A DNA stretch of 35,788 bases from Bdellovibrionales bacterium. GTDB lineage: Bacteria > Bdellovibrionota > FAC87 > UBA2466. The position numbers and the translations under genes are program-made. The stretch spans positions 1 through 35,788 of the forward strand of contig SXPJ01000033.1 in assembly GCA_005776395.1 (NCBI GenBank). The letters are read 5' to 3'. Below the pieces are notes generated by a model that saw nothing but the letters and a program-made list of their open reading frames with translations, made no database searches and had not been told where the DNA came from. Below, one piece after another: positions 1 to 35,788 of the stretch (within the stretch, counting starts at the first letter, position 1; every line of letters starts with the position of its first letter).

Positions 1-175
1 TCAAATTAAATACTTGTGATGTCCGCGAGGAAATCTACTCCAAAATTTGCGACAATCTTCAGGCTTTTAGTGAAGCGGCGTAGCCGCTGAACGTTTCAGA
101 TGCCGGCCGAAGGCCCTCCTTTATTGTCACTTTCAGGCTAAAGGAACCTGATTATAATGAAGATTAATACACCGC
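1..175. repeat. Gene-free left edge with two GC-rich mini-hairpins
   Basis: This stretch follows the 3' end of maeB. Two compact GC-rich palindromes stand out in otherwise AT-rich sequence: AGCGGC-GTA-GCCGCT at 74-88 and GGCC-GAA-GGCC at 105-115. They could act as a maeB terminator or be a REP-like intergenic repeat; no clear T-tract follows either one on the minus strand. A short minus-strand reading frame ending in TAA at 6-8 has no start and is probably noise. Confidence 0.35.
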
Positions 176-2485
176 TCAATAAAACATATTTTGAATTTCG
201 AGAACGGTAATAATTGTCATATTAACGATTTCATCCACATCGGCAGAACGTTGAAGTACGTTAATAGGCTTATTCATTCCAATCAGAATAGGGCCAATGG
301 CCTCTACTCCTGCTAATCTTTGCATCAGTTTGTAACAGATATTAGCCGATTGGAGATCGGGGAATATTAATACATTGGCTCCGCCCTTGATCTGACAAAA
401 AGGGAAGGTCTCTGCCATGATCTCTGGATTAACTGCCGTATCAGCCTGCATTTCTCCGTCGATTAAAATATCTGGACGACGTTGTCTTACAATCTCTGTC
501 GCTTGTCGTACTTTTGTAGATAAAGGATGATTGTTACTTCCAAAATTGCTAAACGACAACATCGCAACTCTCGGTTCAATATCGAAGAATCTGGCCTCTT
601 CAGCACAGCATATGGCAATATCTGCCAAATGTTCGGCGGTAGGTTCAATATTGACAGTGGTATCTCCAAAGAAAAGAATTTTGTCCTTGAAGAGCATCAT
701 GTAGACACCCGCAATCGTCATCCCTTCGCGAGCTCCCACAGTTTGGAGAAAAGGTCGAATGGTGTCGGGATAACTCTGGGTGACCCCACTTAAGATTCCA
801 TCAGCATCCCCTTTTTTAACCATCATGGAGCCGAAGTAGTTTTCATTTTTCATCAATGAAAAACATTGTTCCCGAGTTAATCCTTTGCGCTGACGAAGTT
901 GCCAGAACTCATTAGCATAGAGCTCTCTTTTATCCGAAGAGGAGGGCTGAATCATCGTCGCTGATTTTACAGCGTCAAGCCCTAGCTTCTCAATCGCCTC
1001 CTGGATACGTTGTGTATTGCCAAGAAGAACAGGCTGAGCAATGCCCTCCTGAATAATAATTTCACAGGCGCGAAGAATTTTAGGATTGTATCCTTCAGGG
1101 AAAACAACCGTAGGCAAATTTAGTGGAGAGTCGCCTTCCGTTTTTGTGATTTTGTCTTTAATTGAGCGAACAAAACTTTGTCTCACCCCTAAACGTTTTT
1201 CGAGTTGAGAACGATACTCTTCTAAATCGATAGTGGTTTGAGCGACTCCTGATTTCATTGCAGCTTCAGCTACTGCAGGAGTGACCCAGAGAAGCACTCG
1301 AGAGTCGAAAGGCTTAGGAATAATGTATTCAGGACCAAACTTAAATCTTTTTCCGCCATAGGCTTTAATCACTTGGTCGGTGACATCCTCTTTTGCGAGT
1401 TTTGCAAGAGCTTTGACTGCAGCAATTTTCATCTCTTCGTTAATGGCTTTAGCTCTTACATCCAAAGCTCCTCGGAAGATAAAAGGAAAACCTAGAACAT
1501 TGTTTACTTGGTTAGGGAAATCAGATCGCCCAGTGGCCATAATAATATCATTTCGAACTGAAACCGCCTCAGGATAACTAATTTCAGGATCGGGATTTGC
1601 CATTGCAAAAACGATTGGATTTTTAGCCATAGATGCGACCATCTCCTGGGTCACAGCACCTGCAACAGAAACCCCTACGAAAACATCAGCCCCTTTAAGA
1701 GCTTCAGCTAAAGTTCTAAGTTTTGATTTTGTAGCAAAAAAGCTTTTGTACTTATTCATCCCTTTTTCTCGGCCTTCGTAGATCACTCCATTGGAATCGC
1801 ACATGATGAGATTCTCTTTTTTGACTCCGAGTGTGAGATAAAGCTTGGCGCAAGAGATAGCCGCAGCTCCGCCCCCGCTGAAAACTATTTTTACTTCATC
1901 CGCTTTTTTTTCAGTGAGTTCCAAAGCATTTAAAAAGGCAGCTCCAGAGATAATGGCCGTTCCATGTTGATCGTCATGGAACACAGGAATATCCATAATC
2001 TCTTTCAATGTCTCTTCAATGTAGAAACATTCAGGGGCTTTGATATCCTCTAGGTTAATTCCCCCAAAGGTAGGGCCGAGAAGCTTTACACAATTGATAA
2101 ACTCATCGGGATTTTCTGTTCCCACTTCGATGTCAAAAACATCGATATCTGCAAACTGTTTAAAAAGAACCCCTTTACCTTCCATGACAGGTTTTGCAGC
2201 CTGGGCTCCTAAGTTTCCTAATCCAAGGACCGCAGTTCCATTGGAGATCACTGCTACCAAATTTCCTTTGGCTGTGTATTTGTATATGTCAGTAGGGTTT
2301 TTAGCGATCTCGATACAGGGTTGAGCCACTCCCGGAGAATAGGCTAAGGAAAGATCCCGTGAGGTTTTTACCGATTTAGTACTGATTACCTCAATTTTTC
2401 CAGGGCGTCCGCTGGAATGGTAATCTAAAGCCTCTTTACGATTGTCTTTGTGTCCGTCTTTTTGTGGTTCTTTGGGTGTGTTCAT
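176..2485 (-). CDS. maeB: NADP-dependent malic enzyme with C-terminal phosphotransacetylase-like domain (MaeB type)
   Basis: This cytoplasmic enzyme oxidatively decarboxylates malate to pyruvate with reduction of NADP, linking the TCA cycle to pyruvate and acetyl-CoA. The 769-residue length is that of the two-domain MaeB family. The N-terminal part has the malic-enzyme motif [12 protein letters not shown] and the metal and substrate loop [10 protein letters not shown] near residue 170, followed by a nucleotide-binding GGGAAAIS motif near residue 205. Residues from about 435 to the end resemble phosphate acetyltransferase; in MaeB proteins this domain is regulatory, responding to acetyl-CoA, and usually lacks transacetylase activity. 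The gene appears intact. It is separated by about 60 bases from the exported protein gene upstream on the same strand, so it may have its own promoter. Confidence 0.95.
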
Positions 2486-2544
2486 GTCAGAAACTATAGA
2501 TCAAGCTGGAAGCTCTGACTACTTCCTATTCACATAAAATATTT

Positions 2545-3099
2545 TTAAGAGTTTTGGGAGAGATCAATGACCAAACGGCCCTCATTCTTAAGAGGTTGGT
2601 GGGTATAAAAAGGGTAGGAGTCCTTAAGAATTATTTCAATCGCGATATCCCCATCCTCAATCGGAGGATAAGAGACGATCTCTTTAACCAGATTACTTTT
2701 TCGAGCTATTTTTTCAAGTTGGGTACGACTTAGAAGGTTTTTTGAGATTCCTTTTAGAGTAATTACGATTCTCGCCGGTTCTACTGTTTGATAACCCCCC
2801 TCGGGTTTTGCGATTTTCCCGGCCTTTATGTATCTAACCTGAAATTGGGGGGCTAGTGAACCTAGCGTTCGTGTGGAGGCGTCTGAAAAATCAAATACCC
2901 AACGTTCATAACCCTCTTTGGGGTGTTTAGAAAATCTTAGGGCTTCAAGATTGGCTCTAATTGCTCTACCACCATCAAAAATACCGTCGGTGAGATACTT
3001 GCGAGAGGCATCTCGAGGAATGGACATCGAGGGGGCAAGTGAAGCCATTAAATTCAAACTAGTCCAGAGTGAAAAAATAGATAGAAAAGCTAATCGCAT
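2545..3099 (-). CDS. Exported AMIN-like domain protein
   Basis: This 184-residue protein has a hydrophobic N-terminal signal segment (LAFLSIFSLWTSLNLMASLA), so it should be periplasmic or anchored in the envelope. The remainder is rich in short beta strands and ends in GRLVIDLSQNS. The RLVIDL ending and the pattern of alternating hydrophobic strands resemble AMIN domains, which bind peptidoglycan or target envelope proteins; this assignment is by pattern only. The start lies about 10 bases after the mutY stop codon, so it is probably translated from the same transcript as mutY, although no functional link between the two is obvious. Confidence 0.6.
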   Translation of the reverse strand: MRLAFLSIFSLWTSLNLMASLAPSMSIPRDASRKYLTDGIFDGGRAIRANLEALRFSKHPKEGYERWVFDFSDASTRTLGSLAPQFQVRYIKAGKIAKPEGGYQTVEPARIVITLKGISKNLLSRTQLEKIARKSNLVKEIVSYPPIEDGDIAIEIILKDSYPFYTHQPLKNEGRLVIDLSQNS

Positions 3100-3108
3100 A
3101 GAAAAATA

Positions 3109-4152
3109 CTAACATATTGCTAACTGTCGAAAAATCTTTTTTGCAAGGGCCGATAAAGGAAGTTCCTCTATCTCTTTTAAAGGCAACCAGCGTCCTGAGA
3201 GGCCTAAAAGATTTTTTGAACTTTCAATGAGAAAAGGGGCCACTTGAATTTTATGATGAGTTACTGAATGCTGCACATGGTTAATTGGGATCTGTTTTAA
3301 TTTTCGACCCCATTTCTGTTCTAGAAGTTCTGGAGCTTTTTCCCACTTAAGCTTTAAGGGCTTTGTTATCATTGGAAAGTCCCACAGCCCTGCCCACCAA
3401 TCTGTTTCAATATTTTGTTTTACAAAATAGAGTGTATCTCCATTTTTTTTCTTGGTGTGAAATAGCACACCTATCCAATGGAGCTCTTGGGTCTCTTTGC
3501 GAGGGATAGAAATAGGAAGTTTAAGTTGAAGATCCTTTTTAAATGCAACACAGCTCTTAGAGAGCGGACATGGGTGGCATAGAGGAACCCCTTTCTTACA
3601 AATAAGGGAGCCCAATTCCATTAGGGCTTGGTTATGGATTCGAGGAGACTCTGCTTGTTGAACCCATTCTGCAGCTTGGGCCCAGAAAAATTTTTGGGCT
3701 TTACTGGATTGAATGGGATCCTTTATCCCGAAATATCGTGCAAATACTCGGTTTACATTTCCGTCGACTAAGGGCTCTGGAAGATCGAAGGCGATACTTA
3801 AAACAGCTCCAGCCGTGTAAGGGCCTATGCCTGGGACTTTTAAGATCTCCTCACGGGTTCTAGGAAACTCTCCTCCCCTTTTTTTAAGGTGTTGCGCCCC
3901 TAATCTTAGATTCTTGGCTCGACGGTAGTAGCCAAGCCCTGACCAGAGAGTTAAAACCTCCTGCTCTTTGGATTCAGCGAGAGACTCAAGCGTTGGAAAT
4001 TTTTTTAAAAAACGCTCGTAATATCCTAAAACGGTCTCTACTTGGGTCTGTTGAAGCATGACTTCGGAGATCCAGATTCTGTAAGGGTCGTGATTTTGTC
4101 GCCAAGGTAGGGGACGGGCAATTTTTTTAAACCAGAGGCTAAGATCTCTCAT
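3109..4152 (-). CDS. mutY: A/G-specific adenine DNA glycosylase MutY
   Basis: MutY removes adenine mispaired with 8-oxoguanine in base-excision repair. The 347-residue protein has the family architecture. The N-terminus (LPWRQNHDPYRIWISEVMLQ) carries the catalytic glutamate at E30. A helix-hairpin-helix with VPGIGPYTAGAV at 106-117 is followed by catalytic Asp130 in LVDGNVNRV. The [4Fe-4S] cluster cysteines C185, C192, C195 and C201 have the expected C-x6-C-x2-C-x5-C spacing. The C-terminal third, from about residue 225, matches the NUDIX-like domain that recognises 8-oxoguanine. The gene is divergent from the glycosyltransferase at 4259, with about 105 bases between them for both promoters. 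Confidence 0.96.
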   Translation of the reverse strand: MRDLSLWFKKIARPLPWRQNHDPYRIWISEVMLQQTQVETVLGYYERFLKKFPTLESLAESKEQEVLTLWSGLGYYRRAKNLRLGAQHLKKRGGEFPRTREEILKVPGIGPYTAGAVLSIAFDLPEPLVDGNVNRVFARYFGIKDPIQSSKAQKFFWAQAAEWVQQAESPRIHNQALMELGSLICKKGVPLCHPCPLSKSCVAFKKDLQLKLPISIPRKETQELHWIGVLFHTKKKNGDTLYFVKQNIETDWWAGLWDFPMITKPLKLKWEKAPELLEQKWGRKLKQIPINHVQHSVTHHKIQVAPFLIESSKNLLGLSGRWLPLKEIEELPLSALAKKIFRQLAIC

Positions 4153-4258
4153 TAAATATTTTCCATGGCTATGAATTAAAGGTTTCCAAGGTACCGATTT
4201 CTGGGGGGGCCGAAAAGAAAAATCTTTTAATATTAAACCTTGTTATTCAAAAAGCCCT

Positions 4259-5149
4259 ATGAGAAATCCTTATGCCATGAGTTCACTTTCAATTATTACG
4301 GCCATTCATAATGGATTGCCTATGAACCGGCTTTATTGGAAGGCCCTTTCTGGAAATACAGCGGCCCCCTTTGAACTTATTGTTATTGATAATCATTCTA
4401 CAGATGGTTCCGAGAAGTTTTTTAAGGGACTTATGGAGAAGAATGAAAAGGCTAATCAAAAAGTCGTTTATATTCGAAATGAGTTTAATCAATCTTATCC
4501 AAGAAGTCAGATTCAAGGGATGAGAGTCGCCCAAAATGAAATTTTATGCTTTTTAAATAACGATATTTGGATGCCAAAACAATGGGAACTTCCATTTCAA
4601 ACAAGGCTTAAACAAAATCCTCTTTTAATTTTAAGCCCAAGTGGTCAAGAGGCACAGCCCACCCAAAAACGCTCTAATGAACTTAAAGCAAGTTGGAAAT
4701 GGGTGCTCTTTTTTTCAAAAGTCTGGAAGCAAGTCCTGGGGAAGGGGGAAGAGGAAAGGTTATGGAAAGCTTTAGAGTGGATGTATGATTCGCTTGAGTC
4801 CTTTAAAAATCCGACAGTAAGTCACAAAGAAACTATGAATGGAATTAAAGGAGATTCAGTTGTTTGCCACAGAGATTTGCCAAAAACTTTAGGGGAGATG
4901 TAGGATCCGGAAATTCAAGCTGCTGATTGGCATCTTTATCTGAAAGCCGCAAGTCTTCATGAGAAAGATCCTAAGTTTCCACTCCCTCAAGTTGTATTGG
5001 GAGTTTATGTTCATCACTTTGGAAGATATTCAGCTAGATTAAAATATGAGCCGTTTCCAGAATTGGTTCGATTTAAAACTATTGAAGAGGTGTGGGGAAA
5101 AGAGACTGTAGAGAGATTATGGTGGGGAAATTTTCTTCCCCACTCTTAG
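4259..5149 (+). pseudogene. Family 2 glycosyltransferase interrupted by an in-frame amber codon
   Basis: The N-terminal part is a GT-A fold glycosyltransferase: SLSIITAIHNG, then IVIDNHSTDGSE for nucleotide-sugar binding, and ILCFLNNDIWMP with the metal-binding acidic pair. Reading stops at TAG (4901-4903, codon 215). The same frame then stays open for 81 more codons to a second TAG at 5147-5149. This continuation (EIQAADWHLYLKAA, VYVHHFGRYSARLKY) reads as normal coding sequence. Restoring the codon gives a 296-residue enzyme of typical length. A single TGG to TAG change explains everything. The gene may be a recent pseudogene, a sequencing error, or read through by a suppressor. Initiation could also be at the ATG at 4277, which begins MSSLSIIT. 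Confidence 0.75.
5122..5143 (+). terminator. Hairpin terminator at the glycosyltransferase 3' end
   Basis: The inverted repeat GTGGGGAA-ATTTTC-TTCCCCAC has perfect 8-bp arms, followed on the plus strand by a T-rich run through 5170. It overlaps the last codons of the family 2 glycosyltransferase and separates it from the convergent FKBP gene. A terminator placed exactly at the downstream stop supports the idea that 5147-5149, not 4901-4903, is the ancestral gene end. Confidence 0.65.
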
Positions 5150-5156
5150 ATTTATT

Positions 5157-5621
5157 TTAGTTTTTTGTGACGTCTAGAAGCTCGACTTCAAATACGAGAG
5201 TTGCATTAGGGGGAATAACTCCACCGGCTCCTGCCGCTCCGTATCCCATATCCGCAGGAATGACCAATTTGCGTTTACCGCCGACTTTCATTCCTTCAAC
5301 TCCTGTCTCCCAGCCTTTAATGACTTGCCCTTGACCCAGCATAAACTCAAAGCCTTCTCCTCCGTGATCAAATGAAGAGTCAAATTTGGTGCCGTTGGTT
5401 AGACAGCCCGTATAATGAACTTTTACTTTTGATCCGGCTTTAGCCTCTTTGCCTTTGCCTTTTTTGAGATCTTTTTTGATTAAAGTTGTTGAGTCTTTCT
5501 CTTTTTTGCAGTTTGCAGCTTTTGGGGCGTCAACAGCCATTAAACTGATACCGCTCAAGCTAGCAATAAAAACCCATGAAGAGAAAAAACGTGACCATGA
5601 TTTTTGAGTGTTTGTTTTCAT
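5157..5621 (-). CDS. Exported FKBP-type peptidyl-prolyl cis-trans isomerase
   Basis: This is a 154-residue folding catalyst for proline-containing periplasmic proteins. An N-terminal signal segment ([17 protein letters not shown]) is followed by a lysine-rich linker to about residue 60 and one complete FKBP domain from about 58 to 154. The domain shows [37 protein letters not shown] and ELLDVTKN at the end, all standard for the fold. The stop is close to the end of the convergent glycosyltransferase gene. Signal cleavage after the AVDA region is plausible, but membrane retention cannot be excluded. Confidence 0.9.
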
Positions 5622-5690
5622 GGGACAAATCTTACCCTTTCATTAATTGAAAGGAAAGGCCTCTCATAGAATCGTACTCGGGAATAGGTA

Positions 5691-6890
5691 TTAAAAAGGG
5701 AGTGAAACGCCGCAATGGTTTTTGAGAAATTCTGACCAGGAACAATAAGCTCCCAGCGGCGCATAATCCCCTATAAAATGATGAGCCGCAAAAGGTTTTG
5801 CATCTGCAGATTGACTTAGCCCTTGGGGATAGCAGATAGGAATTTTATCCAAATTTCCTTCAAAGCTTTTTCTACTTAAAAGATTTCTGTAGAGTATGAC
5901 TGGTAAAGTAAAGTTTCCCCTGGAGATAAAATTAACGCCGAGCGACTCGATCTCTTTTCGGTATTCTTCTGCTCCCACTACCACATTAACAAAACCCTCT
6001 TTTGATATTTTGGCTTTCGAATCGGCTAAACACTCGCCAGTCACGCCATTGACCCCTGACAAGCAAAGAGACCAATAACGGACCTGTGTATTTCCGTTGA
6101 ATTTATCATGATCAAAATAGGTGTTAGAAAATTGAGGGCTTCGAAATTTAAATACATAAACCTCATTTTTTTTTCTGGTGAGACGAGAGGTTAGATATTG
6201 ATTATCGGGAAGAGAGTAAATATTAGCCCCCGGAGAACGGTAAAAGAAAAGTTCTCCTTCAGAAGGTATTGGAGGTGAATTGGATAAAGATAATTCAGGA
6301 GGCGGTATCTCTCCTCGCTCGGGGCACTCTTTTTTATTCATAGTATCGGAATCAAAGGATTCTATTTGAGGCAAGGGAACATTCCCATTACTGTCACTGA
6401 AAATATCAGGGAAATAGATGCGATACCAAACTTCCAAATATTGAAATGCCGATTCCTGATGAGTGATTGGATATTCCATCACATTAGAAAAAGAGGAAAA
6501 CTTATCCTTCATTCCACTAGGAACCACCCAGACGGTATAATTTCTGTTATTAAGATCTCTACTAGCCCCATCGAGAAAAGGGTTTAGACTTCCAGGCTCG
6601 GGCTGAATATTGAAGTCGGCTAAGGAGTGCTGACTATCAAGTGTGGTCTGATCGTAAACATTAAAGCTCATATACCTTGAATAACTGAATCTTGCGCTAA
6701 ACTTTAAGGCTGTTTTTGAATCTCTGGGGAGTCTAAAACGAATTCGCCAATAGGTATTATTAGAATCGGTGAACAGAGAGGATTGATAAGGAGTCGAGTC
6801 TAAGGATTGCCACAAATAGTCGCAGATCTCTCCTTGCGTAGAACAGATTATAAGATGAACTAATAAAAATAAAAAGCCTATTCTTTTCAT
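5691..6890 (-). CDS. Secreted protein of unknown function, about 400 residues
   Basis: The protein starts with a clear signal peptide (MKRIGFLFLLVHLIICSTQG), followed by about 375 residues with no other membrane segment. The middle is rich in aromatic residues and asparagine. An N-terminal segment has the pattern SRYMSFNVYD, then SLADFNIQPEPGSLNPF and YTVWVVPSG. It resembles beta-sandwich regions of some secreted proteins of unknown role, but I do not recognise the family with confidence. There are several cysteines (including CPERGEIPPP and CLSGVNGVTGECLA), suggesting disulphides in the mature protein. About 70 bases separate it from the FKBP isomerase downstream on the same strand; a folding link is possible but only inferred. 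Confidence 0.7.
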   Translation of the reverse strand: MKRIGFLFLLVHLIICSTQGEICDYLWQSLDSTPYQSSLFTDSNNTYWRIRFRLPRDSKTALKFSARFSYSRYMSFNVYDQTTLDSQHSLADFNIQPEPGSLNPFLDGASRDLNNRNYTVWVVPSGMKDKFSSFSNVMEYPITHQESAFQYLEVWYRIYFPDIFSDSNGNVPLPQIESFDSDTMNKKECPERGEIPPPELSLSNSPPIPSEGELFFYRSPGANIYSLPDNQYLTSRLTRKKNEVYVFKFRSPQFSNTYFDHDKFNGNTQVRYWSLCLSGVNGVTGECLADSKAKISKEGFVNVVVGAEEYRKEIESLGVNFISRGNFTLPVILYRNLLSRKSFEGNLDKIPICYPQGLSQSADAKPFAAHHFIGDYAPLGAYCSWSEFLKNHCGVSLPF

Positions 6891-7202
6891 CTTTCCTTTA
6901 GGTGATTTTTAAAGGTGGTTTTACGTGGTAATCACTTAAAGCTTTATCGGTGATAAGTTTTTTTTTGAGAGTATTTCCGTGGGGGTTTTATGGCTGTGAA
7001 AGTAATAAAATATTTGCTCTGATAAATGTGTTCTCTCAGACAAAAGAGGTACATATTTTAAGCATAATTTAATCCCACCCCATTTTTATTAAGGTTATTA
7101 GACTTAGAAAAATAGAAAATCTTCAAAAATAAATCCTGTTGGGTTTAAAGAGTTCTAAGGAAATTACCGATTCCAGTTCATGATCACAAAAATGGATGGA
7201 AA
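6891..7202. other. Gene-free divergent spacer
   Basis: About 310 AT-rich bases lie between the divergent secreted-protein gene and the small membrane-protein gene. It must hold both promoters. I see no convincing -35/-10 pair, RNA gene or repeat. A GGATGG run just before the ATG at 7203 may serve as a weak ribosome binding site. Confidence 0.4.
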
Positions 7203-7556
7203 ATGGAATTAGCTAAACCACAAATTAAAGAGGTCTCTAAACCAATTCCTATCGTTAAAGTTTCAGATTTATCGCTTCCAGACACCGATAAATATGGCTG
7301 GTTAAGTAGGTATATTAATCTTTTACTGGTGCTAAATATCACTTTATTTGTGAGTAGTGGGCTTGTGACAAAGCGGGGCTATTGGTTTTGTCTTTTGGCA
7401 TCTAGTATTATTATTCTCATTAATGGCTTAGTTCTAAATCCCTGGAGCAATCCTAAGAGCCGCAAATTATATCAGGTGGTTTTTTGGTTGACGGTACTAG
7501 TGACCTATCTCACTGTAGCCTCTGTTATTTATTGGATTCAACATGATTCTAAATAG
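7203..7556 (+). CDS. Small integral membrane protein, unknown function
   Basis: This 117-residue protein has a soluble N-terminal stretch of about 35 residues and three predicted membrane helices: YINLLLVLNITLFVSSGLV, WFCLLASSIIILINGLVL and VFWLTVLVTYLTVASVIYWI. The termini therefore lie on opposite sides of the membrane. No family is recognised. It ends 37 bases before the cupin/JmjC oxygenase gene on the same strand, so the two are probably cotranscribed. Confidence 0.6.
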   Translation: MELAKPQIKEVSKPIPIVKVSDLSLPDTDKYGWLSRYINLLLVLNITLFVSSGLVTKRGYWFCLLASSIIILINGLVLNPWSNPKSRKLYQVVFWLTVLVTYLTVASVIYWIQHDSK

Positions 7557-7593
7557 CTTTCCTTAAGGGCCTCCCTACTTTATCGAGGATATT

Positions 7594-8763
7594 ATGGTTG
7601 ATAAAAAGTTTTGGGAACTATTTGCTGCTAAATATTGGGAAAAAAAATCGGTTTGTTTTAAGGGGATTAAATCCTCTATTTTAAAAATCGATTCCGATTG
7701 TATTTTTAAACTTTTGGTTCGCTACAGTGACCACTGTCGAAAAACTAAGACCCTAGTCGGAATGAAATTTTATATTGAGGGGCATCTTCAGTACTTGGAA
7801 GATGTGCTAGAACTTTTGCCTAAGGCTAAAGACAAATCCCTTATGGGATATCATCTTCGAATGGATGAAATGTTTTCTGATTATTGCTTGGTCTGCGATG
7901 AGCTTATTCAAGTGCTAGATAAAGAGTGGAAGTTACTGGGTGAGTTTGTCATGGGGCTCTATCGTGAAGTCGGCTTACCTTCGAAATTTGCAGAGATGGG
8001 TTTGTATCTAGGTAATTATCGCAGGACTCCATTTGGAGTTCATTCAGATGGTTGTGGCGTGATTAGCATTCCTGTAGAAGGGGTAAAAGAGTTTTTAGTT
8101 TGGAACTCTAAGTTTGTAGAAAAAAATCCAAAATTAAAACGAACTCATCGATATAAAGCTTACAAGAAAGATGCGCAGCGATGGGTGGCTAAGCCAGGAG
8201 ATCTTGTTTATTGGCCCGCCTCTTATTGGCATATTGCAGAGTCCATGGGCTCTTTTAGTGCCACCTGGAGTATTGGATTCTGGCTAGATGAACCTTTTAG
8301 TGAAATTGTTTCTAAGGCTTTTAAACCGCTATTAGTGAAAAAAATTTCAGATTGTAGAACCCTTCCTATGGGCGATTTTATTAGACAAGATGGTTTAATC
8401 CAGAAATTGCCCGAAGCTCTCGAACTATTTTATTCGCAATTAGCGGGAATTTCCCATAAGGAAATACACGATGTTTTTGTGAGATATTGGTTAGAGATTA
8501 TTTCTAAAAATAGCTTTAGAAATCCTCCGCCGAATTTAGGGGCTAAAAAGCAGGCGGGTGTTGAGGAACGGATTTTCTGGGCGAAACTTAGCAATGGAAA
8601 CCTATGTGTAGCAGCCAAAGGGGTCCTTCAAGAGGTTCCAAATCATTCTAAATGGGTGAAGCTCATTCAATCTATTAACGAGGGTAAATTAGTTAATTTG
8701 CAGTTTTTCAAGCGAAGTGAACTGAAAATATTTCAAAAAATTTATCCAACAAATAAAAAGTAA
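7594..8763 (+). CDS. JmjC/cupin-type Fe(II)/2-oxoglutarate-dependent oxygenase
   Basis: This 389-residue cytoplasmic protein looks like a cupin_4/JmjC oxygenase, a group that hydroxylates proteins, peptides or small molecules. The opening FWELFAAKYWEKKSVCFKG matches the family's helical lead-in. The Fe-binding facial triad is visible as His150-x-Asp152 (GVHSDG) and His213 in GDLVYWPASYWHIAES. The C-terminal 80 residues, with a GNLCVAAKG strand and a LIQSINEGK helix, resemble the winged-helix extension often found after such domains. It probably forms an operon with the small membrane protein upstream. The 3' end is 11 bases from the convergent lipoprotein gene. The substrate cannot be read from the sequence. 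Confidence 0.75.
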   Translation: MVDKKFWELFAAKYWEKKSVCFKGIKSSILKIDSDCIFKLLVRYSDHCRKTKTLVGMKFYIEGHLQYLEDVLELLPKAKDKSLMGYHLRMDEMFSDYCLVCDELIQVLDKEWKLLGEFVMGLYREVGLPSKFAEMGLYLGNYRRTPFGVHSDGCGVISIPVEGVKEFLVWNSKFVEKNPKLKRTHRYKAYKKDAQRWVAKPGDLVYWPASYWHIAESMGSFSATWSIGFWLDEPFSEIVSKAFKPLLVKKISDCRTLPMGDFIRQDGLIQKLPEALELFYSQLAGISHKEIHDVFVRYWLEIISKNSFRNPPPNLGAKKQAGVEERIFWAKLSNGNLCVAAKGVLQEVPNHSKWVKLIQSINEGKLVNLQFFKRSELKIFQKIYPTNKK

Positions 8764-8774
8764 CCTCCTAATCT

Positions 8775-9251
8775 CTACTGGCAGGGGCCGAGATAGTCGA
8801 ATTGATGGTTTCTTAGGTGGGCTTCGACAGCTTTAATATTCTTGAAGGAGTGGGTCGTTTGGGATTCTGGATGGCCTTGTGGAACGTGACATAAAAGATT
8901 TTGGGATCTGTTGGAATTGTCATTTTGATCCCTGTCAGATGAATAGATGAGGGAAGCCTCTTTGCTTTTTTTAAGGATTTTTTCATTTTCATCTTCACAC
9001 TCATCCTGATCTTCATCTTCATACTCATCAAGCGAAGAGTTGTTATTTGTGGAAATCGTCTCAGCAATGGGCTTCTCTTCGGGGGGGGGAAGATTCTTAG
9101 GTGTCCCTTCGAGAGTTTGGAGGGGGCTTTGAGTTTCGATTGTCTTTATCAGCTCTATTCCCTGACTTAAAATATTCTCTTTATCCCCGCAATGGGTGAT
9201 TAAAAGAGTGGCACTTAAGAGAACTATTAATTTTAAGAAGTATTGAATCAT
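8775..9251 (-). CDS. Lipoprotein with an acidic linker and a C-terminal CHxP-type module
   Basis: This 158-residue protein begins with a hydrophobic leader ending in a lipobox-like LLITHC (Cys21); His before the cysteine is unusual, so lipidation is likely but not certain. The middle (about 50-115) is low complexity, with a strongly acidic run (YEDEDQDECEDENEK) and many Ser/Asn. The C-terminus, LLCHVPQGHPESQTTH then VEAHLRNH and LGPC, matches a small Cys/His module found at the ends of many secreted bacterial proteins, usually written CHxPPGNP...AHL.HGD..GPC. Its role is unknown; disulphide formation or metal binding is plausible from the conserved Cys and His. The gene is transcribed divergently from the kinase operon. 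Confidence 0.7.
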   Translation of the reverse strand: MIQYFLKLIVLLSATLLITHCGDKENILSQGIELIKTIETQSPLQTLEGTPKNLPPPEEKPIAETISTNNNSSLDEYEDEDQDECEDENEKILKKSKEASLIYSSDRDQNDNSNRSQNLLCHVPQGHPESQTTHSFKNIKAVEAHLRNHQFDYLGPCQ

Positions 9252-9596
9252 GAGCCTTAAATGTGCAATTTGTAATCCAGCTTTTCAGGCGTCACTTTTT
9301 GTTTCACCTGCCAAACTTTTGGACAGGATTTTTAAGGGCGATTAGAAAAACTAGAAAAAAGACAAGAGAAACCATAACGTTAGGATGAATAGTGAAATCT
9401 TAGGCAGAATTGTATTCTTATTGAATAGCCTCTTCTTTGATTAACGGCTGAAACTACGGAATAGACGACTATATTATTAAGAAATCATGAGATCTTTCCA
9501 ATGTTTTAAATTGTAACGGATGGGTACATCTTATATGTTGTTAAGCCTAATGTAGGAATGTTGAATGGCGCGGTGTTTGTTAACAGTGATAGTTGA
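9252..9596. other. Gene-free divergent spacer before the kinase operon
   Basis: About 345 bases separate the lipoprotein gene (minus) from the hybrid kinase (plus). It presumably contains both promoters. I find no strong consensus promoter, repeat or RNA. A 31-codon plus-strand frame at 9250-9345 overlaps the lipoprotein start and has no ribosome binding site, so I do not call it. Confidence 0.4.
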
Positions 9597-12500
9597 ATGG
9601 AAGATCTCGTGAGAAGTAAAAGAAAGTTTTCGTTTCCCTTGGGTTGGCTACTTAATTTAAGCCTCAAGAAAAAACTCTATCTGATTATTGGGCTTTTGAT
9701 AGGAAATATCGTTCTTATCATCTCACTCGGAACCTTTGCTCTTAATACTCTTTCCAGTATTAGAGCTGCGATTACCGGCGAGGATCTTTGGGCAAAGGCC
9801 CAGAAGACCGCTATCTATTCATTGCGGACCTATGCCTTATTACAGGACGAAGAGGCTTACCAGCAATATTTAGAGGCCATCAAAATCCCCATGGCTTATG
9901 ACAGGGCAAATCGAGAGTTTAAAAAAACTAAACCCAATCTTACTATTGTGAGCCAAGCCTTTATCGAGGGGGGAATTCATCCCAAGGATATCGCAGGTGT
10001 TGCCCGTCTCTTTATTTATTTTCAATGGGTTCCCCATGTGGCTACCTCATTTCGCGCATGGGCTGAAGCACAGGCGCTTGTAGAAGAGGTTCAAAATCTT
10101 GCTCGACAACTGCGTGCAGAGCACCTTTCTCGCAAGACGACAGGAAAAGAGGTTGGCGGTTTTGTAAGTAGGCCTTTTATAAATCAGCCCTATATAAAGC
10201 AAATTGATAACCTGAATCAAAAAATTACAGCTCTCGAAATTCAGTACTCTTCAGATTTTGGCGAAGTTTCGCGTTGGGCCGCAGATGTTTTTACTTTGCT
10301 TATGGTCGGAGGATCTCTTTTTGTCGGCCTTTTAAGTGTTGTCATCGCGTTCTTTATCAGTAACGAGATTGTTTATAGTATTGGAAAAATATCCGAAGCA
10401 GCAGCTCAGGCAGCTAATGGCGATTTAAAGGTGAGAGTCGCTATCGATACCGAGGATGAGTTAGGAAATCTTGCTAATGCCTTCAATCACATGACGGAGG
10501 GGCTTGGAAAGTTTGATAGACTTAAGACCGAATTTTTTTCCAATGTCAGCCACGAGTTTCGGACTCCATTGACACTCATCCTGGCCCCTTTGGAAGATCT
10601 CTTGTCTACCCAAAACTCAACGCTATCCCGCGAAAGCCTTGAAACCGTCTATCGAAATGCGCTTAGGCTATTAAAGTTAGTTAATTCGTTACTTGATTTC
10701 TCAAGACTCGAAGCGGGAAGGCTCAAGGCTCTTTACGTTCCTACTGACCTCTCCTCCTGTACAAGAGAACTCGCGAGCCACTTTGAATCGGTCGTTGAAA
10801 AGGCAGGTCTTAAATTTATTGTGGACTGTAAGCCTTCTCCTGAGCCTCTTTATGTGGATCGCGATCTGTGGGAAAAGATCGTTCTTAATTTACTGTCAAA
10901 TGCATTGAAGTTTACTTTTGAAGGAAAAATCTCGATCTGTTTTAGTTATGATGCTTCTGGGGGAGTTCTGGAGGTTCAAGATACGGGAACCGGGATTCCC
11001 AAGAACGAGATGCCTCACCTTTTCGGGAGATTTCATCGAATTAAAGGGGCTCGCTCGCGCACTTATGAGGGCTCTGGCATAGGCCTTTCGTTAGTGAAGG
11101 AATTGGCGCTGCTTCATGGGGGAAATATCGAAGCAGAAAGTAGCGAAGGCAAAGGAACAAAATTTACTGTTCATATCCCTTTTGGCTATGCCCATTTTCC
11201 TCCTGATCAGGTTGCCCAAGTTTCTACAAGTTCCCCCTTTTCTTCGAGTTTGAAGGCGATAAGTGCCCATATTCAGGAATCTTTTTTTGATTTATCCGAG
11301 GAGATGATGACTGAACCTCTTACGTCAGTCGAGGCCTCCAGCACAGAAAAACCTAGAATTCTTATAGTGGATGATAACGCGGATATGCGTACCTATATCA
11401 CGCGACTTTTACTTCCTCAATGGGAGGTCGAGACCGCTCAGGATGGATCTGAGGCCCTAGAATCAATTCGACGACGGCTGCCGGATCTTGTTTTAAGCGA
11501 TATCATGATGCCGAAGATGAATGGCTTTGAACTTCTACAGGCCTTGAGGCAAGATCCGGCTACTAAGCATCTTTCTATCATCCTTCTTTCTGCTCGCGCG
11601 GGAGAGGAATCGCGTACCGAAGGTATTACAGCGGGTGCGGACGATTATCTCGTTAAGCCTTTTTCAGGCAAAGAGCTCATAGCACGCGTAAACACTCACC
11701 TGAATTTGTCACGAGTGAGAAAGGAAGTAGTCACGAATGCCGCAATAGTTTTACGACTTCAATCAGAACAAAAATGGTTAGAATCGACACTTGATTTCAT
11801 GCCCATTCCGTTACTGCTTATCGAACCTTCCAGTGGACGGGTTACTTTTTCTAATCGCGCAGCAGATCTAATGGCCGGTGGAGTCTTTCCTAAGAATATT
11901 CCAATGGAAAATTATACAGAGTCCTATAGATTCACGGATGAAAATGATCAAGAACTTTCTGTGGATAAATATCCATTCGTACGGGCAGCTCGAGGTGAAA
12001 AAATTGAAGGGGAGAGTTTAGTCTGGCACTCATCAGCTGGACGCTTTACGATCTTAATGAGTACGGACACTCTGACTGAGATGCATGGTCATCCTAAGAC
12101 TATCATCCTAGCTTTCCAAGATGTTACGGCACTTTCAAAGGCTATACGCTCTCGTGATGAATTTTTGTCCATCGCTTCGCACGAGCTTAAAACTCCAATC
12201 ACATCCTTAAAAATGCAGCTTCAATTGGCACAGCGTGAGATTAAACCGGAGAAGGGGATTGTTCCACCTCTAGAAAGGCTGACTAAACTGCTCTATATCT
12301 TTAATTTACAGATAGATCGGCTCACAAGTTTAGTGGAAGGCCTCTTGGATGTAAGCCGAATTCAAGCAGGAAAACTAAATCTTAATATAGAGCCTTGCAA
12401 TCTTTCGAAACTTATTAAGCAAGTTATCGAGCGATTTAATCCTCAATTAATCTATGCTCAGTGCTCCATAGAATTCAATATTGATGAGGGTGTCACAGGG

Positions 12501-12926
12501 CTCTGGGATCAAGGTCGGATAGAGCAGGTAGTCAGTAATCTTGTCTCAAACGCAATTAAATATGCTCCAGGAAAACCTATTCGTATTTCACTCGCTACAA
12601 GACAGGACTACGCCTATTTCACTATTCAAGATTTCGGTCCCGGCATTGAGAAGGAGAAACAGGTTAAGATCTTTGAGCGTTTTGAACGGGCCGTTTCATC
12701 TCAAAATATCAGCGGCCTTGGTCTTGGACTCTTTATCTCAAAGCAAATTATTAAAGCGCATGGTGGCTTAATAGATTTATGGAGTGAATCTGGCAAAGGC
12801 TCTGTATTCACGGTCACTATTCCTATCCGGCCTATAGCGGATGTAAACGGTGATAAAGGTATTGATGAACCTTTTTTAAACCGTCCAATAGCTCCATTAC
12901 GCCCAGGAGAAGGAATCCCCCTATGA
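9597..12926 (+). CDS. Membrane hybrid sensor histidine kinase with two kinase modules and an internal receiver
   Basis: This 1109-residue sensor has a membrane helix at about 29-50, a periplasmic sensor of about 180 residues, a second helix at about 232-255 and a HAMP linker to about 308. Kinase module 1 has phospho-acceptor His319 (SNVSHEFRTP), an N-box near 434 and a G-box near 461. A receiver follows with acidic pocket VDDN at 591-594 and phospho-acceptor Asp635 (SDIMMPKMNG). A PAS-like segment (about 715-845) leads to kinase module 2 with His862 (IASHELKTP), N-box 981-985 and a complete ATP lid. Both kinases look catalytically complete. The ATG at 9597 has no ribosome binding site, but GGAAG at 9599-9603 is well placed for a GTG start at 9609. 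The stop overlaps the next gene by 4 bases. The stimulus is unknown. Confidence 0.92.
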   Translation: MEDLVRSKRKFSFPLGWLLNLSLKKKLYLIIGLLIGNIVLIISLGTFALNTLSSIRAAITGEDLWAKAQKTAIYSLRTYALLQDEEAYQQYLEAIKIPMAYDRANREFKKTKPNLTIVSQAFIEGGIHPKDIAGVARLFIYFQWVPHVATSFRAWAEAQALVEEVQNLARQLRAEHLSRKTTGKEVGGFVSRPFINQPYIKQIDNLNQKITALEIQYSSDFGEVSRWAADVFTLLMVGGSLFVGLLSVVIAFFISNEIVYSIGKISEAAAQAANGDLKVRVAIDTEDELGNLANAFNHMTEGLGKFDRLKTEFFSNVSHEFRTPLTLILAPLEDLLSTQNSTLSRESLETVYRNALRLLKLVNSLLDFSRLEAGRLKALYVPTDLSSCTRELASHFESVVEKAGLKFIVDCKPSPEPLYVDRDLWEKIVLNLLSNALKFTFEGKISICFSYDASGGVLEVQDTGTGIPKNEMPHLFGRFHRIKGARSRTYEGSGIGLSLVKELALLHGGNIEAESSEGKGTKFTVHIPFGYAHFPPDQVAQVSTSSPFSSSLKAISAHIQESFFDLSEEMMTEPLTSVEASSTEKPRILIVDDNADMRTYITRLLLPQWEVETAQDGSEALESIRRRLPDLVLSDIMMPKMNGFELLQALRQDPATKHLSIILLSARAGEESRTEGITAGADDYLVKPFSGKELIARVNTHLNLSRVRKEVVTNAAIVLRLQSEQKWLESTLDFMPIPLLLIEPSSGRVTFSNRAADLMAGGVFPKNIPMENYTESYRFTDENDQELSVDKYPFVRAARGEKIEGESLVWHSSAGRFTILMSTDTLTEMHGHPKTIILAFQDVTALSKAIRSRDEFLSIASHELKTPITSLKMQLQLAQREIKPEKGIVPPLERLTKLLYIFNLQIDRLTSLVEGLLDVSRIQAGKLNLNIEPCNLSKLIKQVIERFNPQLIYAQCSIEFNIDEGVTGLWDQGRIEQVVSNLVSNAIKYAPGKPIRISLATRQDYAYFTIQDFGPGIEKEKQVKIFERFERAVSSQNISGLGLGLFISKQIIKAHGGLIDLWSESGKGSVFTVTIPIRPIADVNGDKGIDEPFLNRPIAPLRPGEGIPL

Positions 12927-13297
12927 ACACACCTCTCAAGAGAGTTCTCATAGTAGAAGACGACGAATCTATTCGAGACTCGACAAAAGAGCTCTTAGAA
13001 CTTGAAGGTTATACGGTCGAATGCGCTAAAGATGGCGAGGAAGGGATTCAAACTCTTCGTTATAGCGAGGTTCTTCCCGATCTGATTTTATTAGATCTTA
13101 TGATGCCCATTAAAGATGGATTTCAATTTCGACTTGAGCAACAGCAAGATCCGAAACTTGCACAGGTTCCAGTCGTTATTATGACTGCTGACGGGCATGC
13201 CGAACAAAAAAAAGAAAGACTTAATGCCAAGGGATACATAAAAAAACCATCGGATATTGAGACTATTTTGGAGGTTGTAAAGCAGTGTTGTCCTTAA
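12923..13297 (+). CDS. Single-domain response regulator
   Basis: This 124-residue protein is a stand-alone receiver with no output domain. The acidic pocket VEDDES and phospho-acceptor Asp58 (LLDLMMPIKDG) are present, followed by the switch Thr in VIMTADG and the conserved lysine in YIKKPSD. The ATG overlaps the kinase stop as ATGA, so translation is coupled. It should take phosphate from the hybrid kinase and act through protein contact, as an intermediate or competitor in a phosphorelay. The phosphotransfer direction is inferred from gene order alone. Confidence 0.92.
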   Translation: MNTPLKRVLIVEDDESIRDSTKELLELEGYTVECAKDGEEGIQTLRYSEVLPDLILLDLMMPIKDGFQFRLEQQQDPKLAQVPVVIMTADGHAEQKKERLNAKGYIKKPSDIETILEVVKQCCP

Positions 13298-13689
13298 CCG
13301 AGAGTTTAAAAAGTGAACCTAAAACCATTGTCATTGTGGATGATACTCTCGATCTGACCTGTGCATACCAGCAGATTTTAGAACTCAAAGGGTATCGTGT
13401 TTTTTTAGCAGCTAGCGGACCAGAGGCTCTGGAGTTATTGAGCCGGATTCCTTCACCCAATTTGCTCTTGGTGGATTTTTTAATGCCCATCATGAACGGT
13501 GTGGATTTTCTTAAAGAACTTAAAAAACAGAATCCAGAGATCTTTGAAATTACGCCTATTGTTGGATTCTCAGGCCTTTTTAGTGGAAGTCCACTGCTGA
13601 TAGAAATGGAGCTTATGGTGTGCCGAGTAGTGGAAAAGCCTAGCGGCATTGAAGAGGTCTTAAGGCTAGTCAATGAGACAATCCGTTAG
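13285..13689 (+). CDS. Second single-domain response regulator
   Basis: This is another lone receiver, 134 residues, beginning at a GTG that overlaps the previous gene by 13 bases. A GGAGG at 13270-13274, ten bases upstream, supports that start. The pocket VDDT, phospho-acceptor Asp64 (LLVDFLMPIMNG), switch Ser (VGFSGL) and lysine (VVEKPSG) are all present. The helix 4 to helix 5 face differs from its neighbour, so the two receivers probably contact different partners. With the hybrid kinase it completes a three-gene signalling operon. No DNA-binding regulator is encoded nearby. Confidence 0.88.
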   Translation: MLSLTESLKSEPKTIVIVDDTLDLTCAYQQILELKGYRVFLAASGPEALELLSRIPSPNLLLVDFLMPIMNGVDFLKELKKQNPEIFEITPIVGFSGLFSGSPLLIEMELMVCRVVEKPSGIEEVLRLVNETIR

Positions 13690-13839
13690 TTAGTTTTTGC
13701 CGAGTGGTGACTCTAATAAGTGGAGCACCTAGTCAATCTTTCAGTTAACAGTTGATCAGATTTCTCTAGTTTATAGAGGCAAGTTCTAACAGATTATGAG
13801 ATTCTAAATGAGTCATCTTCTTTTTCTTTTTAAAGCTCT

Positions 13840-13867
13840 AAATCAATAAATCACAAATCATAAATCA
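13840..13867 (+). repeat. Four AAATCA repeats upstream of the C13 peptidase gene
   Basis: AAATCA occurs at 13840-13845, 13848-13853, 13855-13860 and 13862-13867, with steps of 8, 7 and 7 bases. The array lies immediately before GGGAGGG, the ribosome binding site of the peptidase gene at 13884. It may be a translation-enhancing A-rich leader, a protein or RNA binding array, or a simple repeat prone to slippage. Confidence 0.5.
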
Positions 13868-13883
13868 AACCCGGGAGGGTTAT

Positions 13884-15161
13884 ATGAAACTTGCGTCTTT
13901 GTGTCTTCTTGTAGGTTTAACGGGTTTGTCCTCTTTTGCTCTTGAAATAAAGATCGAAGAACTTTCGTTACGATTATCTCCTCAATGGCGATTACACCAA
14001 CAGGCTAAGCATCAATCGACGGAACTTTTAGGGTTTGAAAAAGAGAAGAGCTATCTTCAGGTTTATGTGCGGCCTCTAACCGCCAGTTATCAATCTGAAC
14101 TCTATGAAATTTCAGAGGCTAAGATAGTTAAAGAATATGTTTATCCCGTTCAATCAAAGTTAAAATGGTTAGTTAAAGAGACACTTAAAGAAAATATTTC
14201 TACCCATGTGGCCTTTGCTAGAACGGAGAGTTTTGACTATCTGATGATAGCTAGGGGGCCTCAAGCAGAATCTCCTCGTCAAATTTTACAAGAGGCCATA
14301 ACCGGTATGGATTTTCTAAATGCATCGACGCGTTCACTTACGGGGCCCGATTATTCAGGTAAGAAATATTATGTGGGATTTGGAGACTATCTTTCTGGAT
14401 TTATGGGAAATGAAGTTAAATACGATATTGCTCACACTCATGATGTTTTTACAAAAGAGATGGGCGGCAATTATTTGGGAACGAAAATTAATGGTTCTCA
14501 AGTCGACTCAGCAGATCTTTATAAAAAGTGGGAGGAGGTAAAAAGTGTAATGACCGATAAGGATATGTATGTTCAATATTCCAGTGGTCATGGAAGCCAT
14601 ACAGGCCTTATGTTTGGCCCGAGTTACAACAAAATCCGTGATAACGCTCTCTCTTATCCTGCAAAAGAGATCATTATCTTTACGATGGCCTGTTATTCAG
14701 GAAATTTGGTGGATTCTTTCAATCAAAAAAAATCGATTTGGCAAGATTGGCAGTCTCAAGGTCGAACCTTAATGGTAATGGCTTCGAGTCAAGCTAATGA
14801 AACCTCAAGTACTGGCCCTATTCATGACTCTGAAGAGCCACAGGGGCCTAGTGGCAGCGCGGGAAGTGCTTTCGGTCATTCCCTTTGGAAAGCCCTAATT
14901 GGCCATGCAGATGGAGCTGTGGATGGGATTAAAGATTATTTTCTCTCTTTGGCTGAAATTCGCGAATTCACGATTAAGCTCACACAAAAGATGGGGGATC
15001 ACACCCCTTCAGTCACTGGGGCTTATAATGATAATCTCCTTATGGTTAAAGTGCCCTCAAAGCAATATAGAGAGGCTCTTTTAGGTGGAACTGAAAATTT
15101 ATCTGAGGATCAAATCTTAGAAAAAATTCGCGCCCTCGATGCTGAGTGGAGGCTGAAGTAG
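13884..15161 (+). CDS. Secreted C13-family (legumain/caspase-like, clan CD) cysteine peptidase
   Basis: The 425-residue protein starts with a signal peptide (MKLASLCLLVGLTGLSSFA). A region of about 130 residues precedes a peptidase domain with the clan CD catalytic dyad: His236 in QYSSGHGSHTG and Cys270 in IIFTMACYSGNLV, each following a hydrophobic strand as the fold requires. The segment TLMVMASSQANETS matches the substrate-pocket strand. Clan CD enzymes in family C13 cleave after Asn or Asp, but the specificity here is not certain. A strong GGGAGGG ribosome binding site and an AAATCA repeat array precede the ATG. The gene stands alone, with about 195 bases separating it from the signalling operon. 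The protein probably acts in the periplasm or outside the cell. Confidence 0.8.
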   Translation: MKLASLCLLVGLTGLSSFALEIKIEELSLRLSPQWRLHQQAKHQSTELLGFEKEKSYLQVYVRPLTASYQSELYEISEAKIVKEYVYPVQSKLKWLVKETLKENISTHVAFARTESFDYLMIARGPQAESPRQILQEAITGMDFLNASTRSLTGPDYSGKKYYVGFGDYLSGFMGNEVKYDIAHTHDVFTKEMGGNYLGTKINGSQVDSADLYKKWEEVKSVMTDKDMYVQYSSGHGSHTGLMFGPSYNKIRDNALSYPAKEIIIFTMACYSGNLVDSFNQKKSIWQDWQSQGRTLMVMASSQANETSSTGPIHDSEEPQGPSGSAGSAFGHSLWKALIGHADGAVDGIKDYFLSLAEIREFTIKLTQKMGDHTPSVTGAYNDNLLMVKVPSKQYREALLGGTENLSEDQILEKIRALDAEWRLK

Positions 15162-15551
15162 TTCAAGACAAGATTGCGAGTCATTACCACAAATCAACAA
15201 GGTGGAAATATTTTCGAACGGGATCTAAGGATATTTAGAGATACTCAGCGAAAAGATTATCCTCGTGGTCGCGGGGTGTAATTATTTGGCTTTGGCGAAG
15301 TCTTACAATGCTTCTCACTTTGAACATCTTAAATTGAGTAAAAATAATACAGGTGTCTTTTCGAAATACTCTAGAGTCTCTTAGAAATTGATAAAATCCG
15401 TCCAATTTTAATTCCTCTAAAAAAATATCTACCTTCTTTACTAGCAGTGATATTATGCAGATTAATTGTCTTATCGTTTTTCATTAAAATAAATTATTAG
15501 TGACTCCGAATTTAATAACCTAGCTTTATTAAATAAAAAGGGGAATTTAAA
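15162..15551. other. Gene-free spacer
   Basis: About 390 AT-rich bases lie between the peptidase and GT4 genes. No RNA gene, repeat or coding remnant was convincing in either strand. An AAGGGG ribosome binding site occurs just before the ATG at 15552. The rest presumably contains the glycosyltransferase promoter. Confidence 0.4.
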
Positions 15552-16892
15552 ATGGCTAAATTACGTGTTTTGTTTGTTCCTGATTCTATTTACTGGGTTA
15601 CCGGTGAAATCACTAAGGTATTTGCTCATTTTAGCCCATGGGTATCGCCTACTATTATCTCTGGTCCCATTGTTCAGAGAATAGCCGCATCCCGCCCCTT
15701 TCTTCTGAAAAATATTGATCTAGTTCATTTTCTCTGTCCCTACTCCTCTTGGCAGCTGTTGCCTTTTCTTCATACACGGATTCCAACCGTCACTACGATT
15801 CATCACGTGGTCGATTGGGAATACGAAAAACATAATTTACAAGGTGATGCATTAATGACCCAGTCTGAGGAGTGGGTGGAGGATCTGGTGACTCGAGGAG
15901 TGGCAAGGGATCGGATTGTGAAAATACAAAATGGCGTGGATACAAACTGCTTTAAGCCGGTTAGTTCAGCCGAGCGAATAGCACTACGGCGAAAGTTCAA
16001 TCTTCCAGAGACCGACCCTGTGATCGGTTTTTTTGCAAAAAAATCCAGCGATCACAATTACCGTAAAGGGGCCGACATTTTCGAATCTGCCATTCTGGAA
16101 GTTATCAAGTCAATTCCTAATATTACAGTTTTAATCGTGGGGCCAGGATGGCAGGAATTTATAGAGCGGCTTCAAGTGAAAGGAGTTCGTGTTTTAAATT
16201 TCCCCTTCGTAAAAAAGGTTAAAGATCTAGCGCCAATCTATGCGTGCCTCGATCTTTATTGGATTACCTCCAGAATTGAAGGTGGCCCAGTGACCTTAAT
16301 GGAGGCAATGAGTAGTGAGGTTCCCTGTATCTCGACTCCAGTGGGTCTCGCTAAAGAGATTATTCAGAGTGGAAAGAATAGTATTTTAGTCAATAAAGAG
16401 GATTCCGTAGCCATAGCTCAGAACACAGTTTTACTTCTACAGGACCCGATAAGACTGAAAGCCATGGGAAGGACGGCTCGCGAAACTATTTTAGCAAAGC
16501 ATTCATTGGGTTTTTCCTGCCCTCTTTTAGTAGATCTTTACGGAATTGCCTTGAAAAACTTTTCAGATAGAACTGGCCAGGTAATGCCAAAACTTGAAAT
16601 TACAAGAGGCGAGTTAATTACCAAAACAACCTATTTGCCGAAACAACACATGGAGGCTATCCCTCATAGTTACCGCTCGGAACTTTTTGCGGAGGAGGAT
16701 CTTTTATGGATGAACTCATTAAAAGCAGCAGGTGAACGACGGGAAGCTTGGTACTTTGCAATAAAAGCCTGTTTGCATGCGCCATTCTCTTTGGAGGTTT
16801 GGAGAGAACTGCTTCGGAAAAATCTACCCCATGGATTCTCTAGTATTATTCGAAGAATTAAAAACCATCGAGTGTTCGCAGGTAAATCTTAA
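15552..16892 (+). CDS. GT4-type glycosyltransferase with a C-terminal extension
   Basis: This 446-residue cytoplasmic enzyme has the GT-B fold of family GT4. The N-terminal half (LRVLFVPDSIYWVTGEI, TTIHHVVDWEYEK) forms the acceptor domain. The C-terminal half has the donor-binding region RKGADIFESAI and the signature EGGPVTLMEAMSSEVPCIS near 255, where the glutamates contact the nucleotide-sugar. From about residue 340 an extra stretch rich in charged and aromatic residues (LLWMNSLKAAGERREAWYFA) looks like TPR-type helices. It stands alone, so the glycan it builds cannot be named; other sugar-modifying genes in the window are not adjacent. Confidence 0.88.
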   Translation: MAKLRVLFVPDSIYWVTGEITKVFAHFSPWVSPTIISGPIVQRIAASRPFLLKNIDLVHFLCPYSSWQLLPFLHTRIPTVTTIHHVVDWEYEKHNLQGDALMTQSEEWVEDLVTRGVARDRIVKIQNGVDTNCFKPVSSAERIALRRKFNLPETDPVIGFFAKKSSDHNYRKGADIFESAILEVIKSIPNITVLIVGPGWQEFIERLQVKGVRVLNFPFVKKVKDLAPIYACLDLYWITSRIEGGPVTLMEAMSSEVPCISTPVGLAKEIIQSGKNSILVNKEDSVAIAQNTVLLLQDPIRLKAMGRTARETILAKHSLGFSCPLLVDLYGIALKNFSDRTGQVMPKLEITRGELITKTTYLPKQHMEAIPHSYRSELFAEEDLLWMNSLKAAGERREAWYFAIKACLHAPFSLEVWRELLRKNLPHGFSSIIRRIKNHRVFAGKS

Positions 16893-16907
16893 TGCTGTCA
16901 TGCGATA

Positions 16908-16977
16908 ATTCTCGGTGGGCTTTTTTGAGAAGAGTTCTATCGGCTTAGCAGAGAGTACTTCACCGAGAATCGCTGGC
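16908..16977. repeat. Inverted-repeat element, copy A (possible decayed miniature element)
   Basis: ATTCTCGGTG at 16908-16917 is perfectly inverted as CACCGAGAAT at 16961-16970. The right end extends to TTCACCGAGAATCGCTGGC (16959-16977), which recurs in variant form at 21995-22012 and 22141-22159. A GGCTTTTTTGAGAAG segment inside it also has a counterpart near 22199-22217. This suggests a dispersed, decayed mobile or regulatory element. Confidence 0.45.
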
Positions 16978-17017
16978 GTAATGACTTGAATGTTGCCGAG
17001 ACTCTTTTGCAAAGTTA

Positions 17018-17047
17018 TCCTTAGTCCTTGAAATTGAGGGCTAAGGA
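17018..17047 (+). promoter_or_regulatory. Hairpin covering the YeiH ribosome binding site
   Basis: TCCTTAGTCC (17018-17027) pairs with GGGCTAAGGA (17038-17047), giving a 10-bp stem with one G-U pair and a 10-base loop. The right arm contains the only plausible Shine-Dalgarno sequences (GAGGG at 17036-17040, AAGGA at 17043-17047) and ends two bases before the ATG at 17050. In RNA it would mask initiation of the yeiH-MFS operon. A thermosensor, protein-binding or coupling role is inferred only. Confidence 0.5.
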
Positions 17048-17049
17048 CT

Positions 17050-17997
17050 ATGCAACATAAAACCTGGAAAATATTATTTCCATTAATTGCCTTAACCTCT
17101 CTTTATCCAGCTGTTTCCTCAGCTCAAGCCCTTTTGGCAGGACTCATTCTCTCTCTTCTTTTTGGAAATCCTTGGCTAGAAAAGACTAAAAAATATGCGA
17201 CTAAGCTTTTGGCCTATTCGGTCATGGGTCTTGGGGCTGGAATGAATCTAAATGCGGTCTTTAAAGTAGGGGCTTCAGGAGTGGGTTATACCGTTATCGG
17301 AATATCTCTTACTCTTTTATTGGGGAGAATAATTGGAAAATTTCTGAGATCCAATCGAGATAGCTCTATTCTCATCAGCGTGGGAACTGCCATCTGCGGT
17401 GGAAGCGCTATAGCCGCTGTAGCTCCGGTGATTCGGGCCAAACCCCAGGATGTTTCAGTGAGTCTTGTGATTGTTTTCATGCTCAATGCTACGGCTCTTG
17501 TGCTTTTTCCCTGGTTAGGGCATCAATTTAATCTTTCAGAGACTCAGTTTGGTTTGCTAAGTGCCTTAGCGATTCATGATACGAGTTCGGTGGTGGGAAG
17601 TGCCGTTCTATTTGGACCCAAGGCCCTTGAAGTGGCAACTACAGTCAAGTTGACTCGAGCCCTATGGATTATTCCGGTTACACTTCTTTTTGCCGCGCTT
17701 CAAAAAAAGAATTCTCAAGAACAGAGTGGAAAAAGTTTTAAGAAGCCTTGGTTTATTCTTGGATTTCTTGGAATGGCGGCCCTTGTAACTTTTGTTCCGG
17801 AATTTAAGACCTATGGAGATCTGCTCAATCAGGGGGCTAAGCGATCTCTTGTCATGACCCTGTTTTTAATTGGAAGTCATTGCCCTAGATCTGCACTGAA
17901 AGAGGTAGGGATAAAGCCTTTGATTTTAGGAATTTCTTTATGGATTTTAGTTTCAGTTTCTACTTTGTCAGCCATCAAACTTGGTTGGATTTCTTAA
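17050..17997 (+). CDS. yeiH: YeiH-family (UPF0324) membrane protein, putative anion exporter
   Basis: This 315-residue protein has about nine or ten membrane helices and closely matches UPF0324/YeiH. Typical segments are QALLAGLILSLLFGNPW, YSVMGLGAGMNLNAVF, VGTAICGGSAIAAVAPVI and SALAIHDTSSVVGSA. The glycine-rich ICGGSAIAA loop and the AIHDTSSVVG motif are family hallmarks. Members are annotated as putative sulfate or sulfonate-related exporters, but transport is poorly established. It overlaps or abuts the MFS gene (stop at 17995-17997, next ATG at 17999), so the two are translated together. The start is preceded by a hairpin that may control both. Confidence 0.88.
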   Translation: MQHKTWKILFPLIALTSLYPAVSSAQALLAGLILSLLFGNPWLEKTKKYATKLLAYSVMGLGAGMNLNAVFKVGASGVGYTVIGISLTLLLGRIIGKFLRSNRDSSILISVGTAICGGSAIAAVAPVIRAKPQDVSVSLVIVFMLNATALVLFPWLGHQFNLSETQFGLLSALAIHDTSSVVGSAVLFGPKALEVATTVKLTRALWIIPVTLLFAALQKKNSQEQSGKSFKKPWFILGFLGMAALVTFVPEFKTYGDLLNQGAKRSLVMTLFLIGSHCPRSALKEVGIKPLILGISLWILVSVSTLSAIKLGWIS

Positions 17998-17998
17998 A

Positions 17999-19180
17999 AT
18001 GGCTCCACTTCAACTCTATTTAGCCTCTAGATTTTTGACGACGATTGCCTATCAAATCGAATCTCTAGCTGTGGGTTGGCAGGTTTACGCTTTAAGAAAA
18101 GAGCCGTTAGATCTGGGGTGGGTTGGACTTGCTCAATTTATTCCCATGTTGGCTTTTTCGCTTTTAGGGGGGCAGGTTGCAGATAGGTTAAATAGAAAAA
18201 AAATACTCTTAGTCGCTTATCTTATCTGGATGGTCACTGTGGTTTTAATGGCAATTGCAACAGCGACAGGAAAAATGAATCTTAATCTTTTTTTGGTTTT
18301 GCTTTTTGTGCAAGGAACTATTCGGGCTTTTAGTAATCCTGCGGCTCACGCTTTTATAACTCAAGTGGTAGCTGAGTCAGATTTAAAGCGGGCGATTGCG
18401 CTTGGGGCGAGTATTTGGCAAATCTCAACGATTTTAGGTCCACTCATTGGGGGAATGCTTTATGGTTTTTTTGAAGGGGCAGCCTGGATCTATGGTGTTT
18501 GTGCTATCTGTTCAATTCTGGGAGTCTTACTTCTAAGGCAAGTAGAGGCTAGAGATCATGAGAAGATGACTGAGAAGTTATCTCTTCGAGAGCTGTTTTC
18601 AGGGGTGGATTACGTCTGGAAAAATAAAATGATCCTGGGGTGTATCTCTTTAGATCTTTTTGCGGTCCTTTTTGGCGGGGCGACAGCTTTGTTGCCGGCC
18701 TTTGCCTCAGACATTCTTCATGTGGGGCCTACAGGGCTTGGGGTCTTAAGGGCAGCTCCTGCAGTGGGGGCCATTGTGACAAGTTTAATTCTTGCAAAAC
18801 GCCCCATTAAGACCCATGCCGGTCTTTGGCTTTTCTTTCATGTGACGGTTTTTGGGCTTGCGACAGTTGGTTTTGGAATCTCAGAACTTGCGTGGTTTTC
18901 CTTCATTATGCTTTTCATAACGGGGGCTAGCGATATGGTGAGTGTCGTCATTCGAATGACCTTAGTACAATCTGCAACTCCTCCTTCGATGAGAGGTCGA
19001 GTAAGTGCGGTAAACTCTATTTTTATTAGCGCCTCTAACGAACTAGGGGAGTTTGAGAGTGGGGTGACGGCTAGCTGGTTTGGGGTGGTTCCGGCCGTTG
19101 TTATAGGGGGGCTAGGCTCAATTGGGGTCGCAGCTCTATGGGCTTGGAAGTTTCCTAAACTAAGGAAAATGCAGGATTAA
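17999..19180 (+). CDS. MFS transporter (MFS_3/EntS-like exporter)
   Basis: This 393-residue protein of the major facilitator superfamily has twelve predicted membrane helices in two halves. The cytoplasmic loop motif GGQVADRLNRKK between helices 2 and 3 is the MFS signature, and SAVNSIFISASNELGEFESG in the second half resembles the EntS-type exporters of siderophores and drugs. I place the start at the ATG at 17999; a TTG at 17981 is in frame but lies inside the YeiH gene and would add an unlikely leader. It is cotranscribed with yeiH. The substrate is unknown. Confidence 0.88.
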   Translation: MAPLQLYLASRFLTTIAYQIESLAVGWQVYALRKEPLDLGWVGLAQFIPMLAFSLLGGQVADRLNRKKILLVAYLIWMVTVVLMAIATATGKMNLNLFLVLLFVQGTIRAFSNPAAHAFITQVVAESDLKRAIALGASIWQISTILGPLIGGMLYGFFEGAAWIYGVCAICSILGVLLLRQVEARDHEKMTEKLSLRELFSGVDYVWKNKMILGCISLDLFAVLFGGATALLPAFASDILHVGPTGLGVLRAAPAVGAIVTSLILAKRPIKTHAGLWLFFHVTVFGLATVGFGISELAWFSFIMLFITGASDMVSVVIRMTLVQSATPPSMRGRVSAVNSIFISASNELGEFESGVTASWFGVVPAVVIGGLGSIGVAALWAWKFPKLRKMQD

Positions 19181-19263
19181 AGCATTAGAAAAAAACTAGA
19201 ATCGCTGAACTTTGAGGCGTTCTCTGGACAAGAGGCTTATGCTATGGTTTCCTCCACCTATTA

Positions 19264-19785
19264 ATGAAAAAAAACTCGTTAAAAATCTTAGGTGTCTTTT
19301 TTGGTTTTATCTTTACTCAAATCCTACCTGCTCAAACTCGAGTCGCCTGGATGGAGCTAAGAAATAAATCGGGTGGAGTGATGCAATTGGAACCCGATTT
19401 TTATTATGCGCATATTGCTATCCAAATCGGAAATCAATGGCTTCATGCTCATCCTCAGCGAGGGGTTGAGAGTGTCTCTAAAGAAATATTGGAGAATTTA
19501 GGAGAGATAAAAGAGGTCTTGGTTTCAAATGAAGAGGACTCCTCCTATTTAAAAGAGGTTCCCTATTATTTTGGCAGAGCCTTTGATTCTGAGTTTTCCT
19601 GGACCGATGAAAAAATTTATTGCGCAGAACTCATTGCAAAACTCCTTAGGGTTCAACCTACACCTATGCACTTTGATCTTAAATATTGGCACCCTTGGTT
19701 TCAAAAATACGAAGGAAAACCTGGCTCATCCCCCTCGAAACTCTATTATGAGTTACTAAATCGAGGCTATGAAAAACTACAATAG
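19264..19785 (+). CDS. YiiX-like permuted papain-fold (NlpC/P60-type) exported hydrolase
   Basis: This 173-residue protein has a signal peptide (SLKILGVFFGFIFTQILPAQ). The rest matches YiiX/YebB-type permuted NlpC/P60 proteins, where the catalytic histidine comes before the cysteine: His50 in YYAHIAIQIGNQWLHAHP and Cys120 in IYCAELIAKLL. YFGRAFDSEF between them is also typical. Family members are amidases or peptidases acting on peptidoglycan or lipid-linked substrates; the substrate here is not determined. The gene ends 18 bases before the UPF0178 gene, so the two are probably cotranscribed. Confidence 0.75.
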   Translation: MKKNSLKILGVFFGFIFTQILPAQTRVAWMELRNKSGGVMQLEPDFYYAHIAIQIGNQWLHAHPQRGVESVSKEILENLGEIKEVLVSNEEDSSYLKEVPYYFGRAFDSEFSWTDEKIYCAELIAKLLRVQPTPMHFDLKYWHPWFQKYEGKPGSSPSKLYYELLNRGYEKLQ

Positions 19786-19803
19786 AGTTATCTGAAATTA
19801 TTT

Positions 19804-20253
19804 ATGGAAATTTTTGTTGATGCCGATGCTTGCCCCGTAAAAGAGGCTGTCTTTAAAGTCGCTGAGAGATATCAATTAAAGGTCTATGTGGTTTCTAATC
19901 ATGCAAAGCTTCTTCCTAAATCGGAACTTATTGTGCCGGTGACCGTTGAAAAGAGGTTTGATGCGGTGGATGATTGGATAGCTTCACAGGTTAAGGCCAA
20001 TGATCTTGTGATTACTAACGACATTTTACTTGCCGATCGCTGTATTAAAGTAGGGGCATTGGCTATTGATCCTCGGGGTAAGATTTTAGATGAGAATAAT
20101 ATTGGAGAGGCGCTTTCGATGAGGGAGCTTTTGTCGGAATTAAGACAACGAGGAGATCTCCAAACGGGCCCTAAAGCCATGGGAAAGAAACATCAATCTA
20201 ACTTTCTATCTCAACTCGACAAAGTGATTCATTTGCTTAAGAGACGAACCTGA
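19804..20253 (+). CDS. yaiI: UPF0178 protein (YaiI/YqxD family)
   Basis: This 149-residue protein belongs to UPF0178 (DUF188). The N-terminus IFVDADACPVKEAVFKVAER and the segment DLVITNDILLADRCIKVGA are hallmarks, with an acidic cluster like that of PIN-type nucleases. It ends in a basic tail (KAMGKKHQSNFLSQLDK) typical of the family. Biochemical function is not established; a nuclease role has been suggested from fold similarity. Length is normal and the gene looks intact. Confidence 0.93.
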   Translation: MEIFVDADACPVKEAVFKVAERYQLKVYVVSNHAKLLPKSELIVPVTVEKRFDAVDDWIASQVKANDLVITNDILLADRCIKVGALAIDPRGKILDENNIGEALSMRELLSELRQRGDLQTGPKAMGKKHQSNFLSQLDKVIHLLKRRT

Positions 20254-20364
20254 ACTTAAGGTTGTCGGTGGATCTCGCTTTGCGCCAAAATCAACCCTGC
20301 CGATCTGGTATAGGGTTAGCTGATTAGTGCTATAATTAGAACTTACTTTAGCAATGAGGGCTTC

Positions 20365-21948
20365 ATGGCGATCTATGATGCATTTATGTTTTTTAACGAG
20401 TTTGATTTACTCGCTGTTCGTTTAGAAGAGCATGATCCCTTTGTAGATTATTTTATACTTATTCAAGCTGATCGCACCCATTCTGGAGAGCCCAAGGAAC
20501 TTCTGTTTTCTAAAACAGATCCCAGATTTTCTAAATATTTTGAGAAAATCATTGTGGTGAATGCAAATCTACAGGAAAGTCCAAAATCGGCCTGGGACAA
20601 TGAAGAGTTACAGCGCAAAGCCGTGTTTTCTGCTGCTAAGTTTGATCCTCAAGATGTTTTGTATCTGAGTGATGTAGATGAGATTGTCAGTCGCCACCAC
20701 TGGCCCTATCTGCTGAAGCGAATTGAGAAAGAAATGCTCATTGGGGTGTGGCTTAAAATGTACTACTATTTTTTAAACCTTGAAGTTCTTGGCTTCCCCT
20801 GGGCTATGGCAAAAATTATGAAAGCCAAAGTATTTCTAGAGAACAATATTTCGGTGAATCAAATAAGATGTTCCCCCTCTGCAGTTATGACCCCTTTTCC
20901 TTGTGGATGGCATTTTTCTTATCTTATGACAGTGGATCAGATTATCGAAAAAATCAAAGCTTACGGTCATCAGGAGAATAATAAGATAGAGTTTACAGAT
21001 CCTAAAGCTATTCAAAAAGCGATCGGCGAGAGAAAAGATCTTTTTGGAAGAGATATGGTTTTTAGAGCAAGTTCTTTCAATTCTACTTGGCCTAAAGCCA
21101 TGGTGAAGTCAGAAAAATGGCGTGATTTTATTCTCTCAGTTGGAGCGAAGGTTGTTTTAAGGGAGAAGGGGAGTGAAATTTTAAGTTTTGGGAAAGAGAG
21201 TCTTAAGATTATTGCAAAACCATTGCTAGCAAGATGGCGTAAAGCCGGCGGAGCTGTGGAAAGTCACAATGCTTTTGGGAGTCATCTCTTTGAACTTTTA
21301 ATTTCATCTCGACCTAAAGATCAAGAGGCCAAGGAGTGGCGAAAATTAATAGAGTTTTTTAGTTTTATTTTGCCAGAGATTGAGGGGAGGGGAACCGCTC
21401 GCCAGTGTGCTGAACTGTTTTTAAGAGTTATTTCATCGGTGAAGCCCCATTCAAAAATTGTGGAGCTAGGATCTGGAAAGGGGCGTTCTAGTGTTTTTGC
21501 TTCGCGAGCTGCTGCAGTAACCACATCACGCCTTTTTTGCGTTGATCTTTGGCAAGAGGATCTTGATGAAGGGCAATCTCATTCCACGAGGGAGCAAGCT
21601 CAATCAAGAGCCGTTTTTAAAGAGTTCAAAAAAAATATTACTCTTTATGGATGTGACAATGTGGAGGCTTATAAAGGAAAAAGCACTGAAGTGGCAGCTA
21701 AGTGGGCCCATGGCCCTATAGATTTTTTATTTATCGATGCAAGTCAGAACTATGAATCGGTCATGGAAGATTTAAAGGGCTGGATTCCGCATCTAAAGCC
21801 TGGCGGTATTGTTTGCGGCGATGGCTGGAATCTCGATGAATGCAAAGAGGTTAAAGGAAGCATTAGAGAAGCTTTTCAAGATTTTTTCAAATTAAACCTT
21901 CCTAATAGAGGTATCGTTGAGCGATTTTGGGCTCATCAGGTAAGCTGA
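20365..21948 (+). CDS. Fused GT17 glycosyltransferase and class I methyltransferase
   Basis: This 527-residue bifunctional protein has residues 1-270 matching glycosyltransferase family 17 (the family of beta-1,4-mannosyl-glycoprotein GlcNAc transferases). FNEFDLLAVRLEEHDPFVD, SKSAWDNEELQRKA-like spacing and the metal motif Asp103-Val-Asp105 in LYLSDVDEIV are diagnostic. Residues 345-527 form a class I SAM-dependent methyltransferase: motif I IVELGSGKGRS at about 365, then FCVDLWQEDLDEG, FLFIDASQNYESV and LKPGGIVCGDGW. The gene therefore makes one enzyme able to add a sugar and methylate the product, or with the methyltransferase acting on a related acceptor. It stands alone, and both halves look complete. 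Confidence 0.85.
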   Translation: MAIYDAFMFFNEFDLLAVRLEEHDPFVDYFILIQADRTHSGEPKELLFSKTDPRFSKYFEKIIVVNANLQESPKSAWDNEELQRKAVFSAAKFDPQDVLYLSDVDEIVSRHHWPYLLKRIEKEMLIGVWLKMYYYFLNLEVLGFPWAMAKIMKAKVFLENNISVNQIRCSPSAVMTPFPCGWHFSYLMTVDQIIEKIKAYGHQENNKIEFTDPKAIQKAIGERKDLFGRDMVFRASSFNSTWPKAMVKSEKWRDFILSVGAKVVLREKGSEILSFGKESLKIIAKPLLARWRKAGGAVESHNAFGSHLFELLISSRPKDQEAKEWRKLIEFFSFILPEIEGRGTARQCAELFLRVISSVKPHSKIVELGSGKGRSSVFASRAAAVTTSRLFCVDLWQEDLDEGQSHSTREQAQSRAVFKEFKKNITLYGCDNVEAYKGKSTEVAAKWAHGPIDFLFIDASQNYESVMEDLKGWIPHLKPGGIVCGDGWNLDECKEVKGSIREAFQDFFKLNLPNRGIVERFWAHQVS

Positions 21949-21994
21949 AGATTTTTTTGTCTGTTAGATCGCACGTCAAGTTTGAGCTCTTTCC

Positions 21995-22159
21995 GCCAGT
22001 GATTCTCGGTGAGCCATAGCGCATAATAAAAAGTGGAGTTATTCAAACTCTTGAATGAACCATCATAAAATTATCCCAATGGCACACTGAGATTTTGCGA
22101 AAAGGTTTTTCTAGTGCTCCTCAATTAGCCTCAAAATTTATTCACCGAGAACTGCTGGC
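21995..22159. repeat. 165-bp element with terminal inverted repeats, copy B
   Basis: GCCAGTGATTCTCGGTGA at 21995-22012 is repeated in inverse as TTCACCGAGAACTGCTGGC at 22141-22159, with about 15 of 18 positions matching. The interior has no gene. The same terminal motif marks the element at 16908-16977. A GGCTTTTTTTTCGAGAAG segment follows just outside at 22199-22216. The size, terminal repeats and duplication fit a decayed MITE-like element, but target-site duplications were not obvious. Confidence 0.4.
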
Positions 22160-22309
22160 TTTCCGCGTTTCCTTGTGCAATCTGGCAGAGGGTTAGGCGG
22201 CTTTTTTTTCGAGAAGTCTTAGATTTTACAGGCTTCATTGCGCCTGCAATCACATCAGCTCTGAAACCTTCATCTTGATGATTCGGAAGGACGGTTAAAA
22301 AGGGGCTGA

Positions 22310-22441
22310 GTCCCAATATGCAATAATAGGGACTAAAATCCGTTTATAGGGACTTTATTAGTAATATAACTTGGTATTGGGACATATATAAAGCTATAAT
22401 AGATTATGTAGTTGTATAGGGACGATAATACCGTCCCAATA
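22310..22441. promoter_or_regulatory. Array of six TATWGGGAC operator-like repeats before the Fic gene
   Basis: Four direct copies, AATAGGGAC (22325-22333), TATAGGGAC (22345-22353), TATTGGGAC (22375-22383) and TATAGGGAC (22415-22423), are flanked by two inverted copies, GTCCCAATA at 22310-22318 and 22433-22441. The direct copies start 20, 30 and 40 bases apart, so they lie on one face of the helix. One lies between the promoter boxes and two near the start of transcription and the ribosome binding site. This is expected of an autoregulated repressor; the Fic protein itself carries a winged-helix domain. Confidence 0.75.
22371..22400 (+). promoter_or_regulatory. Promoter of the Fic gene
   Basis: TTGGTA (22371-22376) and a perfect TATAAT (22395-22400) are separated by 18 bases. 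One operator copy (22375-22383) overlaps the -35 box and spacer, and another (22415-22423) lies just after the predicted start site. Confidence 0.55.
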
Positions 22442-22460
22442 CTAGGGCTATGGAGGAAAT

Positions 22461-23855
22461 ATGGTGGCAAAAAAAAAGGCTAATCTTGAAGCCCTCGTTT
22501 TATTGCTTTTGAAGGAAAAGAAAAAGATCAGTGTGCCCGACGTCGCTCAAGCGGCCGGGATGTCGAAGTCAGATGAAGGCGATAGAAAAGCGATCCGCCG
22601 TGTGCTCATTAAGCTCGTGGAGCGCGGAATTCTTGAAGCACGTGGGGCCGCGCGCGCGCGTGTTTATGCTGCATTGACCATCGCTGCGGCCGAAGCGCCT
22701 AAATCGCAAGAAGGCTTGAAATTTTTCAAAGCCATTTTTCTCTCTCCAGAGAGCGAACGCCTTTTGAAATACGTTTCTCAATCACTCCAAGTCCGTGCGC
22801 CGGTTGGATACAACCTGGATTTCTTGTGTTCGTATGAACCGAATCAAACCTTCTATCTCTCCAAAGCTCAACGAGCGGAGCTTTTGAAAATGGGTATCGT
22901 CGAAAGCGCGGCTAGGCCCGCAGGCACTTATGCGCGAAACATTTTGAATCGGCTTTTAATCGACCTATCATGGAACTCGAGCCGCCTCGAGGGAAACACT
23001 TACTCTCTTTTAGAAACCAAGCGACTCATTGAACTCGGCGAAAGCGCATCCGGCAAGGATGCCTTCGAAGCGCAGATGATTTTGAACCACAAAGGAGCCA
23101 TCGAATACATCATCGAATCGGCTGTGGAAGAAAAAATCACATCCCATGAAGTATGCAGCATTCACGCGCTTCTCTCAGAAAACCTTTTAGGGGATCCAAG
23201 CGCCTCGGGACGTATTCGTCAGATCGCAGTGGGAGTTGGCGGCACGAATTATATGCCGCTCGAAAACCCACACATTCTCACGGAGTGCTTTCAAATCTTC
23301 ATCGAGAAACTTAACCTCATTGAAGACCCATTTGAGCAGTCCTTCTTTGCGTTAGTGCAGATCTCATACATGCAAGCCTTCGAGGACGTGAACAAACGAA
23401 CCGCGCGTCTTGTGGCTAATATCTCGCTAATTAAAAAGAATCTTCGGCCGCTTTCATTTGTGGATGTGGATAATGAAGCTTATGTCAAATCCCTTCTCGG
23501 AGTTTACGAGAAAAACGATGTAAGTCTATTCCGCGATCTTTACCTCTGGGCTTACACGCGATCGGCACAGCGCTATTCGGCGATTCAGCAGGCAATGGGA
23601 GAACTAAACCTGCTCAAGTTGAAATACCGCGCCGATATTCAAGAGATCATTCGCACCGTTATTCTTAAGAAGATCGTAGGCCCGCAGGTGGTTCACCACA
23701 TTCAGAGTCTTATAGAGGCGAAAAAACTTCTCGATGCTGACTCTGCGGAGTTATTTAAGCTAATAGAAATAGAGATCATCAGCCTTCATGACGGAAATAT
23801 TGCGCGGTTCAAAATTCGGCCTAGCGAATTTCAAGAGTGGAAGAGTTTACAGTGA
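22461..23855 (+). CDS. Fic-family protein with N-terminal winged helix and degenerate active site
   Basis: This 464-residue protein has an N-terminal winged-helix segment (about 10-75; VPDVAQAAGMSKSD, RRVLIKLVERGILE) and a Fic core at about 165-345. The self-inhibition motif [ST]xxxE[GN] is present as S173-SRLEG (Glu177). The catalytic loop reads MQAFEDVNKRTAR, so the histidine of HxFxxGNxR is Gln305 and the glycines are Val310 and Lys312; normal AMP transfer is unlikely. I recall related proteins that share this Q-x-F-E-D-x-N-K-R form, so it may be a subfamily with a different job, possibly gene control. GGAGG at 22452-22456 sets the start. Base composition is visibly more GC-rich than the flanks, suggesting acquisition. 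The operator array upstream suggests self-regulation. Confidence 0.85.
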   Translation: MVAKKKANLEALVLLLLKEKKKISVPDVAQAAGMSKSDEGDRKAIRRVLIKLVERGILEARGAARARVYAALTIAAAEAPKSQEGLKFFKAIFLSPESERLLKYVSQSLQVRAPVGYNLDFLCSYEPNQTFYLSKAQRAELLKMGIVESAARPAGTYARNILNRLLIDLSWNSSRLEGNTYSLLETKRLIELGESASGKDAFEAQMILNHKGAIEYIIESAVEEKITSHEVCSIHALLSENLLGDPSASGRIRQIAVGVGGTNYMPLENPHILTECFQIFIEKLNLIEDPFEQSFFALVQISYMQAFEDVNKRTARLVANISLIKKNLRPLSFVDVDNEAYVKSLLGVYEKNDVSLFRDLYLWAYTRSAQRYSAIQQAMGELNLLKLKYRADIQEIIRTVILKKIVGPQVVHHIQSLIEAKKLLDADSAELFKLIEIEIISLHDGNIARFKIRPSEFQEWKSLQ

Positions 23856-23996
23856 GTTTTTCATGAGTAGTAACAATATTCTTTGAAGGTTTAAGATTTT
23901 TTTCTCATCTTCGGGAATGATTTTCGTAATTTTGACACCTAATTTCCGAGGCTCTTCATCTTCACCGTTTTTGGAAATGAGAAACCTCTCCTGCAT
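23847..23996 (-). pseudogene. Possible C-terminal relic of a PilZ-type protein
   Basis: A 49-codon minus-strand frame starts at ATG 23994-23996 right after an in-frame stop and overlaps the 3' end of the Fic gene by 9 bases. It encodes RFLISKNGEDEEPRKLGVKI then TKIIPEDEKKIL. The KLGVKITKIIPEDE pattern resembles the last strands of PilZ domains, which bind cyclic di-GMP, but the N-terminal RxxxR part is missing. No ribosome binding site is visible. It may be a truncated gene end left by insertion of the Fic locus. This is weak evidence. Confidence 0.3.
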
Positions 23997-24148
23997 TTAA
24001 AAATACTAACCGCCCGGGACACGTTAGCCAAAGATAGAAACATTTCGAGTCTGAAATTGTGGAGTTTTTCTCAGTTTCATCCAAGATTGAGCGGAGATAA
24101 GAGTTTAAATTCGTTGGCGTTATTCACTTCTTTAATATTACTGCTATA

Positions 24149-24493
24149 ATGAAAAGCATGCGTGTCGTAGCGATTTTCATTCTAATGTTCATTGGATTTA
24201 ATACACTTCCTTTTAGTGCATTATTGGAACACGTACACGTAGATAGTAAAGAGGGGAGTCTTATTCTAGCTCAGCAAGATGATGGCTGCGCAGATGAAGA
24301 AAATTGCAATTGCCCCTGTAGTACTCAAGAAGGGGGAAGTTGCAAGAGTTGCGGTGTCGGAAATTGTATGGTTGCACTTCTTTCAACGGCAAGTATGGTT
24401 CCATCTTTTCAAGGTAAATTGACCCCAGAAGTTTCTGCTCTTACCATGGATTCGATTATTTCTTCTCCTATTACCCCCCCTCCAAAAGTCTAA
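24149..24493 (+). CDS. Small exported Cys-rich protein at the head of the metal-efflux operon (CzcI-like)
   Basis: This 114-residue protein has a signal peptide (VVAIFILMFIGFNTLPFSAL), then HVHV and a Cys cluster (CADEENCNCPC, CKSCGVGNC) that could bind soft or borderline metals, and a Pro-rich end (SSPITPPPKV). Small periplasmic proteins of this plan (CzcI and similar) often precede heavy-metal RND operons, and position plus composition suggest a similar sensing or buffering role. A TATAAT at 24145-24150 with TTCACT 16 bases upstream overlaps the first ATG; if it is the real promoter, transcription would begin at or next to the second ATG (24158), giving a leaderless start. Confidence 0.6.
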   Translation: MKSMRVVAIFILMFIGFNTLPFSALLEHVHVDSKEGSLILAQQDDGCADEENCNCPCSTQEGGSCKSCGVGNCMVALLSTASMVPSFQGKLTPEVSALTMDSIISSPITPPPKV

Positions 24494-24577
24494 TTGCTCT
24501 AAATCGTAATGTAAGAACCCTCTGCAATGGGATTGGCCCAGATGCGGAAATCTTCTTATGAGCTTTTATGGACTTTT

Positions 24578-27500
24578 ATGCTTGATTCTATAATTCGATA
24601 TTCGCTTAAACACAGAGGCCTTGTTCTGACCTTGACGGGTTTTACTGTTATTTACGGGTTGATGGTTTTAATTCAGCTTCCTGTAGATGTTCTTCCCGAC
24701 TTGAACAAACCTACTGTGACCGTAATTTCCGAAGCTCAAGGAATGGCTCCAGAAGAGGTTGAAATTGTCGTTACTCGACCCATAGAAACCGTTTTGAACG
24801 GAATGCCGGGCGTGACTCGCCTCTTTTCCTCTTCAACCACTGGACTTTCAGTGGTGCGAATACAATTTGAATGGGGCACAGATTTGCGGTTTGCTAGGTT
24901 GTCGGTTTCGGAGCGAATTCAACTTACAAAAAGTCGAATGCCAGAGCATATCACCCCACATTTATCTCCCACTTCGTCGATTATGGGTGAAATCCAAATG
25001 GTTGGTATCACTAGCAAGGAAGGAAAGACAACGCCTACTGAACTAAGAACGCTTGCTGATTGGTCCATTCGTCAACGACTTCTCATGATTCCAGGGATCT
25101 CCCAAGTTTCGGTGATTGGGGGAGAAGAGCTACAGATCCAGGTCTTAGTGAACGCTGAAAAGCTGCGAAAAAAACTCATTCCTATTCATGAGCTGCAACA
25201 AAAACTTACCCATCTTTCTGAAGCCAGCGGAGGTGGATTTATTACTAAGGGAGAGAAAGAATGGTTGATACGAAACTTTGGTCGAGTACTTAACTATGAA
25301 GAAATACCTAATACTGCTGTTGGAATGCATTTAGGAGTTCCTGTTCTTCTCAAAGAAGTTGCTACTGTGGAATTCGGGCCTGCTCCTAAAAGAGGGGCCG
25401 CCTCTGTTTCAGGAAAAGATGGCGTTATACTCATGATTCAAAAGCAACCCTCCGCCGATACTCTAGTACTTTCTGAAAAAATTAATTCGACATTAAAGGA
25501 TCTTCGAAAGGAAATTTCTCCAGATATTGACGTGCAAGGTGACCTATTTAAGCAATCACACTTTATCAGATCTGCTATTGGGAATGTTGAGGAGGCCTTG
25601 CGAGATGGCTCAATTATGGTGGCCATTATTCTAATTCTCTTTCTTCTCAACGTGAGAATTACCTTTATTACTCTTACGGCGATACCTGTATCGCTTTTCA
25701 TCTCTTTTATCGTTTTTTACATCATGGGCATTGGAATTAACACAATGATCTTGGGCGGACTTGCGATTGCGATTGGGGAGCTGGTTGATGATGCAATTGT
25801 GGATGTTGAAAACGTATTTCGTAGACTTAAAGAAAATAGAAAAAAAGGAAATCCAAAAACAACTGTTCAAGTGATTTTTGAGGCTTCTAGCGAAGTGAGA
25901 AACTCCATAGTGCTCGCTACAGTTATCGTTGTCCTGGTTTTCATACCGCTATTTGCTCTCTCCGGGGTTGAGGGAAGACTCTTTACTCCAATTGGTATCT
26001 CTTATGTTGTTTCGCTTTTAGCTTCACTATTGGTCTCGCTTACTCTGACTCCAGTTCTTTGCTATTTTCTCATCGGAAAAACTCACGAAAAAGAAATGGA
26101 CGAGGATGGATGGCTTGTAAGAAAATTAAAAAATATCGACAAAAGTATTTTAGAGTGGTCATTAGAACATCCAGGAAAGGTTATCGGTGCGACCGCTGTC
26201 ATCGTTATTGCTTCTATGGCTGTAGTTCCTTTTATGGGACGAAATTTTTTACCTACATTTAACGAAGGAAGTGCAATGGTAGAGGTAAATACACGAGCGG
26301 GAATATCACTAGAGGCAAGTCATCAATTGGCTATAAAAGTAGAACAGTCACTTCTTACTATACCCGAAATCATCTCAGTAGGGAGACGAACTGGCCGTGC
26401 TGAGGAGGATGAACACGCGGCAGGGGTAAATCACTCGGAGTTTGAAGTAGCTTTAAAGAGGTCGTCAAGGACACGACAAGAAATATTCTCTGATATTCGA
26501 GATAAGGTTCGGGCTGTTATTCCAGCTGATTCCTATCTCGGGGTTAGTCAGCCTATCTCCCATAGACTCGATCATGTTTTATCGGGAGTGAAGGCCCAAG
26601 TGGCTTTAAAGTTATTTGGTGGAGATTTGAGAATTCTAAGGCAGCAAGGTGCGGAAATCCGAAATGTGATTGCTTCAGTCCCTGGTATTACGGATCTCCA
26701 GGTTGAAGGGCAGGTACTTTTTCCCCAGTATAAAATCTACGGGGTAAGAGAAGATCTAGCTCGCTATGGAATTACTCCAGGTGTGTTAATGGACTCCCTG
26801 GAGGCCATGTTGCAAGGAGTTCCTGTAACTCGACTCATTGAAAAAGAGAGGTATTTGGAAGTTTTTATGCGATTGGATGAGAATTCTCGTAATGACATTG
26901 AAGCCATTAAACGAATTCCAGCCCACGTATTACCTACGGGACAAATTATTCCACTAGGAGATGTGACGGATATTTTTGAGACCAGTGGCCCCAACATGAT
27001 TGAACGAGAGAATCTTCAGCGTCGAATAGTAATTTCCTTTAACACGATTGGACGGGATCTTGATTCCATTGTAGAAGATGCACAAAAGAAAATTTCCGAA
27101 AATGTGAAGCTTCCTGAAGGATACTATCTTGAATTTGGTGGGCAGTACGAAAGTCAAAAGGAGGCCTCACGAAAGGTAACTCTTCTAGGCATCGTTTCTC
27201 TTTTTGCCGTTCTAGCGATTCTAGTGAGTCACTTTAGGTCGCTCCCCGTTGCACTACAGATCATGGTGAATGTTCCGTTGGCGCTTGTGGGATCAGTAAC
27301 CGCGGTTCTCTTAACAGATAGAACTTTCTCAGTGGCCACGCTTATTGCTTTTATCACTTTGTGCGGTATCGCTAGTCGAAATGGCATTATGATGATCAGT
27401 CACTATATTCATCTGATGCGCGAAGAGGGGGAGAGTTTTACGAAGTCGATGATTATTCGTGGTTCTCTTGAAAGGCTTGTCCCTGTTCTCATGACGGCTT

Positions 27501-27715
27501 TTTCGGCCATTCTGGCTTTGACCCCACTTCTTTTTGCAAAGGACCAACCTGGTAAGGAGATCCTTCACCCTGTAGCTGTTGTGATCGTGGGAGGTCTTCT
27601 ATCCTCTACCTTATTAGACATTTTTGTTACCCCAGCGATTTTTTATCGATTTGGAAGAAAGAGTGCAGAACGTCTCTTAGCCAAGAACAATACCAATAAA
27701 GGAGATCAAGAATGA
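24578..27715 (+). CDS. Heavy-metal efflux RND permease (CzcA/CusA-type, HME family)
   Basis: This inner-membrane proton-driven pump exports divalent or monovalent metal ions. I start it at ATG 24578 (MLDSIIRYSLKHRG), which matches the family N-terminus; an in-frame ATG at 24527 would add 17 residues. The 1045 residues contain the expected twelve membrane helices and two large periplasmic loops. The helix 4 HME signature AIAIGELVDDAIVDVENV is intact (Asp404, Asp405, with Asp409 and Glu411), supporting proton coupling. LPVDVLPDLNKPTV near the start is also family-typical. The stop overlaps the next ATG (ATGA at 27712-27715). No membrane-fusion adaptor is encoded in the operon. The metal cannot be assigned. 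Confidence 0.93.
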   Translation: MLDSIIRYSLKHRGLVLTLTGFTVIYGLMVLIQLPVDVLPDLNKPTVTVISEAQGMAPEEVEIVVTRPIETVLNGMPGVTRLFSSSTTGLSVVRIQFEWGTDLRFARLSVSERIQLTKSRMPEHITPHLSPTSSIMGEIQMVGITSKEGKTTPTELRTLADWSIRQRLLMIPGISQVSVIGGEELQIQVLVNAEKLRKKLIPIHELQQKLTHLSEASGGGFITKGEKEWLIRNFGRVLNYEEIPNTAVGMHLGVPVLLKEVATVEFGPAPKRGAASVSGKDGVILMIQKQPSADTLVLSEKINSTLKDLRKEISPDIDVQGDLFKQSHFIRSAIGNVEEALRDGSIMVAIILILFLLNVRITFITLTAIPVSLFISFIVFYIMGIGINTMILGGLAIAIGELVDDAIVDVENVFRRLKENRKKGNPKTTVQVIFEASSEVRNSIVLATVIVVLVFIPLFALSGVEGRLFTPIGISYVVSLLASLLVSLTLTPVLCYFLIGKTHEKEMDEDGWLVRKLKNIDKSILEWSLEHPGKVIGATAVIVIASMAVVPFMGRNFLPTFNEGSAMVEVNTRAGISLEASHQLAIKVEQSLLTIPEIISVGRRTGRAEEDEHAAGVNHSEFEVALKRSSRTRQEIFSDIRDKVRAVIPADSYLGVSQPISHRLDHVLSGVKAQVALKLFGGDLRILRQQGAEIRNVIASVPGITDLQVEGQVLFPQYKIYGVREDLARYGITPGVLMDSLEAMLQGVPVTRLIEKERYLEVFMRLDENSRNDIEAIKRIPAHVLPTGQIIPLGDVTDIFETSGPNMIERENLQRRIVISFNTIGRDLDSIVEDAQKKISENVKLPEGYYLEFGGQYESQKEASRKVTLLGIVSLFAVLAILVSHFRSLPVALQIMVNVPLALVGSVTAVLLTDRTFSVATLIAFITLCGIASRNGIMMISHYIHLMREEGESFTKSMIIRGSLERLVPVLMTAFSAILALTPLLFAKDQPGKEILHPVAVVIVGGLLSSTLLDIFVTPAIFYRFGRKSAERLLAKNNTNKGDQE

Positions 27716-28137
27716 AACTATTGATTACAATCATGATGCTAACTGCCGTACTCGGCGCTTTTGCTCACGAAGGGCACAATCACGAAGCCTCTGTAGAAGC
27801 GGCTCCACGAGGAGGAATTCTTCGAGATGCATTGCCGCATTTTAAGAGCGAAGTGGTTATTAATAAGGAGTTGGTAAAGCTTTATATTTACGACACCAAA
27901 CTTCAGTCCATTGTGCCTGATAAGGAAACTTTAAAGGGTGATGTTCAATTCCCAAGAGAAAAGAAGCCGAGGGAGATCTCTTTTAAGCTAGTGAAGTCTA
28001 ACAAATCAACAGAGCCCAGCCACTATGAAACAAAGATAACCAAGATTGATAAAGTTCATCGCTTTGACATGCATGTCATTGTTGAAGTGGGGGATAAAAA
28101 GGGAAAGGCCGATTTTGGAATAGATAATATTCACTAA
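27712..28137 (+). CDS. Small periplasmic His-rich protein of the efflux operon
   Basis: This 141-residue protein has a signal peptide (LLITIMMLTAVLGAFA) directly followed by HEGHNHEASVEAAPRGG, a metal-binding-like histidine cluster. About 100 residues of beta-rich sequence follow (KLYIYDTKLQSIVPDKE, FKLVKSNKSTEPSHYETKI). The HEGHNHE-to-APRGG start and the following strands resemble the N-terminal part of heavy-metal RND adaptors, but the hairpin and barrel regions of a CusB-type adaptor are absent. It overlaps the pump by 4 bases and is followed after 30 bases by the TolC gene. It may be a metallochaperone or a very reduced adaptor; function is inferred from position. Confidence 0.65.
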   Translation: MKLLITIMMLTAVLGAFAHEGHNHEASVEAAPRGGILRDALPHFKSEVVINKELVKLYIYDTKLQSIVPDKETLKGDVQFPREKKPREISFKLVKSNKSTEPSHYETKITKIDKVHRFDMHVIVEVGDKKGKADFGIDNIH

Positions 28138-28167
28138 GGAGAAACTGAATCTAAAGAGGATAAATCT

Positions 28168-29415
28168 ATGAGTAAGAAATATTATTTTGTCATCCTTTTT
28201 TGCGTTAGAGTTTTTTCTGTTGATCAATTGCATTTAAGTTACGAAGATCTTTCGGCATTAGTAAGGGAGCGAAATCAACATGTCAGAGCTTTTAAGATGT
28301 TTCAAGAGGCTGCAGAAACCGAGACGGGTCACCTTGAGCGTTCTTATCTCCCAAAGGTTACAGCAACAGCGGGAGCGGAAACATTTAGTTCTGGCCCCAA
28401 TGGAATCAGGTCTCAACCCTTTGGGTCGGTTCAGGGAAATATCAACGTATTTCGTGGGGGGAGAGATTTACTGATCGAACGAGAAAAGCAAGCATTTGCC
28501 AGAAAAACTACTGCAGAATTTGAAGAGAACTTTCAAGAAACTCTTCAGGAAGTCAGAGAGATTTACTGGCAGCTGATTTATCAGAACGAACTTCTATTAA
28601 TTCTTGCGGAAGCTTTAACGCAAAATGAAAAAAATGGAAGGGGGGCTGAAAGAAGGATAAAGGCCGGTCTTGTGTCCGAAACCGATCGAATTGAGTTTGA
28701 TCTTAATGCTCTAAAGATCAAGCAAGAAATGATTCGATTGAAATTGAATTCGTCTAATGCACAGAGGCTTATGCTATCCCTATTGGGTTATTCTGAAGAT
28801 ACCAAATTAACCGTTCTGGAGAAGTTGCCACATTCTCACGAAGCTTCTACTGCCGATAAAGAGAATAGATTATCAAATCACCGATCAGTAAGAGGCGCAT
28901 TGGCAGATAGAGATGGCTTTTCCGCTCGATCCTCTGAGGCTTTTCGTTGGTGGACTCCTTCGGTGGATGTATATGGCGGATATTCACTCTATACTCTTCG
29001 AGAAAGAGATTATGTTTTGCAGTCAGATAGGCTTGAGCCGGTTTTAGGTGTGAAGCTTACGATTAATATTTTCGATGGGCTTCAATCTAGAAATATTTCC
29101 ACCGTGGCCAGTTTGAGGGCTGAAGCCATGGAGAGTGAGGCTAAGCAGATTGAACGGAATTTACAAGCCAGACTGCAATCGATAAGACAAGAACTAGAGG
29201 TTTCACATGAACTTATCCATACGTCGGAAGATGTTTTGGATAAAGCGAGACGCTATCTGGAGCGTACAGTTACAGAATATGAACGAGGCATGAAAAACTC
29301 TCCTGACGTATTAAGCGCTACGAGCAGATACTATGAAACAAAAGCGCGAGTTCTAGAATTGAAGCGCGATTATTTGATTGCAAAAGCGAAGTTCAAAAAT
29401 TTGATGGGTGAATGA
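28168..29415 (+). CDS. TolC-family outer-membrane efflux protein
   Basis: This 415-residue outer-membrane channel subunit has a signal peptide (YYFVILFCVRVFS) and two structurally repeated halves of long helices with beta segments. SYLPKVTATAGAETFSSGP and WWTPSVDVYGGYSLYT mark the two strand-forming repeats, and the Leu/Glu-rich helices between them form the periplasmic tunnel. It completes the operon with the RND pump and the His-rich protein and should connect the export path to the outside. Length is normal for the family. The final residues read AKFKNLMGE, a typical ending. Confidence 0.85.
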   Translation: MSKKYYFVILFCVRVFSVDQLHLSYEDLSALVRERNQHVRAFKMFQEAAETETGHLERSYLPKVTATAGAETFSSGPNGIRSQPFGSVQGNINVFRGGRDLLIEREKQAFARKTTAEFEENFQETLQEVREIYWQLIYQNELLLILAEALTQNEKNGRGAERRIKAGLVSETDRIEFDLNALKIKQEMIRLKLNSSNAQRLMLSLLGYSEDTKLTVLEKLPHSHEASTADKENRLSNHRSVRGALADRDGFSARSSEAFRWWTPSVDVYGGYSLYTLRERDYVLQSDRLEPVLGVKLTINIFDGLQSRNISTVASLRAEAMESEAKQIERNLQARLQSIRQELEVSHELIHTSEDVLDKARRYLERTVTEYERGMKNSPDVLSATSRYYETKARVLELKRDYLIAKAKFKNLMGE

Positions 29416-29725
29416 AGTGGTATTTCTAAACTTATGACTTAGGCCCGTTTTTTTTATCAACCCCCTTCGAATTGCTACGATTGACCAACTTAATTAGTAA
29501 GTATATGAGCGGCTTCTTCATTTTTAAATGCAATGGCTTTATTGAGGCAAAATTTTGCATCATGTTTTTTATTACCCCCTCACGGCTATTAGCTAAAACC
29601 TAGAAGCTGGCATTATCTCCTTCCCAACTTGCCGAATTTCACACAAGGAAATTGACACTACCTACACAACCTCTTAATCATACAAGTCGTTGCTTTGGTA
29701 TCATTATTTATGATACCATATCAAT
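29416..29725. other. Gene-poor spacer before the nucleotidyltransferase module
   Basis: This spacer of about 310 bases holds a perfect TTGACA (29652-29657) and the operator palindrome described separately. A minus-strand frame at 29490-29579 reads AKFCLNKAIAFKNEEAAHIL before a stop; it looks like the end of a helical-repeat protein but lacks a start, so it may be a decayed fragment. Nothing else is seen. Confidence 0.4.
29696..29723 (+). promoter_or_regulatory. Palindromic operator before the nucleotidyltransferase gene
   Basis: TGGTATCAT-TATTT-ATGATACCA is a perfect inverted repeat with 9-bp arms (29696-29718). Its right arm overlaps a second, TGATA-CCA-TATCA (29711-29723). It ends 3 bases before the ATG at 29726 and lies downstream of TTGACA at 29652-29657. 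Palindromes of this type at the first gene of a two-gene module are usual for autoregulated toxin-antitoxin operons. Confidence 0.65.
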
Positions 29726-30265
29726 ATGAAACCAAAGGAGACCATTGGAGCATTTGACGAGTTTCTCGCGTCTCACAGAATAGCCTTTTCCGCTGTGGCG
29801 ATCGGCGGAACAGCGCTCGCCATTCTAGGTGTCATTTCTAGAGAGACGCGCGACTGCGACATACTTGATCCTGAAATCCCCGAGAATGTTCGCAAGCTAG
29901 CTGAAGAGTTTGCCGCAGAGCAAACACGCGTGGGGAACTTGCTCCGCGAAGATTGGCTCAATAATGGTCCGGCCTCCCTCATAAAGAACCTTCCAGATGG
30001 CTGGAGAAATAGATTGATTCCTCTTTTTTCCGGCAAATCTCTAAAGCTTTCTACTTTGGGCCGCCCCGATCTGCTTAGGACCAAGTTTTTCGCCCTCTGT
30101 GATCGCGGAACTGATCGCCAGGACTGCCTAGCTCTGAAGCCGTCAGTCGAAGAAATCAGGGAGTCCATCGAATGGGTGAAGTACCAAGACGCCAACCCGC
30201 AATGGCCTAAGCATGTGGAGGAAGCGCTTACGAGTCTAGCGAAGGAGTTGGGTTATGGGATTTAA
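29726..30265 (+). CDS. Nucleotidyltransferase-fold protein (DUF6036/MenT-like), likely toxin-antitoxin component
   Basis: This 179-residue protein has the polymerase-beta-type nucleotidyltransferase signature: AIGGTALAI (Gly27-Gly28), then SRETRDCDIL with Asp43 and Asp45 as the metal pair, and a later LGRPDLLRTKFFAL helix. The reading is DUF6036-like, a group related to AbiEii and MenT toxins that modify tRNA or other RNA. It overlaps the next gene by 11 bases. Base composition is more GC-rich than the host-like part of the window. Target and direction of toxicity are not visible. Confidence 0.7.
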   Translation: MKPKETIGAFDEFLASHRIAFSAVAIGGTALAILGVISRETRDCDILDPEIPENVRKLAEEFAAEQTRVGNLLREDWLNNGPASLIKNLPDGWRNRLIPLFSGKSLKLSTLGRPDLLRTKFFALCDRGTDRQDCLALKPSVEEIRESIEWVKYQDANPQWPKHVEEALTSLAKELGYGI

Positions 30266-30929
30266 GCGAACCATCCTTCCCGAAGAGCTTCCGAGAGGTG
30301 AGCAGCTTTCTGGTGATCTAGCGGGTATCGGAATGCTCGTTGCGACTACACCTTCGAAGAGCCCCAACATCGAGAACACAGTATTTGCTGCATCCATTGA
30401 GGGAATAAATAGCGATCTTCGGACTCTTTCGCTTCTCGTCGATTGGATCGATTTGCACTCTGATCGGCTAAACGCGGATCGATTGATCAAGATGATTAAA
30501 GAGAACAGCAACGAACGAGTTCGTTGTTTCTGGAAGGCCATTGCTCAGTGGAAAAAGAAGGATATGCGGCTTAAGCGCCTAGTGCGGTTTTATCGAGGTC
30601 AGAGGCTCGATCTGCTTGAGTCAGGAACCGAGTTTCTCATCAAGAGGAAGGGCGAGGATGATCGCTTTGAGGGAACGTGTTTGCGTGTTCCCAACGAAAC
30701 CTTGCGCCATCGTCCCACCGATATTCTCGCCCCTGAAGAGCTTGCGAAGGTGCACGATGCCTATCGACAGCGGATTATGATTGGACCTTCTTACCGCGCC
30801 GATATGTGGGCCCATTTAGAACGGACGGGAGCGATTTCTGCTTCGGAGCTAGCTCGCAAAGCATTCGGCTCTTTCGCTACAGCGTGGCAGGTCTTAAGGG
30901 ACTGGTCCATCCTTCGTTCTACAAAGTGA
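30255..30929 (+). CDS. Partner of the nucleotidyltransferase, unknown family, possible winged helix at the C-terminus
   Basis: I do not recognise this 224-residue protein. It has a charged, mostly helical middle (RVRCFWKAIAQWKKKDMRLK) and a C-terminal segment (GAISASELARKAFGSFATAW) that looks like a winged-helix DNA-binding region. Its start overlaps the end of the nucleotidyltransferase gene, so it is translationally coupled and would be made in a fixed ratio. In AbiE and MenAT systems the partner is a winged-helix antitoxin that represses the operon, and this protein plus the upstream palindrome would fit that plan. A 20-bp inverted repeat covers its stop codon. Confidence 0.6.
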   Translation: MGFKRTILPEELPRGEQLSGDLAGIGMLVATTPSKSPNIENTVFAASIEGINSDLRTLSLLVDWIDLHSDRLNADRLIKMIKENSNERVRCFWKAIAQWKKKDMRLKRLVRFYRGQRLDLLESGTEFLIKRKGEDDRFEGTCLRVPNETLRHRPTDILAPEELAKVHDAYRQRIMIGPSYRADMWAHLERTGAISASELARKAFGSFATAWQVLRDWSILRSTK

Positions 30930-30938
30930 ACTTTGTAG
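30919..30938. repeat. Palindrome across the partner gene's stop codon
   Basis: CTACAAAGT-GA-ACTTTGTAG has perfect 9-bp arms. It spans the TGA at 30927-30929. No T-tract follows, so a simple terminator is doubtful. It may stabilise the 3' end of the mRNA. Confidence 0.4.
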
Positions 30939-31087
30939 GCGCTTGCATACCTCCTGATCCCTGATAAAAGTTAGACACTTTTGACTCGACGACTAGTCGT
31001 ATTAGAGCATTACAGAGTTCCGCAATTGGCCTTCGATTAAACTCAGGTTGTTCGGTTCGATCAGATTGTAAATGGCGTTTCTCAGGT

Positions 31088-31858
31088 TTAAGTCAGAGGA
31101 CCTAAATACTTGTTCTGTGCTGCGAAATTGCACAAACGACAATTTAAATCCTTGTTTAACGAAATATTAAAATGTTCAGATAGGTAAGCCATTAATTCGA
31201 AGTCTTTATTTCCGTGAAGTTCGCCAAAAATCCATTGAGTTTTCTTGAGGATCGAATCAGGAAAAGAGGTAAGGATATTATGTTCGGCTCCTTCCGTAAC
31301 AATCTTAATTAAATCAACAGTTTCAATTTTTAATTCCTGTAAAATTCTTTGAGGGCTGTATACGGTCACAGAGATACTTTCGGTAGTATTGCTCCCCGCT
31401 TCAAAAAAAGAGCATCCCCCAAGGTTGTTAGGATTGTCTGATAAAAAAAGTTGTTCCGTTCCGTCTGTTGCTCCCAATGCAGCATTAATAGGCTTGATAT
31501 TGGAGTGGGTTTTTACGTTTTTTTGCAAAATGGAAAAATTTCGCGGTGCGGGTTCGAAACTGTAAATTTGAGCACTGGGATAAAGGTCATTTAGCCAGAG
31601 AGTAGCGGCACCAATATTAGCTCCGATATCAAAAATAATTTTGGGCGCTTTTATGGTGGGTGGCTGATATTCTCTTTTCCGTTCAGGCTTTAACAGAATT
31701 TTGTACAAGATCTCGGCGTCGCTAGTTCCCGGTTGATAGTAGATCAAATGACCACGCCAATTCAAAGTGGCCAATTCGTTTTTGACTTGTCGGTTGGAGA
31801 AACTTCTCGCAAAATCCAATGAGCCAGAGCGAATCCAGTATTTTAGCCTGTCAACCAT
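31088..31858 (-). CDS. FkbM-family methyltransferase
   Basis: This 256-residue SAM-dependent O-methyltransferase of the FkbM family commonly methylates sugars or polyketides. SAM-binding motif I is IIFDIGANIGAAT (74-86), and IYSFEPAPRNF at 98-108 is the acidic end of strand 2. The family's catalytic-region sequence is normally IKxDxEGxE; here it reads LIKIVTEGAEHNIL, with Val187 in place of the Asp. Whether activity survives this change is unknown. It is isolated from other sugar genes. The spacer between this gene and the next is featureless. Confidence 0.85.
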   Translation of the reverse strand: MVDRLKYWIRSGSLDFARSFSNRQVKNELATLNWRGHLIYYQPGTSDAEILYKILLKPERKREYQPPTIKAPKIIFDIGANIGAATLWLNDLYPSAQIYSFEPAPRNFSILQKNVKTHSNIKPINAALGATDGTEQLFLSDNPNNLGGCSFFEAGSNTTESISVTVYSPQRILQELKIETVDLIKIVTEGAEHNILTSFPDSILKKTQWIFGELHGNKDFELMAYLSEHFNISLNKDLNCRLCNFAAQNKYLGPLT

Positions 31859-32022
31859 TCTATCTGAGTTTCTTAATATGAAGTTGGCGTTCCCGGGTCG
31901 ATTTATTCAGAACAGCTATTATGCAAGCCGCCGCCTGAAGCCCTTGATTTCATTAGGAACGACAACCCAGGTAACGTTCGGTTAATACAGCCAGATAGAA
32001 TTATCCAGAACCGCCTGTCCTG

Positions 32023-32556
32023 TCAACGTGGATCAACCGACTCCTTTGCCGTTTCCAAAGAAATGCGATCAATGATGGCGATGGCTTTAGTGGAAGCCTC
32101 AAAGGCATCATTAAATAGACTCCATGCGGCACACTCTAAGAGCCAACCAAATTTTCCGACTCCCTTGGTAAAAGGGACGGGGGTAGCTTCTTCTGTTCCA
32201 TTCGCGAGGCCCGTTATTTTGGCTAGCAGTTGGTCGTTGGAGATCCCCTCTAAACCGGATATTGCCCGTACTCCCCCAGATGCGGGTTTAAGCTTCCAAA
32301 AAGCTTTTTGAAATTCTCCATGAACAATATGATCACGTAATTTTTTGGCGAGCTTCAGTTGTTCTCGCTCGCTCTCGTTGATACGTGAAGAAAACTCGTT
32401 CACGACCGCTCTATAAACTCTGTCGAAGTCAAAACCGTCGGATAGTTCGCTGATCGTTTTGGTCTTGTCGGCCAAGAGTCTTACTTTCAATTCAAACAAG
32501 GCCGCTCGTCCAGCCACATTTTCAAACTCCTCATAAACTCTGTATAAAAAATCCAT
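32023..32556 (-). CDS. HEPN-like protein, possible RNase, last gene of the AbiE-CDF operon
   Basis: This 177-residue protein is all-alpha in appearance and carries KLRDHIVHGEF at about 72-82. The Arg74-Asp-x3-His79 arrangement matches the HEPN-type Rx4-6H motif with a polar residue after Arg, a signature of RNases used in defence and toxin systems. The remainder (GFDFDRVYRAVVNEFSSRI) is not recognised. The ATG overlaps the CDF transporter stop by one base (TAATG), so synthesis is coupled to it. The family assignment rests on one short motif and helical look, so it is tentative. It may be a toxin or a regulatory partner of the transporter. Confidence 0.5.
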   Translation of the reverse strand: MDFLYRVYEEFENVAGRAALFELKVRLLADKTKTISELSDGFDFDRVYRAVVNEFSSRINESEREQLKLAKKLRDHIVHGEFQKAFWKLKPASGGVRAISGLEGISNDQLLAKITGLANGTEEATPVPFTKGVGKFGWLLECAAWSLFNDAFEASTKAIAIIDRISLETAKESVDPR

Positions 32557-33467
32557 TAGTCTGCTGAATCCGGTTCAAAGAACTGCCATTTGACCTCGGG
32601 GAATTTAGCTTTGATGTCACGTTCCATTGTATTGATGGCATTAATAAGTTGGCTGACCTCTTTCAGGTTACCGGGGGATATTTTGCCGCTAATCATGACT
32701 TCGTGATCACCGATCTGGAGAGCTATGAGGTTGAAGACCTTTCCACCAGGGATCAGCTCCGAAACCTTAGCCTCAATGTAGCCTCTAAAGTCCGTCGCTG
32801 GCGTTTCCCCAATAATAAGTGACTTGATCTCTATGGCCAACAGGACAGCAACGCCCACCAGCAGGGCGCCTACTGAAATTGATCCGGCGGCGTCCCACAC
32901 CGGGTTCCCAGTGAGCCAAGATAGCAGTAGGCTCAAAGTTGCGAGCATTAAACCCACCATAGCGGCAGCGTCTTCTGTGAAAATGACCAACAGTTCAGAT
33001 GAGGTCGTTTTACGAAACCAGATCCATAAATTGGGGTATGGGTTCTGTGCTTTCACTTCATTTATGCAGGCTTTGAACGAAAATCCTTCCAAAATCAAAC
33101 TGAACAACAAAATTCCCAGACCTAGGAATGGCGAGGACACCTCTCCATGTTCGGAAAGTTTATGCACGCCTTCGTAGACTGCGAACAACCCGCCGAGGGA
33201 AAAGAGAAGAATCGCGACAATAAATGACCAGAAGAAGGCCTCTCGTCCATAGCCCAATGGGTGTCTTTCAGAAGGGGGGCGCTTCGCCTTTTTATTTCCA
33301 ATCAGGAGCAGTACCTGATTGGAGCAGTCCACGACACTATGAATCGCTTCGGCAAACAACGCCGCACTTCCGGAAATGGTTGCACCAACGAATTTTGCGA
33401 TCGCGATCCCGAGGTTCGCGAATAATGCGATGACAATAACTTTAGTTGATCCGCCGCCTGCACTCAT
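32556..33467 (-). CDS. Cation diffusion facilitator (CDF) family metal transporter
   Basis: This 303-residue transporter has six predicted membrane helices. ATISGSAALFAEAIHSVVD in helix 2 contains the metal-site His-x3-Asp. Helix 5 reads FTEDAAAMVGLMLAT, an EDxAA form seen in the ZnT9-like branch and not the usual DxxxD or HxxxD, so metal specificity may differ from zinc. The C-terminal 80 residues (GGKVFNLIALQIGDHEVMIS) form the cytoplasmic dimerisation domain. The ATG overlaps the preceding decarboxylase fragment by 4 bases (ATGA), and its stop overlaps the HEPN-like gene. Export of Zn, Mn, Co or Fe is possible; none can be named. Confidence 0.9.
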   Translation of the reverse strand: MSAGGGSTKVIVIALFANLGIAIAKFVGATISGSAALFAEAIHSVVDCSNQVLLLIGNKKAKRPPSERHPLGYGREAFFWSFIVAILLFSLGGLFAVYEGVHKLSEHGEVSSPFLGLGILLFSLILEGFSFKACINEVKAQNPYPNLWIWFRKTTSSELLVIFTEDAAAMVGLMLATLSLLLSWLTGNPVWDAAGSISVGALLVGVAVLLAIEIKSLIIGETPATDFRGYIEAKVSELIPGGKVFNLIALQIGDHEVMISGKISPGNLKEVSQLINAINTMERDIKAKFPEVKWQFFEPDSAD

Positions 33468-33655
33468 GTGGGAGTTCTCCTTTTTATTAATTGAGCATCA
33501 GCGATATTACCCCGTTCAATCTCCCGACAAACCGCCTCTTGCGCCTTAAAGATATCCTTTAGGAAACTTTCGATCGCCTCTGGTTTCATTTTGCTGCTAC
33601 AGCTAAAAATATCCACTGATGCACAGCCGTGTTCTGGCCATTCAAAGATTCTCAT
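33464..33655 (-). pseudogene. speD: N-terminally truncated S-adenosylmethionine decarboxylase (SpeD/SpeH-like)
   Basis: This 63-residue reading frame matches the C-terminal half of bacterial AdoMet decarboxylase: FEWPEHGCASVDIFSC aligns with the WPExGYAAxDxFTC core, and the EIERG ending also fits. The active-site cysteine is kept (Cys19), but the autocatalytic Ser that becomes the pyruvoyl cofactor, and the His beside it, would lie before residue 1 and are absent. The usual histidine two residues before the Trp is Phe4. As an enzyme in polyamine synthesis it cannot work as written. A good GGAGG ribosome binding site from the end of AbiEii precedes its ATG, so it may still be expressed. The break matches insertion of AbiE. 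Confidence 0.7.
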
Positions 33656-33657
33656 TG

Positions 33658-34530
33658 TTATTTACCTCCGTTAATTACCGCAAAGTAACTTTGCAGGATT
33701 TTAAAAGCCCAGCCTATGTCGTGGGGTAAATTACATTCCTTTGCCATCGTATCAAACCGCTCGGTCCAGTCCGCTGGTGGCGGTTCTAAGGTTTTTGGTA
33801 GAGAGTGGCTCTTTCTTCTCTTAAAAGTTTTCTTTAGCGCATCAATAACTCTCACAGTGTCGAGCTTCTGGTTATCAATTAAGAGAATTATATCGATCAA
33901 ATCTCTCGCTCTCGAATTGGCTACGGTTCGTGGTCGTGTATACGCGTGTAGCTTTTCTGCGAACTGTTGCTCCTTTGGAATGGTGACTACATCTTTCGAT
34001 GGAATTTGTGCGAACTCAAGCCAATCTCGACTTGTTAGAGTTTCAAGAGGTTCTATCGGGTAGTCTCCTGCAGCCACATCTACATGGAACTTCACAAAGC
34101 TTCTTTCATCTATTCTTGATTCAACAGGAAATCTAGCGCCTCCATAAGGAACCGCCTCCAAATCAAGCATCTGTCCTCCTACAAGGAAGCTAAAGTGATC
34201 GTTCAACTCAATGCTCGCGTCACGAATCAAAAGATCACGAAAGAATTCTCCCAGTTCTTTTTTCTCTTTGAGGATTTCGGTACTTCTCAGCGTGAGATCA
34301 ATATCCTTAGTAGCTCTCGCGGTTTGAATTCTCAGTTCAAGCGCATAACCCCCTTTGAGAGCAAAGGGGCTGGGGCTTCTATGAAAGAGTCTTGCAAGAA
34401 GTCTATCGAATGCAACTTGCCTACGTAAACGTTGCAAAGCCTTTCCCTCTGCCAGCGCGATTGTCTTTAATCTACTTTCCAGAGCCTCTCTAAACGCTTT
34501 TGCTGTTTGATATGTCTTTTGCTGAGCCAT
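33658..34530 (-). CDS. abiEii: AbiEii-type nucleotidyltransferase toxin
   Basis: This 290-residue toxin of the type IV AbiE abortive-infection system has a nucleotidyltransferase core with FALKGGYALELR (Gly60-Gly61) and ATKDIDLTLR (Asp76-x-Asp78) as the nucleotide- and metal-binding motifs. Length is normal. In known AbiE systems it arrests growth of infected cells by GTP-dependent activity. It begins at an ATG that overlaps the antitoxin stop by one base and ends 2 bases before the decarboxylase fragment, with the ribosome binding site of that fragment inside its own 3' end. The protein looks intact. Confidence 0.9.
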   Translation of the reverse strand: MAQQKTYQTAKAFREALESRLKTIALAEGKALQRLRRQVAFDRLLARLFHRSPSPFALKGGYALELRIQTARATKDIDLTLRSTEILKEKKELGEFFRDLLIRDASIELNDHFSFLVGGQMLDLEAVPYGGARFPVESRIDERSFVKFHVDVAAGDYPIEPLETLTSRDWLEFAQIPSKDVVTIPKEQQFAEKLHAYTRPRTVANSRARDLIDIILLIDNQKLDTVRVIDALKKTFKRRKSHSLPKTLEPPPADWTERFDTMAKECNLPHDIGWAFKILQSYFAVINGGK

Positions 34531-35141
34531 TATATGACTCCTTTAAGAAGAGACTTAAGTTTCTCAGAGACTGTTCCAGAAATTCTAGGATCTTTTAGTT
34601 CCTCTTTCGTAAGAAGACCTCTGTGGAGGCCTTCTTTAATTCCTTGTTGAATAAACTTTTCATCACTTTGATTTGAAGTGATGAGATCGAGAATCGTACG
34701 AAAAGGAGTTGTGAATTTAAGGACACCGCTTTTTCTAAGATCCGTTTTTGGAATTAGCCCATAGTGAAGGACAATAATCTTAGGGACTTCAGTTCTACGA
34801 AAACCTTTTGGCACAGTCATGTGAAGCTTTGATGGATTAAGATCGGAAAGCTCGTAGAAACTCATGGCGGTTTCATGGGAGTAGATTCCTTGTGGATCAT
34901 CGTTTCGATCCCTTGACCAAAAATAGTAAAGAATAAGGTCCCACCGATCCGAACGAGGGTAGTTAGCAAGTCGATAGATGCCTCTTTGCTCTCTGATCCA
35001 GTTGCCCGACTTTACATGGTAGGCATGATTTTTTTCACCAAACCCAGCATCAATTGCTTGTTGGGCTGTGAAAAAACCTTCCTGGTCATCTGCTACTTCG
35101 TAGAGAGTTTTAAAGGTCTGTTTTCTTATATTTTGCTTCAT
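34530..35141 (-). CDS. abiEi: AbiEi-type antitoxin and autorepressor
   Basis: This 203-residue partner of the AbiEii toxin has an N-terminal winged-helix region (EVADDQEGFFTAQQAIDAG and WIREQRGIYRLANYP) that in known systems binds inverted repeats in the abiE promoter. The C-terminal half (SHETAMSFYELSDLNPSK, TTPFRTILDLI) matches the AbiEi antitoxin domain. It is first in a five-gene packed operon, so it would also regulate the transporter and HEPN-like gene downstream. Its promoter, at 35171-35198, has a perfect -35 next to a long palindrome. Confidence 0.9.
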   Translation of the reverse strand: MKQNIRKQTFKTLYEVADDQEGFFTAQQAIDAGFGEKNHAYHVKSGNWIREQRGIYRLANYPRSDRWDLILYYFWSRDRNDDPQGIYSHETAMSFYELSDLNPSKLHMTVPKGFRRTEVPKIIVLHYGLIPKTDLRKSGVLKFTTPFRTILDLITSNQSDEKFIQQGIKEGLHRGLLTKEELKDPRISGTVSEKLKSLLKGVI

Positions 35142-35147
35142 ACATAG

Positions 35148-35198
35148 AACCCTTAATTATTACGTAGTCTATGCTACGTCATTTATATCGGATGTCAA
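35148..35198 (-). promoter_or_regulatory. AbiE promoter and operator half-sites
   Basis: On the minus strand, TTGACA occupies 35198-35193 and TAGCAT 35176-35171, with 16 bases between them. ACGTAG-TCTATG-CTACGT (35162-35179) is an inverted repeat over the -10 box. AACCCTTAAT at 35148-35157 repeats the arm of the palindrome at 35199-35231 and contains the ribosome binding site of abiEi. This fits AbiEi autorepression. Confidence 0.7.
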
Positions 35199-35231
35199 GC
35201 ATATAACCCTTAATAATTAAGGGTTATATGC
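35199..35231. promoter_or_regulatory. 33-bp perfect palindrome abutting the AbiE -35 box
   Basis: The arms GCATATAACCCTTAAT (35199-35214) and ATTAAGGGTTATATGC (35216-35231) are exact reverse complements around one central base. It starts at the base next to the -35 hexamer. The core AACCCTTAAT occurs again at 35148-35157. It is too AT-rich and lacks a T-tract for a typical terminator; an operator for AbiEi or an activator, or a recombination site, is more likely. Confidence 0.7.
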
Positions 35232-35236
35232 ACACA

Positions 35237-35455
35237 TTAAGAACTGGCCTTGTAACCTTTCGTAATTTCAATCGTTTCCAATTCATTATTGAGACGTTTT
35301 GCTTGTTCACGCGCTTCTTCGAGCGTCATGGTTACATTAAAGTAGTGCTCCCCCAGTTCTCATTCTGGAATCATAGACCCGATGCACTTCCCATTTTCGT
35401 AGCGTGTTTTTAGGAGTCGCCATCCGGTTCTTCTATTCCGAATAAAGTAACCCAT
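35237..35455 (-). pseudogene. N-terminal relic of a site-specific integrase with an internal stop
   Basis: The minus-strand frame from ATG 35453-35455 to TAA 35237-35239 reads MGYFIRNRRTGWRLLKT, then has a TGA at codon 32, then NVTMTLEEARERAKRLNNEL. The TMTLEEARERAKRLN segment and the opening resemble the N-terminal arm-binding part of tyrosine recombinases, but the core-binding and catalytic domains are missing. It is probably the decayed integrase of the element that brought AbiE. No further coding continuity is seen beyond the TAA. Confidence 0.5.
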
Positions 35456-35475
35456 ATAGAAATCCCTTCTACAGG

Positions 35476-35500
35476 TCACCGTGTCTGTTTTTAACGGTGA
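35476..35500. repeat. Inverted repeat upstream of the integrase relic
   Basis: TCACCGT (35476-35482) and ACGGTGA (35494-35500) are exact inverted repeats. They lie upstream of the integrase relic and may be a leftover operator. The rest of 35456-35666 holds nothing recognisable. Confidence 0.35.
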
Positions 35501-35666
35501 TACCGTGTCGCGATTTCCGGATTTAGAAGCTTTTCAAATTATCGATTAAGGGTACTTGCACATTGTGGTTGGGATGGGGTATTTGCTATCAGAAATCAAC
35601 CTCACCAAGGGGCGATTCCCCCGTCAATGGCGTAGAGCCCCAAAAATGAATGTACTTCTTGGTACC

Positions 35667-35702
35667 TGGTTTACACTTTATACCGGGCACATGGTTTACA
35701 CT
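35667..35702. mobile_element. Terminal repeats of an IS481-like element
   Basis: TGGTTTACACT occurs at 35667-35677 and 35692-35702, 25 bases apart, with TATACCGGGCACA between them. Such repeated GTGTAAACCA blocks are typical of the transposase-binding ends of IS481-like elements. The second copy overlaps the stop codon of the coding fragment that runs off the right edge. Confidence 0.45.
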
Positions 35703-35787
35703 ATTCTGCACTGTTCACACCTGTATAGTTAGGTTTAAGCCCGAAAGGATCGTCCTTTGGGGCAAACTTTTGACTGAACTCGTCGAA
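35701..35787 (-). CDS. C-terminal end of a probable transposase, cut by the window edge
   Basis: Only 28 codons and the TAG (35701-35703) are visible, reading FDEFSQKFAPKDDPFGLK then PNYTGVNSAE. Composition and frame look coding. It lies exactly next to IS481-like terminal repeats, so it is most likely the end of the element's DDE transposase. Sequence alone is too short to name the family. Confidence 0.4.
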   Translation of the reverse strand, partial: FDEFSQKFAPKDDPFGLKPNYTGVNSAE

Positions 35788-35788
35788 A

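Follow-up and report, generated by a model that had tools for sequence, protein, structure and literature searches.

A winged-helix Fic protein with an altered active site and its putative operator array in a Bdellovibrionales bacterium

The Fic gene and its upstream array

The window, by which is meant the whole stretch of 35,788 nucleotides analyzed here (contig SXPJ01000033.1, positions 1 to 35,788, of Bdellovibrionales assembly GCA_005776395.1), carries a gene for a Fic protein of 464 amino acids (22461..23855, + strand) that is preceded by an array of short repeats (22310-22441). The gene stands alone between a glycosyltransferase-methyltransferase gene on its 5' side and a set of metal-efflux genes on its 3' side. 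The upstream neighbor is a single ORF (20365-21948) in which a GT17 glycosyltransferase domain is fused to a Methyltransf_24 domain. On the other side, a promoter-like sequence (TTCACT-16-TATAAT, with TG before the -10; 24123-24150) lies directly 5' of the ORF at 24149, which precedes a CusA/CzcA-type efflux gene. Elsewhere in the window, a domain model for a caspase (EACC1-associated) matches the segment 13884-15161 weakly, with a score below threshold.

The array described in the initial annotation proved to be real. It consists of five exact copies of TATWGGGAC and one copy with a single mismatch, AATAGGGAC, within 132 bp. In the 2.76 Mb of the window's own genome there are 33 exact copies outside the array, and at the genome-wide frequency only 0.0016 copies would be expected per 132 bp (the probability of at least five being ~8e-17). 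Four copies are direct, namely A2 (AATAGGGAC, 22325..22333), B1 (TATAGGGAC, 22345..22353), C1 (TATTGGGAC, 22375..22383), and D1 (TATAGGGAC, 22415..22423), all on the + strand, while two are inverted, A1 (TATTGGGAC, 22310..22318, - strand) and D2 (TATTGGGAC, 22433..22441, - strand), the latter convergent with D1. A predicted promoter sits inside the array; its -35-like hexamer TTGGTA (22371..22376, +) is separated by 18 bp from a -10 box, TATAAT (22395..22400, +). The overlap of one site with the -35 and spacer of a promoter with a perfect TATAAT, as had been annotated, was confirmed for C1, and D1 lies downstream of the predicted transcription start.

The direct copies start 20, 30, and 40 bp apart, distances that were correctly measured at the outset and had been read as placing all sites on one helical face. 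That reading fails on phase arithmetic and on the layout seen in orthologues: at 10.5 bp per turn, the 90 bp separating the first and fourth direct copies equal 8.57 turns, so that the fourth is 154 degrees off the first.

Conservation of array geometry in orthologues

Close orthologues (76-88% protein identity) were recovered from other Bdellovibrionales/Oligoflexia metagenome assemblies, and seven orthologous promoters were aligned (alignment A3). The initial annotation had named the absence of an array from orthologues as evidence against its proposal; the array was found at the equivalent position in them, and distant relatives have arrays of their own. Relative to the start codon, the GGGAC sites of the orthologues lie at -151 (inverted), -132, -112 (both direct), -100 (inverted), -82, -41 (both direct), and -28 (inverted), with a TATAAT at about -65 that is invariant among the aligned sequences. 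Orthologues belonging to several families share this seven-site geometry, at fixed distances from both TATAAT and ATG. The first three positions correspond to A1 (conserved at about -151 in L031-L033), A2 (about -132), and B1 (about -112).

The window retains every one of these sites except that at -100, where GTAATATAA (B2, 22361..22369, - strand) stands in place of the GTCCCGATA or GTCCCAATA of the orthologues. This seventh, decayed half-site is inverted and falls between the third and fourth window copies, both of them direct, dividing their 30-bp gap into 12 + 18 bp. Because the window has lost it, the 20/30/40-bp spacing is partly a product of decay. Judged from the aligned promoters, the recurring units are inverted pairs, with A1/A2 diverging and B1/B2 and D1/D2 converging, and not a ladder of direct repeats.

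The arrangement of sites also bears on the sign of regulation. It is improbable that the main function of the protein is to activate, upon a signal, its own promoter or defence genes lying downstream; four of the seven ancestral sites do lie upstream of the -35 and could serve as activator sites, but the others cover the -35 and spacer and the leader past the start, which are classical positions for repression, and the TATAAT is perfect. Site position is what leads us to infer repression rather than activation, with the reservation that sites farther upstream might serve activation.

A class II Fic protein with glutamine in place of the catalytic histidine

The protein belongs to the Fic/DOC family (Pfam PF02661, 35.8 bits against a gathering cut-off of 24), and an AlphaFold2 model built on an alignment of 28 relatives has a mean pLDDT of 85. 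Residues 2-71 (22464..22673, +) are predicted, with pLDDT about 80, to form helices at 2-19, 25-31, and 39-54 followed by strands at 58-61 and 68-71, the helix-helix-helix-strand-strand order of a winged helix; the recognition helix, DRKAIRRVLIKL, contains Lys43. A Pfam Penicillinase_R match in this N-terminal region falls below its cut-off. Fold searches with the model matched FICD, Fic-1, SoFic, and CbFic2, with FICD and Fic-1 the best PDB entries.

In FICD, a glutamate of the inhibitory helix and the Asn/Arg/Arg of the Fic motif hold or restrain the nucleotide, while the histidine is the catalytic residue. The window protein has the corresponding nucleotide-binding Asn and Arg residues and the inhibitory glutamate that define class II: the inhibitory-helix motif SSRLEGN (residues 173-179; 22977..22997, +) falls in conserved columns of alignments A1 and A2, and Glu177, Asn311, Arg313, and Arg316 are invariant in both. 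The histidine required by the AMP-transferase signature HxFx[D/E]GN[G/K]R is missing, however; the altered Fic motif (Q305 to R316; 23373..23408, +) reads QAFEDVNKR, with Gln305 in its place. The same replacement occurs in 56 of 56 distinct relatives, which were picked by their inhibitory-helix motif and not by the residue at this position. By motif match, the sequence is that of Fic/Doc clade D2 (Qx[F/Y]x[D/E][G/V]NKR), a group noted in silico without a function and usually single-domain (PMC4454073); its active-site signature equals that of the window protein, although its description includes neither a DNA-binding domain nor an operator. In class I toxin-antitoxin pairs of the VbhT/VbhA type, a neighboring antitoxin supplies the inhibitory helix; in the window protein this helix is present in cis, and no homologous flanking gene that might encode an antitoxin or partner was found among the orthologues.

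CccR of Yersinia pseudotuberculosis is an HTH-Fic effector of a type VI secretion system (T6SS) that autorepresses through an inverted repeat (PMC9755527), and it offers a precedent for supposing that the array holds down a toxic protein and that the Gln form has kept the ability to modify a target, perhaps by Doc-like chemistry. A regulator acting only upon itself would need some output, the active-site frame besides the histidine is invariant, the NKR of the motif resembles Doc, PADLOC reports a weak SoFic similarity, and it has been argued that clade D2 proteins need not be catalytically dead (PMC4454073); some residual enzymatic role may exist. Nonetheless, we regard an autoregulated effector as unlikely, given that the histidine is replaced throughout the relatives, that a His-to-Ala change abolished both toxicity and AMPylation by CccR (PMC9755527), and that the orthologue flanks hold no conserved partner or antitoxin gene. 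A sensory role for the altered Fic domain of a DNA-binding regulator is the interpretation preferred here.

Distribution of relatives and their arrays

Relatives were found in Bdellovibrionota, Acidobacteriota, alpha-, beta-, and gammaproteobacterial plasmids, and IMG/VR contigs. Within the phylum their occurrence is patchy, with 31 of 369 genomes passing 1e-50 in an alignment search, a count that includes shorter, more distant Gln-Fic proteins. The copy in the same genus is only 81% identical, and copies in other assemblies are closer (86-88%), which suggests that the family has spread by horizontal transfer.

Upstream arrays were detected (p < 0.05) at 42 of 56 relatives compared with 7 of 120 control ORFs (Fisher 3e-21). 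When one mismatch was allowed, arrays were scored at 43 of 56 relatives and at 4 of 20 canonical His-Fic genes (2e-5); about a quarter of the relatives lack a significant array by this simple statistic. The window's own array is missed by the exact 6-mer statistic (p 0.28) because the base following GGGAC varies, and it is detected by the one-mismatch 8-mer statistic.

In the 200 bp preceding each of two canonical His-Fic genes (L022 and L029) there are six to seven copies resembling TTCCGCCAT (p 0.005), and operator arrays may therefore also exist at some canonical Fic genes. A group of shorter Gln-type Fic proteins (about 350 amino acids; L006, L007, L101, L103, L104, and L107), with the motif QPFEDGNKR and an N-terminal HTH-like region, has upstream repeat motifs of its own, such as AATCGCATCAA and ATATGCACAT, and tandem direct repeats of GATATCCTCCC precede a divergent Gln-Fic gene at L098.

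Covariation of operator core and recognition helix

Across relatives the half-site core takes the forms GGGAC, AGGAC, GCGAC, GCGCAA, GGCGCA, and GGCGCG, commonly adjoining an A/T-rich tail. With operator classes assigned with the helices in view and ambiguous loci judged by eye (L061 was moved to GCGCAA; L064, L096, and L112 were left out), the residue at the position of Lys43 was Lys in 18 of 18 NGGAC relatives and Arg in 29 of 29 NCG relatives, which accounts for 47 of the 47 classified. A Tyr replacing Arg47 was seen in every relative with GCGCAA and in no others (8/8). When mapped onto a tree of just the Fic portion, operator class requires at least 13 changes against a mean of 29.6 for shuffled classes, indicating that it diversifies and yet is heritable. 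The best tree provided four pairs as independent contrasts, of which two sat on well-supported branches, and the two that were tested both went in the expected direction. These results are suggestive of joint change in operator core and recognition helix, the independent events being few and the sign test not significant.

Covariation of this kind speaks to whether the repeats are instead bound by some other protein or act as hairpins in a leader RNA. The inverted repeat formed by D1 and D2 lies in the predicted leader and could fold into a hairpin, but five of the seven sites fall outside the predicted transcript, the array has no Rfam match, and the repeat both varies in step with the HTH encoded next to it and moves with the Fic gene between genomes; we consider either alternative very improbable. 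Binding of the array by the winged helix of the Fic protein itself, the idea put forward in the initial annotation, is well supported, by comparison, through conserved arrays, the tracking of core and helix, and the AlphaFold2 winged helix.

A single putative target

Nearly all fetched loci have just one place where copies of the cognate core are densely clustered, 75-230 bp ahead of the start of the Fic gene. At L042 and L050 there is a further cluster of the short GCGAC core, which at L042 is located inside an ORF. A search of nine whole genomes (about 28 Mb) gave 15 matches to the palindrome ATNGGGACN{5,10}GTCCCNAT, all 15 of them at Fic promoters. Those GGGAC/GTCCC pairs inspected elsewhere in the window's genome form no arrays before genes; a wider regulon had been considered and was rejected, as the convergent pairs of C41 and C84 lie in coding-like sequence away from promoter arrays. 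From the distribution of matching sites, the one target of the putative regulator is its own transcription unit.

The array and gene as a mobile unit

Orthologous loci share homology from the array (about 22284) as far as the stop codon, the flanks being non-homologous. In these comparisons, array and gene behave as a discrete unit that moves horizontally. Flanking direct repeats were found at 8 of 52 units versus 3 of 124 control ORFs (Fisher 0.003). The 3' end of a tRNA gene is a typical integration site, and at L088 (364-2380 plus flanks) an 89-bp direct repeat takes in this part of a tRNA-Met gene, whose 3' end lies beside the Fic unit; the unit is apparently an integrated element of 2 kb that lacks an integrase. 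Other units lie between TrbI and TraC genes (L032) or adjoin a phage baseplate gene (L068).

Several further loci have repeats of other kinds. At L033, a 1611-bp direct repeat (99.6% identical), containing a whole gene, is found on both sides of the Fic unit, as would be expected after insertion of a circle by a single crossover. At L039 (2650-5658), a type III restriction (res) gene has its initial ~70 bp duplicated beyond the Fic unit with 87.5% identity, as if the unit had been inserted in front of res. At L041, consecutive genes on both sides of the Fic unit are set apart by a ~130-bp repeat that forms an imperfect palindrome, in a manner resembling a cassette array (about -392 to -261 before the start; +54, +1634, +3236, and +4200 after the stop); identification as an integron cassette (attC) was rejected, since by eye the repeat ends mismatch the RYYYAAC/GTTRRRY core.

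Association with defence genes

The window gene is solitary. In several relatives, defence genes lie after or beside the Fic gene, as seen in scans of proteins picked by hand at individual loci. The unit precedes SIR2-APAZ and pAgo genes (SPARSA) at L057 and L065, IetA/IetS (IetAS) at L059, and type III restriction genes at L039. On the Paracoccaceae plasmid pLA6, the gene order in the putative operon is Fic-SIR2-pAgo. A nuclease pAgo pair is convergent with the Fic gene at L043, and AbiLi lies upstream of it at L072. Within the wider Gln-Fic group, outside the 56 relatives, SngA/SngB (Shango) genes come after the unit at L110 and a type IV restriction gene lies upstream at L111.

Proposed mechanism and relation to known systems

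Taken together, we favor, with a probability of roughly three in four, the reading that the array is the operator of the following gene, which would encode a winged-helix autorepressor with an altered Fic domain as sensor, carried on a horizontally moving unit with a single target. The N-terminal winged helix, probably as a dimer, would bind inverted pairs of NATNGGGAC half-sites and thereby repress transcription from its own promoter, whose -35, spacer, transcription start, and leader these sites flank or overlap. A specific operator in the regulator's own promoter, as expected of winged-helix autorepressors, is indicated here by sequence comparison. The Fic domain, devoid of its catalytic histidine, would act mainly as a sensor of a ligand or stress, releasing the operator, and defence genes just downstream, where present, might be co-transcribed and so controlled by the regulator too.

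Autorepression by an HTH-Fic protein is already known from CccR, which likewise combines a class II Fic domain with an HTH and represses its own promoter via inverted sites near it. CccR, however, has a C-terminal HTH, an intact catalytic histidine, and only one pair of inverted sites, spaced 26 bp apart, as opposed to the N-terminal wHTH (residues 2-71), Gln305, and seven ancestral half-sites of the present system. CbFic2 of Coxiella burnetii has a wHTH and binds DNA (PMC10628234); like SoFic, it resembles the window protein in having a Fic domain with an inhibitory helix fused to a winged helix, but both possess the catalytic histidine, a C-terminal wHTH, and a DUF4172 N-terminal domain, and no operator array has been described for them (PMC10628234). 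As early as 2009, HTH domains fused to Fic were proposed as possible regulators of fic expression in a survey of Fido domains, which included no operator, Gln variant, or test (PMC2686095). RptR, a repressor heading a phage defence island (PMC12255303), shares the logic of a first-gene autorepressor and acts on several repeats overlapping the -10 of the defence operon, but it is an unrelated protein of 79 residues that uses TAGCTA sites and lacks a Fic domain. In the open-access literature searched, no paper on Gln-type HTH-Fic regulators was found, nor was the combination of N-terminal wHTH, Gln active site, diversifying multi-site operator, mobile unit, and placement with defence genes.

It is a more tentative proposition, to which we would give somewhat less than even odds, that the widespread His-to-Gln Fic class consists of dedicated transcription switches and not enzymes, i.e., nucleotide- or damage-sensing pseudo-Fic proteins with a fast-diversifying wHTH operator that spread horizontally, array and gene together, as plug-in controllers of defence operons. 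Research has treated Fic proteins almost exclusively as enzymes that transfer AMP and as toxins, and the arrays before most members, with their helix-linked cores, give the large Gln clade a direct and testable role as transcriptional autoregulators. The Gln-Fic relatives also constitute a natural series for reading winged-helix specificity, while the position of some of them ahead of SPARSA, Shango, IetAS, and type III restriction genes is suggestive of a controller of defence alongside the WYL (BrxR/CapW) and RptR regulators.

Follow-up and report, generated by a model that had tools for sequence, protein, structure and literature searches.

What brought an AbiE toxin–antitoxin pair to the head of a closely packed gene row that continues with a polyamine-gene remnant, a CDF cation-efflux transporter and a HEPN-type protein? 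The row lies near the end of a 35,788-nucleotide contig of a Bdellovibrionales bacterium (the window, i.e., the whole stretch analyzed). We consider it somewhat probable that recombination placed an AbiE module carried on mobile DNA before the end of a polyamine-type operon that had been acquired, with the last two genes as passengers. An accident of insertion was one of two possibilities raised in the preliminary description, and we favor it because speD is truncated at the AbiEii/CDF joint and mobile-element remnants lie upstream. The row reads as follows:

35141-34530, minus strand: AbiEi antitoxin/repressor, 203 aa (PF13338 AbiEi_4, PADLOC AbiEi)
34530-33658, minus strand: AbiEii nucleotidyltransferase toxin, 290 aa (PF08843, PADLOC AbiEii)
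33664-33669, minus strand: GGAGGT, ribosome-site-like by sequence reading, within the end of abiEii
33655-33464, minus strand: SpeD C-terminal remnant, 63 aa (PF02675 AdoMet_dc)
33467-32556, minus strand: CDF cation-efflux family transporter, 303 aa (PF01545, TIGR01297)
32556-32023, minus strand: very probable HEPN-type protein, 177 aa, with E22, R74 and H79 (motif and model)

The five frames abut or overlap by −4 to +2 bases, just as first described; in order from AbiEi, the junctions are −1, +2, −4 and −1. That is, abiEi and abiEii share 1 base, the SpeD remnant starts 2 bases past abiEii and overlaps the CDF gene by 4 bases, and the 177-residue frame overlaps the CDF stop by 1 base. The GGAGGT lies 8 bases 5′ of the ATG of the SpeD remnant. 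Judging by this packing, it is reasonable to assume that the five genes are cotranscribed.

The AbiE module looks ordinary. AbiEi scores 33.3 bits with PF13338 (cut-off 25) and 201 bits with the PADLOC model, and AbiEii scores 102.2 bits with PF08843 (cut-off 22.5) and 287 bits with its PADLOC counterpart. As in the AbiE type IV systems described in PMC3985639 and PMC7319586, a wHTH-type AbiEi is paired with a nucleotidyltransferase, the antitoxin precedes the toxin with a 1-base overlap, and repeats are found at the predicted promoter. Described abiE operons are, however, bicistronic, whereas three extra same-strand frames follow here within a few bases. The region 5′ of abiEi contains:

35171-35198, minus strand: promoter-like TTGACA-16-TAGCAT
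35138-35174: candidate AbiEi operator repeat, 37 bases, 76% identical to the second copy and near the start codon
35195-35231: second candidate AbiEi operator repeat, with a perfect 16-base-arm palindrome at 35199-35231

The 37-base repeats and the palindrome touch the promoter hexamers and are a candidate operator for AbiEi. Upstream of AbiE, remnants of mobile elements extend to the contig end:

35240-35533, minus strand: weak, stop-interrupted integrase-like remnant
35515-35641: remnant of an ISL3-family element end, with 94-100% identical DNA copies on seven other contigs of the genome
35649-35788: second repeated terminus at the contig end; six other contigs likewise end in 94-100% identical copies

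The two pieces of the integrase-like remnant (35240-35359 and 35363-35533) were searched separately; the first touched Arm-DNA-bind_3 below cut-off (E 0.15) and the second matched nothing. The ISL3 assignment is based on the copy on another contig (C27), which matches DDE_Tnp_ISL3 with 43.5 bits. An integron cassette origin was considered and discarded: an integron-integrase model found only below-cut-off recombinases, as it did in all 14 control genomes, and the repeats at 35515-35641 proved to be the ISL3 end.

The SpeD remnant matches AdoMet_dc with 44.2 bits (cut-off 25), covering only the last 47 of the 107 positions of PF02675 (61-107). Its best relative is the full SpeD of another genome (G321; 63% identity over residues 3-54), which reads ...AESHIAIHTWPEHG... 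where the stub begins MRIFEWPEHG. The stub misses the ESH stretch of that protein and is thus an incomplete domain without the pyruvoyl serine, which we take to be the catalytic, self-processing residue; since it lacks this serine, the stub is presumably inert. Two full-length SpeD genes are present elsewhere in the genome. In G321 and G356, speD comes after a gene of FAD/amine-oxidase type and one for a membrane protein. In G338 the operon ends with an orthologue of our CDF gene, which overlaps by 8 bases and stands behind genes for a Spermine_synth protein and for an amine oxidase. Compared with these Bdellovibrionota speD/speE-type operons (G321, G356, G361 and G338), three of which have a SpeD with 42-63% identity to the stub, the window retains just the C-terminal part of SpeD and the CDF gene. 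Frame reading found no speE or oxidase gene on this contig, and in no genome seen does this CDF come straight after a complete speD. The full SpeD relatives and the one CDF orthologue in operons of the spermidine-synthase/amine-oxidase type are what lead us to a polyamine-type operon tail. The older company of the CDF gene thus seems to have been polyamine genes, with direct adjacency in one genome only (G338), and not the older transporter-HEPN pair of the preliminary description, which was not seen: the HEPN gene has no constant partner in its eight other loci.

The CDF assignment is clear by profile, with 132.9 bits for PF01545 Cation_efflux (cut-off 26.6) and 118.9 bits for TIGR01297 (cut-off 82.35). 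Metal-site residues of CDF proteins are expected in TM2 and TM5, the latter reading HxxxD. TM2 carries HSVVD here, whereas EDAAA stands in the region of TM5; 24 of the 26 rows of the alignment share the ED. None of the 13 other genomes of the family has a match to this CDF at E 1e-20, and the 177-residue protein was not found in any of these 13 either; plasmids gave 21 CDF records (E 1e-30), all below 60% identity. The genome itself has three CDF matches, two of which adjoin AbiEii loci: the one in the window and one on contig C40, where the order is AbiEi_3, AbiEii and, 362 bases on, a Cation_efflux protein. As an oddity, a CDF gene therefore lies close to two of the genome's four AbiEii loci.

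The last protein is very probably a HEPN protein, as judged from sequence and a predicted structure. The RDxxxH motif first noticed in it is present as R74-D-H-I-V-H79 (codons 32337-32335 for R74 and 32322-32320 for H79), and E22, R74 and H79 are the only residues invariant in all nine aligned sequences (E...Rx4H). By definition (PMC3710099), HEPN proteins conserve an Rx4-6H in which the R is followed by a polar residue; in the window protein, this residue is D. The model predicted from the nine sequences is all-helical (pLDDT 79.4), with R74-H79 at the end of helix 61-78 and E22, an upstream acidic residue such as HEPN proteins conserve in a helix, inside helix 2-31; it replaced a poor one made from two sequences (pLDDT 54). 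Motif and model thus speak for the suggested HEPN likeness, while fold comparison does so only weakly: the best VIA row is a HEPN toxin with a Z of 6.3 (107 aligned, 3.6 Å), a value that helical bundles without any relationship also reach, and Foldseek returned no match at E 0.001.

The nearest named family is DUF3644, which is listed as HEPN in PMC3710099. It is touched by two of the nine members (best E 0.0016) and PADLOC Csx21 by one (E 0.015), neither by the window protein. What differs from other members of the superfamily is that no family came over cut-off in the four protein-family libraries searched and that no MNT or other constant partner accompanies the gene; PHROGs and PDB sequence searches gave noise only. 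The family was found in nine of 368 Bdellovibrionota genomes, with five of 14 genomes (G165, G181, G223, G249 and G286; E 0.012 to 0.095) left out, and two scans of genome contigs recovered only an already-known relative, so that this count describes almost exclusively Bdellovibrionota. Seven of eight relatives have open frames of about 280-350 aa against 177 aa here. A weak match in G260 was rejected as a relative, having no recognized motif and being missing from a later search. An origin as a phage or plasmid gene was likewise set aside, since the protein had no match in plasmids, phages and viral contigs, nor its relative L007 in plasmids. This family, unnamed in the libraries searched, is a concrete candidate for an RNase, an activity that the motif suggests for the 177-residue protein as well.

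We hypothesize that recombination joined the AbiE module to the operon tail and, at the joint, deleted the operon front together with about the first 60 of the 107 profile positions of speD. Left behind would be the SpeD stub, the CDF gene and the HEPN gene, which continue the row from abiEii through overlapping stop and start codons. A single transcript from the abiE promoter would then carry the whole set under repression by AbiEi; AbiEii would act as in other AbiE systems, and expression of the two passengers would rise when AbiEi falls. The stub may persist as a ribosome relay from abiEii into the CDF gene via the ATGA overlap. On this account, the locus is a snapshot of a toxin–antitoxin module joined to an unrelated operon. 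Several points count against it: the ancestral operon order had to be assembled from more than one genome, CDF genes near two of the genome's four AbiEii loci are not what an accident would predict, and the position of the HEPN gene after the CDF gene is left unexplained.

The preliminary description had also entertained a defence island joining metal flux and RNA cleavage to AbiE, in which AbiEii and a HEPN RNase would arrest growth and the CDF would alter metal levels, all released on AbiEi loss during infection. Tight packing with stop/start overlaps, the motif and model of the last protein, a distant HEPN relative that closes a type I restriction operon and the frequency of HEPN domains in defence loci (PMC3710099) agree with it, yet a dead SpeD stub is unexpected in the middle of a selected operon. 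In the Bdellovibrionota sample, the AbiEii model found nothing in the eight other HEPN loci or the 14 other CDF loci, the CDF model nothing in the same HEPN loci, and the HEPN model nothing in the CDF loci or in 60 other AbiEii loci; a single CDF-like gene lies near one of the 60, in another position. The search for further pairs of CDF and 177-residue homologues, suggested at the outset, thus gave none in this phylum sample, and the AbiE-CDF-HEPN set did not recur in the related loci sampled. That the CDF and HEPN genes never turn up together in other genomes is an outcome which the preliminary description itself had named as refuting, and it was obtained in this phylum sample; joint defence is unsupported, and we regard it as very improbable. 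The 60 AbiEii loci (up to 5 kb taken on each side, many cut by contig ends) come from the first 60 genomes among the matches listed, one locus each and G000 left out, of 192 that match, and therefore lean to high-scoring genes; the AbiEii model was grown on these same loci (four seeds, 47 loci at first pass), so its recovery of 60/60 is partly by construction.

Another reading, which we consider unlikely, is that AbiE acts as an addiction module stabilizing acquired stretches with cation transporters and that the CDF persists through this neighbor. AbiE is able to stabilize mobile elements (PMC3985639), and the window and C40 account for two of the three CDF genes. However, this pattern was noticed after the fact among only four AbiEii loci, and the two cases differ both in CDF and in AbiEi type. 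Across 488 kb, the other 60 loci hold one CDF-like gene, where about 0.26 would be expected (36 CDF matches in 26 genomes, about 67 Mb, by a Pfam model that differs from the CDF models used on the loci), hence no clear CDF excess beside AbiEii. It strikes us as very doubtful that this lineage has AbiE islands which pick up transporter genes and place them under control of the antitoxin, and that the present one acquired an unclassified HEPN RNase as well; were it true, a single promoter would, on loss of AbiEi, release a cation transporter together with two different enzymes that arrest growth. It is also unlikely that the CDF and HEPN genes are driven by promoters of their own, which would make the packing behind abiEii mean little: promoter-like sites do occur at 33915-33887 inside abiEii and 32840-32812 inside the CDF gene, but the region has four such sites against 4.5 expected by chance, and the 1- and 4-base overlaps suggest coupling. 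Finally, there is a slight chance that the joint is an artefact of a metagenome-type assembly, given its 106 contigs and the repeats that this contig end shares with others; the abiEii-speD joint, though, is some 1.9 kb inward of the repeated end, and the search for repeats found none spanning it.

A further point against the recombination account is that close packing downstream of an AbiEii-type gene may be no rarity, because a candidate frame follows closely in 14 of 58 other loci (two of the 60, with less than 300 bases downstream, are left out). Packed gene order alone should not be read as functional linkage. The closest AbiE relative in the family (G006; 44% and 48% identity) is directly followed only by opposite-strand frames, and AbiEii is matched by two plasmid records (E 1e-20).

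The five minus-strand frames are packed as tightly as the preliminary description had read them, with junctions of -1, +2, -4 and -1 bases, in a window that is one entire contig (C24, 35,788 bases) of a source genome (G000) assembled as 2.76 Mb in 106 contigs. The arrangement is best explained by recombination that would have joined an AbiE module to the end of a polyamine-type operon acquired from elsewhere. On this account the five frames would form an accidental, presumably cotranscribed unit in which the SpeD stub is dead, and the genes for the CDF transporter and the HEPN-type protein are probably passengers under AbiEi control.

Features in and upstream of the five-frame unit
35141-34530, minus strand, AbiEi (Pfam)
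34530-33658, minus strand, AbiEii (Pfam)
33655-33464, minus strand, SpeD remnant (Pfam)
33467-32556, minus strand, CDF transporter (Pfam)
32556-32023, minus strand, 177-residue protein (no match in Pfam, NCBIfam or PADLOC)
35515-35641, ISL3 end upstream of AbiEi, repeated on 7 further contigs of the source genome

The AbiE module looks ordinary because both of its proteins exceed the Pfam cut-offs, because a promoter-like match (TTGACA-16-TAGCAT, 35198-35171) upstream of AbiEi meets two 37-base repeats, one with a perfect palindrome, at their inner edges, and because it resembles the operon of S. agalactiae. NCBIfam holds no good model for the pair, and promoter-like sites across the region are not above chance (4 found vs 4.5 expected). 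In S. agalactiae the abiE operon consists of two genes, its start lies 26 bases ahead of abiEi, and AbiEi represses it through inverted repeats (PMC3985639, PMC7319586); comparable repeats lie at the predicted promoter here.

The SpeD frame covers only profile positions 61-107 of 107 in Pfam and falls under the NCBIfam cut-off. Its closest relative, in the sampled Bdellovibrionota genome G321 (63% over residues 3-54), belongs to a full SpeD that reads ...AESHIAIHTWPEHG... in the stretch corresponding to the start of the stub. The stub begins MRIFEWPEHG; therefore the ESH stretch, which carries the pyruvoyl serine, is gone and the next histidine is replaced. Two further SpeD matches elsewhere in the source genome are both full-length. 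In G321 and G356, SpeD is preceded by a gene with FAD/amine-oxidase-type domains and a membrane protein without Pfam match; frames that look similar are present in G361. Farther upstream in all three, a frame starts, by eye, like the Spermine_synth protein (134 bits) of G338, where the CDF orthologue follows that protein and an amine oxidase, with an overlap of 8 bases. The SpeD loci of G321, G356 and G361 and the CDF locus of G338 thus suggest that SpeD and the window-type CDF have a common polyamine neighbourhood. The two stand side by side in no genome examined, and no polyamine gene was seen beside CDF at 10 of the 11 near CDF loci. By eye, the operons of G338, G321, G356 and G361 (stretches L160, L161, L162 and L163) also have in common a row of small and membrane-associated genes upstream of the spermidine-synthase-like gene.

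Relatives of the window CDF at 48-65% identity occur in 11 other genomes (368 searched), while the remaining 13 genomes in the source genome's family all lack it at E 1e-20. Canonical zinc CDFs carry HxxxD in TM5. The window CDF (32556-33467) and most relatives show ED in this region (24 of 26 aligned rows), and its substrate may therefore be other than the usual one.

A joint defence of AbiE, metal transporter and HEPN-like RNase, which had been raised as one possibility, is not borne out in the Bdellovibrionota sample: the CDF model found no CDF gene at the 8 other HEPN loci, and the HEPN model found no HEPN gene at the 14 other CDF loci. In this sample the last two genes thus never occur together outside the window, the outcome that the preliminary description had named as refuting. 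The AbiEii model, whose recovery of all 60 sampled AbiEii loci is in part built in, found no AbiEii gene at any of those 8 HEPN or 14 CDF loci. Across the 60 AbiEii loci (488 kb), HEPN was not found, and a CDF-like gene occurred once, in G284, upstream of the two-gene pair and not downstream. The expectation is about 0.26, taking the density of CDF matches in 26 genomes (36 in about 67 Mb), which was counted with a model differing from that of the locus scan. Directly after the G006 relative of the window AbiE (44% and 48%) lie opposite-strand frames only. Pointing the other way, some close-following frame is present at 14 of 58 AbiEii loci.

Running counter to the accident view is a CDF–AbiE pairing within the source genome, which we treat as a lead only, resting on four loci and noticed post hoc. 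Two of its three CDF matches, on the window contig (C24) and on C40, adjoin AbiEii genes; the third, on C56, is probably the conserved genus copy because the five other genomes of the genus have one CDF match each. On C40 (L092:2541-5184), AbiEi_3, AbiEii and a 193-residue Cation_efflux protein share one strand, the last of them lying 362 bases beyond AbiEii; no CDF was seen near AbiEii in the stretches examined on C27 and C53. The C40 protein is of a different CDF type from the window's, and its plasmid relatives are mostly rhizobial.

The 177-residue protein very probably belongs to HEPN, judging from motif and model, and RNase activity is plausible. Its sole near relative is in G043, of the same phylum (37% over 92 residues), and profiles added seven more among 368 genomes. 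Only E22, R74 and H79 are invariant in the nine aligned sequences; a survey of HEPN proteins defines the superfamily by an Rx4-6H motif closing helix 3, in which a polar residue follows the R, and in many members by an acidic residue farther upstream (PMC3710099). The structure model (pLDDT 79.4, pTM 0.72) puts R74 in the final turns of helix 61-78, with H79 immediately following. Motif and placement favor the HEPN-type reading, and fold comparison supports it weakly: a HEPN toxin heads the VIA rows (Z 6.3), and a second HEPN toxin (5.8) and Csm6' (5.1) are among the top 15, all within helical-bundle noise, while plain Foldseek gave no significant match. DUF3644, classed as HEPN by that survey (PMC3710099), is touched by two of the nine members (best E 0.0016).

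In G184 (L139:4792-10958) the genes for HsdS, HsdR and a YgjP-like metallopeptidase run tightly into a HEPN gene, so this family without a library name may be a restriction-linked effector. The G184 relative is distant and 329 residues long. The stretches around other relatives hold a phage integrase (G209), a PIN-domain gene and a group II intron reverse transcriptase (G316) and an HD-domain gene (G298). The G316 relative (L158:5347-6386) is split across two overlapping frames and may therefore be a decayed copy or contain a sequencing error.

Upstream of AbiEi, besides the ISL3 end, lie a piece that weakly resembles an integrase (E 0.15) and is broken by a stop, and a second repeated terminus; the window contig and six other contigs end there. 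The ISL3 transposase domain is found on the C27 copy, and ISL3 ends lie within about 0.5 kb of AbiE pairs on C40 and C27; related copies also occur in G005, G002 and G012. At 29726-30929, a DUF6036 nucleotidyltransferase gene is overlapped by a 224-residue gene without family, at a G+C of 0.51 vs about 0.42 for the neighboring efflux genes; the pair is a possible second toxin-antitoxin-like import. Short repeats flank it at 30950-31007, with copies on C70 and C55, and at 29609-29658, with a copy on C79 (86-95%).
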